A stretch of 64,000 nucleotides of DNA from contig JANQOQ010000008.1 in assembly GCA_028285755.1 (NCBI GenBank), positions 1 to 64,000 on the forward strand, given 5' to 3'. This DNA comes from Puniceicoccaceae bacterium. GTDB taxonomy: Bacteria; Verrucomicrobiota; Verrucomicrobiia; Opitutales; JAFGAQ01. Below the pieces are notes generated by a model. It was not told the DNA's origin and did not search any database. It saw nothing but the letters and a program-made list of their open reading frames with translations. How positions within the stretch are numbered: the stretch's first letter is position 1; every line of letters begins with the position of its first letter. The position numbers were made by a program, and so were the translations under genes. Positions 1-64,000 of the stretch are shown one piece after another.

Positions 1-680
1 TCGAAACATAATTCTTAGTTATCCTTTAATCTCTAAGACTCATCAGATCTAATACGAGAAAAATTTGTAGATTAATGTAATAAATTATATGAAAGACTCA
101 GAATTGAGGAAGCAAAGCTCAAATTAGTGAATAATATGGATGAATCACCAAATTCTACATCCAGAAATCGTATCTATATTCCCATAACATTACTAACTGA
201 AATTCAGAGCTTACAAGTTTTTCATTCCCAACTACTTCTGGTATGTCAATAACCCGCAGGGGACAGCCAAAAAATCACTTAACTTCCTGATAAAAAATGG
301 CTTATATTAGTTAAAGGACATGAAAAATGTCAAAATTAGGCAAGATAAATAGCCCAAGGATATCTGAGTTACCATAAAGCTCAGAACAAATGCGATTCTG
401 CGGAGTTATTCAGCGACCTCCAGCAACGCCTGGGCAATATCAACCATCTTACCTGATAATAATTCTACAGTACTTTTTACTGAAAATGCCACTTTTTACT
501 GTTCAGTGAGAATAGCTGGTTTCAGTGAATTTATTGCTAACTTCTTAATAAATACAAAGCAAGGTGTAGGCTTTTAGGAATTGCATCAAATGCTGAATCC
601 GACTTTTATTTTCCATTATCTCTACCATTGAGGCTACCTGTTTCGATAGACCACCACCCTCACGAGCTGACTGATCACTT
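1..680. other. Gene-free AT-rich leader before hsdM
   Basis: No intact gene is visible in these 680 bases. There are short open stretches on the plus strand: 76-252 is open without a good start and ends in TAA, and 361-453 reads like the tail of a protein (IAQGYLSYHKAQ just before and into it) but has stop codons shortly upstream. These may be worn remnants of older island genes or chance openings in AT-rich DNA. No promoter or ribosome binding site for hsdM stands out. Confidence 0.5.
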
Positions 681-2222
681 ATGGAAGGCACTACAAAACT
701 TGACGAATCCCAGGCAAATGCCATTGAGAAATCCCTTTGGGAGGCTGCTGATAAACTCCGTAAGAATATAGATGCTGCGGAATACAAGCACGTCGTCCTC
801 GGCCTCATTTTCCTGAAATACATTTCCGACGCCTTTGAAGAACTCTACCAAAAATTGGCAGCAGGCGAGGGTGAGCTCGCAGGGGCAGACCCTGAGGATA
901 AAGACGAATACACTGCAGAGAATGTCTTCTTCGTCCCCCCCGAGGCACGCTGGGCAAACCTCCGCAACCGTGCCAAAGACCCCAAGATCGGCACAATTAT
1001 AGACTCAGCGATGGAGGCCATTGAGCGGGACAATAAATCCCTCAAGGGCGTTCTACCCAAGGTCTATGCACGGGGCAACCTAGACCCCGTCAACCTCGGT
1101 CAACTCATCGATAAATTCAGCAATATAGACATTGGCAATACCAAGGCACGCAGCGCGGATATCCTAGGTCATGTCTTCGAGTATTTTCTGGGGCAATTCG
1201 CACTCGCCGAGGGCAAAAAGGGCGGGCAGTTCTACACGCCCCGCTCAGTAGTGCAGCTCTTGGTTGAGATGCTGGAGCCCTACAAAGGCCGCGTGTTCGA
1301 CCCCTGCTGCGGATCAGGTGGTATGTTTGTGCAGTCCGAGAAGTTTGTTGGGAGCCACCAGGGGCGCAGGGAAGATATCTCCATCTATGGACAGGAGAGC
1401 AACCAGACCACCTGGCGCCTCTGCAAGATGAACCTCGCCATCCGCAAGATAGACACCTCCGACGTCCGCTGGAATAACGAGGGCTCTTTCCTCAATAACG
1501 CATTTAAAGACCTCAAGGCAGACTATATCATCGCAAACCCGCCCTTTAATGATAGTGACTGGAGCGGCGATCAACTTCGTAAGGATGGTCGCTGGGGATA
1601 CGGTGCACCCCCTGCGGGTAATGCCAACTACGCGTGGATTCAGCACTTTCTTTATCACCTGAACCCCAGCCACGGCCACGCAGGCTTTGTTATGGCAAAG
1701 GGCGCGCTCACTTCCAAATCCTCGGGCGAGGGGGACATCCGAAAGCAGCTCATCGAGGCTCGCTTGATGGACTGCATTGTCAACCTCCCGCCCAAGCTCT
1801 TCCTCAATACACAGATCCCCGCCTCACTCTGGTTCATGCGACGGGGTAAAAGCTACCGAAGGGAGGAAATCCTCTTTATCGATGCACGCGACCTCGGCCA
1901 CCTCATAAACCGCCGCACCCGCGAGTTCTCGGAAGGGGACATCGCAAAAGTCGCCAAGGTTTACCACAACTGGCGTTCAGAGGATGACGGCTATGCAGAC
2001 GTCAAAGGCTTCTGCAAATCTGCCACCATCGATGAAGTGGCAAAGCTGGACTACGTGCTCACCCCTGGCCGCTACGTCGGCCTCGAAGATACGGAGGACG
2101 ACTTCGACTTCCCCACCCGCTTTAACGAACTCAAAGCCGAGCTCGAAAGCCAGATGGAACAAGAAGCCACCCTCAACGAACGCATCCTCAACAACCTCTC
2201 TAAACTAAAAATCAATGAGTGA
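681..2222 (+). CDS. hsdM: Type I restriction-modification methyltransferase subunit HsdM
   Basis: This is the modification subunit that transfers a methyl group from S-adenosylmethionine to adenine in the target chosen by HsdS; with HsdR it forms the restriction complex. At 513 residues it is of normal length. An N-terminal helical HsdM domain (LWEAADKLRKN, residues 20-140) precedes the N6 methyltransferase domain with the SAM-binding motif FDPCCGSGG near residue 205 and the catalytic NPPF motif near 285 (IIANPPFNDSDW). The last 8 bases overlap hsdS, so translation is probably coupled. Its G+C-rich codon use contrasts with the target-recognition parts of hsdS and with the third gene of the operon. 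Confidence 0.97.
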   Translation: MEGTTKLDESQANAIEKSLWEAADKLRKNIDAAEYKHVVLGLIFLKYISDAFEELYQKLAAGEGELAGADPEDKDEYTAENVFFVPPEARWANLRNRAKDPKIGTIIDSAMEAIERDNKSLKGVLPKVYARGNLDPVNLGQLIDKFSNIDIGNTKARSADILGHVFEYFLGQFALAEGKKGGQFYTPRSVVQLLVEMLEPYKGRVFDPCCGSGGMFVQSEKFVGSHQGRREDISIYGQESNQTTWRLCKMNLAIRKIDTSDVRWNNEGSFLNNAFKDLKADYIIANPPFNDSDWSGDQLRKDGRWGYGAPPAGNANYAWIQHFLYHLNPSHGHAGFVMAKGALTSKSSGEGDIRKQLIEARLMDCIVNLPPKLFLNTQIPASLWFMRRGKSYRREEILFIDARDLGHLINRRTREFSEGDIAKVAKVYHNWRSEDDGYADVKGFCKSATIDEVAKLDYVLTPGRYVGLEDTEDDFDFPTRFNELKAELESQMEQEATLNERILNNLSKLKINE

Positions 2223-3414
2223 GTGGAAGGTAACATCAAGCAGAGACTTGCTGATGCACAAAAAAGGCTTTGCATTTAAATCTTCTGATTATTCAAAGGA
2301 AGGGGTTTACATAGTAAGAGTATCAGACACTACAGACCATTCTGTAAATATAAGTGACTGTAAAAGAATTCCATTCAATTTGGCTGAGAACCATAAAGAT
2401 GTTGAGCTATTGCATGGCGATATTGTTATAATGACAGTAGGTTCTTGGCCAAGTAATCCCAAATCTGTAGTTGGAAAGGTAATCAAAATACCTGAGGTAG
2501 CGACTGGTTCATTATTAAATCAAAATGCTGTCAGGTTACGAGCTACTGATAAAACCACACAAGACTTTTTGTATTACAGGCTGAAATCTCCTGACTATTC
2601 TAATTATCTGATTAGTAATGCTCAGGGTAGCGCAAATCAGGCGAGTATAACCCTCAACGATATTTATTCATTTGAACTGAAATTGCCCCCTTTGCTCGAA
2701 CAAAAAGCGATAGCGGAGGTGCTATCCTCATTGGATGACAAGATCGACCTGCTCCACCGCCAAAACCAAACCCTCGAATCCCTCGCCCAAACCCTCTTCC
2801 GCCACACCTTCATCGACAACGCCCAAGACGATTGGGAAGAGAAAACACTCGATGAAATACTTTCTGTAAAAGGGGGAACAACACCTAGCACTAAAAATAC
2901 AAGTTATTGGGGAGGAAATATTCATTGGACAACTCCAAGAGACCTAACAGGTAATCCGAATATGTTTTTATTTGATACTGCCAGAAAAATCACTCAAGAA
3001 GGCCTAAATCAAATTAGCTCAGGATTGTTGCCAGCGGGAACATTACTTCTTTCTTCAAGAGCTCCCGTTGGATATTTGGCATTTTCTATTAATCCCATAG
3101 CTATAAATCAGGGTTACATAGCTATAATAGACGACAAAGAAGTAACTAAAAACTTCATCTATCTTTGGATTAAAGAAAATTTGGACTATATCAAAAGCCA
3201 TTCAAATGGCTCAACTTTTCAAGAAATAAGTAAATCAGCATTCAAGCAACTATCACTAATTTTCCCTCCGAAAGAATTAAGGGATGAATTCGAAGATCAA
3301 GTAGAGGGTTTGTTCAAAAAAATACTATCCAATTCGCAGCAAATCCAAACCCTCTCAACCCTACGTGACACACTGCTGCCGAAATTAATGAATAGGAAGA
3401 TCAATCTTGATTAA
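2215..3414 (+). CDS. hsdS: Type I restriction-modification specificity subunit HsdS
   Basis: HsdS recognises the two-part DNA target and directs HsdM and HsdR to it. The 399-residue protein has the usual layout: target-recognition domain 1 (about residues 1-160), a central conserved helical spacer (KAIAEVLSSLDDKIDLLHRQ, about 163-215), target-recognition domain 2 (about 215-365) and a C-terminal helix (LRDTLLPKLMNRKI). The ATG overlaps the end of hsdM by 8 bases. Composition is mosaic: both recognition domains are AT-rich, while the central spacer matches hsdM in G+C, a sign that recognition domains have been exchanged. The recognised sequence cannot be told from this. Confidence 0.95.
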   Translation: MSEWKVTSSRDLLMHKKGFAFKSSDYSKEGVYIVRVSDTTDHSVNISDCKRIPFNLAENHKDVELLHGDIVIMTVGSWPSNPKSVVGKVIKIPEVATGSLLNQNAVRLRATDKTTQDFLYYRLKSPDYSNYLISNAQGSANQASITLNDIYSFELKLPPLLEQKAIAEVLSSLDDKIDLLHRQNQTLESLAQTLFRHTFIDNAQDDWEEKTLDEILSVKGGTTPSTKNTSYWGGNIHWTTPRDLTGNPNMFLFDTARKITQEGLNQISSGLLPAGTLLLSSRAPVGYLAFSINPIAINQGYIAIIDDKEVTKNFIYLWIKENLDYIKSHSNGSTFQEISKSAFKQLSLIFPPKELRDEFEDQVEGLFKKILSNSQQIQTLSTLRDTLLPKLMNRKINLD

Positions 3415-3444
3415 ATAAAGTTCTATCTGGATAATGCCATTATT

Positions 3445-5073
3445 ATGGCGGATAAAACGAATAAGATTAATGTTTATTTAATTAAAGAAGGGGTTGAGCG
3501 GGAGAGTATTTTTAAAACACCTATTGATGAATTAAAACGGATTGAGGGGTATGACCTATACTACAATCCCAAAGTGGTCATTCCTGCACCTTGGGTTAAG
3601 AGTTTTTTCAAAACAGATTTTAAGGATGATAATCGCGTAGATATTTTTAATGCAGCATCATCTCAAGCTGTTCTTGTCAGAAACATCACTATTGATTCAA
3701 AGGACCTGACATTTGCTATTTGTTTTGGTACTGGCTACCACATGCTAAATAAGGACGCTTACGAATCCAAGTTTGGCCTTATCACAACGCTAAATCTTGT
3801 TAATCAAAATAATCTTAGGAAGATAGATAAACACGATATATCTGGAACACCCAAATTTACCGCTGAGCAATTATCAAAAAGAGGCAGTCAATTGGATTTT
3901 GGTCTTAATGTTGAATTGGACATTCTTCAAGGAGTCGTTGCATCTCTAAATAGAAGTGATCCTGATGAAGCTGAATACATAGAGACATTTGGAACTACCC
4001 TGTCTGGGAAAGCCAACCTAAATATTAATGCAAAAATTGATATCGATGATTTAGATGAGCTATTGGAAGCTTCCTATAAAAAATTCAACTCCACAGCCTA
4101 TCAAGATAAGGGCTTTGCGTGGATAAACAAAATAGAGGCCGTTAAAAAGGATTCTTCTAAATACAACCAACTAGAAGATAAGCTAGACGAGTGTCTACAA
4201 AATGATAACACATCCGCGAAGCTATGGCTATCAATTCCAGAATTAATTGAGTGGCAAGACGTTTCTGGATTTTACTTCAATAATGATAAAAATAGATTAT
4301 CCGATGATATTACGTTTGATGCGTTTAAAGATGCCTGCGGCGATGAGTTAAATCTTGAGAATTTAAGAAAAACCAGAGTCAAGGCTCTCCACTCAAACGG
4401 TTCAAGAGCTGCGTATACATGGACTGCATATCAGTGTCTCTATGCCGAAATTTCTTTGAGTGATGAGACTTATATCTTAATCAATTCTGATTGGTATAAA
4501 ATTAGCCAGGACTTTTTGGAGCAAACCGAGTCCAAATATGTCGATATCCGTGATAACCATAAAGCTTCTATTGAGTTTGTGAGCTATCAAGAATCTGATG
4601 ATAACGAAAACGGTTATAACGAAAGAATGACAGAACAGCTAGATAACGCTATCTGCATGGATGCTAAGAATATTTCACATGGCGGTGTCTACGATAAAGT
4701 TGAATTCTGCGACATCTTTGATCCAGACAACAAGAACATCATACATATTAAGAAATATTCAGGCTCAAGCGTGTTAAGTCATTTATTCGCACAGGGATTA
4801 GTATCAGCCCAGCTATTGCTTAGTGATAGTGATTTTCGCGAAAAAGTAGTTGAGAAAATCAATGAAATCCAAGAAACATCATTTAGCTTTTCTGAAACTA
4901 TAAGTGGCTATAATGTAGTATTTGGCATAATTGCCAAAAGAGACACAATGAACATACCTTTCTTCAGTAAGGTAAACCTAAATAATGTATTTACGCAAAT
5001 CAGGAGCTTGCGAGGGTTTAATGTAAGTTTTGCATTTATAGACAAAATCGATCCAGAAGAAATTGATGCCTAA
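3445..5073 (+). CDS. TIGR04141/DUF6119-like protein inside the hsd operon
   Basis: A 542-residue protein whose opening ([12 protein letters not shown]), length and context resemble the sporadically distributed TIGR04141 (DUF6119) family, which has no established function and which I recall near restriction systems. I see no catalytic motif, signal peptide or membrane segment. It begins 31 bases after hsdS, and its stop overlaps the ATG of hsdR by 8 bases, the same overlap length as hsdM/hsdS, so it is a true operon member. Its AT-rich codons differ sharply from hsdM and hsdR. It could be an accessory restriction, anti-restriction or separate defence component; the family call is from memory of sequence character. 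Confidence 0.65.
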
Positions 5074-8000
5074 GATCACGGAGAGCGAGGTTGAGCAGTA
5101 TGCGATCGAGTTGTTGGAGGCTCAGGGCTTTCATTATGAGTATGGGCCTGAGATTGCACCGGGCAGTGATCACCCGCGCCGCAGCAGTTATGACCAGGTT
5201 GTGCTTAAGGATGTTTTGCGAGATGCAATTGTGGCCCTCAACCCTCAGCTGCCCAATGAAGCCCATCAGGACGCGCTCAATCAGGTGCAGCGCCTCCAGT
5301 CCCCTGATTTGCTAGCAAATAATGAGGCCTTCCATCGCATGCTCACCAAGGGAGTCAATGTCACCTATCGCCACAAGGGGGAAGATCGTGGAGCCCTCGT
5401 AAAGCTCATCGATTTTGACAACCCTGAGGCCAACACATTCGAGGTCGTCAACCAATACACCATCAAGGGCAATGAGGAGCAAAAACGCCCCGATGTCATC
5501 CTCTTCGTCAATGGCCTGCCGCTCGTTCTCATCGAGCTGAAGAATCCAGCAGATGAAAATGCTACGGTGCTCTCCGCCTTTAAGCAGATCCAGACTTACA
5601 AGGCCGTCATCCCGCAGCTATTTACTTATAACGCAATCTGCATTGCCTCGGATGGCTTAGAGGCCAGGGCGGGCTCGGTTTCAGCAGGCATTAGCCGCTA
5701 CATGGCATGGAAGGCGACGGACGCGCAGGTAGAGGCCGCATCGACCATCCCGCAGCTTGAAACGCTCATTAAGGGCATGCTCAATAAGGAGACGCTCCTG
5801 GATCTCATAAAGAATTTCATCGTATTTGAAAAATCCAAGAAGGAAGACCCGAAGACGAGCATCGTGAGTGTCGAGACAGTAAAGAAACTCGCCGCATATC
5901 ATCAATACTACGCCGTCAACAAGGCCCTCGATTCGGTATCACGCGCCAGCCATGAAGGAGGTGACCAAAAGGGCGGCGTCATCTGGCATACGCAGGGCTC
6001 AGGTAAGTCCCTCTCCATGGTCTTCGCCTGTGGCAAAATCATTAGCCAGCTCAACAACCCCACGATTTTGATCATTACCGATCGGAACGACCTGGACGAC
6101 CAGCTCTTTGATACCTTCGCCGCCTCCCGGCAACTCTTGCGACAGGAGCCCGTGCAGGCCGAAAGCCGACAACACCTTAAGGAACTCCTGAAAGTGGCTT
6201 CGGGGGGAGTCGTATTTACGACCATCCAGAAATTTCAACCTGAAGAAGGCAACGTATTTGAGCAGCTCTCCGATAGGCGAAACATCGTCGTGATCGCAGA
6301 TGAAGCCCACCGCACCCAATACGGTTTTGAAGCTAAGAATATCGATGTCAAAGATGCAGAGGGTAACGTAATCGGCAAGAAGACGGTCTATGGTTTCGCC
6401 AAATACATGCGGGACGCCCTCCCCAATGCGACTTATCTGGGCTTCACAGGGACTCCTATTGAGGGAACGGATGTCAACACGCCCCAGGTATTTGGTAATT
6501 ACGTAGACATTTACGATATTGCCCAGGCCGTGCAGGATGGAGCTACCGTCAAAATTTACTACGAAAGCCGACTGGCAAAAGTCGAACTCACAGATGAAGG
6601 GAAACAGCTGGTTGAGTCTCTGGACGAAGAGCTGGCAGAAGCCGATTTAACCGATACCCAAAAGGCAAAGGCCAAGTGGACGCAGTTGGAAGCGCTGATC
6701 GGTAGCGAAAGCCGCATCCAGAAAATCGCTGAGGACATCCTCTTTCACTTTGAGCAGCGGCAATCCGTGTTTGAGGGTAAGGGTATGATCGTTTCCATGT
6801 CTCGCCGCATCGCTGCGGAGCTCTATAAAGAGCTGATCCGACTAAGGCCTGAGTGGCACAGCGATGATCTGAGTAAAGGCGCAATCAAGGTAGTGATGAC
6901 CGCGTCCTCCAGTGATGGCCCAGAACTGGAAAGACACCATACCACCAAAGAGCAGAGGCGCAAACTCGCTGAGCGTACGAAAGACCCTGACGATGAGCTC
7001 AAGCTTGTGATCGTAAGGGATATGTGGCTAACAGGATTTGATGCTCCCTGCCTGCACACGCTGTATATCGATAAGCCGATGCAGGGCCATAACCTCATGC
7101 AGGCCATCGCACGCGTGAATCGAGTCTACAAAGACAAAGAGGGGGGCCTGGTCGTTGATTATCTAGGCATCGCGTCAGACCTGAAGAAGGCACTTTCATT
7201 CTACTCGGATAGCGGAGGCAAAGGTGATCCCGCCGAAACCCAAGAGCAAGCAGTGGCGCTTATGCTAGAGAAGCTCGAAGTGGTATCTCAGATGTTCGAT
7301 GGCTTTGAATACGAGGAATATTTTAGTGCGGATACCTCTCGAAAGCTCTCCCTAATCCTGGAGGCAGAGGAGCATATACTCACATTGCAAAACGGCAGAA
7401 AACGCTACATCGATGAAGTTACTGCTCTGTCCAAGTCTTTCGCAATCGCCATGCCTCATGAACAAGCACTGGATGCCAAAGATGAGATTGCATTCTTCCA
7501 GGCCGTAAAGGCTCGACTCGCAAAATTTGACACGACAGGTAGCGGAAAAACCGATGAAGAAATAGAATCCGCAATTAAGCAGGTTATCGATCAAGCGCTC
7601 GTCTCGAATCAGGTAATTGATATTTTTGATGCGGCAGGAATTAAGAAACCAGATATCTCTATTTTGTCCGATGAGTTTCTCCTCGAGATCAAAGGCATGG
7701 AGCATAAGAACCTTGCTATCGAGACGCTTAAAAAGCTTCTGAATGATGAAATCAAATCTCGGCAGAAGAAGAACCTCATCCAGGCGAAGTCTCTCATGGA
7801 AATGCTTGAGGACTCAATCAGGCGGTATCAGAACAAGATTATTACCGCTGCAGAAGTCATCGAAGAGCTTATTAATCTGGGCAAACACATTGTCGCTAAA
7901 GACGAAGAACCCAAGCATATGGGATTAAGCGATTACGAGTATGCCTTTTATACCGCAGTAGCGGATAATGAAAGTGCCATCGATTTAATGGGTAAGGATA

Positions 8001-8209
8001 AGCTCCGTGAACTGGCTGTTATCTTAACTGATAAGATCCAAAAGAATGCATCGATTGACTGGAACATCAAGGAAAGTGTAAGGGCCAGCATGAAGGTATT
8101 GGTAAAGCGAACTTTGCGCCAGTATGGCTACCCGCCCGATATGCAAAAGATGGCAACTGATCTAGTATTGAAACAAGCGGAACTGATAGCGGCCGAACTT
8201 TCCGAATAG
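5066..8209 (+). CDS. hsdR: Type I restriction endonuclease subunit HsdR
   Basis: HsdR translocates DNA using ATP and cleaves unmodified DNA. From the ATG at 5066 it is 1047 residues; a TTG three bases upstream is less likely. Visible parts: PD-(D/E)XK nuclease ([19 protein letters not shown], about residues 137-156); Walker A (THTQGSGKS-like [10 protein letters not shown] near 306); DEAH box ([11 protein letters not shown] near 410); motif III-like GFTGTP near 460; motifs V and VI ([14 protein letters not shown] near 650-685); and a long helical C-terminus that would contact HsdM. All key residues are present, so the enzyme looks functional. It is the last gene of the operon and converges with the nuclease gene at 8228. 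Confidence 0.96.
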
Positions 8210-8227
8210 AAAGTATTTCTCTCAATT

Positions 8228-9130
8228 TTACCTACCCCCGTAGGCAGCTTCCAGGATGGGTTTGGCTTTCTCTAGGTCATTAGGAGTAGCGATGGATATT
8301 TCATAGTTACCTGTTCCATGGTGTCCTATCTTACTGATGTCTCTCACAAAATCCTTGTTCCAAACCATGTCGTCGACTGTAAATTGAACGATTAGCCTTT
8401 TGGTTCTGAACAACACAGTAGCAAAGTTCCTTAGTCTCTTAAATGCTATGTAGTGCTTTAAGTCTTTTCTTTGCACATCATCACCGAGCGATAGAAGGAA
8501 GCTCTCAAGTTCATCAAAGAGCCCTTTGAGCGGCTTAGGTAAATCTTTCAACCAGTCATTGACGGTTTTATCCCGATTACCCTTACCCGCAGTGGATTTG
8601 GTCTCTGTTGCAGTTGATCCCTTTGCAGTAACAGCATTAACTAACTCTAGAAGGAATAGTTCTTCACCGAACTTACGGTAACGCAGAAGTTCTATGTTAC
8701 GGTTTATCTGCTGGACTGCATGTTCATCATATCGGGTAAAATCTGCTGCTATGCATAATAGGCGAGGAGCAGACCAATCAATACTGTCCGCAACTTCCTT
8801 CCCAAATTGATCAATGACTAGTAGAACAAATTCAGCCTGGTGATCCATCAACCAATCTAGATAGAATAAACCTTGATTGATTACATTCTCTGAAGTTGTC
8901 CGCTTATACTCGATAATTACAGGACAAGCATTTTCGTCTAAGCCTAACGTATCAATTCTGCCTCCGTGCGTTTTACCCGTTGAATACTCGGAAGCTAAAA
9001 ATCGGATTCCAAGAAGTGGTTCTAAGTTCGTTTCAATTAGCTCCTGAATGGAACGTTCAAGATGAGAAGCGTAACCATGGATTTCTGAGGCTGAACCTTT
9101 GTCGATTCGGAATAACTTAATGTCACTCAT
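8228..9130 (-). CDS. NucS/DUF91-like PD-(D/E)XK nuclease with DUF5655 domain
   Basis: A 300-residue predicted nuclease. The N-terminal half has the PD-(D/E)XK core of NucS/DUF91-type enzymes: D60 in GGRIDTLGLD and E74-Y-K76 in VIIEYKR. A conserved stretch follows (APRLLCIAADFTRYDEHAV), and the C-terminal domain (about 185-300) matches DUF5655, with AFKRLRNFA and a closing IGHHGTGNYEISI. Proteins of this kind occur in defence islands and next to restriction systems; substrate is unknown. It converges on hsdR with a gap of 18 bases, so it is a separate transcription unit. An 8-bp inverted repeat (ATCAGGAT at 9133-9140, ATCCTGAT at 9172-9179) lies just upstream. Confidence 0.85.
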   Translation of the reverse strand: MSDIKLFRIDKGSASEIHGYASHLERSIQELIETNLEPLLGIRFLASEYSTGKTHGGRIDTLGLDENACPVIIEYKRTTSENVINQGLFYLDWLMDHQAEFVLLVIDQFGKEVADSIDWSAPRLLCIAADFTRYDEHAVQQINRNIELLRYRKFGEELFLLELVNAVTAKGSTATETKSTAGKGNRDKTVNDWLKDLPKPLKGLFDELESFLLSLGDDVQRKDLKHYIAFKRLRNFATVLFRTKRLIVQFTVDDMVWNKDFVRDISKIGHHGTGNYEISIATPNDLEKAKPILEAAYGGR

Positions 9131-9246
9131 TAATCAGGATGGGGATAATAAAAACTCAAGGTAATTGGTTTATCCTGATATCCGAATCAAGCAAGCCTTA
9201 ATGGTCTATTCAAAATTACCAACTCAACCCAAAAATGAAACCAGTT

Positions 9247-9702
9247 TCAAATTTCTAAATTAGGATATCGCTCCATAAATAACTCGCTTCCCCATATGTC
9301 ACTTGCCTCTACATCGTGTTCTAAACGCAGCATATAGGCGATATCTGGCATATCCTGAGTGTTCAGGGATTCGAACCAGTAGGTTACTCCAGCTCTTGAA
9401 GATCGGTAGCGATCTACTATATCCAACCAGATGGCTTTATGCATGAATCTACGGTGTAATTTCATGTGTAGCTCTGGATCGATAAAGAATATATCCCACG
9501 GGGTATAATAGTTCTCCAGATGCATATCGAGCTTATCCAATCGCCTCCCCGATATGTTGCAGAACTTTTCTTCACCGATAAGACCACTTTTCTTAGCCCA
9601 TATCTGCCACTGCCAGCCCCTGACACGCTCTTCATGGCTAAACCCGTTATACACACTCAGTTTCCCCCAACGCCATCTAGGGAGCTTAATTTCGGTCTCC
9701 AT
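9247..9702 (-). CDS. Small HNH-like protein, possibly degenerate
   Basis: A 151-residue protein I cannot name with certainty. Its centre has the spacing of an HNH-type motif: C-N-I-S-G, then MHLENYYTPWDIFF, then LHMKLHRRF, similar to the H-E-x-Y-x-x-P...H-x-x-LH pattern of small HNH endonucleases. A zinc-binding Cys expected before the last histidines appears to be missing. No signal peptide or membrane segment. It starts 4 bases after the end of the serine recombinase gene and is probably co-transcribed with it. It could be an inactive or divergent HNH nuclease, or a DNA-binding derivative. Confidence 0.5.
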   Translation of the reverse strand: METEIKLPRWRWGKLSVYNGFSHEERVRGWQWQIWAKKSGLIGEEKFCNISGRRLDKLDMHLENYYTPWDIFFIDPELHMKLHRRFMHKAIWLDIVDRYRSSRAGVTYWFESLNTQDMPDIAYMLRLEHDVEASDIWGSELFMERYPNLEI

Positions 9703-9706
9703 CGTC

Positions 9707-10345
9707 TTAATCCAGATACTTCATTACACGTGCAACACTCGTCGGATACCAAATGCCCCCTCTAGCGGTCTGTATATTGCGGTTATTCAACTCATCTGCT
9801 ATATCCTGAAGTAAGGTTAACCCATCTTCCTGAATGTCCTGTATGACCGATTTCAAGGACTGAGCAAATTCCCTCGCTCTGGATTTATTCTGCTCGGCTA
9901 ATCGATGACCATTCACCCCAAGCCTTACGCCTCTACGTCTCGCAGCCTGCATGGCCTCTTTTGTCCTCTGTGAAATCTGCTCTCTTTCGTGTTCTGCAAA
10001 GGCTGCTAGAAGATGTAGCATAAGCCTGTTTGCATGTGGATTATCCACCGCCACAAACTCAACCTTACTTTCCATCAGGCCAGAGATGAAATGCACGTTC
10101 CTCGCTAATCGATCCAGCTTTGCAATAATCAGAATAGCCTTACGGCTTTTACACTCCTTGATAGCAGCCAATAATTGAGGTCGGTTATACTTCTTGCCAG
10201 ACTCGATCTCTACAAAGTCATTAATCAAATTACCTTCAGTAGACCTCAAATATTGGGCAACGGATTCCCTCTGACTCTCCAATCCTAATCCACTATGCCC
10301 CTGCCTGGTTGTGGATACTCTGTAGTAGGCTACGTAATCGCTCAT
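9707..10345 (-). CDS. Serine recombinase / resolvase
   Basis: A 212-residue site-specific recombinase of the small serine resolvase/invertase class. The catalytic serine is S11 in YYRVSTTRQ; the DNA-breaking core continues through IIAKLDRLARN and the dimer helix with FAEHEREQISQRT. The C-terminus (about 150-212) contains a recombinase-type DNA-binding region (IADELNNRNIQTARGG) rather than a long large-serine-recombinase tail. It could resolve cointegrates, invert a segment or mobilise part of the island; no flanking inverted repeats or res sites were recognised. The HNH-like gene follows after 4 bases. Confidence 0.92.
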   Translation of the reverse strand: MSDYVAYYRVSTTRQGHSGLGLESQRESVAQYLRSTEGNLINDFVEIESGKKYNRPQLLAAIKECKSRKAILIIAKLDRLARNVHFISGLMESKVEFVAVDNPHANRLMLHLLAAFAEHEREQISQRTKEAMQAARRRGVRLGVNGHRLAEQNKSRAREFAQSLKSVIQDIQEDGLTLLQDIADELNNRNIQTARGGIWYPTSVARVMKYLD

Positions 10346-10402
10346 AACCTATTTATCATAAGCAATTTGCGCAAAAGAGACAACAAAAATAATGTTAATT
10401 AT

Positions 10403-10954
10403 TTAAGTTTCTTTATCCTTTAAATTCCATTTCCTCATTACCGCCTCAAGCTGCTTTTGTAGAGCGTTTCTTGATCTAAATAGAGATTCATTCAATAGTA
10501 TCTCAAATGTAGACAGAGCTTGCCTTATGCATACTAAATCTCTGTCAGAAATTAGAACCTCCGAATAGCTTTTAGGATGAGTAATTCTGTTTCTAACAGT
10601 AATGGCGTTCTTTAATAGACTCTATTCCTCAGATTCCTCATTAAATGGGGTCAAAGCGCCGTTGGTATCAGTGAAAAGATCGATACAATTGAACAAACGC
10701 TCTAAAGCATTGTTTCTTCTTTGTAATAATTTCTTCTCTTTTTTTGAAAGCATACCAGGATAGTAATTATCAATAGTATACTTCCCCATCCATGAAGACA
10801 AAGCTTCAATGTAAGTCATTACAGAACGGCAATAACTCCTACGATATGCTTGGGAATCGTCCGATTTAAGATGTTCATCAAATAACAGAATTTCTTCTAT
10901 GAGCTCTTTCTTGGTTTGATCGTACTCAATCCAGATTGCTTCATCTTCTTCCAT
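10403..10954 (-). pseudogene. HEPN-type protein split by an in-frame amber codon
   Basis: The reading frame encodes 110 residues, meets TAG at 10624-10622, then stays open in the same frame for 72 more residues to TAA at 10405-10403. The two parts read as one helical protein of about 183 residues: the N-part has YRRSYCRSVMTYIEAL, and the part after the stop has VRNRITHPKS, with R121-N122-x3-H126 matching the Rx4-6H catalytic motif of HEPN ribonucleases. Without readthrough the product lacks the active site. Many defence and toxin systems use HEPN RNases. No frameshift is needed to join the parts, so one point mutation, or suppression of the TAG, explains the arrangement. Confidence 0.75.
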
Positions 10955-11040
10955 TTCTCTATTGATAGATTATTTAACACATAAAGGAGGGTTAACTTGT
11001 TAAAAGCGCTACTGCATAAGTATTATGCTAAGCTAGAATA

Positions 11041-11802
11041 CTATTTAGCATTTATATCCTTTTTGAATTCCAAATAATAATCTTTGGCTGATTTTAGAAT
11101 TTGCTCATTCTCGATATAAATAGCTTCGTAATCAAAAAGAGTGGTTTTTGCTTCTCCAAAAATTTCTTCAGCTTGATCTGTAACTAGAAACCTAGATAAG
11201 AATTTTTCATCAGAATTCTTAAGGAAACTCTCGAATGCTTGATCCAGCTTTTTACTAATACTAGAATTATTCTTAATTGTTGTAACTTTTCTAGGGTAAG
11301 GTGAATACCCATTGATTGAAGTAGAATCAAAGGCTAGACGTTCTAGAGCTTTAGCAAAGTCTACATCACTCTGACCATATACAACTTTATCCACATTGGT
11401 CATGACCATCATGCCAGCACACATAGCACATGGTTCCAGCGTTGTATAAATAGTAAAGCCGTCTAAGTTGTAATGATCACTTTCTTTCAAGAAGTGTTGC
11501 ATAAGCCTAACTTCGCCATGTTGCGTCGAATTGTTATGCGACGTTACTGAATTTAGAGCTGCTTTTACTACGTTATTATCAGGATCGACTAAAACCGATC
11601 CAATATTATAACCCCTACGCTCAAATCTCGGAATCGATCCGCTTTGCCAATCCTGATGAACTAACGCGTAAGACAATAACATAAAAATTTCATCTCTCTC
11701 TTCGCTCTCACTAACTTTAGCCTCAGCAATGGAAATTTTAAAGACTAATACAAATAGAATTAAGTTCCTGAAAACCGTAGGCTTTTTCATTTTATATGTC
11801 AT
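11041..11802 (-). CDS. Secreted cytidine/nucleoside deaminase-fold protein
   Basis: A 253-residue protein with a zinc deaminase active site: H95-G-E97 (STQHGEVRL) and PCAMC with C125 and C128. Before it lies a clear signal peptide (MKKPTVFRNLILFVLVF from residue 5, probable cleavage after AEA near 28), so the enzyme is predicted to act outside the cytoplasm, unusual for this fold. About 90 residues of unknown, charged, helical sequence follow the domain. It starts 13 bases after the TIR-STING stop codon on the same strand and is probably its operon partner. Substrate may be a free nucleoside, nucleotide or nucleic acid; the sequence does not decide. The true start may be M5 (11790). Confidence 0.75.
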   Translation of the reverse strand: MTYKMKKPTVFRNLILFVLVFKISIAEAKVSESEERDEIFMLLSYALVHQDWQSGSIPRFERRGYNIGSVLVDPDNNVVKAALNSVTSHNNSTQHGEVRLMQHFLKESDHYNLDGFTIYTTLEPCAMCAGMMVMTNVDKVVYGQSDVDFAKALERLAFDSTSINGYSPYPRKVTTIKNNSSISKKLDQAFESFLKNSDEKFLSRFLVTDQAEEIFGEAKTTLFDYEAIYIENEQILKSAKDYYLEFKKDINAK

Positions 11803-11815
11803 ATTTTAAAGATTA

Positions 11816-12766
11816 TTATTCCTTTGAATAGTCTTCTATTTGAACTTCGCTAATATCTTTGGTCAAAACCTTGAGGGCATTCTTAAAGTTTCCAATCTCA
11901 CGCTTTTCCAAAACTTTTGTTTCAAGATCATCACCGATAAAGTCCTTTTTTAAAATCATTTCAATGATCTTTCTCGAAGACACCAAAGTTGTTGGAAAAT
12001 CATATGTTACTAAATGATCAACATTATTACTATCGGTGTCAGACTTTAAATAAAATGGATAACTTCGATGTATAGTTTTTATTTTAATTTCCTGAAACCT
12101 GGTAAGTGTATCATGCAAGTTCTTTTCACGATCGACGTCGGCAATTTTATCAGGGATTAGTATTTTAAGACTAAACTTGTCGTAACTTATAGGTGCATTA
12201 TCAATTGATATTTCTTTTTTATCTCTTAGAGCAGAAAGCACTTTTTGAATGAAATTCTCAAAATAACCAATAGCTAAAGCTGTGGATGGGTAATAGCTTA
12301 TTAAGCTTCTATTCGCTACTTTTATCATTTCATCTCGAATTTCCGAACATGAATTACCAACTGCTGATAATAAATTCCCATTTTCTGGCATATGAAATTT
12401 TGAGACAAAAATACCATCAAGATCAGTTGGCAGTTTAACTTCCTTATCAACGATAATGAAAGTCTTTGAGATGCCAATTCTACCTACGAAAAGTCCGAGC
12501 TCGAAAAGCAGATTATCTCTTGCTACATCGTAATCTTCGCCTCTCATCATTAGAATATCATCAGCCGTTAAGCAAATGATTGCATATTCGTATAAGTCCG
12601 CAGCCCTCAGCAAAGAATCAAGATTGCTACGATTTAGAACAAAAACACCTTCGTTCCAAAGATCTACTTGTGATATATCACTTAGTTGCCTTTTCACTGA
12701 CCTGGCTACTTCCAGACCTTCAGAAGAAGAGGCAATAAAAACAGACTTATCTTTCAGAGAATTCAT
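11816..12766 (-). CDS. TIR-STING effector (CBASS type)
   Basis: A 316-residue two-domain protein. Residues 1-150 match the CAP12/Pycsar-type TIR domain: FIASSSEGLEVA, VDLWNEGVF and DNLLFELGLFVGR, with E89 in the place of the NAD-cleaving glutamate. Residues about 160-316 look like bacterial STING: LAIGYFENFIQKV, ILIPDK, R234 in the HRSYPFYL stretch, and YDFPTTL with D256 and T260, positions that in studied bacterial STINGs contact cyclic di-GMP. In known systems STING is paired with a CD-NTase (CdnE); none is present here. Instead a secreted deaminase follows after 13 bases. Ligand binding would trigger filament formation and NAD+ loss if the known mechanism applies. Confidence 0.82.
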   Translation of the reverse strand: MNSLKDKSVFIASSSEGLEVARSVKRQLSDISQVDLWNEGVFVLNRSNLDSLLRAADLYEYAIICLTADDILMMRGEDYDVARDNLLFELGLFVGRIGISKTFIIVDKEVKLPTDLDGIFVSKFHMPENGNLLSAVGNSCSEIRDEMIKVANRSLISYYPSTALAIGYFENFIQKVLSALRDKKEISIDNAPISYDKFSLKILIPDKIADVDREKNLHDTLTRFQEIKIKTIHRSYPFYLKSDTDSNNVDHLVTYDFPTTLVSSRKIIEMILKKDFIGDDLETKVLEKREIGNFKNALKVLTKDISEVQIEDYSKE

Positions 12767-12899
12767 GAGACAGTAATACTTTGAGGATTAAGATTTAGAT
12801 AATTTTCCGTATTCCAAGAACAGCGGACTTTGTAATTAATAATCAATGGTCACAAGATTTCAATTCTAGTTCTTTATTTCTTAATCGTGCTGTTCAAAA

Positions 12900-14426
12900 T
12901 TATCTTCGGATAGCATGGGTTCTCATTCTGCTTTTAGGTCTTTCTACGTTATTGCGTTTCTTCTCTCTTCTACGGTAGTAAGCAGCACAATTTCTTGCGA
13001 CTGATGTTGCGTCACATAAATCATCGTGTGCAGTAGGATCAGGGAATGTAGCTAGTTCTGCTTTGAACATTTTATTCCAATCCCCCCGCACTAGATATAG
13101 CTTACCTAGTTCTAATGCATTTAGCCAAGGTAATGCTTCTCCATACTTACTTTGCTTAGGAGTAGACTTCTCTAAATGACATACCCCTGTTAGTTCCGTC
13201 TTTAGTATTTGGTATGCTAGTAGGAATCCTGCTACTGCTTCCACCCGAACACGAATCTTTTCCTGCTTTGCTAGCTCTACTATGATGGGTTGATTCTTAG
13301 TCCATGCTAATTGGTTTCTCCACATATCCGCTATGTATATGTTATCATCGTCATCTATAGCCAATTTACAGGATGCTGTATAATCCGCTAATTCGGATTC
13401 AGAAGCAGCTAGGTCATATCCCCTTACCCATTCCAGTCTCTCGGGTAAATCATCCAGTTTCTCTATATACTTTATCTTAGATAAATCAGCTACGCCCCCT
13501 CCCGTTCTTTGCGGATTCCCTTGAAACTGTGATTCCCATTCATGGTCAGGCATTGTAGCTTTGATCCTCCTTAACCATATTTCATTTTTCCATTCGGGAA
13601 ATGCTGCTTCTCCATGTTTCCTACCTAATGGGTCTGTATCGGGGTTAACACACGTTGCAGGTATATTCGTATACTCAAATACTTCTACATCTGGATCACC
13701 TGCTTTCATTTCATCAATATAATCCTCTGAAGTTAGATAACCTATTAAATCTTGTTCTACCCATCTTGTGCTGGTTACGAAGACTGGAGCTTTAGGAGAT
13801 AGTCGAGAAAGACAGTCTGCCAGAAACCATCTAATAACTTTTTTCCTCTCATGTTCTGACTCTGCTTTTTCACGTCCAGAGAATACGTCATCTACTAATA
13901 ACCAATCTAATCCCTGTCCTGTGAATGGTTGAGATACCGATCTTGATTTTATCCAGCCTCCCTTACTTGTAGTAAAATACCATTCACGATTAATACCCTC
14001 TAATTTAGTCTCTGGAAATATCTCTCGATAGATACCACTGTTCATTAGCTTCTTAATAGCCATATTGAAGCCAGTTGCTAACTCGTAAGAGAATGATGCA
14101 ATACCTATACGATAAGTGGGCTTTAAACCCATTATCCAAGCAGGTGCTAGTATGGATATGATAAAGCTCTTACCGTGCTGTGGACTTAATGATACACATT
14201 GCCTAAGAGAGACTAAATCTTCTTCATCAACTTTTTTATCAAAGATTACCCTATCCGCTATCCTTTGAATAATCTCTATGATGGCTAAATGACACTTACT
14301 CCAGTATACAGGATTATTCCCGTATGTAGATATTTCAGGGGGAAACATCAACTTACAGAAAGTTAAGAAATTGGTCTTAGCACCTTTTACCTGAAGGTCA
14401 TAGAATGTCTTTGCCTCTCTATCCAT
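12900..14426 (-). CDS. Phage terminase large subunit (isolated)
   Basis: A 508-residue packaging motor of tailed-phage type. The ATPase has Walker A at residues 80-87 (LSPQHGKS), Walker B at 176-180 (LLVDD) and the usual VFVTSTRW segment. The nuclease domain has its acidic residues: D338 in RGYDLAAS, an acidic residue in VEAVAG, and HDDLCDA at 467-473. All key residues are present, so it could be active. No small terminase, portal, capsid or tail gene is nearby, so it is either the remnant of a prophage or the packaging gene of a small satellite. The AT-rich composition resembles its island neighbours. Confidence 0.9.
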   Translation of the reverse strand: MDREAKTFYDLQVKGAKTNFLTFCKLMFPPEISTYGNNPVYWSKCHLAIIEIIQRIADRVIFDKKVDEEDLVSLRQCVSLSPQHGKSFIISILAPAWIMGLKPTYRIGIASFSYELATGFNMAIKKLMNSGIYREIFPETKLEGINREWYFTTSKGGWIKSRSVSQPFTGQGLDWLLVDDVFSGREKAESEHERKKVIRWFLADCLSRLSPKAPVFVTSTRWVEQDLIGYLTSEDYIDEMKAGDPDVEVFEYTNIPATCVNPDTDPLGRKHGEAAFPEWKNEIWLRRIKATMPDHEWESQFQGNPQRTGGGVADLSKIKYIEKLDDLPERLEWVRGYDLAASESELADYTASCKLAIDDDDNIYIADMWRNQLAWTKNQPIIVELAKQEKIRVRVEAVAGFLLAYQILKTELTGVCHLEKSTPKQSKYGEALPWLNALELGKLYLVRGDWNKMFKAELATFPDPTAHDDLCDATSVARNCAAYYRRREKKRNNVERPKSRMRTHAIRR

Positions 14427-14487
14427 ATATACTGCTTGGTATATTCAAACAGTATTTTTAAAGAGATCGCCAAAGCTAACAGTCGTA

Positions 14488-15108
14488 TCAATTTCTTAGA
14501 GCAGGATGCCACCAGAGAGTTCCTTCGGTTTCGATAAGCAATTCAAATTGCTCTGTCGTTATATCTCTCCAGTTTATTCTGTCGGCAACAGCTTTTCTGA
14601 ATACAATCTTGGCAACCTGTTCAGACTTTGAATTCCCATATTGGTCTTTTAGGTTCAAAAAGGGTCTAAGCATGTAAATCTTAACCTCACCGTAATCCTC
14701 ATTCTGGCTAACACGTTTAACAAAATCTAATGTATCTTGAATCATAGAACGGCGGGTCATTGAATTTGAGAACACTCCCTCGGTTTTGTATTCAATATCC
14801 AACATTAAACCGCCAGCATCTTCACCTGCAATCTGACCAACAAATCGTGTCTGGAGAATTTCCTTTGCTATAGTCCTCTTAGCCTCTTTTTCGATTCTCT
14901 CCTTTAGCTCAAGCCTGGTGAGTTTTGTGTCTGGAAGATTACTATCTGATGAGTTTGCATGGCCTGAATTATCAGTCTCATTCGTCAGAGCATTTATGGC
15001 TGACGATATGATGATCATAATCATAAAAATGACCACAATCACAACAAAGCCTATTTTTAAGCATCCAGCTTTCTTCTTATTCGTTTTATCCGAGGAAGTA
15101 TCATTCAT
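14488..15108 (-). CDS. Membrane-anchored island protein of unknown function
   Basis: A 206-residue protein not recognised as any family. Residues about 12-40 form a single membrane anchor (IGFVVIVVIFMIMIIISSAI) after a lysine-rich cytoplasmic start, followed by a polar linker (NETDNSGHANSSDSN) and a soluble domain of about 140 residues with mixed alpha/beta character (EDYGEVKIYMLRPFL). The C-terminal domain should lie outside the membrane. The gene is divergent from the XRE regulator, and the short space between them probably carries both promoters. Confidence 0.6.
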   Translation of the reverse strand: MNDTSSDKTNKKKAGCLKIGFVVIVVIFMIMIIISSAINALTNETDNSGHANSSDSNLPDTKLTRLELKERIEKEAKRTIAKEILQTRFVGQIAGEDAGGLMLDIEYKTEGVFSNSMTRRSMIQDTLDFVKRVSQNEDYGEVKIYMLRPFLNLKDQYGNSKSEQVAKIVFRKAVADRINWRDITTEQFELLIETEGTLWWHPALRN

Positions 15109-15189
15109 ATTAAAGATATGATACTAAATGTGACAGCTATTAGCAACAATATAATATCCCTAGATGCTATTTTTCTATCCTTTCAGTTC

Positions 15190-15474
15190 ATGAAAGGAGT
15201 TAAGAATATAGTAGGTGCTAAGGTTAGGAAATTCAGGAAATCTCTTGGATTAACTCAGGATACATTAGCATCAAAACTCCAAATTGAGGGACTTGTTGAA
15301 ATGACTCGGTTTGGTGTCTCCAAGATTGAAAACCAGACTCGCACTATAACTGACTACGAACTCAGAATTCTAGCAAAGGTATTGAAGGTATCTACAGATG
15401 AGCTTTATCCATCCTACAAGCTAATCGCAGAGAACATTGAAGAAATTCGTAGACCTTTGAAGAGTTTTGATTAG
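15190..15474 (+). CDS. XRE-family transcriptional regulator
   Basis: A small helix-turn-helix protein of 94 residues if started at the ATG at 15190 (MKGVKNIVGAKVRKFR); an upstream ATG at 15118 would add 24 residues that do not look like a regulator. The HTH is KFRKSLGLTQDTLASKL followed by GVSKIENQTRTITDYELR. It ends with LYPSYKLIAENIEEIRRPL. It most likely controls the divergent gene or the membrane genes downstream. A short C-terminal remnant of a second, closely similar regulator lies at 16485-16573. Confidence 0.85.
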   Translation: MKGVKNIVGAKVRKFRKSLGLTQDTLASKLQIEGLVEMTRFGVSKIENQTRTITDYELRILAKVLKVSTDELYPSYKLIAENIEEIRRPLKSFD

Positions 15475-15497
15475 TAATTATTTAATCATTTCTTCAA

Positions 15498-16067
15498 ATG
15501 AAATTATTCCTCAAAGAAATCCTCAACTACCTCCAAAATCCATTTTCTTATCTAGATGAGGTTTTTGGTAATAAGAAACAGGATAATTCAACCTTAATCT
15601 TTGTATCGTTACTAGCATTTGAGTTCTTATTTCTGACAATATCATTTAGCCAACGTGGAGATCTCATTGGAGCAGTATTTTCTACCACAAAAATAGTATT
15701 CGCTTACACGGTCTTCTATCTATCCTTTCTTATTTTGCTTTGTTGGATAGGCAACTATTTGGGTTCATTTGTCACTCTAAGCAAATTTAGAACTGCATAT
15801 TTTTATTCATTCTCAATTGCTCTCATTATCACTATAATCAACGCGCCCTTTGAAATCCTAAGCTCTTTCCTCCATATTAGTGCATTTTACGATATAAGTC
15901 ATAGTATAAGCTTACTAAGGTTATTGGTAGTCATCTACATGGTTTTATCTATATCGAAGCTTCAGGAGCTCAATATATTAAAAGCTATTTTATCATTAGT
16001 TTTGTCTTGTATCTTGGCTTCTGTAATCTTTTGGTCCGTATCATCTTTAATAGGTTTTATTTTTTAA
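15498..16067 (+). CDS. Polytopic membrane protein, Yip1-like
   Basis: A 189-residue membrane protein with about five hydrophobic segments (near residues 32-50, 62-90, 103-125, 138-152 and 163-188). The opening LKEILNYLQNPFSYLDEVF followed by the membrane region resembles bacterial Yip1-domain proteins, but I do not regard this as certain. It begins 24 bases after the XRE regulator and is followed after 9 bases by another membrane gene, so the three probably form one unit. Function unknown; a membrane partner for a defence module is possible. Confidence 0.5.
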   Translation: MKLFLKEILNYLQNPFSYLDEVFGNKKQDNSTLIFVSLLAFEFLFLTISFSQRGDLIGAVFSTTKIVFAYTVFYLSFLILLCWIGNYLGSFVTLSKFRTAYFYSFSIALIITIINAPFEILSSFLHISAFYDISHSISLLRLLVVIYMVLSISKLQELNILKAILSLVLSCILASVIFWSVSSLIGFIF

Positions 16068-16076
16068 AAAGCTATT

Positions 16077-16484
16077 ATGGAACTGGAACCCATGAGTCCT
16101 CTAGAGAGTTTCTTTTTTGAATTATTTCTAGGACGTTATGCAGCCCTATTTGCGAATGTTTGGTATTGGGCAGTAATAGTAGCAGGAATACTGCTTTGTA
16201 TCTACTACTTTAAGAAATCGAAGCTCAAAGCATATCTTGTGATATGTCTCTTTTTCCTGGCTCCATTTTTTGAGTTGGGATTGCAGCAAATAAGCTATCA
16301 AATTCACAAGGAAGAATTACGGGCCTATGCTGAACAAAGGAATGAAGAACTACGCCAGCAATATGAAGAGGGTATTCCTTACATATTCGAGCATACAATC
16401 GTTTTCCCTATCTTTGAGACATGCTTAGTTGTAGGGTTATTCTTAATTGCTAGAAAGTCAGGTAATCGCTTGGATAATAATTAG
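16077..16484 (+). CDS. Small membrane protein of unknown function
   Basis: A 135-residue protein with three predicted membrane segments: YWAVIVAGILLCIYYF near residue 30, AYLVICLFFLAPFF near 55, and FPIFETCLVVGLFLI near 115. A charged helix lies between the second and third (YAEQRNEELRQQYEEG). Not recognised. It is the last intact gene of the XRE/membrane cluster; a broken XRE tail directly follows its stop codon. Confidence 0.5.
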   Translation: MELEPMSPLESFFFELFLGRYAALFANVWYWAVIVAGILLCIYYFKKSKLKAYLVICLFFLAPFFELGLQQISYQIHKEELRAYAEQRNEELRQQYEEGIPYIFEHTIVFPIFETCLVVGLFLIARKSGNRLDNN

Positions 16485-16573
16485 AATGTGTCATCAAAGT
16501 GACCCCTAATGACCTCTATCCTCCATATGCTTATGTCAGCCAGAATATCGAAGAGATTTGTAGGCCGATGTAA
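16485..16573 (+). pseudogene. Remnant of a second XRE regulator (C-terminal tail)
   Basis: Directly after the 135-residue membrane protein an open frame reads VIKVTPNDLYPPYAYVSQ followed by NIEEICRPM and TAA at 16571-16573. It aligns closely with the end of the intact XRE regulator, VLKVSTDELYPSYKLIAE then NIEEIRRPL, so about 27 codons of a paralogue survive. The HTH part is absent; the bases upstream belong to the membrane protein. A tandem copy was evidently deleted or overrun, perhaps when the two membrane genes were inserted between the copies. Confidence 0.75.
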
Positions 16574-16579
16574 TCTGCG

Positions 16580-18667
16580 CTAAACACATTTCTCAAAGTG
16601 GTTGCGTCTGACTTGGTTGAAGTTCTCAGGATACATTTTTGAGAAGTCGATCATTGGATAGTTTATCTTCTGTATTTCACGATAGAGGATTTCGATTCCA
16701 TAGCCCGCAGATGTATAATTTGCACGCATGGATTTCCTGAATTGATTTCTTTCTTCAGATGACCACCCTGAGAGCTCATCGATTATACCAAAATCCATAT
16801 CTGCCCGTATTGCTGTAGTCGCAAAGGTATGTCTTAGGCAGTAAAAGACCTTCTCACCCTTTTCGCCTACGATATTGAGCTTCTTAAGAAGCCTAATATT
16901 AAACCAGCGAGTTAGATCACGAGTGACATCTTTGTTTTTTGAAGTGCGGTCAATTCCCTCCCTTGGAATCTTAATATTATGCAATATCGGTGCATCAGAT
17001 TGCCTTTCCTCTATGTAATCCAGAAAACCCAATCTGATAAGCTCTGGGTGTAGCGGAACTCTGCGAAAGCCTGACTTACCTGTTTTAACCGATTGCCCTT
17101 CATACTGGGTATTAATGTCTATGAATCTAATACCATCTTCCTCTTGGACTTGGGATACCCTAGTCTGCCAAAGCTCCCCAGGACGAATACCAGTGAATAT
17201 TGTAATTAGGGGCCCCCAGAAGTTAGAGTTCCAATAGAGATTCGGGCCTTCTTCCATCAGACCATTTTTGGCTGACTTGCATCCCATAAAAGGAGGAGCA
17301 GAAAATATTTTGCTTAACTCCTCTTCATTAAATGCCTCCCTTTTGACACTGGCGTTAATATTACCCTTACGGTTTTTGTCATTAAATCGACCTTCCAATG
17401 GATATAGGATCGTAGCATCTACCCAACCCCTTTGAGAAGCAAAGGTGAAAACTTCTTTTGCAATCGCGCGGTAGTCATTAGCCGTCACGTTTGCGATCCG
17501 ATCTAAACTCTCTTTCCTCGCCATTTCAACGCACGTAAGTATAGGCAGTGCTCTTAATCTAGCTGAACGACGATCAGGGAACCAACTGATACTATCCCGA
17601 ACGGATTCAATATCCTTTACTCTAAAGCTGGATGCTTTCTTATCACCGAATAATTCGTCTAACAACTTTCTGACAGATTCAAAATCTGAGAGATAACTAT
17701 CCCCAGGGTTCTTTTCATCTTTCTTCCACTTCAAGAACTCCTCCAATACTTTAGACAGGCTCTTAGATTTTAACTTTGTGTCACTACTCTGTGGAGCCAC
17801 CATGTATTCGGGAGTTTGTTTACCTAGCTCCTTAATTTCGCTCAAGACAGATGATGAGAATCTTGTAATTTCATCTAACTTGTATGAAGCCAACTGCCAT
17901 TTACGAATATCAATCATAAACCATTTTACCAATCTCAACATCTTCTTATATGGCACAGAATCAGGGTGCAGGTTTATGCTATTGGCTATAAATATTCGCT
18001 TTAACTCATCTTTCTCTAGTGGACGGTAATAGTCTTCGTAAGCGTCTTCGGCTAATAATTCCGAGGGTATTCTCGTATCTATACCTTGGGTCAGGTCTTT
18101 CAAATTATCACTAATATCTCGCAACCCATCGTATAGTAAATCTGGTGACCTTAGATTTTGATTAACGGCAGACTTTAGTCGCAGGAGCCATTTCATCTGT
18201 TCCTCAGTCTCAGCTATAGACATCTCTGACCAATCCAGCAGGATTTTGCTCATCCGTTTGTCGGTTAAATTGAAACTGGTTTCAAATTTTGCCAATTCGG
18301 TATCGAGCTCAATTTCTGCATGATGCCTAACGCTTCTCTTTGTTTGAAGCTCTTCCACAAGGGTATCTCTAGTCATCGATATGGAGTGCATCTCTAGCTC
18401 TATTTCGGTAAGTATCTGATTGCCTTTGTCGTCCTTGGATTCGAATTCTTCCTGTATCTCAGCTACGTTCTTGTAGTGTTGCTTTTTAATCTCCTTCGCC
18501 GAAGCTGCCTTAATGCTTCGGGTAACATGAGTTCTGAAACCAGGAACCCCACTCTTCTTTGGATAGTATTTTCTTAATCGTTCGGGTATCGGCACTCTCG
18601 TAAAATAGCCATCGCGATCATTCCGCTTATTCAGATATTCAATCTTCAATTCTTCCTCCTCGGACAT
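16580..18667 (-). CDS. Tyrosine recombinase (island integrase)
   Basis: A 695-residue integrase, longer than usual. The N-terminus (YLNKRNDRDGYFTRVPIP) resembles the DUF6538 head of tyrosine recombinases; a long helical middle (about 60-400) precedes the catalytic domain. Active-site parts: Arg in TGIRPGEL, Lys in TGKSGFRRVPLH, Arg-His in YCLRHTF, Trp in LSGWSS and a nucleophile Tyr in ANYTSAGYG. The first His of HxLRH is Tyr, and the His/Trp position is Trp. It lies beside tRNA-Glu, the likely attachment site. Direct repeats just upstream may be arm sites. It is the best candidate for having inserted the island. Confidence 0.88.
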   Translation of the reverse strand: MSEEEELKIEYLNKRNDRDGYFTRVPIPERLRKYYPKKSGVPGFRTHVTRSIKAASAKEIKKQHYKNVAEIQEEFESKDDKGNQILTEIELEMHSISMTRDTLVEELQTKRSVRHHAEIELDTELAKFETSFNLTDKRMSKILLDWSEMSIAETEEQMKWLLRLKSAVNQNLRSPDLLYDGLRDISDNLKDLTQGIDTRIPSELLAEDAYEDYYRPLEKDELKRIFIANSINLHPDSVPYKKMLRLVKWFMIDIRKWQLASYKLDEITRFSSSVLSEIKELGKQTPEYMVAPQSSDTKLKSKSLSKVLEEFLKWKKDEKNPGDSYLSDFESVRKLLDELFGDKKASSFRVKDIESVRDSISWFPDRRSARLRALPILTCVEMARKESLDRIANVTANDYRAIAKEVFTFASQRGWVDATILYPLEGRFNDKNRKGNINASVKREAFNEEELSKIFSAPPFMGCKSAKNGLMEEGPNLYWNSNFWGPLITIFTGIRPGELWQTRVSQVQEEDGIRFIDINTQYEGQSVKTGKSGFRRVPLHPELIRLGFLDYIEERQSDAPILHNIKIPREGIDRTSKNKDVTRDLTRWFNIRLLKKLNIVGEKGEKVFYCLRHTFATTAIRADMDFGIIDELSGWSSEERNQFRKSMRANYTSAGYGIEILYREIQKINYPMIDFSKMYPENFNQVRRNHFEKCV

Positions 18668-18676
18668 GGGTTAAAA

Positions 18677-18696
18677 TGTAACCAGATTTGTAACCA
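18677..18696. repeat. Two direct TGTAACCA repeats upstream of the integrase
   Basis: TGTAACCA occurs at 18677-18684 and again at 18689-18696, exactly 12 bases apart, just ahead of the integrase start, with a further related GTTAACCAGTAAC at 18728-18740. Such repeats between an integrase gene and its tRNA target are typical of integrase arm sites or excisionase/repressor sites. Role inferred from position only. Confidence 0.45.
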
Positions 18697-18779
18697 AATC
18701 CAAGTAGTATTTTTATCGGAAGATGCTGTTAACCAGTAACTTAATGATTAACAAATGCTTATGTATACCTCCGTACACA

Positions 18780-18859
<80 letters not shown>

Positions 18860-18952
18860 GCACTTAGCAAAGCATCAGAACATGTATGGACTCCCCAACC
18901 CTTGCAAGTATTTTTTGCAAAAAATTTCCACACCTTTCCTGCTTGGTTTGAC

Positions 18953-18984
18953 TTGACAGGCCCTCGCCTCTCTGGCTCTTTAAA
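18953..18984 (+). promoter_or_regulatory. Possible rpmH promoter
   Basis: TTGACA at 18953-18958 matches a -35 element exactly. A TTTAAA at 18979-18984 could serve as -10, but the spacing (20) is longer than ideal, so the assignment is tentative. It lies in the divergent gap between tRNA-Glu and rpmH. Confidence 0.35.
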
Positions 18985-19001
18985 ACGTTTTAATTCAAAT
19001 C

Positions 19002-19136
19002 ATGCAACCAACATACAGACCTTCCAAGATTAAAAGGGCACGCAAATTTGGGTTCCGCGCACGCAAGGCTACCAAAGGGGGCCGCAAGGTTATTGCAGCA
19101 CGCCGCCGCAAGGGTCGTAAGCGCCTCTCTGCCTAA
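19002..19136 (+). CDS. rpmH: 50S ribosomal protein L34
   Basis: A 44-residue, highly basic protein with the complete L34 signature: [20 protein letters not shown], then [20 protein letters not shown]. It is a structural protein of the large ribosomal subunit. It heads the conserved rpmH-rnpA-yidC cluster found near replication origins. The open frame of the next gene, rnpA, runs backward through rpmH in another frame. Confidence 0.97.
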
Positions 19137-19158
19137 AAAGCGTGATCCGTTGACGCCG

Positions 19159-19512
19159 ATGCGATTTGGTGCGCAGACCCGTCTCAACCGTTCGCGTGAA
19201 ATACGTGAAATGTTTGATGGAGGCAGCCGTATCAACTGCGGAGCATTTCAGCTCATACTTAAACGTAGTGACGATCAGCCACCCAAATCCCCGCGGTGCT
19301 GCGTGATCGCATCACGCAAGATCTCAAACCATGCAGTCGATCGCAATCTGGCAAAAAGGAGGCTCCGTGAGCTGTTTCGCAAAAACTATGCCCAGCTTGC
19401 AAAAAACACAGATGTGCTGCTCATTGCACGTCGCAGTCTACTCGATACACCTTTTGTAGCGATGGAGCAACGCTTCCAGAAAGCACTCAATCAATGGAAC
19501 CAAACTTCATGA
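19159..19512 (+). CDS. rnpA: Ribonuclease P protein component
   Basis: The protein subunit of RNase P, which helps the RNA subunit trim the 5' leader of precursor tRNAs. From the ATG at 19159 it has 117 residues, the usual length, beginning MRFGAQTRLNRSREI. The diagnostic RNR motif is present (RNLAKRRLRELFRKNY). An in-frame ATG at 19048, inside rpmH, would give 154 residues; such overlap is known in Thermus, but the shorter start fits the family better. No strong Shine-Dalgarno site precedes either start. Confidence 0.93.
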   Translation: MRFGAQTRLNRSREIREMFDGGSRINCGAFQLILKRSDDQPPKSPRCCVIASRKISNHAVDRNLAKRRLRELFRKNYAQLAKNTDVLLIARRSLLDTPFVAMEQRFQKALNQWNQTS

Positions 19513-19601
19513 GCCAGAGCTTTACAAGGCCCATTTGCATGTCCACACTTTCACATTCCAATTCAGTATCGCTGAATCTTTCACACACCTGATTTTATTT
19601 T

Positions 19602-21431
19602 ATGAAGAATTTTAATGTCGTATTGGGGATTCTCTGTCTAGGCCTGGCGTTTGCACTGCTGACCACCCAGCAGCCTTCCCAGCAACCTGAGCCTTCTCCC
19701 TCTGCACCTGCCCCGGAATCTCCGGTTATTCAGGATGATCAAGGGTTTCTGCCACCTACCTCCATTGAACAGCCCACCTCGCAGAGTATAGATGAGTCAG
19801 GAGAAATATTTCAAACCGTTACTGAGGCAGAGACTAACGTGGAGACGCCGGATGTAGCCAGCATCCCCGAAAATATCACTACCCTCGACAACGATTTCAT
19901 ATCGGTAGACTTTTCAAACGTGGGCGGAGCGATCAAGCAGATCCGCTTCCTCCAGACCAAACGCGGCGAGCTGGATGACTATGTGTTTAACCTGGGTTCC
20001 CCGGTATCCGCACTTCAGCTAAGCCGCAAAACCGCAGCCGGCAACGTCGTTGCACTCAATTATGATTTCAAGCTCGTTCAAGTAACGGAGAATAGCATTC
20101 GCTACGAATATGACACAGGGCGCGGTATCACCTTTGTGCGAACCTACACACTGGCGACGGACGAAAATGCTGAGCCCTACGCAATAGATCACCAGACCTC
20201 CATCGTGAACACTACCGGAGATGCAATCCGACTGGCTGAGCTTTACCTGAACCTGGGCACTTCAATCCCCGTTGAATCCGACCGAATTGGCCAATTTCAA
20301 AATTTTGCCTACTTCAACGGCATTGAAGATGAATTCATCAAATCCGGCTACTTCACAGGCTCCGGCGGATTCTTCGGTATCGGTTCAAGCCAGCCCAATA
20401 GTATCTATAATTCACCGCAGGAGGATATTCTTTGGGCTGCTGTTAAGAACCAGTTTTTTGTGAGCGTAATTACACCCGAGGAGCCCGGTACCTCTGTCCA
20501 CGCACGCGCGATTAATCTCCGCCAGCTGGGTGTTGAAGGCTTTGATAGCCGCAGTGTTGCGATCGGCGGTGAGATGGGGTTCCAGCCAGGCATAATCCCG
20601 GCAAATGCAGAACGTCAGCTGAATGCAGAGTTTTTCGTTGGACCCAAGGAGTATCGCCGTCTTGCAGCCCTTGGTGAAGAGCAGGACGCACTCATGCAAT
20701 TCGGCTGGCTCGGTGGCATCAGCAAGATCCTGATGAACCTCATGTATTTCATCCAGGGATTCATCCCCAGCTGGGGCATCACGTTGGTGGTAATGACTAT
20801 TATCATCAAAGGTATTTTCTGGCCACTTACCGCAATGTCTGCGAAATCCAGCAAGAAGATGCAGCTCCTGCAGGGGCCTATGAAAGAGCTTCGCGAAAAA
20901 TATCAGGACAACCCGCAAAAGATGCAAAAAGAGACCATGGAGCTTTTCAAAAAGTATCAGGTCAATCCCCTTGCCGGCTGTTTCCCGATCCTTTTGCAAA
21001 TGCCGATTTTCATTGGAATGTTTTTCATGCTGCGCACCACTGCAGAGCTCCGCTTTGAGCCCTTCCTGTGGGTGAGTGACTTATCCTTGCCCGATACTGT
21101 AGCCACAGTCTTTGGATTCCCTATCAACATCATGCCGATCCTCATGGGTGTAACCAGTTTCATGCAGATACAATTTATGCCGGTATCGCCCAATGCTGAC
21201 CCCCTGCAGCAAAAGATCATGAAGCTCTTTCCACTGATCATACCGATTTTCTTATACAATTACTCTTCAGGCCTCATACTCTACTGGACGGTGCAAAACA
21301 TCATATCAGTCTTGCAAACCTTTCTGGTTTATCGAAATCAGGATAGTGTAGTGCTGCCTGAACCTGCGGTGGATACTTCAAAAATGAAAAAGGCAAAGGC
21401 CGTCCGTACCCCACCCAAAAAGCGTAAATAA
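19602..21431 (+). CDS. yidC: Membrane protein insertase YidC
   Basis: A 609-residue inner-membrane insertase that places proteins in the membrane with or without SecYEG. It has an N-terminal anchor (VVLGILCLGLAFALL), a Pro/Gln-rich linker, the large periplasmic beta domain (about 95-360) and the conserved Oxa1 core (about 375-580: WGITLVVMTIIIKGIFWPL, FPILLQMPIFIGMFFML). A basic tail (KKAKAVRTPPKKRK) would contact ribosomes. It follows rnpA by 89 bases; the small yidD gene that often sits between them is absent. Confidence 0.97.
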   Translation: MKNFNVVLGILCLGLAFALLTTQQPSQQPEPSPSAPAPESPVIQDDQGFLPPTSIEQPTSQSIDESGEIFQTVTEAETNVETPDVASIPENITTLDNDFISVDFSNVGGAIKQIRFLQTKRGELDDYVFNLGSPVSALQLSRKTAAGNVVALNYDFKLVQVTENSIRYEYDTGRGITFVRTYTLATDENAEPYAIDHQTSIVNTTGDAIRLAELYLNLGTSIPVESDRIGQFQNFAYFNGIEDEFIKSGYFTGSGGFFGIGSSQPNSIYNSPQEDILWAAVKNQFFVSVITPEEPGTSVHARAINLRQLGVEGFDSRSVAIGGEMGFQPGIIPANAERQLNAEFFVGPKEYRRLAALGEEQDALMQFGWLGGISKILMNLMYFIQGFIPSWGITLVVMTIIIKGIFWPLTAMSAKSSKKMQLLQGPMKELREKYQDNPQKMQKETMELFKKYQVNPLAGCFPILLQMPIFIGMFFMLRTTAELRFEPFLWVSDLSLPDTVATVFGFPINIMPILMGVTSFMQIQFMPVSPNADPLQQKIMKLFPLIIPIFLYNYSSGLILYWTVQNIISVLQTFLVYRNQDSVVLPEPAVDTSKMKKAKAVRTPPKKRK

Positions 21432-21451
21432 CCCCAAACCGAATACTTCTC

Positions 21452-22192
21452 ATGGCTGGACATAGTAAATGGGCAACTACCAAGCGCCACAAAGCCGCTG
21501 TTGACGCCAAACGCGGTAAAGCATTTAGCATCATTAGTAAAGAACTCACCATGGCCGCCCGAAGCGGCGGAGGTGATCCGGAATTTAACCCAAGACTCAG
21601 AACCCTCATTGCTAAGGGCAAGGCCGCGAATATGCCTGCGGATAACATCGACCGGGCAATAAAAAAGGGTACCGGTGAACTTCCCGGAGTCGAAATCCTG
21701 GAAATGCTCTACGAAGGCTATGGCCCCGAAGGCGTCGGCCTGATGATCGAAGTCACAACCGACAATAAGAATCGCAGTGCCGGTGAAGTGAGATCCACTT
21801 TAAGTAAAAACGGCGGCAGCCTCGCAAGCCCGGGTGCACTCGCGTATAATTTTCAGCGCATGGGCCAATTCCTCATCGATGCATCAAAGACTGACGAAGA
21901 CAGCCTCATGGAGCTCGCGATCGAAAACGGCGCCGAGGAAGTCATCAATAACGACGACCACTTCGAAGTCCAATGCGCGATTACTGAGTTTGATGCCCTA
22001 TCGGAGGCATTTGAAAAAGCAGAGCTGGCTACGGAATCCGCTGAGCTTGCATATATCCCGCAAAACACGGTGCAAATTACCGATAAGGCCGCTGCTCAGA
22101 AGGTCATGAAGCTCATTGACGCCATGGAAGACTTGGAGGATGTCAAAAGCGTTCATACCAATATGGATGCGGATCCATCACTGCTTGAGTAG
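21452..22192 (+). CDS. YebC/PmpR-family protein
   Basis: A 246-residue member of the YebC/TACO1 family, variously described as transcription regulators or as factors that relieve ribosome stalling. The family start is clear (MAGHSKWATTKRHKAAVDAK), as are the motifs NMPADNIDRAIKKGTGE and LYEGYGPEGVGLMIE. Length is normal. It lies 20 bases after yidC on the same strand and is probably co-transcribed with it. Confidence 0.95.
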   Translation: MAGHSKWATTKRHKAAVDAKRGKAFSIISKELTMAARSGGGDPEFNPRLRTLIAKGKAANMPADNIDRAIKKGTGELPGVEILEMLYEGYGPEGVGLMIEVTTDNKNRSAGEVRSTLSKNGGSLASPGALAYNFQRMGQFLIDASKTDEDSLMELAIENGAEEVINNDDHFEVQCAITEFDALSEAFEKAELATESAELAYIPQNTVQITDKAAAQKVMKLIDAMEDLEDVKSVHTNMDADPSLLE

Positions 22193-22223
22193 AATCAACT
22201 CAATCATGGCTTAAGGCGGAATC

Positions 22224-23015
22224 ATGAATCTAAGCGGAGAGATTACCAGCCGTCAAAATGAGCGCATTAAGTTTTTAATCAAGCTGCGTGACCGTAAAAC
22301 CCGTGATCAAACCTCACTTTTCCTTGTTGAAGGCTCCCATGAAATCGATGTAGCACTTCAGTATTCCTACGAGCTAGAGCAGCTATATCTATTGCCGGAA
22401 CTGTTGGATAACACCGATTACTCATTGATAGCAGAATCTGCAAATGAGGTGTTCCTCATCAATTCCAGCGTTTCCGATAAGATAAAATCAGCTCAAAACA
22501 CTGAGGGCATCACAGCAGTATTTAAACAAAAAAAGCCGGTATCCGATTTAGAACAGCAAACCTACAATGAGACTATCGTTATACTGGACAACATAGAAAA
22601 ACCGGGTAATATCGGGGCCATCTGCCGAAGCGCTCAGGCATTTGGTGTCAAAACATTGATTTTGAACGGTGCTACCACTGATCCCTATAATCCACAAGTC
22701 ATACGCAATTCCCGGGGTCACAGCCTGGGGTTGGACTTACTGCCAGTCGATTACGAAAAGACTTACCTGTCGCTTAAACAGGACGGATATCGGTTTTATG
22801 CTGCATTTCCCGAATCCGACACATGCTTACCCAATATACGATTTCACTCTAAGTCTGCAATAATACTCGGAAATGAGCACGAAGGTATCGGTGACTTTTG
22901 GGCGATCCATAACAATCAAAGCTTTCGTATACCCATGGAAAACAGGGTAGACAGCCTCAACGTAAGCAGTGCTGCAGCTCTGGTTCTGTACCAGAAATAC
23001 ATCCAAAGCATCTGA
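22224..23015 (+). CDS. SpoU/TrmH-family RNA 2'-O-methyltransferase
   Basis: A 263-residue methyltransferase of the knotted SPOUT class, which methylates a ribose 2'-OH in rRNA or tRNA. An N-terminal substrate-binding domain (about 1-95, FLVEGSHEIDVAL) precedes the catalytic domain with its three motifs: NIGAICRSAQAFGV, ILGNEHEGI and IPMENRVDSLNVSSAAALVLYQ. It is closer to RlmB/TsnR-type rRNA enzymes than to TrmL, but the exact target cannot be given. It starts 31 bases after the yebC-family gene. Confidence 0.9.
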   Translation: MNLSGEITSRQNERIKFLIKLRDRKTRDQTSLFLVEGSHEIDVALQYSYELEQLYLLPELLDNTDYSLIAESANEVFLINSSVSDKIKSAQNTEGITAVFKQKKPVSDLEQQTYNETIVILDNIEKPGNIGAICRSAQAFGVKTLILNGATTDPYNPQVIRNSRGHSLGLDLLPVDYEKTYLSLKQDGYRFYAAFPESDTCLPNIRFHSKSAIILGNEHEGIGDFWAIHNNQSFRIPMENRVDSLNVSSAAALVLYQKYIQSI

Positions 23016-23066
23016 AGTCATTCTTTTTTAAGTTGTCTCTACCTCAACAAATTTGAAGATAGCGCT

Positions 23067-23435
23067 ATGTTTCAGTTGAATTTTAGTGAACAAAGCATGT
23101 CCGAGCTCAACAAACTCGACATCTTTGCCCAACTGCGCCTGGTAAACCAAATCAGCCATATCACCAAGGAACAACTAGACAACCCGGATAACGACATCGG
23201 TAAATTTCAACGAGGTTCCCAGATCTTTTATCGCTTCCGGGCAGACGACTTCCGCATCTATTTTGAAAAACAGGGCAACATTCTGTTTTGCCACTACATC
23301 CTTCACAAGAATACGCTCACTGATTTTATCTTCCGGGTTAAACTCCCCGTCTCCGAAGAACAGATGGTAGAGCAACACGAATCTTTCTGGAAATATTTGG
23401 ATAGTCTCAAACGCCAAAAACGCACCAAAAAGTAA
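23067..23435 (+). CDS. RelE/ParE-fold protein without visible antitoxin
   Basis: A 122-residue protein whose central pattern (IFYRFRADDFRIYFEKQG, then LFCHYILHKNT) resembles the RelE/ParE toxin fold. No antitoxin gene lies beside it: upstream is the RNA methyltransferase, and downstream are the dnaN leader and dnaN. The C-terminus is extended by a charged helix (EEQMVEQHESFWKYL) and a basic end. It may be a housekeeping member of the fold rather than a toxin. Function uncertain. Confidence 0.6.
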   Translation: MFQLNFSEQSMSELNKLDIFAQLRLVNQISHITKEQLDNPDNDIGKFQRGSQIFYRFRADDFRIYFEKQGNILFCHYILHKNTLTDFIFRVKLPVSEEQMVEQHESFWKYLDSLKRQKRTKK

Positions 23436-23696
23436 CCTGAAGCCTGCCGTGAATAATATGGAATAAGTCTGCGAATTGCTGTGAATTAATATTAAATTAC
23501 TCACTTATCCATTTTTATCTTTTTTTGTTCCGCAGGTTAATCACCGCTCTAAATTTTTTAACCGCTTCATTGACAAAACGATAACCATTTGTTGCTATTA
23601 TTCACACAGCATAATATTAGAGACTATACTATTTAATATTTTATAACTAATATATTAGCGTTGAAAATAACCTCAGACTCTTAGAAAAGTTAAAGC
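23436..23696. other. Candidate replication origin (oriC) upstream of dnaN
   Basis: This 261-base gene-free region precedes dnaN. It contains an exact TTATNCACA DnaA box (TTATTCACA, 23598-23606), two 8-of-9 matches in reverse (CGTGAATAA at 23448-23456, TGTGAATTA at 23480-23488) and a weaker TTATCCATT at 23505-23513. AT-rich DNA follows from about 23607 to 23675, as in unwinding elements. Gene order (rpmH, rnpA, yidC, dnaN) and parS-like sites further right support an origin-proximal position. dnaA is not in the window; a dnaN promoter alone would also explain part of this. Confidence 0.5.
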
Positions 23697-24827
23697 ATGA
23701 AATTAAAGCTGAACCGAGATCACCTATCCAACGGCCTTCAACAAGTGATGAACTTGGTCGGTAGCAGGCAAACCATGCCCATATTGAAGAACGTTTTGAT
23801 AGAAGCTTCTGAGGATGAGGTGTCATTGACAACTACCAACCTCGATCTTGGAATCCGCTGTATCATTAAAGCTGAAGTTCTGGAGCCAGGTGCAGTCACC
23901 TTACCGGTACGTAAGCTAGCATCCATTGTTCGTGAGCTCCCCAATATTGAAGTCAATCTGGAAACTTCAGTAAACAACAACTCCAAGATAACTTCAGGGG
24001 GTTCTACCTTTCGTATTATGGCGATTGGTAAGGAGGAGTTTCCACCGCTTCCGACCTTTGATGACCAGCACGCTTACACGCTGGAGCAATCCAAGCTATC
24101 CACAATGCTCAAAAGTGTTTCTTACGCACAGTCGACGGATGAGAATCGTTATGTGCTTAATGGAGTCTATTTTAATTTTAATGAAGGTGAGATTCGCCTG
24201 GCAGCTACCGATGGTCGCCGATTGGCCGTATCGACTGAGAAAATAGAAACGGAAGACTCATCGGGAGGAAGTTTGATTCTTCCTGCAAAGACAGTAGCTG
24301 AGTTGAGTCGTCTTTTGCATTATGGTGATAATTTAAAAATACTATTCAATGACCGTCAGGTAGCCTTTGAAATTGAGATTGGAGAAGAAGGGGGAGAGCA
24401 GGGTCTCAAGGATAACATTTATCTGGTTTCCAAGATTGTAGAAGGTAAGTATCCAGATTACCAACAGGTCATCCCCAAACAGGCTGAGCAACGTATTAAA
24501 CTTGAGCGTGAGCTCATGCTGGAGTGTGTAAACCGGGCTTCTCTGGTGATCAGTGATAAACAATTCCAGGTGAAGTTGAAAATTTCTGAAAACCTTCTTG
24601 AAATCTCCGGTGAGAGCCAGGAGTTTGGGGAGTCTCATGAAGCGCTCGCGATTGCCTATGAGGGACCGGAAGTTCAGGTCGCTTTCAACCCACGTTTTCT
24701 CATGGAGCCTTTAAAAGCACTAAGCAACGATGAGGTATTCTTCGAATTTAAAGATGAGCTCAGCCCGGGAGTCTTTAAGACCATGGATAGTTTCCTGTGC
24801 GTGGTCATGCCTCTGAGAATTAATTAA
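23697..24827 (+). CDS. dnaN: DNA polymerase III beta subunit (sliding clamp)
   Basis: The ring-shaped clamp that holds DNA polymerase III and other repair proteins on DNA. The 376-residue length is normal and the three clamp domains are recognisable; start [17 protein letters not shown], domain 1 with [14 protein letters not shown], and C-terminal clamp motifs ([17 protein letters not shown]) ending in VVMPLRIN, the site that binds partner peptides. In many bacteria dnaN follows dnaA; here it follows a noncoding region with DnaA-box-like sequences. Confidence 0.97.
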
Positions 24828-24835
24828 AACGCAGA

Positions 24836-25735
24836 ATGCGCTCTCTGATTGAGCAGAACCCAACGCTGCTCACGATTGTAGCCGCCGCAATCATAATGAC
24901 TCTCGTAGTCATTGTGAATCGCTTACAGAATAACCTCCCCTCCCCTACGAATAAGCTCTTTTGCCGTTGGCTACGTGTGTTACTCATGGCCACGTTTGTT
25001 TCATTGCTGCTTTTACTGATTTCGGATAATACGGACTATTGGCGTTTGTGGTTGGCCGGATTACTGAGCTGGTTTTTTATCGAGAGCTTTCACTATTGGA
25101 TGTTTATCAGTGCCTGGAATAAAAGTGAGTTTCCGTTGTTTCCCCAGGTTACTACTATTGATAGCACTGACTGGCCTGCAAACAAACGTTTCCTATGGAT
25201 AAAAGACTGGCTTAGGGATAATGATTTTGAACGTAAAACCGTTTTTAAATGCACCTACATGGAAAGCGTTTCTCACCAACTGGTCGTTTATGAAAATGAG
25301 GAGCAAACTACCCGTATATACGTGATGATAATGCCGGATCTACAGGGCATCATTCTGGATCAACTGGTATTTACAACTAAGCTGGAGGATGGGACCGTCT
25401 TCATTACGGATAACGTGTCGCTCCCTTTTGGCGCTTATTATCCAGAGCAATGGCGAATCGACCGTCAGCCGAATAAGCGTAGCATAGTATCCATCGCCAA
25501 ACTGCACTATAACCGCATTAATGGATTGGATGTTAAGGCGAACCAATCCGATTACTTGGAGGAATATCTCGATCATTATCAAACCTTGGAAGATCTGAAT
25601 GTGGAGCAAGGAATCATCCACGATAAATTCAATCGTGAAGAGTTTGGCAAAGTCAGTAGTTCGGGTAAGTTCTGGCTATGGTTGGAAATGTTTACGATCA
25701 ATTATCTGGGCATAGCCCGTATCAAATATGCCTAA
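24836..25735 (+). CDS. Membrane protein of unknown function
   Basis: A 299-residue protein with two to three N-terminal membrane segments (LTIVAAAIIMTLVVIV near 12-27, RVLLMATFVSLLLLLIS near 46-62, LWLAGLLSWFFIESFHYWMF near 70-90) and a soluble C-terminal part of about 200 residues facing the cytoplasm or periplasm. No known domain is evident. It begins 8 bases after dnaN, with another membrane gene following after 13 bases, so the three are likely co-transcribed. Confidence 0.55.
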   Translation: MRSLIEQNPTLLTIVAAAIIMTLVVIVNRLQNNLPSPTNKLFCRWLRVLLMATFVSLLLLLISDNTDYWRLWLAGLLSWFFIESFHYWMFISAWNKSEFPLFPQVTTIDSTDWPANKRFLWIKDWLRDNDFERKTVFKCTYMESVSHQLVVYENEEQTTRIYVMIMPDLQGIILDQLVFTTKLEDGTVFITDNVSLPFGAYYPEQWRIDRQPNKRSIVSIAKLHYNRINGLDVKANQSDYLEEYLDHYQTLEDLNVEQGIIHDKFNREEFGKVSSSGKFWLWLEMFTINYLGIARIKYA

Positions 25736-25748
25736 CTGAATTTAAACG

Positions 25749-26273
25749 ATGACTCTACTTGGCTGTATCAGTGTTTTTTGGGCGTATTTTGGATTTAGTT
25801 TTCTGATTGCGAGCGCCATTGTTAGACTGACACCCATAGCCCTAGAGGTTTCTTGGCTGAATCTTTCAGCAGTGCAGTATATCTTCGCTGCAATTTTCAC
25901 TGTATTTATGATTTATGCAGAGGGAATAGGGGGATTTCATAAAAAACTGGCTCCTCGGTTTGCAGCCCGTGCTAAACATCTCAGCAGGAACCCTAGATGG
26001 CTGCACATTTTGTTGGCACCGTTCTTTTGTGTTGGGTATTTTTATGCAAATCGTAAACGTGTGATTACTTCTTTTGCCCTTACATTTGCCATTGTAATTT
26101 TAGTAATCATCGTGCATCAAATGCCCCAGCCCTGGCGGGGTATAATCGATGTTGGGGTAATATTGGGTTTATTTACAGGCTTAATGAGTATGGGCTTTTG
26201 GTTGGTCCGCGTACACCTGCACGGATATAGCGAAATAGAGACTGATTTACCTGAAGGTATTCAGGGTAAATAA
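25749..26273 (+). CDS. Membrane protein of unknown function
   Basis: A 174-residue integral membrane protein with four to five hydrophobic segments (starting FWAYFGFSFLIASAIV, then VQYIFAAIFTVFMIYAEG, LHILLAPFFCVGYFYA, FALTFAIVILVIIVH and VGVILGLFTGLMSMGFWL). A basic loop (KKLAPRFAARAKHLSR) lies between segments two and three. Not assigned to a functional family. It ends one base before the stop of the convergent TIGR03790 gene. Confidence 0.5.
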   Translation: MTLLGCISVFWAYFGFSFLIASAIVRLTPIALEVSWLNLSAVQYIFAAIFTVFMIYAEGIGGFHKKLAPRFAARAKHLSRNPRWLHILLAPFFCVGYFYANRKRVITSFALTFAIVILVIIVHQMPQPWRGIIDVGVILGLFTGLMSMGFWLVRVHLHGYSEIETDLPEGIQGK

Positions 26274-26274
26274 C

Positions 26275-27822
26275 TTACGGTTTTGACAACGCATTTATTC
26301 GTTGCTCATAGCGAATATCCACTACGCGTTTACTCCTCAAATATTGTGTTATCCTGGGTATATCCGCTTTATGACCATTGCTATGAAGCCCTTCTGCAAT
26401 GCGCAGGTAAAGCTCCACTTCTTCAGGCTTGAGCTGAGGTAGCTGTGTAATCGAGCGGACGATCGAGTTAATGAGCATTTCGGATTCATAACCGCTCCAA
26501 AACTCAATCAATATTTTGTAAGCAAGTTGTATACTTGGATTATCGATAAAAGTGTTCAGTGCATATTCGCGAGCGAGAAACGGATCTTCTTTTTGAAGTC
26601 GATTGATTTTCAGTATTTGAGCATAGGGGCTTTCGGTACTTTTATGATCAACATTTTGGGGAAATGGGCGATACAAAGGGTCTCCGACCATCACTGTCTG
26701 CCAGCTCAAAAACGGGAGGGCATAGAGGGATGCTTCACCCACGGTATGACCCTCAACCAGGTATTTTATAAAAATGTCCGGCCGTTGTGTATATTCCAGG
26801 TAGGGTTCTTCGACGTTACCAAAGGATACAGCATACCCGTTTTGTAACAGAGGTGCTACCCAGCCTACTTCCGGATCTGCCAGTGAATATGCGGAAAGGC
26901 TGTGTATATGCCACCCGATTGCACCCTTTGGAATTTCAGTTTGTGCTGAAATTGCGGGCCCGTTGGCATTGCCTGAATACCAGCCTAAGTAAAGGGCAGG
27001 TGCATCATGACGCTCGGTATAAGACCAATGGCCGTCGCTGCTTTCGATGTCAGTATCGATTCCAAAAGCTTCCATATATTTGGCGGCACTTTGTAGCCAT
27101 TCATTACCCAGCGGATGTTGTGAGTGAAGATCCACATAGGCTCGGCCGTTTAGACCTCCGCTTCTTTCGACCTCGATGGCATCCAGAATCATCCGCCGGC
27201 TCAGCGTGTAGGTAGGCCCTTCAATTCGACCGATGGCCAGACTGAAGCGATAATCCACAAAACGCAGAAAAGGGGGCTCAAAATTGGGGTTTTTGATGAT
27301 GCCGATAGGATCCGGATTATTTTGCAAAATCAGTGCTAATTCTGAATCGACAGATGCCTGAACGGTGCGGAAAGGTTGCGGAATTTCATCATGAGTAAAC
27401 TGCAATAACTCAAGACCCCTGCTAATCTTCAGGGGGATACCTTTACAAATCACAATATACTTCAACAGGTTTTTATCGATCCTCAATGAATTGCGTCCAT
27501 ACTCGTCGTCACTCGATTCTATAAATCCTTCTACAAGATTTGCTTGTATCAGATATTCACGAACGGGATTCCATATGTTATCAACAAAAATTCTATAGTC
27601 TATAGTCTCAATGGGCTCTATATCCAAATGCAGCACGTGTGCTTCGGGGATTCCCCGCTGGTCTCTGTAGAACTCTGCCAATAGCAAGGATTCCGGGACA
27701 TTTTGGTTTGCGATAACTAATGTGCGCTCCGAATCGGAGGGATTTGCTTTCAAAGATGCAGTTAGCTGCAATATGAATAGAAGGGATATAAGCCCTAATA
27801 CCTGCCTAGCGTATAAAAGCAT
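26275..27822 (-). CDS. TIGR03790-family exported protein
   Basis: A 515-residue protein of the TIGR03790 family, known from myxobacteria, verrucomicrobia and relatives; function not established. A signal peptide is present (VLGLISLLFILQLTASLKA). The typical start of the mature protein follows: LVIANQNVPESLLLAEFYRD, then RGIPEAHVLHLD. Further family-like stretches are IVICKGIPLKI and the SFGNVEEPYLEY region near 330. It overlaps crcB by 17 bases and is the last gene of a minus-strand group crcB-amidase side. Confidence 0.8.
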   Translation of the reverse strand: MLLYARQVLGLISLLFILQLTASLKANPSDSERTLVIANQNVPESLLLAEFYRDQRGIPEAHVLHLDIEPIETIDYRIFVDNIWNPVREYLIQANLVEGFIESSDDEYGRNSLRIDKNLLKYIVICKGIPLKISRGLELLQFTHDEIPQPFRTVQASVDSELALILQNNPDPIGIIKNPNFEPPFLRFVDYRFSLAIGRIEGPTYTLSRRMILDAIEVERSGGLNGRAYVDLHSQHPLGNEWLQSAAKYMEAFGIDTDIESSDGHWSYTERHDAPALYLGWYSGNANGPAISAQTEIPKGAIGWHIHSLSAYSLADPEVGWVAPLLQNGYAVSFGNVEEPYLEYTQRPDIFIKYLVEGHTVGEASLYALPFLSWQTVMVGDPLYRPFPQNVDHKSTESPYAQILKINRLQKEDPFLAREYALNTFIDNPSIQLAYKILIEFWSGYESEMLINSIVRSITQLPQLKPEEVELYLRIAEGLHSNGHKADIPRITQYLRSKRVVDIRYEQRINALSKP

Positions 27823-28186
27823 CCGTGATCTTAAATGAACCAGCAGTTACAAATATGCAAATCACCACATTCATTAGGATATTCAGTAACGCCATACGGT
27901 AGTTACCCAGACTCAGTAATTCCACAGTCTGCAGACTAAATGCGGAGAACGTGGTGAAGCCCCCACAAAAACCGATCATGCCAAAATAGCGGATACCGGA
28001 CTCTCCCGATTCTTGTGAAAGTAGAATCGCCGCAAGTATACCAATCAGCAGGCTACCGGAAATATTCGCTATTAGTGTACCTAAATAAGGCGGATTATGC
28101 AGCCATTGCCCTATTCCAAATCTAAAAACCGAACCAATCGCCCCACCCAGTGCGATCCATAAATAGGCTGCGATACCGATGCTCAT
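27806..28186 (-). CDS. crcB: Fluoride exporter CrcB/Fluc
   Basis: A 126-residue channel that expels fluoride and works as a dimer of antiparallel subunits. Four membrane segments are visible; the signature GGFTTFSAFSLQTVELL (near residues 73-90) and the N-terminal GGAIGSVFRFGIGQW are typical. It overlaps the amidase gene by 4 bases (ATGA type) and the TIGR03790 gene by 17 bases. There is no room for a fluoride riboswitch directly upstream because the amidase coding region abuts it. Confidence 0.93.
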   Translation of the reverse strand: MSIGIAAYLWIALGGAIGSVFRFGIGQWLHNPPYLGTLIANISGSLLIGILAAILLSQESGESGIRYFGMIGFCGGFTTFSAFSLQTVELLSLGNYRMALLNILMNVVICIFVTAGSFKITDAFIR

Positions 28187-29145
28187 TGCTCTAGAAAAAT
28201 TTTGATTCCGGAAACAATGGCCTTCGCCAACGTTTCTAGATAATGATCGTCCTTAAATTTTTTTGCAGATTCTGAGTGACTTAAAAACCCCAGCTCCAAT
28301 AAGGCTGCCGGCGATTCAATATTTTTGATTACCCCGAAGCGGGCGCGTTTTACCCCTCTGTCCCGTTCACTCGTAGCAAGAATAAGCTGCTTCTGTATCG
28401 AGTAAGCCAACAGGGTATTGGATTTATCATAGTGCATATTACGTGTGAATTCGGTATCCGTAGTTTCCAACTGAGTCCTGCCGGTTGACGGTTGATTCAT
28501 AAACGTGGTTGCAAAGCTTTCTATACCTGCTGCTTCAATATTAGTCGCTGCGTTAAAATGGATACTTAAGAAGAGTAATGGCTTAAAACTGTTTGCGAGC
28601 TCGGTGCGCTCCGTCAGAGTGAGAAATGTGTCATCCTCCCGGGTGAGTTGAACTGCATAGCCAGCATCCAATAGTCGCTTCTTTAGTTTATTGACCATCG
28701 TGAGAGTCAGTTTTTTTTCCTCAAGCTGTAGGGATTCATTGGTAGCTCCAGGATCCCCTCCCCCATGGCCGGCATCCAAAACAATCGTCTTCCGGGATGC
28801 CTCAGCCCGGGACCCTTGATGCGGAAAGATTAGGGGTTTTAGAAGGAGGTTTGTGTCTACGTTGTTTAAATAGAGTTCTCCATTGATAAGCTGTATTGGA
28901 TATCCAAGGTGCAATGGAGTACCCGAAGCTTCAATGGTGCGACCACCCACGCGTAACGTGAAATCCAAACCATTTGTAATAAATGAAATCTGGGATCCAC
29001 TCGTATCGATGTTTGTAACTCCCCAATTATCAAGGCTTTGAGATAAATTTTGAAGATGTGAAGTTACAAATTCTTCAGCGGGCTTTGCTGAAGTACCCAG
29101 TACAGCATAGCTGAGTATACAAAATGAAAAAAGGAGCTTCCTCAT
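28183..29145 (-). CDS. N-acetylmuramoyl-L-alanine amidase (Amidase_3)
   Basis: A 320-residue secreted zinc amidase that cuts the bond between N-acetylmuramic acid and L-alanine in peptidoglycan, used in cell separation and wall turnover. It has a signal peptide (LLFSFCILSYAVLGTSA), an N-terminal domain of about 100 residues and the Amidase_3 domain with zinc ligands in VLDAGHGGGDPGA, LEEKKLTL and SIHFNA, and the catalytic Glu in ALLELGFLSH. It lies between infC and crcB on the minus strand. Confidence 0.93.
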   Translation of the reverse strand: MRKLLFSFCILSYAVLGTSAKPAEEFVTSHLQNLSQSLDNWGVTNIDTSGSQISFITNGLDFTLRVGGRTIEASGTPLHLGYPIQLINGELYLNNVDTNLLLKPLIFPHQGSRAEASRKTIVLDAGHGGGDPGATNESLQLEEKKLTLTMVNKLKKRLLDAGYAVQLTREDDTFLTLTERTELANSFKPLLFLSIHFNAATNIEAAGIESFATTFMNQPSTGRTQLETTDTEFTRNMHYDKSNTLLAYSIQKQLILATSERDRGVKRARFGVIKNIESPAALLELGFLSHSESAKKFKDDHYLETLAKAIVSGIKIFLEQ

Positions 29146-29169
29146 CTGGTAAGTAAACCTGGGTAAGGA

Positions 29170-29802
29170 TTACTCCTCTTCGGAATCGTCAGCTTCGTCC
29201 TCTTCGATATCGTCTGTCTTATATTTTCTGACGCGTTTATTTGCAGGTAATGGAGACATCGAAACGGTGACATTTCTGCCAACTTGCTTCGGATCTGCAT
29301 CCTCTGTTCCGATATGGCTTAAATCTTCGATCGCTCGTTTGACCATATCAAATCCAAGATTCGTGTGCTCCATTTCACGCCCGCGGAACTGCAATGAAAT
29401 TTTCAGCTTATTACCTTTATCGAGAAAGTCCTCAGCTCTGCGGATCTTCGTCATATAGTCGTGCGTATCGATGGATACACGCAGCTTGATTTCCTTCAAC
29501 TTTTGAGATCCGGATGTGGACTTACTTTCCTTTTTCTTTTTGCTTTGTTCGTACTTGTATTTACCAAAATCAAGTATACGGCATACGGGCGGATTCGCCG
29601 TAGGTGAAATCTCAATAAGATCCAGGCCTAATCGCTTAGCGATGACCAGAGCATCCTGTGGGCTCATGATACCCAGCTGCTTTCCTTCAGGATCGATTAC
29701 TCGTATTTTTTCGGAGCGTATTCGCTCGTTCTTGCGGACGTAGTTATTATTCCCCCTTCTTTGCCAGGGTTTTTTACCACCAGGTTTCGGTTGTCGAGGC
29801 AT
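29170..29802 (-). CDS. infC: Translation initiation factor IF-3
   Basis: A 210-residue IF-3, which keeps the 30S subunit free and checks the start codon. The N-terminal domain (KNERIRSEKIRVIDPEGKQL) and linker are followed by the C-terminal domain (EIKLRVSIDTHDYMTKIRRA, LQFRGREMEH). A basic N-terminal extension (RQPKPGGKKPWQRRGN) and an acidic end (DDIEEDEADDSEEE) are present. Unlike the common infC-rpmI-rplT order, the next gene is a cell-wall amidase 24 bases on. Confidence 0.96.
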   Translation of the reverse strand: MPRQPKPGGKKPWQRRGNNNYVRKNERIRSEKIRVIDPEGKQLGIMSPQDALVIAKRLGLDLIEISPTANPPVCRILDFGKYKYEQSKKKKESKSTSGSQKLKEIKLRVSIDTHDYMTKIRRAEDFLDKGNKLKISLQFRGREMEHTNLGFDMVKRAIEDLSHIGTEDADPKQVGRNVTVSMSPLPANKRVRKYKTDDIEEDEADDSEEE

Positions 29803-29913
29803 TCAGTTGTTTAAGATCTTATCTGTGTTTGATTAATTTAATAAAATAAGGCGGAGCAGGTTTACCCTACTACGCCCTACATAATAAAATGAATTGTCCT
29901 TCAAAATCAATAA

Positions 29914-31452
29914 TTAAGGAGAAACAGGATCATCTCCGGGAACCTGATTTTGAATTATATTACCTGGATTACCTGGAGTGGTAAGCGCCGTAGGTAACTG
30001 CGGCCCAGCGGGTCCTGCCAGGGTGCGGTCAATAAAATCATAGTCTGCCGGGAATACGGCCGATTCGGTGATGTGCGTAAAAGTGGGGGGCGTCTGAAAT
30101 TCGAAGGGCTCCCCTTCTGCAGCATATTCGAGGAATGTGCTCGTGTTATTGATAAAGCTCAATGCAGATGCCGTTACCACAGTGTTGTTTACATTGATGT
30201 CCTGTTGAGTCGATTGATTTTGAGTAACCGTTTGGAATGCAGATTCATCAATGATCAGGAATTCAACGGAAACCAGACTGTTTGACGGGAAGTTACTGCG
30301 GTCGAGCGGACTGATGACTTCAAAATTATCACTCGGTGGCACATTCGTTGTATTCACGATGGCTTTGCCGGATTCGACGCGAATCACAATGTTTGTTTGA
30401 GTAGACTGCACACCCTCATTGAGAATCGGTTGGCTGGATACCGAATCGATTACGATATTCGAATTGGGCTCCACTTCCATGGTTGCTCCATTGGGGAAAA
30501 CCGCAGTCGCGGTGGAATCTCCACCAGTGCGAATGATCGAACCTTCGGGAATAGTGGTACCAGGTTGAAGGTCTCCGATCTCACCCGTCTCAATGTTAAA
30601 GTAAGACGCATTGTCGCCAGCAGCGGTAATCAAAATATATCCATTGCCTGCAGTTTGGCCATTTAAGACATTATCCGCAACGCCTCCCAGCTGATCGATC
30701 AGGCAGGTATCATAGGCAACCACTCCATACACCGCATCATTGCAATCGTCCAGACTGGCACGGGGAGCAAGGATCACTGCACTGTTCTCGGTATTCAGGG
30801 TGCGGCTGCTTTGGCTGCCAAAACTATCGTAGTATGCGTAGGAAACCGAGCTGGTGTTGTTCGTGAAATCAGAAGCAACCGTGGAGTTCACCTCAAGCGG
30901 CATAACCCCTAGATTAATCGTGCGATTCACTTTTTGATCATTGGTGGGTGTGTTGCCGTAGGATGCAAAAAACTTGGTGAAGTCAGGGCGGATCTCTGAA
31001 ACATCAGTTTTTAGCAGAAAGTCACCGCCGGTTTTTTCCGTGGCGTTCATGATCACATCACCGCACTCAAGTTGAAGGCTGAGCCCCTCACTCATGCCGG
31101 ATCGGCGTAGGCTGTTATTGCGCAAGTCGAACCGGTCGTCACTGCGCCCAAAGCCACCCGCCTCCTGGAAGGATTCGATCTTTAAACGGGTGTTCGGCGA
31201 AATACGGCCGACGACTCCATTTGAAAATTCAATATCTACATAAGCCTCACCATCAGTGACAATGGTGAACCCCTCTGTGAGTGAAGTCTCTTCAGTGATT
31301 TCTTCACGGGCCCCTGTGTTATCATTGACGGCATAAACATCCCCATAAATGTTTTTAAAGGTTACCGTCCCGGGGTTCAGATTTTGTGAAACCGCAGTGG
31401 TTAGTAGCGATACAGCAAGTCCTAGAAAAGCGAGAATTTGAAACGTTTTCAT
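29914..31452 (-). CDS. Exported FecR-domain protein
   Basis: A 512-residue exported protein with a signal peptide (FQILAFLGLAVSLLTTAVS) and two FecR-like sections: the first near residues 27-90 (YGDVYAVNDNTGAREEI, VDIEFSNGVVGRISPNTRL), the second near 285-360 (LQPGTTIPEGSIIRTGG, AVFPNGATMEVEPNS). No sigma/FecI partner or TonB receptor is nearby, so it is not a classical iron regulator; such standalone FecR proteins are common in Verrucomicrobiota. The C-terminal 100 residues are low-complexity and Pro-rich at the end. Confidence 0.8.
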   Translation of the reverse strand: MKTFQILAFLGLAVSLLTTAVSQNLNPGTVTFKNIYGDVYAVNDNTGAREEITEETSLTEGFTIVTDGEAYVDIEFSNGVVGRISPNTRLKIESFQEAGGFGRSDDRFDLRNNSLRRSGMSEGLSLQLECGDVIMNATEKTGGDFLLKTDVSEIRPDFTKFFASYGNTPTNDQKVNRTINLGVMPLEVNSTVASDFTNNTSSVSYAYYDSFGSQSSRTLNTENSAVILAPRASLDDCNDAVYGVVAYDTCLIDQLGGVADNVLNGQTAGNGYILITAAGDNASYFNIETGEIGDLQPGTTIPEGSIIRTGGDSTATAVFPNGATMEVEPNSNIVIDSVSSQPILNEGVQSTQTNIVIRVESGKAIVNTTNVPPSDNFEVISPLDRSNFPSNSLVSVEFLIIDESAFQTVTQNQSTQQDINVNNTVVTASALSFINNTSTFLEYAAEGEPFEFQTPPTFTHITESAVFPADYDFIDRTLAGPAGPQLPTALTTPGNPGNIIQNQVPGDDPVSP

Positions 31453-31644
31453 AATTTGTTAACGAAAATTGTGCGTGAGCATAATAAATCTAAGTCATTT
31501 GTCAATGAGGCTCTCGCCTGCATGTCAAACGCTTAGTTTGGATAACTAATCATTCCTTGTTAATATGTTTGCGTGTATTAATTTATATGAATGTGCTAAT
31601 AGTAAAACGGCAAAAAGGGGAATTGCTTTACTGATTTTTTACAT

Positions 31645-33519
31645 ATGTTTGCAAAGGTAAGAGGCAGTCTGGTCTTAGGGGTAATGGGTGTCCTCGTTTC
31701 ATTCCATATGCATGCACAGAGTTTCGAGGTAACTGCAAATTTCGAACCTGCAAACATTTCACTCGGGCGCGATGTAGAATACATCATTGAAATATCCAAG
31801 TCGGACCCTGATGATCCCAGTGCGCTGCCGGTTCCGGAACAGGCTCAACTTCCCCCCAGCCCCCATTTTTCAATGGGACGTTTTGAAACTACCCAGCTAA
31901 AAGTTTCCAGTGCCGAGGGAGACCAGCCCGTAGCAGTGCGTATGATATATGAAATTACTCCCAACCAGGTGGGTAGAATAATCATGCCCGCATTTTTCTA
32001 CACCTATGAAGGTCAGCAGCTAACGATTCCTCCTGCATTATTGAATGTGCGCTCACCCCAATTCGATATTCAGGATGAAAGCGTACAGTGGTTATCACTT
32101 AGACTGACTGGAATACCGGAAAATATTTGGGTAGGCCAACGTGTTAAGGCTGATTTGAATCTGCGTATACTGGCAGGGCTGGAAAGCGTGACTTATGGGC
32201 AGCCTGAGCTGATTGGGCACGAATTCTCACTGGATACGCTTTCCCCGGGTCCCACCCAGAAAATGGTGAGTGAAGGCCAATACCGCTACCGCGAATACAC
32301 CTGGCCGCTGACATTTACTCCACTGCTATCCGGTGATTTGGATATTGGCTTCAAAATAGCTGTAAACTTTACGGTGCCGAATGATCGTGTCCGTTTCTTA
32401 CAAGCACTGCGCGCAAGAGATTCCCGTGTGCTTGCAGAGCTATTGTTGGATTCATCGGAGGAATCGCTCACTGTTTTTAGTGATACTGCCGATATGGGAG
32501 TGGAAATGTTGCAGAACTACGAAGGCCAGGGTCAATACTTTGGAGCAATCGGTGACTTTGAAATGGATCTTCTGATAGAAGAGACTGAATGGGCAGTCGG
32601 TGAGCCAGCCAATGTTTCTCTGACTATTACCGGAACAGGCAATTGGGGAAAATTGGCTTCACCTGAACTTACCCTGAATGACCAATGGCGTGTCTTTCCC
32701 GCAAAGGATGAGTTTATCGACCAGGATCTATTGCGATATGATGGAAATCATACTTTCAATTATGTGGTTATTCCTTTGACAGATGATTTGGAGGCTTTTC
32801 CCACTCAGCATTGGGTTCACTTTAATACCGGTCAGGGTGAATACACGGGTTATATCGCAGAACCTCTGGAAATAAGTGTATTAGAATCAGCAACTCCCGT
32901 TGCCCAGACGACTAGTGCCCCCCAGAGCATTCCCACCGTTGATCCGCAAACTGCCATCGTCAGATCGAATGCGGTCGAGTCGGATCTGCGTATCCTATGG
33001 AATACCGGTCATACTTTGAATCTTAACACACCGCTGTTGCTTCGACCCAATATAATTACCCTCAACATTCTGGGGATAATTATATTTAGTGTTCTTGTTT
33101 TTATGAGGATACGCAAAAATCACGCGATGAATAACCCCGCTTATGCTCGCGAAGTGGAGATACGCCGATGGCTCTCCCGTTTCCTAAGTCGCGCAAAACG
33201 GGCAATGAAGGATCAGGATGAAGATGCGTTCTTTGAGTCAGCATTTCTGAGTCTATGTGCGGCCACAGGCTTAAGCCACAATCATCATGTCGAGTCATCC
33301 ACAGTGGAGGATATACGCCAGATCATGGATAGTCTTCCGCTGAATGAAAGTCGTAAGCAGATCATTACCATGTATTTAGACAAATATGAGCTGAAGAAGT
33401 TCTCAGGTCTCCGCGGTGAAGTTCTGGCCCTGGAGTCAGAGTACGCCCGGCTCGCGGTGATTTCAAAGCGCATCTATAACCTCATTCGCAAAGAAACGAA
33501 AAGGCGGGCCCATGCATAA
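31645..33519 (+). CDS. BatD-like exported protein
   Basis: A 624-residue protein resembling BatD of the Bacteroides aerotolerance locus. It has a signal peptide (LVLGVMGVLVSFHMHAQS), repeated beta-rich domains (for example EVTANFEPANISLGRDVEYI and MIYEITPNQVGRIIMPAFFY) and a single membrane segment near residues 470-488 (ITLNILGIIIFSVLVFM), followed by a cytoplasmic part of about 130 residues. It overlaps the next gene by 8 bases. BatA, BatB and MoxR partners are not adjacent: upstream is the divergent FecR gene. Role in envelope stress is inferred from the family. Confidence 0.7.
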   Translation: MFAKVRGSLVLGVMGVLVSFHMHAQSFEVTANFEPANISLGRDVEYIIEISKSDPDDPSALPVPEQAQLPPSPHFSMGRFETTQLKVSSAEGDQPVAVRMIYEITPNQVGRIIMPAFFYTYEGQQLTIPPALLNVRSPQFDIQDESVQWLSLRLTGIPENIWVGQRVKADLNLRILAGLESVTYGQPELIGHEFSLDTLSPGPTQKMVSEGQYRYREYTWPLTFTPLLSGDLDIGFKIAVNFTVPNDRVRFLQALRARDSRVLAELLLDSSEESLTVFSDTADMGVEMLQNYEGQGQYFGAIGDFEMDLLIEETEWAVGEPANVSLTITGTGNWGKLASPELTLNDQWRVFPAKDEFIDQDLLRYDGNHTFNYVVIPLTDDLEAFPTQHWVHFNTGQGEYTGYIAEPLEISVLESATPVAQTTSAPQSIPTVDPQTAIVRSNAVESDLRILWNTGHTLNLNTPLLLRPNIITLNILGIIIFSVLVFMRIRKNHAMNNPAYAREVEIRRWLSRFLSRAKRAMKDQDEDAFFESAFLSLCAATGLSHNHHVESSTVEDIRQIMDSLPLNESRKQIITMYLDKYELKKFSGLRGEVLALESEYARLAVISKRIYNLIRKETKRRAHA

Positions 33520-34267
33520 TATCAGTTTTACCATCAGGTGGGTGAGCTCCAGCATAGGCTTGCTGTTTGTAGCAGCTTTCGCTTGTGCCCAGTGGACTGA
33601 TGAAAGTAATGCCCTGTTTCAAAGTGGCAATCAGGCAACCGTACGTGAAGATTTTGAGCAGGCGATTGATTATTATCAGCAGGCAGCAGAACAGGTGACC
33701 AGCAGCTCCATTTTTCACAATCTGGGAGTGGCCCACTATAAGCTCAATGATGTGGGCAAAAGCGTCTACTATCTTGAGCATGCCAAATTGCTGGATTTCT
33801 GGGGCACTGATACTCAAAATGTTTTGAACTATATAAGAGAAGAGCAGCAGCTCAGATACCTTGATTTACGCTTGCTTGAAAGGCTCGGTGGAGCGATCCC
33901 GAAGCTTTATTGGGCGGTTCTCTTTACGATCACCTTTTGGGCTGCGTTATTCATGTGGATATACCTCTACCTGTTGGGTAACCGTAAGGCCGTCTATCGG
34001 GATGTTGCCTCAATTATCACCGCCGTATTCCTGTTTGCAGGGGTCGCCTATTATGGTGCCCGGCAGTTAGAGGATATTGGGGTGTTGATTCCCAACGAAA
34101 CGCCCCTGCATGTAGCACCTTCTTCAGACAGTGAGGTGTTTATTAGCTTAAGGGGGGGTGAGCTCTCCCGATTGGTGAAATCGTTTAATGAGTATATTTT
34201 TATTGAAACCCCGGAAGGCATTCGGGGCTGGGTCGCACAAGAGCATTTTTGGCTTATCAAACGATGA
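33512..34267 (+). CDS. BatE-like TPR and SH3 membrane protein
   Basis: A 251-residue protein with a signal-like start, TPR repeats (FEQAIDYYQQAAEQV, FHNLGVAHYKLNDVGKSVYY, about 45-105), two membrane segments (YWAVLFTITFWAALFMWIYLYLL near 133-155 and IITAVFLFAGVAYYG near 170) and an SH3-like C-terminal domain (LRGGELSRLVKSFNEY, about 190-250). The plan matches BatE-type partners of BatD. It overlaps the BatD-like gene by 8 bases, and its end overlaps the convergent glycosyltransferase by 11 bases. Confidence 0.7.
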   Translation: MHNISFTIRWVSSSIGLLFVAAFACAQWTDESNALFQSGNQATVREDFEQAIDYYQQAAEQVTSSSIFHNLGVAHYKLNDVGKSVYYLEHAKLLDFWGTDTQNVLNYIREEQQLRYLDLRLLERLGGAIPKLYWAVLFTITFWAALFMWIYLYLLGNRKAVYRDVASIITAVFLFAGVAYYGARQLEDIGVLIPNETPLHVAPSSDSEVFISLRGGELSRLVKSFNEYIFIETPEGIRGWVAQEHFWLIKR

Positions 34268-35525
34268 CAGCCCGTTGTTGAGAGCGATCTACAAAATTTT
34301 CGAGCGTGATTGCTGCCTGAGCAGCTCCGTTTTCTTCCTTGAGTATGGCGGCGACAGCCCGGGCACGGGATTGCATCTCTTCGGAATTTTCGATCTGTTT
34401 CACGCGGGTTGGTAATCGCTCAGGCCAGAAACGTCTTCGCAATCGTTTACCCACCTCTATCCGTCGAATTTCACGTGCCCAGAAAAATTGGTCCCCAATG
34501 TGTGGAATGATGATCTGCGGTATGCCCGCGTGCAGGGCACTGCTGGTTGTGCCGGCACCCCCATGATGGATCATCATGCTTGCATACTGTAGCAGGTCAT
34601 CATGGGACATACTGCCGATCAGGCAAATATTCTCGTAGCTATCGGGTACTTCGATATCCAGCCAGCCCCGCTGTATGATAATCTTCTTATCTCTGGGCCA
34701 GTTTTCTAGGAAGCGATTGATAAACTCTTCTTTCCTGCGAAAGGTGACACTGCCAAAGGTTAATACCGGCACTTTATCTCCTCCGCAAAAGGAGATTACC
34801 CTTTCAAGCATGTCGGTGCGCGAGCTGGACTGCCACCTGAGGTAACCCACGTATTTGAAGATTTCGGGGTAATGATTATTCCGCTCAAATATGGCCTTTG
34901 AAACCGAAATCATTGCCAACTCTGCAGGTTGTTTCACCCAATCCTTCACCTTGGGCATTCCAATTTTAATCAGCTCCTTGCCGACCACGCGATTGACTGC
35001 ACGATCGACTACCCGATTCGCTACGGTCCAGTTCAGTTTGCTCCAATAACGACGGATAGTGCCCTCGGGTACCGGTATCTTGACCAGTGGGTGAGGGGGC
35101 ATTTCTTCGGAGGGTACCACATTATGGCTAAATGTAAGGATTGCGAAGGGCTTATTCAGGCGATCAGCCAAGATGCGGTAATGCGGAAAAATATACGAGG
35201 ATACAATCACATCGGCATGCTCGATCTCATGAACCAGGATTTCGGTAATTTCATCTATAAAGGGCAGTGAATGACGGTAGACGATCTGTAGGGTTTCGAT
35301 ATTGGTGCGCGCTTTGGTGAGTTCACGCATAGCGTCTGCAAATTTATCCTGATCCCAATTGGGCGGTAGATAAACATATCGCAGCCCGGCCCGTATGATC
35401 TCGGGCTCGTACAAAGGGGCGGTTGCAAAAGTCACTGTATGCCCACGCTTGATCAGCTCTACCCCCAATGCGATGACTGGATAGATATCACCGGTGGATC
35501 CGTGGGATGTGAGTAGGACTTTCAT
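34257..35525 (-). CDS. UGT-type glycosyltransferase (GT1 family)
   Basis: A 422-residue glycosyltransferase of the macrolide/UDP-glucosyltransferase type. The N-terminal acceptor domain opens with VLLTSHGSTGDIYPVIALG, and the C-terminal donor-binding domain has the UGT-like signature MIHHGGAGTTSSALHAGIPQ with DQFFWA. Acceptor (sterol, lipid, polyketide or other) cannot be told. It is a single gene flanked by convergent and divergent neighbours. Confidence 0.85.
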   Translation of the reverse strand: MKVLLTSHGSTGDIYPVIALGVELIKRGHTVTFATAPLYEPEIIRAGLRYVYLPPNWDQDKFADAMRELTKARTNIETLQIVYRHSLPFIDEITEILVHEIEHADVIVSSYIFPHYRILADRLNKPFAILTFSHNVVPSEEMPPHPLVKIPVPEGTIRRYWSKLNWTVANRVVDRAVNRVVGKELIKIGMPKVKDWVKQPAELAMISVSKAIFERNNHYPEIFKYVGYLRWQSSSRTDMLERVISFCGGDKVPVLTFGSVTFRRKEEFINRFLENWPRDKKIIIQRGWLDIEVPDSYENICLIGSMSHDDLLQYASMMIHHGGAGTTSSALHAGIPQIIIPHIGDQFFWAREIRRIEVGKRLRRRFWPERLPTRVKQIENSEEMQSRARAVAAILKEENGAAQAAITLENFVDRSQQRAVIV

Positions 35526-35637
35526 CTAAACCCGGTATCATGGCAAAATTAGCCAACCATTTCAACTTATATCGCAATATCCTATTTTTCGTGAAAATGG
35601 TTTTGCACTCTGATTCTGATGCTCTAAACGAGTTAAC

Positions 35638-36552
35638 ATGGATATATCACTCGTTGTACTCGCAGCCGGCTTGGGAAGCCGATATGGAGGCTTGAAGCAG
35701 TTGGAAGGGTTTGGCCCCAATGGTGAAACGATACTCGAATATAGCATCTACGATGCATTTCAGGCGGGTATAAATGAGGTGGTGTTTATCATCCGCAAGT
35801 CCATAGAAGCGGACTTAAAAGAGAAGATCATCTCAAGACTGCCTTCCCACATTCAGTACAAAATCGTTTACCAGGAGCTGGATGCTTTACCGGAACCCTA
35901 TAAATGCCCGGTCGAACGTCAGAAACCCTGGGGCACAGGGCATGCCGTTTGGTGTGCGCGCAATGCAGTAACCACTCCTTTTGCCCTGGTAAATGGGGAC
36001 GATTTTTATGGAGCCCAGGGCTTTCAACAAATTGTTAAGGGTTTTGAAAATACGACTCTCGATTTCCAGAAAAATCACCACCATTGCATTATTAGCTACC
36101 CATTGGGGCAGACACTCTCCCCCCATGGGTCAGTTTCCCGCGGTTTATGTAAAATCAATGATGACGGATCGCTTTCAGGTATTGATGAAATCGTGAATAT
36201 TACTGAAAACGAAAATGGGGAATGGGTGGGCACTGACCCGGAGGGTAATCCACGCGTGGTGGGTGTCAGCGATCCGGTGTCGATGAATTTGTTTGGTTTC
36301 AGTCCCAAGCTCTTTGACCGTATTGACAGCCTTTTTCACGAATTCCTACAAAAGAACCTGATTAAACCCAAGGCTGAGTTTTATATACCCACCGTGGTGA
36401 ATGATGTAATCCGGTCAGGCACAGGTAAAATCCGTGTGGAAAAATCTCAGGATCAATGGTTTGGCGTTACCAACCCGGGAGACAAAGAACATGTCGGAAA
36501 TGGGATTCAACAATTGGTAAAATCCGGAAAATACCCGTCTCCCCTGTGGTAG
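35638..36552 (+). CDS. Sugar nucleotidyltransferase-like protein
   Basis: A 304-residue protein of the NTP-transferase fold, which joins a sugar phosphate to a nucleotide or a similar substrate. The start VVLAAGLGSRYGGLKQLEGF matches the nucleotide-binding motif; further landmarks are KPWGTGHAVWCA and VNGDDFYG with the metal-binding Asp. The substrate is unknown. The next gene, a HAD-type phosphatase, is convergent with a 1-base gap. Confidence 0.8.
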   Translation: MDISLVVLAAGLGSRYGGLKQLEGFGPNGETILEYSIYDAFQAGINEVVFIIRKSIEADLKEKIISRLPSHIQYKIVYQELDALPEPYKCPVERQKPWGTGHAVWCARNAVTTPFALVNGDDFYGAQGFQQIVKGFENTTLDFQKNHHHCIISYPLGQTLSPHGSVSRGLCKINDDGSLSGIDEIVNITENENGEWVGTDPEGNPRVVGVSDPVSMNLFGFSPKLFDRIDSLFHEFLQKNLIKPKAEFYIPTVVNDVIRSGTGKIRVEKSQDQWFGVTNPGDKEHVGNGIQQLVKSGKYPSPLW

Positions 36553-36553
36553 A

Positions 36554-37576
36554 TTAGGATTCGAGCAGATCCTGTTGCATCGGTCGCGGTGTTTCGGGGG
36601 TCTGCTCCGGATCATCATGTAGATGGCGGGGAGGTTTTGCCACGCGCAGGGCCAATGCCTGCTCACGCTCAAATACAATACGATCACAAATATCAAGGAC
36701 GTGCATTTTCAGCCACATGGCCGTGCTACTGCTGGATCGATAATCAGCAGGTCCATACGCATGAATACGTTTGTTTTGCAAAAGGTCGTCATTCTGGCGA
36801 AACTCCTTTTGATTTTCGGGATTGTATACCGCGTAGGTCTTTCCACCCCCCTTGTTAACCACGGAAAATACAGGGATGTCGCTCGGACCATCTGCAATAT
36901 AGATCATGTTGCGAATGGGGATTCGGCGATCGTTTTCAAGGATATTTGAATTTACGTCGATGGACGCATTCTTGTTCGTGCCTTTATTGATTTCAAAAAT
37001 GTAGCGCGTCTTGATGGTATTATCCACAATAGTACCAATCTGGCTGATCTCCGGTTCGGTATCTATGGAGAGCTCATTTTGCTCCAGAAAACCGGGTGGC
37101 ATGGGATTTTCCAGTAGTTCACAGCCAAAGGCATTTTCGATGTATTCATTGATTGAAGTGCCCCGGATGATTTCCGCCAGCCCAGTACTGATTACGTAAT
37201 GCTCCAGTTGGATATCAAATTTCTTATATTCGGACCTGCTGGCCACGAGATCCTTTAAGTACCCAAAGAGCGAGGGAAGCCCGGGGTAGAGTTTAACCCG
37301 TGGCCCAAAGGAGCGAAGCTTGGCATTGTTTAGCCCACTCAATCTACCTTCCTTGATGTATGTCAGTAGATGATTCAGGTAGATCGTATCGTGGGATACA
37401 TACTGCCCTCTTTCTCTGTAAACGGCGGGTAACGCATTTACCTCGCGCCAGAATTTGTCCTCATCGATATCGTAAGCCTCAAAAAGTGGGCTCTGCATAT
37501 AATCGGGAATGAGAGTTTTATCAAAGTCCCATATACAGGCGATTATATTCTGACTGTGGAGATTGGTTTGATTCAT
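36554..37576 (-). CDS. HAD-superfamily hydrolase
   Basis: A 340-residue phosphatase-like protein of the haloacid dehalogenase superfamily. Motif I is [12 protein letters not shown] (nucleophile and acid Asp, about residues 17-20), motif II is in [12 protein letters not shown] near 128 and motif III/IV in [14 protein letters not shown] near 225. Between them lies a large helical cap. The C-terminal 60 residues are charged and probably flexible. Substrate unknown; adjacent to a nucleotidyltransferase but on the opposite strand. Confidence 0.8.
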
Positions 37577-37685
37577 ACCAGTTGACGAGCGAGCCCCTTC
37601 GGATTAAATGATTATTTACAGCCAAGTAAAAAACACTCACTCTCCATACTTTGCAATTGTAGAATTTAAAGAGCCGATAAGTTAA

Positions 37686-38774
37686 ATGTTACGCATCCCT
37701 TCCATAGAACCCTACCGCCAACGCAATACTGAGTTGGAGGAATTATTAGGTTCCAGTGATATATATAATGATCCCCGCAAAGCAGCGGAACTTTCCAAGG
37801 AGCACCAGAAGATCAAGGAGGCTATAGCTCTCTACGACCGCCTGCAGAAGATAGATCAAGATCTCGTCGGTAATGCGGAAATGCTCAAGGATGACAGCCT
37901 CGAAGAAGAAATGCGTGAGCTCATACTCGTTGAAAACGAGGAGCTCGAAGCTGAAAAGGTCAATGTAAATAAGGAACTGCTTATTGCAATGGTGCCTCCT
38001 GATCCGACAGATGACCGCAATACGGTGGTGGAAATCCGAGCGGGAGCCGGGGGGGATGAGGCCTCACTCTTTTCAAACGACCTGTTTCGTATGTATTCCC
38101 GATTTGCGGAAAAAAGGGGCTGGACCATAGAGACTATGAATACGAGCCCTTCCGAATCGGGTGGAGTCAAGGAAGTCTCATTTCTGATGAAGGGCGAAGG
38201 TGCCTTCAAGCTGATGAAGTTCGAGAGTGGGGTTCATCGGGTGCAGCGAATACCCGTTACGGAGACGAATGGGCGTATCCATACATCGACTTCGACGGTG
38301 GCCGTATTGCCGGAAGCTGAGGAAGTTGACATCGCCATCGATCCTGCAGAGCTCGAGATCACAGTGTGCCGTGCCAGCGGTCCGGGTGGGCAGAGTGTAA
38401 ATACGACCGACTCTGCCGTGCAGGTATTGCATAAACCGACCGGCGTTATTGTGACCTGTGCGGATGAAAAGTCCCAGCATAAGAATAAAGCCAAAGCACT
38501 CACCGTGTTGCGCTCTCGTTTGCTCCAGGCCAAGCAGGAGGAGGAACGGGCTAAGTATGCTGCCCAACGCAAGGAACAAGTGGGTACGGGAGATCGTAGT
38601 GAACGTATACGAACCTATAACTTCCCGCAGGGTCGACTTACAGACCACCGTATCGGATTAACGCTGCATAGTCTCGATCAGGTTATGGATGGGGAAATCG
38701 ATGATGTCATACAATCTTTGCTCGAAAAAGACCTCGAAATCAAACTCAAGGAAATTGAATCCCCAGACAATTGA
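37686..38774 (+). CDS. prfA: Peptide chain release factor 1
   Basis: A 362-residue class I release factor that ends translation at UAA and UAG. The GGQ motif is in [16 protein letters not shown] near residue 233. The stop-codon recognition segment reads [19 protein letters not shown], that is PVT in the PxT position of RF1, not SPF of RF2. Length is normal. The usual prmC methylase gene does not follow. UAG decoding by RF1 bears on the amber codon in the HEPN gene of the island. Confidence 0.97.
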
Positions 38775-38819
38775 TTTTTTAGCTGAAATGTCAGTTAAAA
38801 TTAAGCCAAATCCCGAAAT

Positions 38820-38835
38820 TGGCACGGGAGTAGCA
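38820..38835 (+). promoter_or_regulatory. Sigma-54 (-24/-12) promoter candidate for the porin gene
   Basis: The sequence TGGCACGGGAGTAGCA matches the sigma-54 consensus TGGCACG-N4-TTGCW with one mismatch (the second T of TTGC is A). GG and GC are at the correct spacing. It lies 62 bases ahead of the porin start codon. A similar site precedes amt. Confidence 0.6.
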
Positions 38836-38897
38836 TCCTACCCTACGCTTCGCTAATAATAACTTGAAGCGCTATAAATTAAAAAACTGACTGTAAT

Positions 38898-39569
38898 ATG
38901 AAGAAAACAATCTTAACTATCTTAGCATCCACCATGATTGCGGGTGCTTCATCAGCAGCTATAGACCTGACTACAGGCTATACTTCTGATTACTATTTCC
39001 GCGGTGTTCAGTTGGCTGACTCTATCATTGAAGCAGCTATCGACTACTCTGAAGGTGACTTTTACGCAGGTGTTTGGACCGCTCAACCTGTTGAGCGCGG
39101 CGACGGAGGTCTCTGGGAAAACGAAATCGACTTTTATGCAGGCTATGGTGCAGCTCTTTCAGACGTAGTATCGGCTGATATCGGATTTACTGCTTATGTA
39201 TATCCTGAGCTTGAAGACGGTGACACCACTACCTGGGAACCTTTCGTAGGTTTTGCTTTCGATACTGAACTGGCTCCTGCAGTTTACTTCTACTATGATG
39301 TAACGCTTGAGACATTTACAGTTGAAGGCAGTGTGGGTCACTCATTCGAAATCGACGAAGTATCCACTTTCGACATCGGAGCTTATGTAGGTAACGCATC
39401 TCCTGACGGTGGTGATGACACTACTTACTACGGTGTTTCTGCAGGGATCGGTTACTCTCTGTCTGATACTGCTAGCCTGAGTGCTTCTATCAACTACCAA
39501 GACGCTGAAGACGTAGAGAACCAAGACGACGGTCTTTACTTCTCAGTAGGTATTACTGGTAGCTTCTAA
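38898..39569 (+). CDS. TorF-like outer-membrane porin
   Basis: A 223-residue outer-membrane beta-barrel protein resembling the TorF/TIGR02001 family. It has a signal peptide (TILTILASTMIAGASSA) and then the family-typical IDLTTGYTSDYYFRGVQL, followed by alternating strands such as DFYAGVWTAQPVE and ending in FSVGITGSF with a C-terminal phenylalanine. I recall relatives next to glnK and amt in other bacteria. Here the link is a sigma-54-like promoter shared with amt, not adjacency. A strong terminator follows. Confidence 0.75.
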   Translation: MKKTILTILASTMIAGASSAAIDLTTGYTSDYYFRGVQLADSIIEAAIDYSEGDFYAGVWTAQPVERGDGGLWENEIDFYAGYGAALSDVVSADIGFTAYVYPELEDGDTTTWEPFVGFAFDTELAPAVYFYYDVTLETFTVEGSVGHSFEIDEVSTFDIGAYVGNASPDGGDDTTYYGVSAGIGYSLSDTASLSASINYQDAEDVENQDDGLYFSVGITGSF

Positions 39570-39601
39570 TCGAAGTATTTATACTTATTAACCTTTCAAA
39601 A

Positions 39602-39629
39602 CCTCTCGTGTATCACGAGGGGTTTTTTT
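39602..39629 (+). terminator. Rho-independent terminator after the porin gene
   Basis: A 9-bp stem (CCTCTCGTG/CACGAGGGG) with a TAT loop is followed by seven T residues at 39623-39629. Confidence 0.9.
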
Positions 39630-39690
39630 GTATCTTTAAGGGCATAAGCATTTGACTTGGCAGGAAAAATGTAGAGAAGCTACTCCTCCA

Positions 39691-40362
39691 ATGAGTTCGA
39701 AAAATACAGAACAAGATAAAGCCAATACGAGCCCCCAGGCAAATCCGGGAACTCCGCAAAGCGGCAGCTCAGATATTCCCGAGTTTGTAAATGAGGAAGT
39801 CTATACATTCTGGACTCGCTATGGTAAAACGATTCTGATTGCAGGCAGCACGATATTGCTAACCGTTATAGCACTGCAGTCCTGGAACGCGATTAGCGCA
39901 GCGAGTAGCAATAAGCTCGCGAATGAATTTAATGCACTGGAGAGTTCGGAAAACTACGCATCGTTTATTGAGAATCATCCTTCAGCTCCGCAGTCTTCAT
40001 TTTTATTACTTAAGCTGGCTAAGGAGAACTACGAAACAGGCAATTATCAGGAGGCAGCCGATTATTATGAGGAGGCTGCTGCTAAGCTGGATATTCAGGA
40101 GTTTCAGGGTCTTGCATTATTGGGGCAGGCAGCCTCTTTGGATAATCTAGGCAACACAAGCGATTCTGAAACCATTTACAGATCGATAGTCGATTCCGAA
40201 ACACTCGGAAATACGCTAAAATCAGAAGCCCTATTTAAGTTGGCAATTCTTGTTAACAATCAGGGCAATGAATCTGAGTTTGATGAGCTGATTGCTGAAT
40301 TGGAAGCCATCGATGCAACAGGTGTCTGGGTGAGGCGCCTTGCCAGCATACGCAATTACTAA
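39691..40362 (+). CDS. TPR-containing membrane-anchored protein (YfgM-like)
   Basis: A 223-residue protein starting MSSKNTEQ; an upstream TTG at 39652 adds a doubtful extension. A Pro/Ser-rich cytoplasmic part leads to a membrane segment ([18 protein letters not shown], about 48-65) and a periplasmic domain of TPR-like repeats ([20 protein letters not shown] and others, about 85-205). The plan resembles YfgM-type SecYEG ancillary proteins. It lies between the porin terminator and glgP. Confidence 0.7.
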
Positions 40363-40397
40363 TCGCCTTTAAAAATTTATCAACCATCGAATTCACT

Positions 40398-42899
40398 ATG
40401 GAAACCACAGGCCAACCGCATGTCTCTGGTGAGACTCCTCATAATCAGGAAAAATTCCCGTTTCAGGTCGAAGCAAACGGCGACCTTAAGAACGATATTG
40501 TAGATCAACTTAAGTATACCTATGCACGTGATCCGAAAACAGCTAGTGATCGTGACTGGTGGAACAGTGTTTGTCGGGCGGTCGAGAAGAAGTTAATGGT
40601 GCGCTTTCAGGAAACCATGCGTGTGCAAAATGAGGCAGACGTGCGACGTGTATATTACTTGAGCCTTGAATATTTGATGGGCCGTTTGTTGGAAAACAAT
40701 CTCATCAATACCGGTCTCATTGATGAAGTGAAGACTGCGATTTCTGAGCTGGGCCTGGACTGGAAAGTGATCTTTGACCAGGAAATGGATATGGGCCTCG
40801 GCAATGGAGGTCTCGGTCGCCTGGCAGCATGTTTTCTGGATTCACTGGCTTCTTTGGATGTTCCTGCGATCGGATATGGCATTCATTATCAATTTGGGTT
40901 ATTCCGCCAGGAATTTAAGGACGGTCACCAGGTTGAGCGCCCGGATAACTGGTTGCAGTTTGGCAATCCCTGGGAGTTTGTTCGGCCGGAATATTGCCAG
41001 AATATCCGAATCTATGGATATGTGAAACACGGATTCAATGACACTGGAGATTACTGCCCTAAGTGGGTAGGTGGCCGTATCATTGTGGGTGTGCCTTATG
41101 ATATTCCGATTTGTGGCTACGGAGCGCAAACGGTTAATTTCCTAAGACTTTGGGAAGCGAAATCCTCACAGGAATTTGATTTGGAAGCCTTTAATGAGGG
41201 TGGTTATGTAGAAGCCATTCGCCAGAAGGCACTGGATGAGACAATCTCGAAAGTGCTTTATCCGAATGATAAGACCGAAACCGGTAAGGAACTACGTTTG
41301 GTTCAGCAGTACTTTTTTGTGAGCTGCTCATTGAAGGACATTATTCGTCGTTACTTTAAAAACCATCAGGATTGGTCCCAGTTTGCTGATAAGGTCGCTA
41401 TCCAACTCAATGATACTCACCCGGCGGTTGCTGTGCCTGAACTCATGAGAATCTTGCTCGATGAGTATTATTTTGAATGGGATGAAGCCTGGAATCTGGT
41501 CCGCAAAGTTTTTTCGTATACCAATCATACATTGCTGCCGGAGGCTTTGGAAAAATGGAGTGTGCCGTTATTTGAAAAAGTGCTCCCACGTCACCTGCAG
41601 ATCGTTTACGAGATCAACACCCAATTTTTGGAAAAAGAGGTGGAAGCGCACTGGCCAGGCGATGATCAAATGAAGTCCATGCTCTCTATCATAGAAGAAG
41701 GTTCTGTGAAGATGATTCGTATGGCATACCTTTCTGTAGTCGCGAGTCATACGGTCAACGGCGTTGCTGCACTGCATACCGAACTTTTGAAAAAGCACCT
41801 TTTCAGGGATTTTCATGACCTGTATCCGCAAAAATTGCAGAATAAGACCAATGGAATAACCCCCAGGCGGTGGCTTCTGCAGTGTAATCCAAAGCTTACT
41901 GAACTCATTAATGAGAAGATCGGCTATCATTGGCCCAAACAGATTGAGCGACTCCGTGAGATCGAAAATTTTGCAGACGATCCGGATTTCCAGCATCGGT
42001 TCATGGAGATCAAGCACCAGAACAAGGTCCAGCTTGCAGATTACATCAAACAAACGCTTAAAATTACCGTAGATCCGGCTGCACTCTTTGATGTGCAAAT
42101 TAAGCGATTACATGAATATAAGCGTCAGCACCTCAATCTGCTGCATATCCTCACCATGTATCGTAAGTTAATCCACAATCCCGATATGGATATGCATCCG
42201 CGTGTATTTATCTTTGGTGCAAAGGCAGCCCCGGGTTATGAGCTCGCGAAGAATATCATCCGCGCGATTAATATGGTGGCTGATAAAATCAATAACGACA
42301 AACGTATCCAGGATAAAATTAAAGTCGTATTTTTGCCAAACTACAGCGTTAGCCTTGCTGAGCGTATTATACCTGCGTCGGATTTATCTGAGCAGATCTC
42401 TACAGCCGGTAAGGAGGCCTCGGGTACCGGTAATATGAAACTGGCACTCAATGGTTCGTTGACAATAGGTACGCTTGACGGTGCGAATGTCGAAATCATG
42501 GAAGAGGTCGGCGAGGAGAATATTTTCATCTTTGGCTTGAAAGTGGAGGAAGTGGAAGCACTCCGGGCAAGGGGCTATAATCCCTGGGATTATTACAACA
42601 ACAATCCGGTGCTTAAGGCAGTCATCGATTGGTTGAGCTCAGATACATTTACACCCGGTCAGGATGATTCATTCCAACCTTTACGCCAGAGTTTGCTCGA
42701 TCACGGGGACCCGTTTCTGGTTTTGGCGGATTATGCTTCCTATTGTGAGGCTCAGATCAAGGTGAATCAGGCCTACAAGGACCGTCAACGATGGGCGCGT
42801 ATGGCGATACTCAATACTGCACGCGTGGGTAAATTTTCAAGTGACCGCACTATACAGGAATACTGTGACGATATTTGGAATATAAAGCCATTGGTATAG
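40398..42899 (+). CDS. glgP: Glycogen/starch phosphorylase
   Basis: An 833-residue phosphorylase that releases glucose-1-phosphate from glycogen or maltodextrin using pyridoxal phosphate. Signatures include [33 protein letters not shown] and, near the PLP-binding lysine, [19 protein letters not shown]. Length is typical of the GlgP/MalP type. It stands alone without other glycogen genes in the window. Confidence 0.96.
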
Positions 42900-42951
42900 C
42901 CCTGGTTCATTATTTTCGAATACTAACCCGGGTTTTATCGTCTTAATCATT

Positions 42952-43731
42952 ATGAATATTTTAAGACGACTCGTATCAGTCGCATTCACAGCCGTTTTTC
43001 TAACATTAGGTATCTCCGCAGCAAACGCACAGGAGACCTATGATTACGGAGATGTTGAACAGCTAAAGTATAGCCTGAAATGGGGGCCTTTCAGTGTGGG
43101 CGAAGGTATGTTGACTTCCGGGGAGACCGTGGAAATCAACGGTATACCCTGCTATAAAATCCAGCTCAAGGTATGGACCAATGATTTTGCGGATGTATTT
43201 TATAAAGTGCGAAGCCAGTTCACGTCCTACATTGCCATCGATAGCCGAAGAGTGATTCGTTACGAAGTAAATCAACATGAGGGAGATACGCATCGGGATG
43301 CAACGGTTACGTTTGATTGGCATAACATGACAGCGGTTTATCATCGGGAGGGAGAAGATCCCAAGGAACCGATCGAAATCCTTGAGGATACAACGGATCC
43401 TCTGGCAGTAACTTATAAGTTTCGCACTTTGGGTGATATTGAAGAGCCTAACTACGAGATGCCGGCCAGTGACGGTAAGAAAATGCTGTTGGTAGATGTA
43501 AAGATCCGGGATCGTGAGCCGCTTGAGGTGCGCGCCGGTATGTTTGATGCGATCCGTGCACAGCCGGATACTAAAGATTTGGCCGGCGTTTTTAAGAAAA
43601 GCAAAAAATCAAAAATACAAATGTGGTTTTCGGATGATGCAAAAAAGTATCCCCTACTCATTAAAAGCAAAGTGATTGTGGGATCTTTTATTGCAGAATT
43701 GAAAGAAATTAAGACAAATATGAGCTATTAA
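42952..43731 (+). CDS. DUF3108 exported protein
   Basis: A 259-residue protein with a signal peptide (LVSVAFTAVFLTLGISAANA) and a DUF3108 domain, recognisable from LKYSLKWGPFSVGEGMLTSG and DPLAVTYKFRTL. Predicted periplasmic beta-barrel-like fold; function unknown. The lnt homologue follows after 19 bases, so the two are probably co-transcribed. Confidence 0.85.
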   Translation: MNILRRLVSVAFTAVFLTLGISAANAQETYDYGDVEQLKYSLKWGPFSVGEGMLTSGETVEINGIPCYKIQLKVWTNDFADVFYKVRSQFTSYIAIDSRRVIRYEVNQHEGDTHRDATVTFDWHNMTAVYHREGEDPKEPIEILEDTTDPLAVTYKFRTLGDIEEPNYEMPASDGKKMLLVDVKIRDREPLEVRAGMFDAIRAQPDTKDLAGVFKKSKKSKIQMWFSDDAKKYPLLIKSKVIVGSFIAELKEIKTNMSY

Positions 43732-43750
43732 GTCATTTACTAAGTAGCTC

Positions 43751-45322
43751 ATGTTTGAATGGTGGAATAGAAATAGTCAGATAACGCTCGTAGTCATACT
43801 TGCTTATGCGGTACTGGGCATATTGAGTTTTCCCGTTTTCTACCAGGGTTATACGGCTTATCTATTTGTAGTTCCACTAATTCTGTGGGCGTTCACAAAA
43901 CCATCAAAAAGGCGATTCCTCACCGCAGCACTCATAGCTGAGTTTCTGCGATGTTTTATCACCATCATATGGCTCCGCCATGTTACCTTGATCGGGACTA
44001 TCCTGGTATGCGTCGCCTTAAGCCTGCTGTTGATACCCTTTTTCCTACGGCTAAGATTTGTTTTTACTGATTACGGTCAGCAATCTCGGTGGGTTCGGTT
44101 AGCCCATTTGTTGAGTCTCCCGGCGATCTGGGTGATCATAGAGTGGTTGCGGATAAAGTCATGGGCGCTCCCCTGGTCTCCATTGGCGCTAAGCCAGACT
44201 CAATACCCTCCCCTCATACAAAATCTGGATACTTTTGGCGTATATGGTATTTCTTTTTTTGTGGTGACCGTAAACATGCTTATTGCGTTATGGATTCGGA
44301 GCGTTTTTCGCAAAGGTTTATCCGGGATATTTGGAAGGGTCGAACTTTGGTTTTTACTACTCATCTGCATGACCTTTACTACAAGTTCACTGCTTAAGTA
44401 TTTCCAAAGTTCAGAAGAAAAACCTTTGTTCAAGGCAGCGATTGTTCAACCGAATCAACCGGCTTACCTTTCCTGGAATCGTGAAAACATGCATGAGACC
44501 CTGAATACGGCCTTCCGCTTATCCGCTGAAGCGAGAGATCTGGATTTTGATATCATGTTTTGGCCGGAGGGTACGCTGCCCTGGGCGGTTATCGGCGAGA
44601 ATAATATAGATGCAGAGGTATCCATGTTGGTTAGAAATGCTATTCGCAGACCTTTGCTGATGGGGAATCATGCATATATAGGGGATCGAATGATCAATGG
44701 TGTGTTTCACTATCAGGCGGATGGTCGCAGACTGGAGCCACACTATGAGATGCAAGTGCTGGTTCCCTTTGGGCAGTATGTTCCCTTTCGGGAGTATTTG
44801 GGTTTCTTGGAAACAGTAGTTCCTTTTGGGGGAGATTTTTCACCGGGTAGTCAGCCTCTCGTTATGCAGGTGGATACAGGCAAGGGCTTAGTCGATATTG
44901 CACCCATAATATGCTATGAAGATGTATTCCCCCACGTATCCAGCGAGGCGGTTAAGCAAGACGTGGATATTTTCTATGTGGCTACTTACAATGTGTGGTA
45001 TGGCAAAGAAGCCGCAGCCTATCAGCATGCAGCCCATTCAATACTAAGGGCAGTCGAAAATCGGCGCCCCTTTATTCGTTGTGGAAGCGGGGGTTGGAGT
45101 GGCTGGATCGATGAAAAAGGCCGAATGCGTGAAGTAGTCGTAGATGATAAAGGTAGCATTTATCATCGGGGAGTGGGTATTGTAACGCCAGTGCAAGCAG
45201 CTCAATACAAGGGCGTTACGACATTCTATGCACGCTTTGGTGACTGGTGGGTCGGTGTTTGCGCCCTATTCCTTTGTATGCAGTTGATAGTTCGCTTAAT
45301 CCAAAGGGATTATGGGAAATAG
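43751..45322 (+). CDS. lnt: Apolipoprotein N-acyltransferase homologue with altered active site
   Basis: A 523-residue protein with multiple N-terminal membrane segments (to about residue 220) and a periplasmic nitrilase domain. Lnt adds a third acyl chain to lipoproteins using the triad Glu-Lys-Cys (E267, K335, C387 in E. coli). Here E273 (FWPEGTLPW) and C388 (ICYEDVF) are present, but the lysine position is M334 and the essential glutamate of LVPFGE is Q342 (MQVLVPFGQYVPF). The annotation as Lnt is therefore by homology; activity may be lost or changed. Its end overlaps the convergent gene by 13 bases. Confidence 0.85.
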   Translation: MFEWWNRNSQITLVVILAYAVLGILSFPVFYQGYTAYLFVVPLILWAFTKPSKRRFLTAALIAEFLRCFITIIWLRHVTLIGTILVCVALSLLLIPFFLRLRFVFTDYGQQSRWVRLAHLLSLPAIWVIIEWLRIKSWALPWSPLALSQTQYPPLIQNLDTFGVYGISFFVVTVNMLIALWIRSVFRKGLSGIFGRVELWFLLLICMTFTTSSLLKYFQSSEEKPLFKAAIVQPNQPAYLSWNRENMHETLNTAFRLSAEARDLDFDIMFWPEGTLPWAVIGENNIDAEVSMLVRNAIRRPLLMGNHAYIGDRMINGVFHYQADGRRLEPHYEMQVLVPFGQYVPFREYLGFLETVVPFGGDFSPGSQPLVMQVDTGKGLVDIAPIICYEDVFPHVSSEAVKQDVDIFYVATYNVWYGKEAAAYQHAAHSILRAVENRRPFIRCGSGGWSGWIDEKGRMREVVVDDKGSIYHRGVGIVTPVQAAQYKGVTTFYARFGDWWVGVCALFLCMQLIVRLIQRDYGK

Positions 45323-46272
45323 GAGATCTGAATGTAATCCAGATAACGTGTATTCGAAGACTCCCATACTGCCTTTATCGTATTCACCCGGTTGGGGCTG
45401 AGTTCCACCTCATACTCAAAGCGGTTATTCGCGACTTGATGACGGGTTTCAAAATCGTTCACCGCCAGTATTGCACTGCCTGTTTCGATGCCCGGTATGT
45501 TTACCTCTAGCCAGACTTTGGGGCTGCGGCTGATCCAATTTCCAGTGGGTGCACGCTCAAGTCGGGGACTTTTTTCAAGATTGGGCAAAACCTCTACAGC
45601 TTTCTGCAAAAACAGATTAACCGTTTTCTCATCAAGCACCTGATTTTTTATTCGGGATACAATTTTAAAGTTATTAGGTCCCCGCCTAAGTCCAAGATTT
45701 ATGATGCTGGATGCTTCATTCTGTGTGATGGGAAGCGGATTATTGAATGAATCATACACGATAAGGCTATGATCATTATGCTGAGGTATTTTTTTAAGCT
45801 TTAGTTGAATATGAGGAATATTCACTGCTGTAGATAAGGTTTCTGATAACTCTAACTCGCCTGTTTCTTCGTTTGTCGTTGCGCCCTCTACCACATATTT
45901 CGCCTGTTTGATTTCAATGTTCGGTAAATAAAAAATACGATAACGTGATCTGCTTATAATTGGGGTTTTAGAATCTACATCTATGAAGTTCTCGCCGGGG
46001 ATGAGCGTTAACTGACTGAAATAACTTTCATCCTGAAGCTGATAACTCTGCGGGTGCTTATTGTTAAAGATCATAACATTGGCACGCGGCTCATCTAAGT
46101 TGATTCGGCAGCTTACATCTGTGCTCGTGGATATATATTCGTCACTATTATTCTGAAAGAGCGGGCCTGAATCATCTGAATAAACAAAGGTAACATCGTT
46201 CCCATTCAATAAATGGCTGCCGAGTAATAAAGCTGGAACTACCAGTTTACTCCATAGATTGGACGAATTCAT
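45310..46272 (-). CDS. Exported protein of unknown function
   Basis: A 320-residue protein with a signal peptide (LVVPALLLGSHLLNGNDV region). No known domain is evident; the sequence is beta-rich and suggests immunoglobulin-like or similar modules. Its start overlaps the end of the upstream gene (46247-47995) by 26 bases, so the two are coupled. With the bactofilin genes they appear to form a four-gene envelope operon. Confidence 0.5.
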   Translation of the reverse strand: MNSSNLWSKLVVPALLLGSHLLNGNDVTFVYSDDSGPLFQNNSDEYISTSTDVSCRINLDEPRANVMIFNNKHPQSYQLQDESYFSQLTLIPGENFIDVDSKTPIISRSRYRIFYLPNIEIKQAKYVVEGATTNEETGELELSETLSTAVNIPHIQLKLKKIPQHNDHSLIVYDSFNNPLPITQNEASSIINLGLRRGPNNFKIVSRIKNQVLDEKTVNLFLQKAVEVLPNLEKSPRLERAPTGNWISRSPKVWLEVNIPGIETGSAILAVNDFETRHQVANNRFEYEVELSPNRVNTIKAVWESSNTRYLDYIQISYFP

Positions 46273-47995
46273 TATCTACTAAAAATGGATTTAATTCAAT
46301 TGGGGTTCCATTGAATGTATACTTTATGGTTAGATCAAACGAGGCTTTTGCGTGTATTTTAAATAATAAATTATTCTTGATGACGACTTCATCCTTTCTA
46401 TTGCGATCAGTGAGCCGGATCTCTATATCTTCGATAAGCATATAATCGTCCTTTAAAACAGGGTTGATTTTAAAGAGTATCGTTTTTTCTGACTGATTGG
46501 CATAGACTTGAAGATGAGCCTGAGTTTCGCCATTTGGACCGGTTAGCGGAAAAAACCTAAATAATGTAACCTGTTCATCATCAGCGGCTTGTAGGCTATT
46601 TGATTCATAGGTATCAATGTCATTGGGATCAAATAGAAGTATAAAAGGTCTTAACGCTGGATTCTCATCATTATCATATACATTAAATTGTATATATCGA
46701 GAATCCGCGCTTTGTGTGTATTTGTGAAACACAGGTTCTGCGGGTAGACCTGAAAATTCGCTGACAGTGCCGTCCCCCCAACTGATTTCGCTTCTAACAA
46801 TAAATCCATTGGGATCAACACTGCCTGAGTCTAGAATACTTACCAGATATTCACTCTCTAACTTTCGAAGTCCTCCCATCTTGGCGATTGCTATAGGTCT
46901 GAGGCGTTTTTCAGGCTCAAAATGGATTTCGTGCCAATTCTGATTTCCATCGACGGCGATAATCTTCTCAGGTTGATAAGCGATTTCCCAGGGAAGCTTG
47001 TAGTCAATCTCTTCATAAACTTGCGTTGATGGATTTAAGAGATAGACCCGGTTATCTGGATGATCCGGTTCGCTAAAATAAGTCTTACTAAAATGAAGGG
47101 TATTTGTAGTTTTTAAATAATGAACATATGGATACTTGTAAGGGTGATTATGAACTCCGTAGGCATTCCATTTTCGTTGTTCAACTAAAACTGAGTTTTC
47201 ATCGTATAAACTTAGAGTATGAGCTCCTGGTTTTGAGAATAGAAGTATCACACTGCCTTCACTTTGTGAGGCACTTGCAATGATATTCTGACCCAGATGA
47301 TATTCTACACCTTGCTTCTTATCTATTCTAAGATATTGAGTATTTAGGGCTTCAACCGATTCTACTGAATCTATAAGTGGCGCATTGCCAATATTTTGTA
47401 AGAAATTCTTTGAAAAATATAGAAGGGCTATTGTACATATTATAATGCTTGATACGATTAGTTTCCGGGTGTTTCGCTGGCTTTTCTTTTGAGCAAGCAA
47501 TTGTTCCAGAATACTTAAAGCCTGAGCCGGGCTAATCATTTCATTGGGGTCATCACTCGCAAGATTCCACAAGATTTGTAACCGCGGGTTTTGACTTTTA
47601 ATACTGCATATTCGATAGAGATTGGGATTATTTTTGGGATTTGGTAACTTGAATTCTTCAAGCGCTGTTTTTTGATGATATCTGAATTTATTCTTGGAAC
47701 TCAGTGCGTTTTCAAAGCGAGTGACATCCTCCCTAAAGTCGTTGATCAAAGATTCATTTAGCTTTTGAGCCAATAGTGCATCATTTGACTTTAGATTGGA
47801 TTCTGAATTTAGAGGGATGCTGTATTCCCAATCCCCTTCATCTATATAGTCGACATTCGGGAAGGTATTCTGAAAAAGATCTGTTAGCAGCGTGCTTTCA
47901 CTTGAATAGGAATACGCTCCTAGCAAAAAGGTCTGTTCCTCTAGGCTGGTCTTGACACGAAAACCCGAATCCTGGTTCTCGATTTGTAAAAGCAT
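46247..47995 (-). CDS. Single-pass membrane protein with PKD-like domain
   Basis: A 582-residue protein not assigned to a named family. About 175 residues lie in the cytoplasm, followed by one membrane segment (KLIVSSIIICTIALLYF, about 178-195) and a long periplasmic part. A PKD-like section is visible (LDSGSVDPNGFIVRSEISWG near 385, then DNDENPALRP). The gene begins 5 bases after the end of the upstream bactofilin gene, which suggests that its cytoplasmic part meets the bactofilin scaffold. Confidence 0.55.
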   Translation of the reverse strand: MLLQIENQDSGFRVKTSLEEQTFLLGAYSYSSESTLLTDLFQNTFPNVDYIDEGDWEYSIPLNSESNLKSNDALLAQKLNESLINDFREDVTRFENALSSKNKFRYHQKTALEEFKLPNPKNNPNLYRICSIKSQNPRLQILWNLASDDPNEMISPAQALSILEQLLAQKKSQRNTRKLIVSSIIICTIALLYFSKNFLQNIGNAPLIDSVESVEALNTQYLRIDKKQGVEYHLGQNIIASASQSEGSVILLFSKPGAHTLSLYDENSVLVEQRKWNAYGVHNHPYKYPYVHYLKTTNTLHFSKTYFSEPDHPDNRVYLLNPSTQVYEEIDYKLPWEIAYQPEKIIAVDGNQNWHEIHFEPEKRLRPIAIAKMGGLRKLESEYLVSILDSGSVDPNGFIVRSEISWGDGTVSEFSGLPAEPVFHKYTQSADSRYIQFNVYDNDENPALRPFILLFDPNDIDTYESNSLQAADDEQVTLFRFFPLTGPNGETQAHLQVYANQSEKTILFKINPVLKDDYMLIEDIEIRLTDRNRKDEVVIKNNLLFKIHAKASFDLTIKYTFNGTPIELNPFLVDNEFVQSME

Positions 47996-48000
47996 AAAGC

Positions 48001-48444
48001 TTACTCGTCTTTATTGCCCTTGCCGGCGTTTTGGCTAGCAGCGGGTTTAGATGAATTATTGGCGGTACGCACGGTGGATTTTCCGCAAAAGTTTGCGCCC
48101 TCTTCGATTGAGATTCTTGCAGAAGTAACGTCTCCCTCTAAAACAGAGGATGCCTTGAGAATGCACTTATCTTCAACGATAATATCCCCATAGACTTTAC
48201 CAAATAGGGTGACCGATTGAGTTTGCACCAAACCTTTGATAGTTGCGTTTTTCCCAATGATGAGGCCGCTTTTGGACTTCACTTCTCCATCTATAAATCC
48301 ATCAAGTTCGAATTCCTGATCAAACTCGAGAGTGCCTTTGATTTTAACATCCTTATGGAGGACATTTTTAGAATTGCCGTTCGATTTAACAAGGGGTTCA
48401 GGATTGGCCATAGTGTCGGTAGTTTGGTTATTGCGATTGAACAT
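48001..48444 (-). CDS. Bactofilin
   Basis: A 147-residue bactofilin, a self-assembling cytoskeletal beta-helix protein. The core repeats are visible: KIKGTLEFDQEFELDGFIDG, SGLIIGKNATIKGLVQ, VTLFGKVYGDIIVEDKC, LKASSVLEGDVTSARI. A polar N-terminus and a lysine/serine-rich C-terminus flank it. A second bactofilin gene lies 20 bases upstream. The pair is followed by two envelope proteins. Confidence 0.9.
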   Translation of the reverse strand: MFNRNNQTTDTMANPEPLVKSNGNSKNVLHKDVKIKGTLEFDQEFELDGFIDGEVKSKSGLIIGKNATIKGLVQTQSVTLFGKVYGDIIVEDKCILKASSVLEGDVTSARISIEEGANFCGKSTVRTANNSSKPAASQNAGKGNKDE

Positions 48445-48464
48445 GGTTTTTTGAAAGTAGAAAT

Positions 48465-48815
48465 TTAGTTAGAATCATTTTTTATATTTGCGGAGCCGTT
48501 AAATATGGCACCTTCCACTACTCGAAATGTTTTTGCAGTGACATCCCCATTAAGGGTAGATCCTTCTTTCAGCTCACACTTAAGCTCCGAATTGAGATTG
48601 CCGTCAATTTTACCAAATAATGTAATGCTTTGTGCAAAAACCTCGCCTTTGATCTTTGCATTTTCCCCAATAGTCAAATTTCCATTTGTGCGAATTTCTC
48701 CTTCATATTCGCAATCTATAAACAGGTCTTCTCTGGAAAAAAGGGAACCACTGATTTTTACGTCTTCTGATAGCCGATTGCTTACATTCATATTTATCAA
48801 ATAAGAATTTAACAA
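48465..48815 (-). CDS. Bactofilin
   Basis: A 116-residue bactofilin with repeats KISGSLFSREDLFIDCEYEG, LTIGENAKIKGEVFAQSI, TLFGKIDGNLN and LKEGSTLNGDVTAKTF. It is the first gene of the minus-strand bactofilin/envelope group. mnmG ends 52 bases upstream on the same strand. Confidence 0.9.
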   Translation of the reverse strand: MLNSYLINMNVSNRLSEDVKISGSLFSREDLFIDCEYEGEIRTNGNLTIGENAKIKGEVFAQSITLFGKIDGNLNSELKCELKEGSTLNGDVTAKTFRVVEGAIFNGSANIKNDSN

Positions 48816-48867
48816 ATAGCAGAGCCATAGCTTGAGTCAAAGCAATAACCCGAAGAATCGCTCATCG

Positions 48868-50757
48868 CTATGTTAAATCTTGTTTACACACAACCATGAG
48901 TATACTGATATCTGCCGGATTTACCCCGCTGATTCGACTGGCCTGTGATAGGTTCCTGGGCTGGATGTCATTGAGCTTAAGCGCGCTTTCCTTGCGCAGA
49001 CCTTTGATCCTTAAATAGTCAAAAGTTGCGGGCAGTTTTACTTTTTCCAGATTTCTAAATTTCTCGATGTGCCTGTATTCGCGATCAAGATAGCCTTTAT
49101 AGCGTATCGAATACTCCAACTGGTTAAGAACGTCCGAGGGTAGCTCACGCGCTTCGGGTAGGACTTCAGCTAGCTGAGCAGTACGCCTTAAGGCATCTCC
49201 ATAGGTGCCATTCTGATAACGTTCAGTTTCAATTTTATTGAACCAAGTATTAAACTTATCGTAGGCATCTTTCATATACCTCCCCCGGTGTTCGGGCACC
49301 AGATCATACTGATTACTGTAATGCTGCAGCCGGAATTCAGCACTACTATGGTTGAGTAACAAACGATACTCTGCGCGGCTTGTAAACATACGATAGGGCT
49401 CCTGGGTGCCCTTAGTCACCAGGTCATCCACGAGCACGCCCAGGTAAGCTTCATCTCTACCCAGTATCATAGGGTCCATGCCGTTTAACTTCGCAGTCGC
49501 ATTTACACCGGCGATTAGGCCCTGCCCCGCTGCTTCTTCATAACCGGAGGTTCCATTGATCTGTCCTGCAAAAAATAGGTTTTCGATCTTCTTGGACTCT
49601 AAAGTGGGAAACAGCTGAGTGGGGAGTGCAAAGTCATACTCAACCGCGTAGGCAGGGCGGGTGATTTGCACATTCTCCAGTCCGGGGATAGATGCAAGCA
49701 TCTTGAGCTGCACATCAAGAGGTAAACTGGTGGACAGTCCATTGATATACCATTCGTCGGTATTGCGCCCTTCGGGTTCCAGGAATATTCGGTGGGTATC
49801 CTTATCTTCGAAGCGAACAAATTTGTCTTCGATGCTGGGGCAATAACGCGGTCCTGAGCTTTTTATAATTCCACTGTAAAGCGGAGAGAGGTGGAGATTC
49901 TCTTTAATAATGCGTTCGGTTTCATCGCTGGTGTCTGTCATCCAGCAGGAAACCTGGTCAGTTCCGGGTGCCCAGCCGAGCTTTTCCTGACCTAATTGTT
50001 CCACGTGGAACAATTCTTCATTCCCCCGGGATTCGTAGAATGCAAATAGAGTAGGTTCGTCGTCGCCTTTTTGCTCTCTCGTTTGGCTAAAATCAATGCT
50101 GCTCCCCAGTATCCTCGGGGGCGTGCCTGTTTTTAAGCGCTGCAGTTCAATGCCTGCTTTTTGCAGACTGCCGGATATCCCTTTCGCGCTGAAATCTCCC
50201 ATACGCCCCCCTTCATTGGTATTTTTACCAATGTGCATTATGGCTTGAAGAAACGTTCCCGTAGTTAAGATAACGGTCTTGCCGTGGAATGTGAGGTCGA
50301 GATTGGTTTCGACTCCCGTTACTTTCCCCTCCTTATATACAAGCCCTTTCCCAATAGCCTGAAACAGAGTGATATTCTTTTGGCATTCCAATGTATGTTT
50401 CATTCTATACTGGTATGCCTTTTTATCACATTGGGCACGAGGTGCCTGAACCGCTGGTCCCTTGGATGCATTGAGTAGGCGGAACTGAATACCTGTGGTG
50501 TCTGTATTGATAGCCATTTCGCCGCCAAGCGCATCTATCTCACGCACGATTTGCCCTTTGGCCTGGCCTCCTATGGCTGGATTGCAGCTCATCTGGGCAA
50601 TGGTATCCACATTCCCGGTTAGGAGTAAAACCTGGCTCCCCATACGCGCGGCTGAGAGAGCAGCTTCGCAGCCCGCATGACCCGCACCGCAAACGATCAC
50701 ATCATAGGGATCATGCGGCGACAGCTTAAGTGGCAACCTGTGTGTTCCTTCTTCCAT
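48868..50757 (-). CDS. mnmG: tRNA uridine modification enzyme MnmG (GidA)
   Basis: A 629-residue FAD enzyme that, with MnmE, makes the 5-carboxymethylaminomethyl group at U34 of tRNAs. The FAD-binding start DVIVCGAGHAGCEAALSAA, CNPAIGGQAKG and the C-terminal helices are typical. A loop near residues 243-262 contains FHVEQ (residues 250-254), whose codons form a parS-like palindrome (49994-50015). mnmE is 38 bases upstream. The usual gidB-parA-parB neighbours are absent. Confidence 0.97.
   Translation of the reverse strand: MEEGTHRLPLKLSPHDPYDVIVCGAGHAGCEAALSAARMGSQVLLLTGNVDTIAQMSCNPAIGGQAKGQIVREIDALGGEMAINTDTTGIQFRLLNASKGPAVQAPRAQCDKKAYQYRMKHTLECQKNITLFQAIGKGLVYKEGKVTGVETNLDLTFHGKTVILTTGTFLQAIMHIGKNTNEGGRMGDFSAKGISGSLQKAGIELQRLKTGTPPRILGSSIDFSQTREQKGDDEPTLFAFYESRGNEELFHVEQLGQEKLGWAPGTDQVSCWMTDTSDETERIIKENLHLSPLYSGIIKSSGPRYCPSIEDKFVRFEDKDTHRIFLEPEGRNTDEWYINGLSTSLPLDVQLKMLASIPGLENVQITRPAYAVEYDFALPTQLFPTLESKKIENLFFAGQINGTSGYEEAAGQGLIAGVNATAKLNGMDPMILGRDEAYLGVLVDDLVTKGTQEPYRMFTSRAEYRLLLNHSSAEFRLQHYSNQYDLVPEHRGRYMKDAYDKFNTWFNKIETERYQNGTYGDALRRTAQLAEVLPEARELPSDVLNQLEYSIRYKGYLDREYRHIEKFRNLEKVKLPATFDYLRIKGLRKESALKLNDIQPRNLSQASRISGVNPADISILMVVCKQDLT
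49994..50015. promoter_or_regulatory. parS-like ParB-binding site inside mnmG
   Basis: A 22-base perfect palindrome with the core TGTTCCACGTGGAACA, identical to parS sites as known in pseudomonads and close to the general consensus TGTTTCACGTGAAACA. It lies inside mnmG and is read as FHVEQ. A second copy is in gluQ. Confidence 0.85.
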
Positions 50758-50795
50758 AGAGAATACTATTCAGGCGAATAAACAGTGAAATCTGC

Positions 50796-52151
50796 CTATT
50801 TGCCAATGCAAAAACGGCTGAATAATTGATCCAGCATTTCCTCATTATCTATGGACTTATTGATATTCGACAAGCTTTCGGCTGCTTTTATCAAATGAAA
50901 TGCTGCGAATTCTGTCTGCTGATCATGCTGCAATAGATCATGTGCTTTACTCAACTCTTCAAGGCATTCTCCGATGAATGATGCCTGCCGATGGTTAAAC
51001 ATGATCTCGCCTTCATTCCTGATTTTAAGCAAAGCATTGATTTGGCTTCCCCAAATATCAATCAGCTCCTTTATTCCGATATTCTCAGTCGCTGATATTC
51101 GAATATGCGGAAATTCTGTATAAAAAGCATCGAGCTTATTCGCGTTCTCGAGATCTATTTTGTTTTCAATGATCAGCGTATTTTCTGCCTTAAGTTTATC
51201 TTTAATGGCTTCGGGTATATCCGGTAAGGCATCTGCAGCATCAACGACTAGCAGGAAATAGTCTGCAATTTCAGCCAGTTCGAGTGCTTTAGTAATTCCC
51301 TGAGACTCGAGTGTTTCCCCGGGCAATGGGTTTAGACCCGCCGTATCTACAAGATTAACGAGCTGTTTATTGATCCATATCTGCTCGCGAATATAGTCCC
51401 GGGTCGTCCCCGCTTTCGGATCTACCAGCGCACGGGAATGGCCAACGAGTGTATTAAACAGGCTACTCTTGCCTGCATTCGGGGCACCGATAATAAGTGT
51501 ATTGATCCCTTGCTGTAACAGACGGCTGTTTTCAGCGCTTGATTTATATTGTGAGAGCAGTGCGCGTATCTCGGACAGTTTTTGAAGGGGACCTTCCTGA
51601 TCTTCAGGAGGTAGGTCCTCTTCGGGGAAATCAATATAGGCCTCCACTTCAGCACGCAATATAGTGAGTTTTTGCACCCAATCCTCAATCAGCCTTCCGG
51701 ATTCACCACTTAGATGCTTTTGAGCGACCTGTAAGGCGCCTTCCGAGCGTGCATGGATCACATCAATCACTGCTTCTGCCTGTGATATATTTAGGCGATT
51801 GTTCAGATAGGCCCTGCGGGTAAATTCTCCGGGCTCCGCTAATCGACAACCCCTCGCCTGTAAATCCTGAATGATTTGCTCGCAAATTAATGGATTTCCA
51901 TGCGGCATGATTTCCAGCATGGCTTCACCGGTGTAGGAGGCTCCTGCTTCATAGTAGATCCAAACGACTTCATCCAGGAGTTGTCCCTCTGCGCTCAAGT
52001 AATTGCTGTAATACGAATGACGCGTTATCAGCTCTTTGTCTGGACCCAATAATGCTTTTGCAATCTTCTCACTGGCTGAACCGCTCGTACGGATAACCGC
52101 AAGCGCGGATTCACCGATTGGAGTCGATTGAGCTACAATCGTGTCGATCAT
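50796..52151 (-). CDS. mnmE: tRNA modification GTPase MnmE (TrmE)
   Basis: A 451-residue GTPase partner of MnmG. It has the N-terminal folate-binding domain (DTIVAQSTPIGESALAVIR), the GTPase domain with GAPNAGKSSLFN (G1), DTAGL (G3) and ENKIDL (G4) and the C-terminal FCIGK with the essential Cys. It lies between recA and mnmG on the minus strand; spacing is 27 and 38 bases. Confidence 0.97.
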   Translation of the reverse strand: MIDTIVAQSTPIGESALAVIRTSGSASEKIAKALLGPDKELITRHSYYSNYLSAEGQLLDEVVWIYYEAGASYTGEAMLEIMPHGNPLICEQIIQDLQARGCRLAEPGEFTRRAYLNNRLNISQAEAVIDVIHARSEGALQVAQKHLSGESGRLIEDWVQKLTILRAEVEAYIDFPEEDLPPEDQEGPLQKLSEIRALLSQYKSSAENSRLLQQGINTLIIGAPNAGKSSLFNTLVGHSRALVDPKAGTTRDYIREQIWINKQLVNLVDTAGLNPLPGETLESQGITKALELAEIADYFLLVVDAADALPDIPEAIKDKLKAENTLIIENKIDLENANKLDAFYTEFPHIRISATENIGIKELIDIWGSQINALLKIRNEGEIMFNHRQASFIGECLEELSKAHDLLQHDQQTEFAAFHLIKAAESLSNINKSIDNEEMLDQLFSRFCIGK

Positions 52152-52178
52152 AGGATAGCGGATTCGATGGAGACTGTA

Positions 52179-53264
52179 TTACTCTTTCGAGTCTTCTTCA
52201 CCTTTGGCGAGCGTCTTACCGACTTCTACCTGTACTTTATCAAGGATAGCCATAGTCAGCTCATTGGCGATATCATCATTTTCCATAAGGTATTGCTTGG
52301 CAGCTTCACGGCCCTGGCCAATCAAATCCCCCTTGTAAGAAATCCATGCACCCTTCTTTTCAAGGATCTTGTGATCCACGCCCAAGTCAATGATCGAGCC
52401 GGTGCGCGAAATCCCTTCGTTATACATGATATCGAACTCACATTCGGTGAAGGGTGGGGCGACCTTGTTCTTAACCACCTTGAGCCGCGTGCGATTACCA
52501 ATCACTTCACCGGAAGGCTTTTTGATCTGCCCGATGCGGCGTATATCCATGCGCACGGATGCGAAAAACTTGAGCGCCCTGCCCCCGGGTGTCGTTTCCG
52601 GACTACCAAACATCACGCCGATCTTTTCACGAATCTGATTCGTAAACAAGCACACGCACTGCGTTTTATTGATGACTGAGGTCAAACGACGCATCGCCTG
52701 GCTCATCATACGAGCCTGGAGACCGACAGTCGTATCCCCCATCTGTCCGTCGAGCTCGGTCTTCGAGACCAGTGCAGCTACTGAGTCGACAACGATTACA
52801 TCAATGGCGCCTGACCGAATGAGTGTTTCCGTAATATTCAGCGCATCTTCGCCGGATTCCGGCTGGGAAACCATCAGACTGTCCAGGTCGACGCCCACGA
52901 CCTTCGCGTAACGGGGGTCGAGCGCATGCTCTACATCGATAAATACCGCATTACCGCCCTGCTTCTGCGCTTGGGCAATCAAGTTCAGACACATCGTCGT
53001 TTTACCGGATGACTCAGGTCCATAAATCTCAGATACCCGCCCCCGGGGCAATCCCCCGACTCCCAGTGCCAGATCGATCGCTACCGAACCGGTTGAGATC
53101 ACCGAAACATTCATCTTCGACGATTCGCCCAGTCGCATCAATGCGCCTTCACCGTATTGGCGATTGATCGATGACACGGCCATTTTCAAATCATTCTCGC
53201 GACTATCTTTATCGCTGCCCTTTGTTGCTGCTTTTGCCATAAAAGTATTTTCTGGGGATATCAT
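52179..53264 (-). CDS. recA: Recombinase RecA
   Basis: A 361-residue RecA for strand exchange and SOS induction. Walker A (GPESSGKTT), [12 protein letters not shown] and the L2 loop region ([12 protein letters not shown]) are intact. The start used is the first ATG; an internal ATG at 53240 (MAKAATKG) may be the true one. A GAAC-N4-GTTC motif lies 19 bases upstream of the first ATG, a plausible LexA site. Confidence 0.97.
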
Positions 53265-53282
53265 GTTTGCTTACAATTTAGT

Positions 53283-53294
53283 GAACAAATGTTC
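53283..53294. promoter_or_regulatory. Possible SOS (LexA) box upstream of recA
   Basis: GAACAAATGTTC is an inverted GAAC-N4-GTTC, the form of the Gram-positive LexA box (CGAACRNRYGTTCG). It sits between recA and the divergent gluQ, close to the recA start. Whether this organism's LexA uses this form is not known from the sequence; no lexA gene is in the window. Confidence 0.5.
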
Positions 53295-53374
53295 TATATT
53301 TGAGAATATTGCAAGCTTATTTTTATTTACGCAGTAACAAATCAGGTTGATTCCGTCGATTCAATCTTTTGTGA

Positions 53375-54232
53375 ATGATTTTTGTGGAATATATTGGCAG
53401 ACTCGCGCCGACACCCAGCGGCTATCTTCACAAGGGCCATGCCGCCACCTTTCATACCGCGTGGCAACGTGCACGGGATGCGGGTGGGAAACTTTTGTTG
53501 CGCATTGAGGATATCGACCTCACCCGCTGTCGATCTGAATACGAGGCGGCTGTCTACGAAGACCTTAGCTGGCTCGGGTTGGATTGGGATGCCAGCCCAC
53601 AAACCGACCCAACCCTCAAACAATCCAATCGTTTTCCGGCGTATGAGAAAATCATGGAGCAGCTGGTTGCCAAGGGCTATGTCTATCCTTGCACGCTTTC
53701 GCGCAAACAGATCGCTGAAGATCCCAACATCCAGAATAATGTAGAAGGTGAAGCGATCATTCTTTCCGATAAACCCCAAAGCCACAACGCTCAGGACTTC
53801 CAAAATCAAAAGCACATCAACTGGAGGTTCCACGTGGAACAGGGGCAAACCATAGAATTCGAGGATCTCAAGCAAGGTCCTCAACGCTTCGAAGCAGGCA
53901 AAGACTTCGGGGATTTCCTTGTCTGGCGTAAGGATGGTTCACCCAGCTATGAGCTCGCAGTCGTCGTAGACGACATCGCCCAGTGCATCACCGAAGTCGT
54001 CCGTGGCGCAGATCTTCTATTCTCAACCGCACGTCAGCTCCTGCTCTACGAAGCGCTAAGTGCTTCACCCCCAGCATTTTACCACTGTCCACTTGTTGTG
54101 GACGAACACGGCAAACGCCTCGCCAAGTCCTACGACTCCCTTAGCATCCGTACGTTGCGTGAGCAGGGGGTAACGTCGGGGGGATTGTTGAGAGCAACTG
54201 GCGCAAGAATAGGATTTGATCAAACGCTTTAG
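53375..54232 (+). CDS. gluQ: Glutamyl-Q tRNA(Asp) synthetase
   Basis: A 285-residue truncated GluRS paralogue that attaches glutamate to queuosine in tRNA-Asp. It has the HIGH-like motif (GRLAPTPSGYLHKGHA), the KMSKS-like GKRLAKSYDS, and no anticodon-binding domain, which matches GluQ-RS rather than GluRS (about 470 residues). Residues 152-156 are FHVEQ, encoded by a second parS-like site. It is divergent from recA. Confidence 0.92.
   Translation: MIFVEYIGRLAPTPSGYLHKGHAATFHTAWQRARDAGGKLLLRIEDIDLTRCRSEYEAAVYEDLSWLGLDWDASPQTDPTLKQSNRFPAYEKIMEQLVAKGYVYPCTLSRKQIAEDPNIQNNVEGEAIILSDKPQSHNAQDFQNQKHINWRFHVEQGQTIEFEDLKQGPQRFEAGKDFGDFLVWRKDGSPSYELAVVVDDIAQCITEVVRGADLLFSTARQLLLYEALSASPPAFYHCPLVVDEHGKRLAKSYDSLSIRTLREQGVTSGGLLRATGARIGFDQTL
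53826..53841. promoter_or_regulatory. Second parS-like site, inside gluQ
   Basis: GGTTCCACGTGGAACA differs from the 16-base core in mnmG at one end base. It is read as FHVEQ in the GluQ frame. Two such sites within 4 kb inside coding sequence are typical of parS clusters near origins. Confidence 0.8.
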
Positions 54233-54256
54233 GAAAACCAAACATAAATTGTCTAT

Positions 54257-55108
54257 ATGAAATCAGCGCCTCAGTCCAAAAAAGCAGTTGATTTTTATAA
54301 TCTTCATACTGGTAAGACTTTGCTTGTTCTTCCAAATATTTGGGATGTCATTGGAGCTCGAATGCTCGAGAAAGTAGGCTATCCGGCCGTTGCTACAGCC
54401 AGTGCAGCAGTATCAGCATCACTTGGATATGCAGATGGCGAAAGGATTAAGAGAGCCACTTTGTATGAAGTGGCCAGGAGGATTGCGGGTAGTGTGAATT
54501 TACCGGTTACCGTTGATATAGAAAGGGGCTACGGAGAGTCCATTTCTGAACTCAAAGACTCCATACACCAATTGATTTCAACCGGAGCGGTTGGAATCAA
54601 TATCGAAGACAGTATTATTGAGGGGGAAGAACTCCGTCGGATAAAACATCAATGTGAGAGAATCCAGGCAATTCGAGAAGTTGCGGATGAAGAGGGTATT
54701 CATTTATTTATTAACGCGAGAATCGATAGCTTTCTATCTCCTACTTATGGTTCAAATAACTTGGTGATTAATGATGCGATCGCCAGAGCCAAAGAATACA
54801 ATGCCGCAGGAGCTGACTGTGTTTACCCGATAGGTCCCGGGGATGAATACACAGTTAAAAAATTGCGTGAGGAGATATCATCTCCGATTAATATACTGGC
54901 AACTGAGAACGCTTGTTCTTTGAAAGAATTACAGAATATAGGGATTAATCGTGTAAGCTTTGGACCCTTTATTTTTCGATCCTGTTATCGAAAGTTTCTA
55001 ACCATTTCCGAGGAATTAAGTGAACTGGGAGATTATAAATGTTTCAGCGAAGCGCTTTTATCGGGTGAAGAAATAAAGAAGTATCTCAATATGGGTCATG
55101 AACCGTAA
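54257..55108 (+). CDS. Isocitrate lyase/PEP mutase family protein
   Basis: A 283-residue TIM-barrel enzyme of the isocitrate lyase/phosphoenolpyruvate mutase superfamily. Landmarks are LLVLPNIWDVIGARMLEKVG, TASAAVSASLGYADG, VTVDIERGYGES (metal-binding Asp) and GINIEDSI. The reaction may be C-C lyase on an acylpyruvate-like or methylisocitrate-like substrate; this class often lacks assigned activity. It follows gluQ by 24 bases. Confidence 0.85.
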   Translation: MKSAPQSKKAVDFYNLHTGKTLLVLPNIWDVIGARMLEKVGYPAVATASAAVSASLGYADGERIKRATLYEVARRIAGSVNLPVTVDIERGYGESISELKDSIHQLISTGAVGINIEDSIIEGEELRRIKHQCERIQAIREVADEEGIHLFINARIDSFLSPTYGSNNLVINDAIARAKEYNAAGADCVYPIGPGDEYTVKKLREEISSPINILATENACSLKELQNIGINRVSFGPFIFRSCYRKFLTISEELSELGDYKCFSEALLSGEEIKKYLNMGHEP

Positions 55109-55185
55109 GATCTGCGATTCATTAAATGATTAGTATTGTTAAATAAAGATTGTTTATCTATAATAATAACTAATCCTTATTTACC

Positions 55186-55872
55186 ATGAAAATACTCGAT
55201 CCCAGCAGCCTGATACGAACCGTTGATAATCTGAATAACGCCCTCTTCTGGAATAAGGCGTGGGAGTCGGAGGTGGGGGACCTGGCCGAGTGGATGGGAA
55301 GTCGTGTGGGGAAAGACAGCGGATATGCGGGCAGCTATGCGATGACGGAGAGTGACTGGGGGCAGGAGTATCATCTGTTTACGGGTGAGCGAATCTCCAC
55401 GGGTGCGGGCCGCGCCCATACTATTGCGCAGGAGGCGACTCGGCTGATGACGATCCTGGAAAGACAACTGGGTCAGACTCTCGAGGCTAACCGGATCTCC
55501 CGTGACCGCCTCACCAAGCAAATTTTCGCCAATGAGCAATATTATGAAAGCGGCACGGCGGAATACTGCTGTGCGACCTGTTCGGTTGCATTTTGGCGTT
55601 CCCTGAATGCGGATGTATATCCTGAGCATGCTAACGACTTCGATAACGCACTGGGAACACTTCGCGAAAACCGCAAACCCGCCGGAGGCTGGCAACGCTT
55701 TCCCTTTTATTATACATTGCTGGTTCTCCGTGAAAAGGGTTCTGAAGACTCCAGCGATGAAATTACGCACCACTTAAGTAGCTGCGAACGACGCCTCAAG
55801 CTAACAGCGGGTAAAGCGGATGCCTATTCCCAGCGGCGTGCGGAGCTTTTACAACGGGCACTCGCGGCATAA
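55186..55872 (+). CDS. Hypothetical protein (all-helical)
   Basis: A 228-residue soluble protein I do not recognise. It is mostly helical, with a Cys-rich centre (TAEYCCATCSVAFWRSL near 125-142) and a Trp-rich start (NALFWNKAWESEVGDLAEWM). No signal peptide or membrane segment. The pattern GGWQRFPFYYTLLVL faintly recalls alpha/alpha-barrel repeat enzymes, but this is not enough for a call. It is flanked by metabolic genes on the same strand. Confidence 0.55.
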   Translation: MKILDPSSLIRTVDNLNNALFWNKAWESEVGDLAEWMGSRVGKDSGYAGSYAMTESDWGQEYHLFTGERISTGAGRAHTIAQEATRLMTILERQLGQTLEANRISRDRLTKQIFANEQYYESGTAEYCCATCSVAFWRSLNADVYPEHANDFDNALGTLRENRKPAGGWQRFPFYYTLLVLREKGSEDSSDEITHHLSSCERRLKLTAGKADAYSQRRAELLQRALAA

Positions 55873-55923
55873 ATCCGCTTGCATCTTAAATGGCGATCAG
55901 ACTCATAATGGTGGGTCTTGAGT

Positions 55924-56427
55924 ATGGACACTGCCCGAAAGGAAATACACTTCAGAAAAGCGGAACTCGCAGATCTGGCTGAGCTGGAGGAGATTCGGCG
56001 GTTGGCATTTGCGCCGATATTTTCATCCTTTAGATCAATCCTGGGTGAAGATTTATATCTGCTTGCGCAGGAAGCAGAAGACCGAACCCAGGGGAATATG
56101 CTACTGGCTGCTCTTAAGCCAGAGGACGAATGGCAGATGTATGTTGCAGAACGCGAGCAAACATCCGTGGGTTTTATACAGATCAAACTGGATCGGCAGA
56201 CTTTGATTGGTGAGATCGGTCTGAATGCGGTACATCCGGATTATGCGAACCAGGGTATCGGCACACAGATGTATGCGTTCGCAGCTCAACTGATGAAAGA
56301 TTCGGGGATGAAGGTCGCAACGGTTTCCACCGGGGGTGACCCCAGCCACGCGGCTGCCCGCAAGGCCTATGAAAAGGCAGGCTTCACGCACCAGATACCC
56401 AGCGTGTGGTATTGCAAGAAGTTGTAG
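55924..56427 (+). CDS. GNAT-family N-acetyltransferase
   Basis: A 167-residue acetyltransferase from the ATG at 55924 (a TTG at 55918 is also open). GNAT landmarks are IHFRKAELADLAELEEIRRL at the start, VHPDYANQGIGTQMYAFA (acetyl-CoA-binding loop, about 100-118) and ARKAYEKAGF. The acceptor is unknown. The aminotransferase gene follows 61 bases after its stop. Confidence 0.88.
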   Translation: MDTARKEIHFRKAELADLAELEEIRRLAFAPIFSSFRSILGEDLYLLAQEAEDRTQGNMLLAALKPEDEWQMYVAEREQTSVGFIQIKLDRQTLIGEIGLNAVHPDYANQGIGTQMYAFAAQLMKDSGMKVATVSTGGDPSHAAARKAYEKAGFTHQIPSVWYCKKL

Positions 56428-56487
56428 CTCAAATGGTCTATGGAATTCGGAGTTGAAAGGCTACCAAATACACGCCTTATTTACCCC

Positions 56488-57624
56488 ATGGATTTTGATA
56501 AGCAGATCGCGCGCAGGGGCACGGGTAGCCTGAAGTGGGACAAATACCCGGAGGAGGTATTGCCGTTTTGGGTGGCGGATATGGATATCGAGTCTCCGGC
56601 TGAGGTGATTGAAGCACTGCATAAGCGAGTGGACCACAAAGTCTACGGCTATACGAATGCGCCTCAAACGACGGTCGATGCCGTGGTGAATTATCTGAAA
56701 AATACCCATCAGTTTGAAGTCGATCCCGAGTGGCTGGTCTGGATGCCGGGGCTCGTGCCTGCAATCAATGTAGCCACACGTGCCTATGGACAACCCGGTG
56801 ATGCCGTGCTCACGTGGACGCCCGCGTATTTCCCATTTCTTTCCGCTCCGGGCTTTGCAGGCCAGCAGCTACAGGTCGTAGCTTTTGAGTTTAACTCTAC
56901 TACTCAGCAATGGGAGATCGACTATGAAAAGATGGAGGCAGCCGTTACGCCTGAAACAAAGCTGTTTCTGTTGAGTAATCCCCATAACCCAACCGGCAAG
57001 GTGCTCACACGGGATGAAATGATTGGGCTGGGTGAATTTTGCATCAAGCACGATATCATACTCTGCTCAGATGAAATTCACTGTGATCTCATTCTGAATG
57101 ATAAGCCGCACGTCTGTGCGGGCAGCCTGCCGCAGGAAATCCTGGATCGCACCATTATTATGATGTCCCCGAGCAAGACTTACAATCTGGCCGGGCTCTG
57201 CTGCGCGTATGTAATCATTCCGAATGACGCGGTGCGGCTTAAGTTTCGCAATGCCGCACGTGGTATTATTACAGAGGTCAATTGTTTTGGTTATGCCGGC
57301 TGTGAAGCGGCCTACACCTATGGGGAAGGGTGGCGACGGAATCTCATCGCTTACCTCAATGAGAATTTAAAGCTGCTCGATGATACGGTGGCGAGTTCTC
57401 TGCCGGGCATCCATGGTTACCCGATGGATGCGACTTACCTCGCATGGTTGAATGTGGAGGGGCTCGATATGAAAGATCCGGCTGGCTTTTTTGAAAAAGC
57501 AGGCGTGGGGCTCTCGGATGGGCCGACATTTCGGGGTAGGGGACACGTGCGACTGAATTTTGGCTGCCCACGTAGCCAGTTGCAGGAAGGGCTGGACCGA
57601 ATGCAACAGGCCTTGAAAGCGTAA
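56488..57624 (+). CDS. PatB/MalY-type PLP-dependent C-S lyase or aminotransferase
   Basis: A 378-residue fold-type I PLP enzyme, from the ATG at 56488 (MDFDKQIARRGTGSLKWDKY), which matches the PatB/MalY family start; an upstream ATG at 56440 adds 16 doubtful residues. Further motifs: ADMDIESPAEVIEAL, LSNPHNPTGKVL, SDEIHCDLI and the PLP lysine in SPSKTYNLAGLC. Members cleave cystathionine or similar C-S bonds. A stretch without genes follows. Confidence 0.9.
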   Translation: MDFDKQIARRGTGSLKWDKYPEEVLPFWVADMDIESPAEVIEALHKRVDHKVYGYTNAPQTTVDAVVNYLKNTHQFEVDPEWLVWMPGLVPAINVATRAYGQPGDAVLTWTPAYFPFLSAPGFAGQQLQVVAFEFNSTTQQWEIDYEKMEAAVTPETKLFLLSNPHNPTGKVLTRDEMIGLGEFCIKHDIILCSDEIHCDLILNDKPHVCAGSLPQEILDRTIIMMSPSKTYNLAGLCCAYVIIPNDAVRLKFRNAARGIITEVNCFGYAGCEAAYTYGEGWRRNLIAYLNENLKLLDDTVASSLPGIHGYPMDATYLAWLNVEGLDMKDPAGFFEKAGVGLSDGPTFRGRGHVRLNFGCPRSQLQEGLDRMQQALKA

Positions 57625-57631
57625 TTTGACC

Positions 57632-57724
57632 GGATGATTGTTTAGGCAAATTAATGATAATTAATAAAGATTTGAGGATATAGGAATTTAGCTGGGGTGT
57701 ATGTTGTATCGTAAACAATCATCC
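57632..57724. repeat. Inverted-repeat element with 13-bp arms
   Basis: GGATGATTGTTTA at 57632-57644 and its exact inverse TAAACAATCATCC at 57712-57724 enclose about 67 AT-rich bases. It could be a palindromic extragenic repeat or a small mobile relic. It starts 7 bases after the PatB-type stop, so it might also act in transcript termination or stability. Confidence 0.55.
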
Positions 57725-57767
57725 TCGAGGCGACATACTAGGCGGCACTGCACAAAATTACTTAGTC

Positions 57768-57783
57768 ACGTATGCTCATACGT
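57768..57783. repeat. Short hairpin in the gap before the 6PGL gene
   Basis: ACGTATG-CT-CATACGT forms a perfect 7-bp stem. It lies in the middle of a symmetric-looking segment (57748-57805) with AAAATTA on one side and CATTTTGC on the other, resembling an extragenic palindromic repeat. The rest of the 57625-57918 gap holds nothing recognisable. Confidence 0.5.
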
Positions 57784-57918
57784 TTCTGCGCATTTTGCTT
57801 GTTAACCAAATATCTCGCTCTCGCCAAATTACGCATTAAATGGAAGCAGCTTTCTTCAACTCTCGGAATTGTAAAAAAGACTCGCGGATTGAGCTGAATT
57901 CGCCTTAATCATTTCCCC

Positions 57919-58662
57919 ATGGAGATACACGAGACTTCTCTCGGAACCGTGCGCATTGCTGAGCGTGATGTGCTGAACGCTTACTTCGCCGATGAAATCA
58001 CGGCGATGGTCGATGCATTGCCTTACCCTCCGGGCATTGGCCTCACCGGGGGCTCTACGCCCAAGGCCTGGTATCAATGGCTGGTGGAGAATCGATCGGA
58101 CTTCAAGGAAGTGGTCGCAAAGGCGATTTGGTCCGTAAGTGATGAGCGCCACGTGCCGCATGAGAGTGAAGAGAGTAACTTTGGGAACGCGATCCGCATG
58201 CTGCTCGACCCCATGGAGGCGCATGAAGAGGCCCGCTTTCCCTGGGATACAGGGCGTGATCCTGCGGATGCTGCCCAATGGTATGAATACCTTTGGGGCC
58301 ACAGTTTCGGAGAGGGTAAGGCTTACGACATGTGCATCCTTGGCATGGGGGACGATTGCCACACGGCTTCGATTTTCCCGGGGAGTCCTCTGTTGGAACA
58401 AGATCTGGACTCGGGCTCCCTTTTCACCTCAGTCGAAGTTCCCGGCAAGGGCATGCGACTAACCATCACCCCCTATGGTCTGACGAAATGCGACCGCATC
58501 GTTGCCTTCATTACCGGTGCGGGCAAAGCCGAAGCCCTGCAAAAAGTGTTTGCCGATACACCCATCGACTACTCAGAGACCCCTATCCGCCTCCTCGGCC
58601 GCTCCAAGGAAAAAGTCATCTGGCTTCTGGATGAAGCTGCAGCAGGGAAGTTAAGCTTTTAA
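57919..58662 (+). CDS. pgl: 6-phosphogluconolactonase
   Basis: A 247-residue DevB-type lactonase of the oxidative pentose phosphate pathway. Landmarks: GIGLTGGSTPKAWYQWL, SDERHVPHESEESNFGN and ILGMGDDCHTASIFPG. The next gene, encoding a SET protein, starts directly at the stop codon. zwf and gnd are not in the window. Confidence 0.92.
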   Translation: MEIHETSLGTVRIAERDVLNAYFADEITAMVDALPYPPGIGLTGGSTPKAWYQWLVENRSDFKEVVAKAIWSVSDERHVPHESEESNFGNAIRMLLDPMEAHEEARFPWDTGRDPADAAQWYEYLWGHSFGEGKAYDMCILGMGDDCHTASIFPGSPLLEQDLDSGSLFTSVEVPGKGMRLTITPYGLTKCDRIVAFITGAGKAEALQKVFADTPIDYSETPIRLLGRSKEKVIWLLDEAAAGKLSF

Positions 58663-59169
58663 ATGCCCCGTCCTCTCACCTATCTATCGTCCAAAACAGC
58701 TGTTAAATCGAGCCCGATTCAGGGGAAGGGGTTGTTTGCGATAGCGGATATTGTTGAGGGTGAAATCGTAGCGGTCAAAGGGGGACATATTCTTTCTGGG
58801 GAACAATGGGATGCGTTGGAGCCGGAACTCGGTTCGGCGGAGATCCAGATATCGGAAGATCTTTATATTGCACCGGTTACTCGGGAGGAACGTGAGGGCT
58901 CGATGCTCTATCTCAATCACTCCTGTGATCCGAATGTAGCCATCCAGGGGCAGATCGTAGTCGTAGCGATGTGCGATATTGCTGTAGGCGAAGAACTTAC
59001 GCACGACTGGGCTACTACGGACGACCTCGACTACTCGATGGATTGTAATTGCGGTAGTGCCGATTGCCGGGGCACGATCACTGGTAAGGATTGGCAGCTC
59101 CCCGAGTTACAGCAAAAATATAAGGGCTGGTTTGCCTGGCACATCCAGCGCAAACTCGACACCCCCTAA
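58663..59169 (+). CDS. SET-domain protein
   Basis: A 168-residue protein with a complete SET lysine-methyltransferase domain: SSPIQGKGLFAIADIVEGE, LNHSCDPNVAIQG and VGEELTHDWAT, ending with a post-SET-like Cys cluster (CNCGSADCRGTI). Targets of bacterial SET proteins are mostly unknown. It starts immediately after the pgl stop codon and ends 23 bases before the cytosine deaminase gene. Confidence 0.88.
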   Translation: MPRPLTYLSSKTAVKSSPIQGKGLFAIADIVEGEIVAVKGGHILSGEQWDALEPELGSAEIQISEDLYIAPVTREEREGSMLYLNHSCDPNVAIQGQIVVVAMCDIAVGEELTHDWATTDDLDYSMDCNCGSADCRGTITGKDWQLPELQQKYKGWFAWHIQRKLDTP

Positions 59170-59192
59170 AAGACATGTAAGCTTTTTGATGG

Positions 59193-59636
59193 ATGAATAA
59201 CCATCAACACCTCCAGGTTGCTATCGAAGAGGCCCAAAAAGGGCTCGCCGAGGGTGGGATTCCCATTGGCTCGGTGTTGGTGATCGATGGGGAGGTGGTT
59301 GGCCGTGGCCATAATCGCCGGATACAGAAGGGGAGTGCGATCCTCCATGGTGAGATGGATGCGCTCGAGAATGCGGGGCGTCTCACTGCAAAAGACTACC
59401 GGTGCAGCACGCTTTACACGACGCTTTCTCCCTGTGCGATGTGTACGGGTGCGATCCTGCTTTATCAGATCCCGACGGTGGTGATTGGTGAGAACACCAC
59501 CTTTATGGGTGAGGAGGAGCTTCTCAGGAGCCGGGGTGTTGAAGTCATAGTGTTAGATGATCCCGCCTGTAAACAACTCATGGCGGATTTCATCGCAGCG
59601 AATCCCAAGCTGTGGACTGAAGATATTGGTGAGTAG
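59193..59636 (+). CDS. Cytosine deaminase, yeast FCY1 type
   Basis: A 147-residue zinc deaminase with H52-G-E54 (ILHGEMDALENAGRL) and C81-A-M-C84 (TTLSPCAMCTGAILLYQIP). The sequence follows yeast cytosine deaminase closely, including GRGHNRRIQKGSAILHGE, the RGVEVIVLDD segment and the ending EDIGE. This indicates cytosine-to-uracil deamination in pyrimidine salvage, by an enzyme unrelated to CodA. A guanine deaminase role is less likely. Confidence 0.85.
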   Translation: MNNHQHLQVAIEEAQKGLAEGGIPIGSVLVIDGEVVGRGHNRRIQKGSAILHGEMDALENAGRLTAKDYRCSTLYTTLSPCAMCTGAILLYQIPTVVIGENTTFMGEEELLRSRGVEVIVLDDPACKQLMADFIAANPKLWTEDIGE

Positions 59637-59739
59637 TCGTTTTCGGGTTCTGTTTCAACAGTTTTATATCGGCCAGGTTTGCTGTAAGCAGGTTTTACGG
59701 TATACCAAGATTCAAATTTCCAAAAAAATGTTATCAATT

Positions 59740-60861
59740 ATGAAAAAACTATTAGCCACCTTGAATCTCCTAATCGCACTGCTCCTGATGCAAATTACAC
59801 TCTCTGCCGGGGGTATCCTCGCAATTAACCAGGTGTGGTCACGTCTTGCGGACCTTAACGGCGAGCTGGGCTCGATTGAGAGTTCAGAATTCTCCCCCGA
59901 TAGTAAATACATCGTTACCGGCTCGAAATTTGATAATATGGTGCGGTTGTATCGTACCACCGACGGTTATCAGGTCTGGGAGTATGAATTAACCCAGGAA
60001 ATCGAGCGGGCCGCATGGACCCGGGATGGTCGCTACGTGTGTTCAGTCAGTGAAGACGGCTATTTGAATGTGTTTGATGTGGAGACCGCTGAGATTGTCT
60101 TTAGTTACGAGCATGCAAATGGGGTGGATGGCCTGAGTGCGTCCCATGATGGTCGTTATATGGTTACCGGGCGCGAACGTATTGATAATATTGGGATAGC
60201 CCGGGTTTTTTCCACAGAGGACTGGTCCATTGTTAAGGAGCTTGAGCACCCGGGAACCGTGAATGAGCTCGATTTTTCCCCGGACGACCAATACCTCGCT
60301 GCAGTCGGTGATTTCACCACACGCGTCTACAAGGTCGAAGACTGGTCACTGCACTTTGAATACCAGATTGACCGCGACCGTTACTTCGAAGGGATGCGGC
60401 ATACTTTTATTAATTGTAAGTTTAGCCCGGATGGAAAAATCCTGGCTGTGGGTGGCCAACAGGGCTACGTGTATTTCTTCGATTCGGAGACGGGGGAATT
60501 GATTCGCCGCCTCAACAAGCTGGGCCAGAAAACCGAAACCGTTGAGTGGACGAAGGATGGCCGCTACTTTCTTCAGGCCGGACACAGCACGACTATCGAC
60601 TTTTTCAAGGTTGAGCACATTCTCGATGAAGAAATTGGCAACGATTCAGTCCCCTATGCCCTGAGACAGACCGTATCGGATGCGATGGAGTATATGGACT
60701 TCAACAGCACCGGCACTTTACTCACGACTGCCCACCAGGATGGTACAGTGCAGCTCTGGACTTACATGTCGGATGATCCGCTGGTCAATGAGCGTCGTCA
60801 CCGGGAAGTGCGCCGTATCCAGGATGAGCTTGCCCGTCAGGCGGGAAAGGAGACGAATTAG
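59740..60861 (+). CDS. Exported WD40-repeat protein
   Basis: A 373-residue protein from the ATG at 59740 (MKKLLATLNLLIALLLMQIT is its signal peptide); longer starts lie upstream (59728, 59557) but put sequence before the signal. The mature part has about seven WD40-like blades, for example SSEFSPDSKYIVTGS, AAWTRDGRYVCSVSEDG, NELDFSPDDQYLAAVGD, CKFSPDGKILAVGGQQG. Probably a periplasmic interaction scaffold; no enzyme domain is attached. Confidence 0.82.
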   Translation: MKKLLATLNLLIALLLMQITLSAGGILAINQVWSRLADLNGELGSIESSEFSPDSKYIVTGSKFDNMVRLYRTTDGYQVWEYELTQEIERAAWTRDGRYVCSVSEDGYLNVFDVETAEIVFSYEHANGVDGLSASHDGRYMVTGRERIDNIGIARVFSTEDWSIVKELEHPGTVNELDFSPDDQYLAAVGDFTTRVYKVEDWSLHFEYQIDRDRYFEGMRHTFINCKFSPDGKILAVGGQQGYVYFFDSETGELIRRLNKLGQKTETVEWTKDGRYFLQAGHSTTIDFFKVEHILDEEIGNDSVPYALRQTVSDAMEYMDFNSTGTLLTTAHQDGTVQLWTYMSDDPLVNERRHREVRRIQDELARQAGKETN

Positions 60862-60865
60862 CAAG

Positions 60866-61273
60866 TTACAGGAATTTTCCCATACTGATTCTCTCTTCTT
60901 TTACAAAACCCAGTGTTTTGTAAAAATCCTCAACGGCATGATTGTCTGAGCGGATCTGGATATTTACTTTTTGGCATCCTAATCTTTTTAGGCTGTTAAG
61001 TGCATAGTTTACCAGATCTGCTCCCAAACCGTTTTTCCTGTATGGTGCATCTACGGCAACTGCATAGAGCCAGCCTCTGTGTCCATCGTAGCCAGCAATA
61101 CATGCGCCTACAATAGCGCTATCCATTTCAATTACAAATATCAGGTCATCCACAGCCAACTTTTGGGGAATGACTGATTCGGGAGCGTTATGGGGTGGGT
61201 CGTCTGGAAATACGCGTTTCCAGAGAGAGATCAGTGGTTCCTTATCATTAGGTTTAAATTTACGAATGATCAT
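60866..61273 (-). CDS. GNAT acetyltransferase, YpeA-like
   Basis: A 135-residue GNAT protein. The stretch GACIAGYDGHRGWLYAVAV closely resembles E. coli YpeA, as do the length and the LGFVKEERISMGKFL end. The acetyl-CoA loop is YRKNGLGADLV. The substrate is unknown. Convergent with the WD40 gene at a gap of 4 bases. Confidence 0.85.
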   Translation of the reverse strand: MIIRKFKPNDKEPLISLWKRVFPDDPPHNAPESVIPQKLAVDDLIFVIEMDSAIVGACIAGYDGHRGWLYAVAVDAPYRKNGLGADLVNYALNSLKRLGCQKVNIQIRSDNHAVEDFYKTLGFVKEERISMGKFL

Positions 61274-61354
61274 GAGTTGGCATCCCTTGATAGCTAAAAT
61301 GCGAAGAATCAGTATTTAACCATATTACTTTCATTTCGCGCAACAAATGACCAA

Positions 61355-61390
61355 TAAAAAAAGCCGGACTCCTGAGAGCCCGGCTTTTTT
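61355..61390. terminator. Terminator downstream of glnK
   Basis: A long stem AAAAAAGCCGG-CTC / GAG-CCCGGCTTTTTT with a CTGA loop is flanked by A and T runs, so it can work in both directions. It ends the amt-glnK transcript coming from the right. Confidence 0.9.
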
Positions 61391-61421
61391 CGTTCTTTGA
61401 AGATGTAAATCTAATTTTAAC

Positions 61422-61772
<351 letters not shown>

Positions 61773-61808
61773 TTAATGATTATCTATATATTTATCAAGA
61801 CAATAGGC

Positions 61809-63179
61809 TTAGTGGGAGTTCGGTGAGAAATCCGGATAAGCTTCCTGACCGTGCTCGCCGATGTCCAGACCGGTCGCCTCTTCTTCTTCGGATACGCGGA
61901 TACCCATAGTGAATTTCACCAAAAGGCTGATCACGAAACCGGCTACAAATGCAAGTGCAGAAATAGACAGTGTGCCGTAAAGCTGCCACATGAAATCTCC
62001 ACCCCCGAAGAAAGCGACTGCAAGCGTTCCCCAAATACCACAAATACCGTGAACGGAGATCGCTCCTACTGGGTCGTCAATCTTGATCTTGTCGAAGAAG
62101 ATTACTGAGAATACTACGATAACCCCTGCGATTGCGCCTACGATTACTGCGGACCAGGGTCCCATAGAGTCGGCACCTGCTGTGATACCTACAAGGCCTG
62201 CAAGCATACCGTTCAAGGACATGGAAAGATCAGGCTTCTTGAAAACCATCCATGCAGTGAACATGGTAGCAAGACCCCCAGATGCTGCTGCAAGAGCTGT
62301 GGTTACAAATACGAGGGATACCCCTTCAGGATTTGCAGAAAGTACAGAACCACCATTAAATCCGAACCAACCGAGGAACAGTAAGAATACTCCGATGGTC
62401 GCAAGTGGCATACTGTGACCAAGAATCGGTTTGATCGAGCCGTCGGCTTGATACTTACCCGCACGTGGCCCAAGTACCATTACCACACCCAGAGCGGCAA
62501 AACCACCAAAAGCGTGAACCAGAGATGAACCTGCAAAGTCGTAGAAACCGCCCTCAGACAGCCATCCACCACCCCACTGCCAAGAACCAGTGATCGGGTA
62601 TACAAATGCTACCAGGATAGTCGCTACTACCATAAAGCTTGGAAGCTTGATACGTTCAGCAACCGCACCGGATACGATAGTTGCCGCAGTTGCAGCGAAC
62701 ATCGCCTGGAAGATGAAGTCTGCCCAACCGGTCATACAAAGGGCTGTGCCTCCGTAAGAAAAGTCAGTGTTACCGTAAGCTTCAGTGGTGATCGCACTAC
62801 CGAGTGCAAATATGCCATTGAAATCTCCCGGATACATCGCATTAAAACCGTATGCAGCGTAAGCAAATAGGCCCATACAGATAATGAATACATTCTTAAA
62901 CAGGATGTTGGTCGTGTTTTTAGCGCGTGTTAAACCCGCTTCGAGCGTTGCGAAACCGAGGTGCATCAGGAACACGAGTGCAGCGGCAATCAGTGTCCAA
63001 AGTGTACTGGTGGTGAAGAAGTCGAAAGTCTCACCATAGGTTTCGACAAGAGCCAGGTAGTCTTCATCAGGCTCTGCTGCTGCATATGTTTGCGTAGAAG
63101 TTGTGAAGAACACAATCCCGAGCAATAGCATGCCAGCAATCATTTTCATAGTTCGCTTTTTTGTCATTTGTGCAATCAT
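61809..63179 (-). CDS. amtB: Ammonium transporter Amt
   Basis: A 456-residue ammonium channel. A signal-like segment (KMIAGMLLLGIVFFTTSTQT) precedes the eleven membrane helices; conserved stretches include GFATLEAGLTRAKNT, DFAGSSLVHAFGGFAALGV and GAISVHGICGIWGTLAVAFFG. The first start is at 63179; MTKKRT at 63167 is possible. It is the first gene of the amt-glnK operon. Confidence 0.96.
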   Translation of the reverse strand: MIAQMTKKRTMKMIAGMLLLGIVFFTTSTQTYAAAEPDEDYLALVETYGETFDFFTTSTLWTLIAAALVFLMHLGFATLEAGLTRAKNTTNILFKNVFIICMGLFAYAAYGFNAMYPGDFNGIFALGSAITTEAYGNTDFSYGGTALCMTGWADFIFQAMFAATAATIVSGAVAERIKLPSFMVVATILVAFVYPITGSWQWGGGWLSEGGFYDFAGSSLVHAFGGFAALGVVMVLGPRAGKYQADGSIKPILGHSMPLATIGVFLLFLGWFGFNGGSVLSANPEGVSLVFVTTALAAASGGLATMFTAWMVFKKPDLSMSLNGMLAGLVGITAGADSMGPWSAVIVGAIAGVIVVFSVIFFDKIKIDDPVGAISVHGICGIWGTLAVAFFGGGDFMWQLYGTLSISALAFVAGFVISLLVKFTMGIRVSEEEEATGLDIGEHGQEAYPDFSPNSH

Positions 63180-63208
63180 AGGAATTATACTATTTGTAAT
63201 CTTATGAA

Positions 63209-63255
63209 ATTAATCCCTCATAAAGGGCTGCTTGTTGTAAGCAGAGGGGATTAAT
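63209..63255. promoter_or_regulatory. Nested inverted repeat in the amt leader
   Basis: Outer arms ATTAATCCC (63209-63217) and GGGATTAAT (63247-63255) enclose inner arms CTGCTT (63228-63233) and AAGCAG (63239-63244). It lies at the predicted start of the amt transcript and touches the -12 element. It may be an operator or a leader hairpin. Confidence 0.5.
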
Positions 63256-63270
63256 GCAAATCACATGCCA
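63255..63270 (-). promoter_or_regulatory. Sigma-54 (-24/-12) promoter candidate for amt-glnK
   Basis: On the minus strand, TGGCATGTGATTTGCA matches TGGCACG-N4-TTGCW with one mismatch (C to T). Spacing of GG and GC is correct. It lies about 75 bases ahead of the amt start codon. I saw no clear NtrC site upstream. Confidence 0.7.
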
Positions 63271-63367
63271 ATAGGCGGAAAAGCCATATTTCCCTACAAT
63301 TTTAACAATTATATGCCGATCCGTTTTAGCCGCAAAAATACGTGGGTGGTCGCAATGCTGAGGCTCA

Positions 63368-64000
63368 CTATGGGATTTTAATGCTATCCAGTTGCGTACA
63401 GTTAAAAAGCGCGTTCGGATTCTCTGGGATATGGGGATAGTGAATATAAAACAGCATCCCCTGTTTACTGTTATCCAAAGCACACAGTTCCTGAGATAGT
63501 TGCTTAAGTATGCGCCGTTCAGAAATGAGCGGGACATTCAGCTCGCTGTAAGACCATCTTATGATTGAGAGTGCTTTGTATCTACCCAACTGGTCAGATT
63601 CGATACAGTAGGCATCGAGCTCCTTCGGAAAATTCCAGACCAGCAATGGATCTATGCGAACAAGCATACGTCTCTGCTGGGCAGAGTAGAGATTAAAGGC
63701 GAGGTAACGATCCCATTTATCGAAGTAATAGAAGATCGGCGCAATAATCATTAACAGGCATACGGCAATTGCGGGTAAACTCATATGGCTCCACCGCATT
63801 TTCGGAAAAGGTTGCAAGTCACTGCGGTAAAACAGGCATAATACCATGGCTACCATAATCATGTTCCAAGGCCACACGACACTGTTGGAATAGTAACCCT
63901 TCACGGTGCCCAAAAGTAGCAGTATTATAAGGTGTGTACCAAGTGCCAGGAGGATACCGAGATTTCGGGTTTTCCGAAAAGCAAGCGCTGCTCCCATTCC
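63368..64000 (-). CDS. Polytopic membrane protein (cut by window edge)
   Basis: At least 210 codons of a membrane protein whose start may lie beyond the right edge; the ATG at 63997 may be internal. Hydrophobic segments are LGILLALGTHLIILLLLGTV, WPWNMIMVAMVLCLFY and MSLPAIAVCLLMIIAPIFYY, followed by a soluble C-terminus of about 95 residues (YLAFNLYSAQQRRMLVRID and on). The family is not certain; DoxX/MauE-like or HTTM-like proteins are candidates. It is separated from amt by about 190 bases. Confidence 0.55.
   Translation of the reverse strand, partial: GMGAALAFRKTRNLGILLALGTHLIILLLLGTVKGYYSNSVVWPWNMIMVAMVLCLFYRSDLQPFPKMRWSHMSLPAIAVCLLMIIAPIFYYFDKWDRYLAFNLYSAQQRRMLVRIDPLLVWNFPKELDAYCIESDQLGRYKALSIIRWSYSELNVPLISERRILKQLSQELCALDNSKQGMLFYIHYPHIPENPNALFNCTQLDSIKIP

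Follow-up and report, generated by a model that had tools for sequence, protein, structure and literature searches.

What does an apolipoprotein N-acyltransferase (Lnt) do when its catalytic lysine and the glutamate paired with that lysine have both been replaced? The nitrilase superfamily is defined by a triad that includes this lysine, and the question is raised by an open reading frame at positions 43751-45322 on the forward strand of a 64,000-nucleotide stretch of DNA from a Puniceicoccaceae bacterium, referred to here as the window. A preliminary description reported that the encoded protein has M334 and Q342 where E. coli Lnt has K335 and E343, and suggested that it may be inactive, may carry out a different acyl transfer or may depend on a second Lnt elsewhere in the genome.

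The reading frame begins with ATG and is open throughout its 523 codons. The protein matched the TIGR00546 (lnt) profile with 215.4 bits against a cut-off of 132.9, covering profile positions 13-394 of 395, and it has the domain order of Lnt, an LNT_N membrane domain followed by a nitrilase domain. The 10 distinct sequences of known structure that it matched at E <= 0.001 all bear the name apolipoprotein N-acyltransferase, and the nearest relatives sampled are about 41% identical. The gene order glgP-DUF3108-lnt is present here and in all four of the other genomes of its family, which argues that the gene is the lnt orthologue and not a stray paralogue. On its sequence and its gene order, the protein is a true Lnt orthologue. 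The features of the locus are as follows.

42952-43731 (+), DUF3108 protein directly upstream of lnt; the neighbor is kept in all 4 other genomes of the family (gene order)
43751-45322 (+), lnt orthologue, 523 aa, the sole recognizable apolipoprotein N-acyltransferase found in the genome (TIGR00546, Pfam)
43808-44281 (+), LNT_N membrane domain (PF20154), residues 20-177 (Pfam)
44432-45109 (+), CN_hydrolase (nitrilase) domain (PF00795), residues 228-451 (Pfam)
44567-44569 (+), E273, the general base (E. coli E267), kept (alignment)
44744-44779 (+), strand/loop motif YEMQVLVPFGQY; in relatives Y-x-K-x-x-x-V-P-[FY]-G-E (alignment and motif scans)
44750-44752 (+), M334 (ATG) at the site of the catalytic Lys (E. 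coli K335) (alignments)
44774-44776 (+), Q342 (CAG) at the site of the Glu that pairs with K335 (E. coli E343) (alignments)
44912-44914 (+), codon of C388, the nucleophile Cys, present (alignment)
44912-44920 (+), C388-Y389-E390, the nucleophile and flanking essential residues, kept (alignment)

Two genes on the reverse strand, 45310-46272 and 46247-47995, converge on lnt, and neither has a Pfam match over cut-off. In two genomes of the family, weak homologues of the first gene product are encoded downstream of lnt, at 26.7 and 27.3% identity across 172 aa. A pair of bactofilin genes (PF04519; 83.2 and 82.2 bits) lies side by side at 48001-48444 and 48465-48815, also on the reverse strand and upstream of two uncharacterized genes.

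To place the two replaced residues, the protein was aligned with solved Lnt chains in three alignments, all of which put M334 under the lysine and Q342 under the glutamate of those chains. A MAFFT alignment of 45 rows gave the same result: the column of residue 334 is Lys and that of residue 342 is Glu in all 44 of the other rows. These rows comprise 42 sequences from 41 genomes of the same order and two gammaproteobacterial Lnts. The order was sampled with TIGR00546 in 52 genomes, the genome studied here included. The cut-off was exceeded in 42 of them, and 8 of the other 10 had no match at all; matches under the cut-off, probably mostly other nitrilases, were left out of the alignment. The substitutions reported in the preliminary description were thus confirmed, as were its observations that E273 and C388 are present and that the codons at 334 and 342 are unambiguous. 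Hence the Glu-Lys-Cys triad is incomplete, with Met in the place of Lys, and the invariant glutamate that supports the lysine is a glutamine.

The remainder of the active site is conserved. The protein keeps Q233, W242, E273, N316, Y332, V338, G341, P345, C388, Y389, E390, W416 and R433; among these, W242, Y389 and E390 correspond to the essential E. coli residues W237, Y388 and E389, and both essential glutamates of E. coli, E267 and E389, are retained as E273 and E390. Twenty-five columns are invariant in the 42 other rows from the order, and the query keeps 23 of them, breaking exactly those of the lysine and the glutamate. Two random breaks among 25 columns would hit this pair with a chance of 1 in 300, by simple arithmetic. 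Breaks in two invariant columns also occur in 2 of the 42 other rows. In this alignment, therefore, the number of invariant columns broken is ordinary, but the residues affected are not.

A misalignment hiding another active-site lysine was rejected, since M334 is anchored by the invariant Y332 two residues before it and by V338-P339-G341 after it. None of the alignments, including that with related Lnts proposed in the preliminary description, placed another lysine of the protein in the site. Among the aligned Lnts, the query alone has a basic residue at the positions of R295, R326 and H331. R295 sits in an insertion; the nearest query-specific basic residues, R326, R327 and H331, are none of them clearly placed to replace the lysine, and H331 should, on an alternating strand, point away from the site.

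The accessible parts of the literature on E. coli Lnt assign the two residues a joint role. Glu343, 2.8 Å from the amine of Lys335, strengthens the positive charge with which this lysine stabilizes the oxyanion, and E343 is described as invariant in Lnt (PMC5500888). The two residues form a salt bridge in one position of the Lnt arm (PMC6971011), and formation of the acyl-enzyme involves E267, K335 and E343 (PMC8048626). K335A Lnt was inactive (PMC5500888) and gave no product in vitro in a second study (PMC6828757), and complementation failed with alanine in place of a triad residue or of E343 (PMC5500890). The mutants that we found in the accessible text of these papers are alanine substitutions, with no K335M, E343Q or double mutant among them. 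Since K335 and E343 form one functional unit, M334 and Q342 can be regarded in functional terms as a single event, the loss of a charge pair. An AlphaFold2 model built from a three-row alignment had a mean pLDDT of 39.9, and the active-site geometry considered here therefore rests on the published E. coli structures.

One rival explanation is that the protein still functions as an Lnt, its oxyanion hole carrying no charge and relying instead on backbone amides and perhaps on a water molecule that Q342 holds; the acyl donor may then differ, or the reaction may be slower. Backbone amides also contribute to the oxyanion hole of the E. coli enzyme, in the part of the structural report that was accessible (PMC5500888), and some activity could remain through them. 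The alanine mutants described above argue against such an enzyme: K335A was inactive in vitro in both studies, and E343A did not complement. Neither residue is missing from any other sampled Lnt, and R295, R326 and H331 offer no new basic residue at a clearly suitable place. We regard this explanation as rather unlikely, though a genuine contender.

The rarity of the substitutions was also assessed by motif scans of DNA within one phylum, in which the Met/Gln change is known from one genome only. A pattern allowing Glu or Gln at the second site matched in 294 of the 372 genomes sampled from the order, and the Gln-only pattern in one of the 372, which was this genome. The first 98 Glu/Gln matches listed comprised 97 with Lys/Glu and one, from this genome, with Met/Gln. 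A codon with a middle T at the lysine site (Met, Val, Leu, Ile or Phe) was found in one of 387 genomes of the phylum, again this one; the 387-genome and 372-genome samples overlap. These patterns miss Lnts that are spelled differently, and 78 of the 372 genomes had no match. A pattern scan for relatives in genome_contigs, which perhaps left out records very near the window, returned only two gammaproteobacterial Lnts, and a scan for a relative in viral_contigs returned no match.

The scans and the alignment also showed that one genome of the order (G039) carries two Lnt genes (L015 and L047), both with Lys and Glu, and that another (G190) has two motif matches, so that lnt duplication seems, from these sequences, to occur within the order. 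In another genus of the family, Lnt evolves fast (L039 in G004 and L040 in G002; branches of 2.47 and 1.83 in a quick tree) and conserved positions have changed, examples being W142G and Q425F.

A change known from one genome, and from its assembly alone, might be an error of sequencing or assembly, and each codon could have arisen by a single transversion (AAG to ATG and GAG to CAG). For that, errors would have had to arise twice independently, in codons whose first bases are 24 apart, and to fall exactly in the two partners of a salt bridge in a gene that has neither a frame shift nor a stop. We therefore consider an error improbable.

Since the preliminary description had raised dependence on a second Lnt, the whole assembly (4.25 Mb in 15 contigs, 97.16% complete) was searched with PF20154, TIGR00546 and PF00795. 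It contains one LNT_N domain, one TIGR00546 match over the cut-off and three CN_hydrolases, and no second Lnt was found in it. Of the other two CN_hydrolases, one is an NAD synthetase, judged from its translation, and one is a nitrilase-like protein (L001:820-2220). Lit (PF07314) gave no match in the genome at E <= 0.001, and the Lactococcus lactis control was positive. The proposed dependence on a second Lnt is thus unsupported within this assembly.

The lipoproteins might still be N-acylated by another enzyme, either the L001 protein or one that the profiles do not recognize. The L001 product, a CN_hydrolase of 466 aa, has a hydrophobic N-terminal stretch, and inspection by eye picked out E, K and C motifs. 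However, Pfam gives no LNT_N domain, about 225 N-terminal residues having no Pfam match; TIGR00546 scores 35.7 bits against the cut-off of 132.9; and the best NCBIfam matches are to nitrilases and amidases, all under their cut-offs. Together with the negative search for Lit, these results make a replacement enzyme very improbable.

The remainder of the lipoprotein pathway was recognizable in the genome. The Lgt and LspA profiles were both matched over their cut-offs, and the catalytic motifs of the two enzymes, as named in the accessible text of PMC7240156, were recognized by eye in the unaligned translations. A Pal-like protein (84.3 bits, under the cut-off of 125.35) has the lipobox LVSC followed by Gly. 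No lipobox was found in the 64,000 nucleotides under strict rules, and a looser scan gave one weak candidate at 33512. TIGR02212 (the lolCE family) has eight matches in the genome, the best with 262 bits, under the cut-off of 362.45. Two of the eight loci (L057 and L058) were inspected: the best permease stands alone beside a LolD-like ATPase, identified by eye, and the second match (L058) appears by eye to belong to a MacAB-type exporter. This context would make loss of N-acylation tolerable in this genome, although it does not prove a loss.

If lnt were dispensable in this lineage through LolF-type sorting, the gene might be an early pseudogene that is still open, its function having been lost recently. 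Helicobacter pylori, which has LolF, can do without lnt, according to the accessible part of PMC7240156, and in the present genome a solitary LolC/E-family permease adjoins a LolD-like ATPase. Among columns conserved in at least 95% of rows, the query breaks seven, the most of the 43 rows; three rows follow with six breaks each, two of these rows being of the query's family. The unique changes of the query also slightly outnumber those of its sister Lnt (L037) in 6 of 6 whole-protein tests and 5 of 6 nitrilase-domain tests. Nevertheless, relative-rate tests against this sister were not significant with any of six outgroups, the p values being 0.059-0.581 for the whole protein and 0.189-0.891 for the nitrilase domain. 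The query branch in the quick tree is 1.28, compared with a sister stem of 1.19 plus 0.02-0.05. These tests average over a long branch, so that a very recent loss would look alike, but the rates and the kept residues argue against a long decay of the gene. Early decay is also opposed by the open frame and by the concentration of both invariant-column breaks in one functional pair among 25 columns, and we think it distinctly unlikely. The conservation of E273, C388 and 23 of the 25 invariant residues, the rate that is not significantly raised, the lack of another Lnt in the genome and the existence of a lipoprotein precursor are equally points in favor of the charge-free working enzyme considered above.

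Taken together, with a little more than even confidence, the sequence evidence favors the reading that this Lnt, though still folded, has lost canonical N-acylation or performs it very weakly, and that the lipoproteins are diacylated. It is the most likely reading, its main rival being the active enzyme with a charge-free oxyanion hole, followed by early decay, sequence error and a replacement enzyme. The inactivity or different acyl transfer suggested in the preliminary description were accordingly the right alternatives, strengthened by the findings that the residues are one functional unit and that the change is in no other sampled Lnt; its third suggestion, a second Lnt, found no support in the assembly searched.

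Under the favored loss of canonical activity, the orthologue would still be folded and would have been under normal constraint until at least recently. The lost Lys-Glu pair would have supplied the positive charge for oxyanion stabilization, and without the lysine the acyl-enzyme thioester would form very poorly or not at all. Poor or absent thioester formation would probably leave the lipoproteins diacylated, Lgt and LspA being present, and these may be passed on by a LolF-like/LolD transporter tolerant of diacyl substrates. Met and Gln are uncharged and near Lys and Glu in size. The second substitution may have relieved the unpaired charge left by the first, and the replacement of both partners by residues that are uncharged and similar in size suggests selection for a folded protein once the first change had occurred. 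The protein may now bind phospholipid or lipoprotein without acyl transfer, or transfer acyl groups slowly. Only tentatively do we propose a natural, selected Lnt pseudoenzyme or charge-free variant, in a lineage that has either given up lipoprotein N-acylation or carries it out without the nitrilase-superfamily lysine, and that retains the protein to bind lipoproteins or phospholipids or to pass them on.

A naturally occurring Lnt orthologue without Lys and Glu, the only Lnt found in its genome, lends itself to testing the need for the charge pair and whether Lnt does anything besides catalysis, and the case would show whether the organism lives with diacyl lipoproteins.

Comparison with known systems sets the protein apart. 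The solved Lnt chains (5n6m, 5vrg and others), the first two of which we take to be those of P. aeruginosa and E. coli, share its domain order, profile score and E/C/Y/E and cavity residues, but keep the oxyanion-stabilizing Lys and Glu where it has Met and Gln. In the literature searched, mostly without subscription papers, we found no natural Lnt in which K335 or E343 is missing. The nearest case there is the second mycobacterial Lnt homologue (BCG_2279c / Rv2262c-2261c), likewise a natural homologue without one triad residue; in it Cys is replaced by Ser and the same genomes hold a homologue with an intact triad, (accessible text of PMC3850990), whereas the genome studied here has lost Lys and Glu from the only Lnt found in it. 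AatD, the glycine N-acyltransferase of enteroaggregative E. coli, is an Lnt-like protein used for another acyl transfer, but unlike the query it retains all four residues, E217, K278, E286 and C325, as far as the available part of PMC7943197 describes it, and hence gives no precedent for losing them. In the diderms that can dispense with lnt, such as H. pylori, a single LolC/E-like LolF has been linked to the sorting of diacyl lipoproteins (accessible parts of PMC7240156 and PMC8048626), and one such permease with a LolD-like ATPase was seen here; H. pylori Lnt, however, retains the Glu-Lys-Cys triad (PMC7240156, same part), unlike the Lnt described here.
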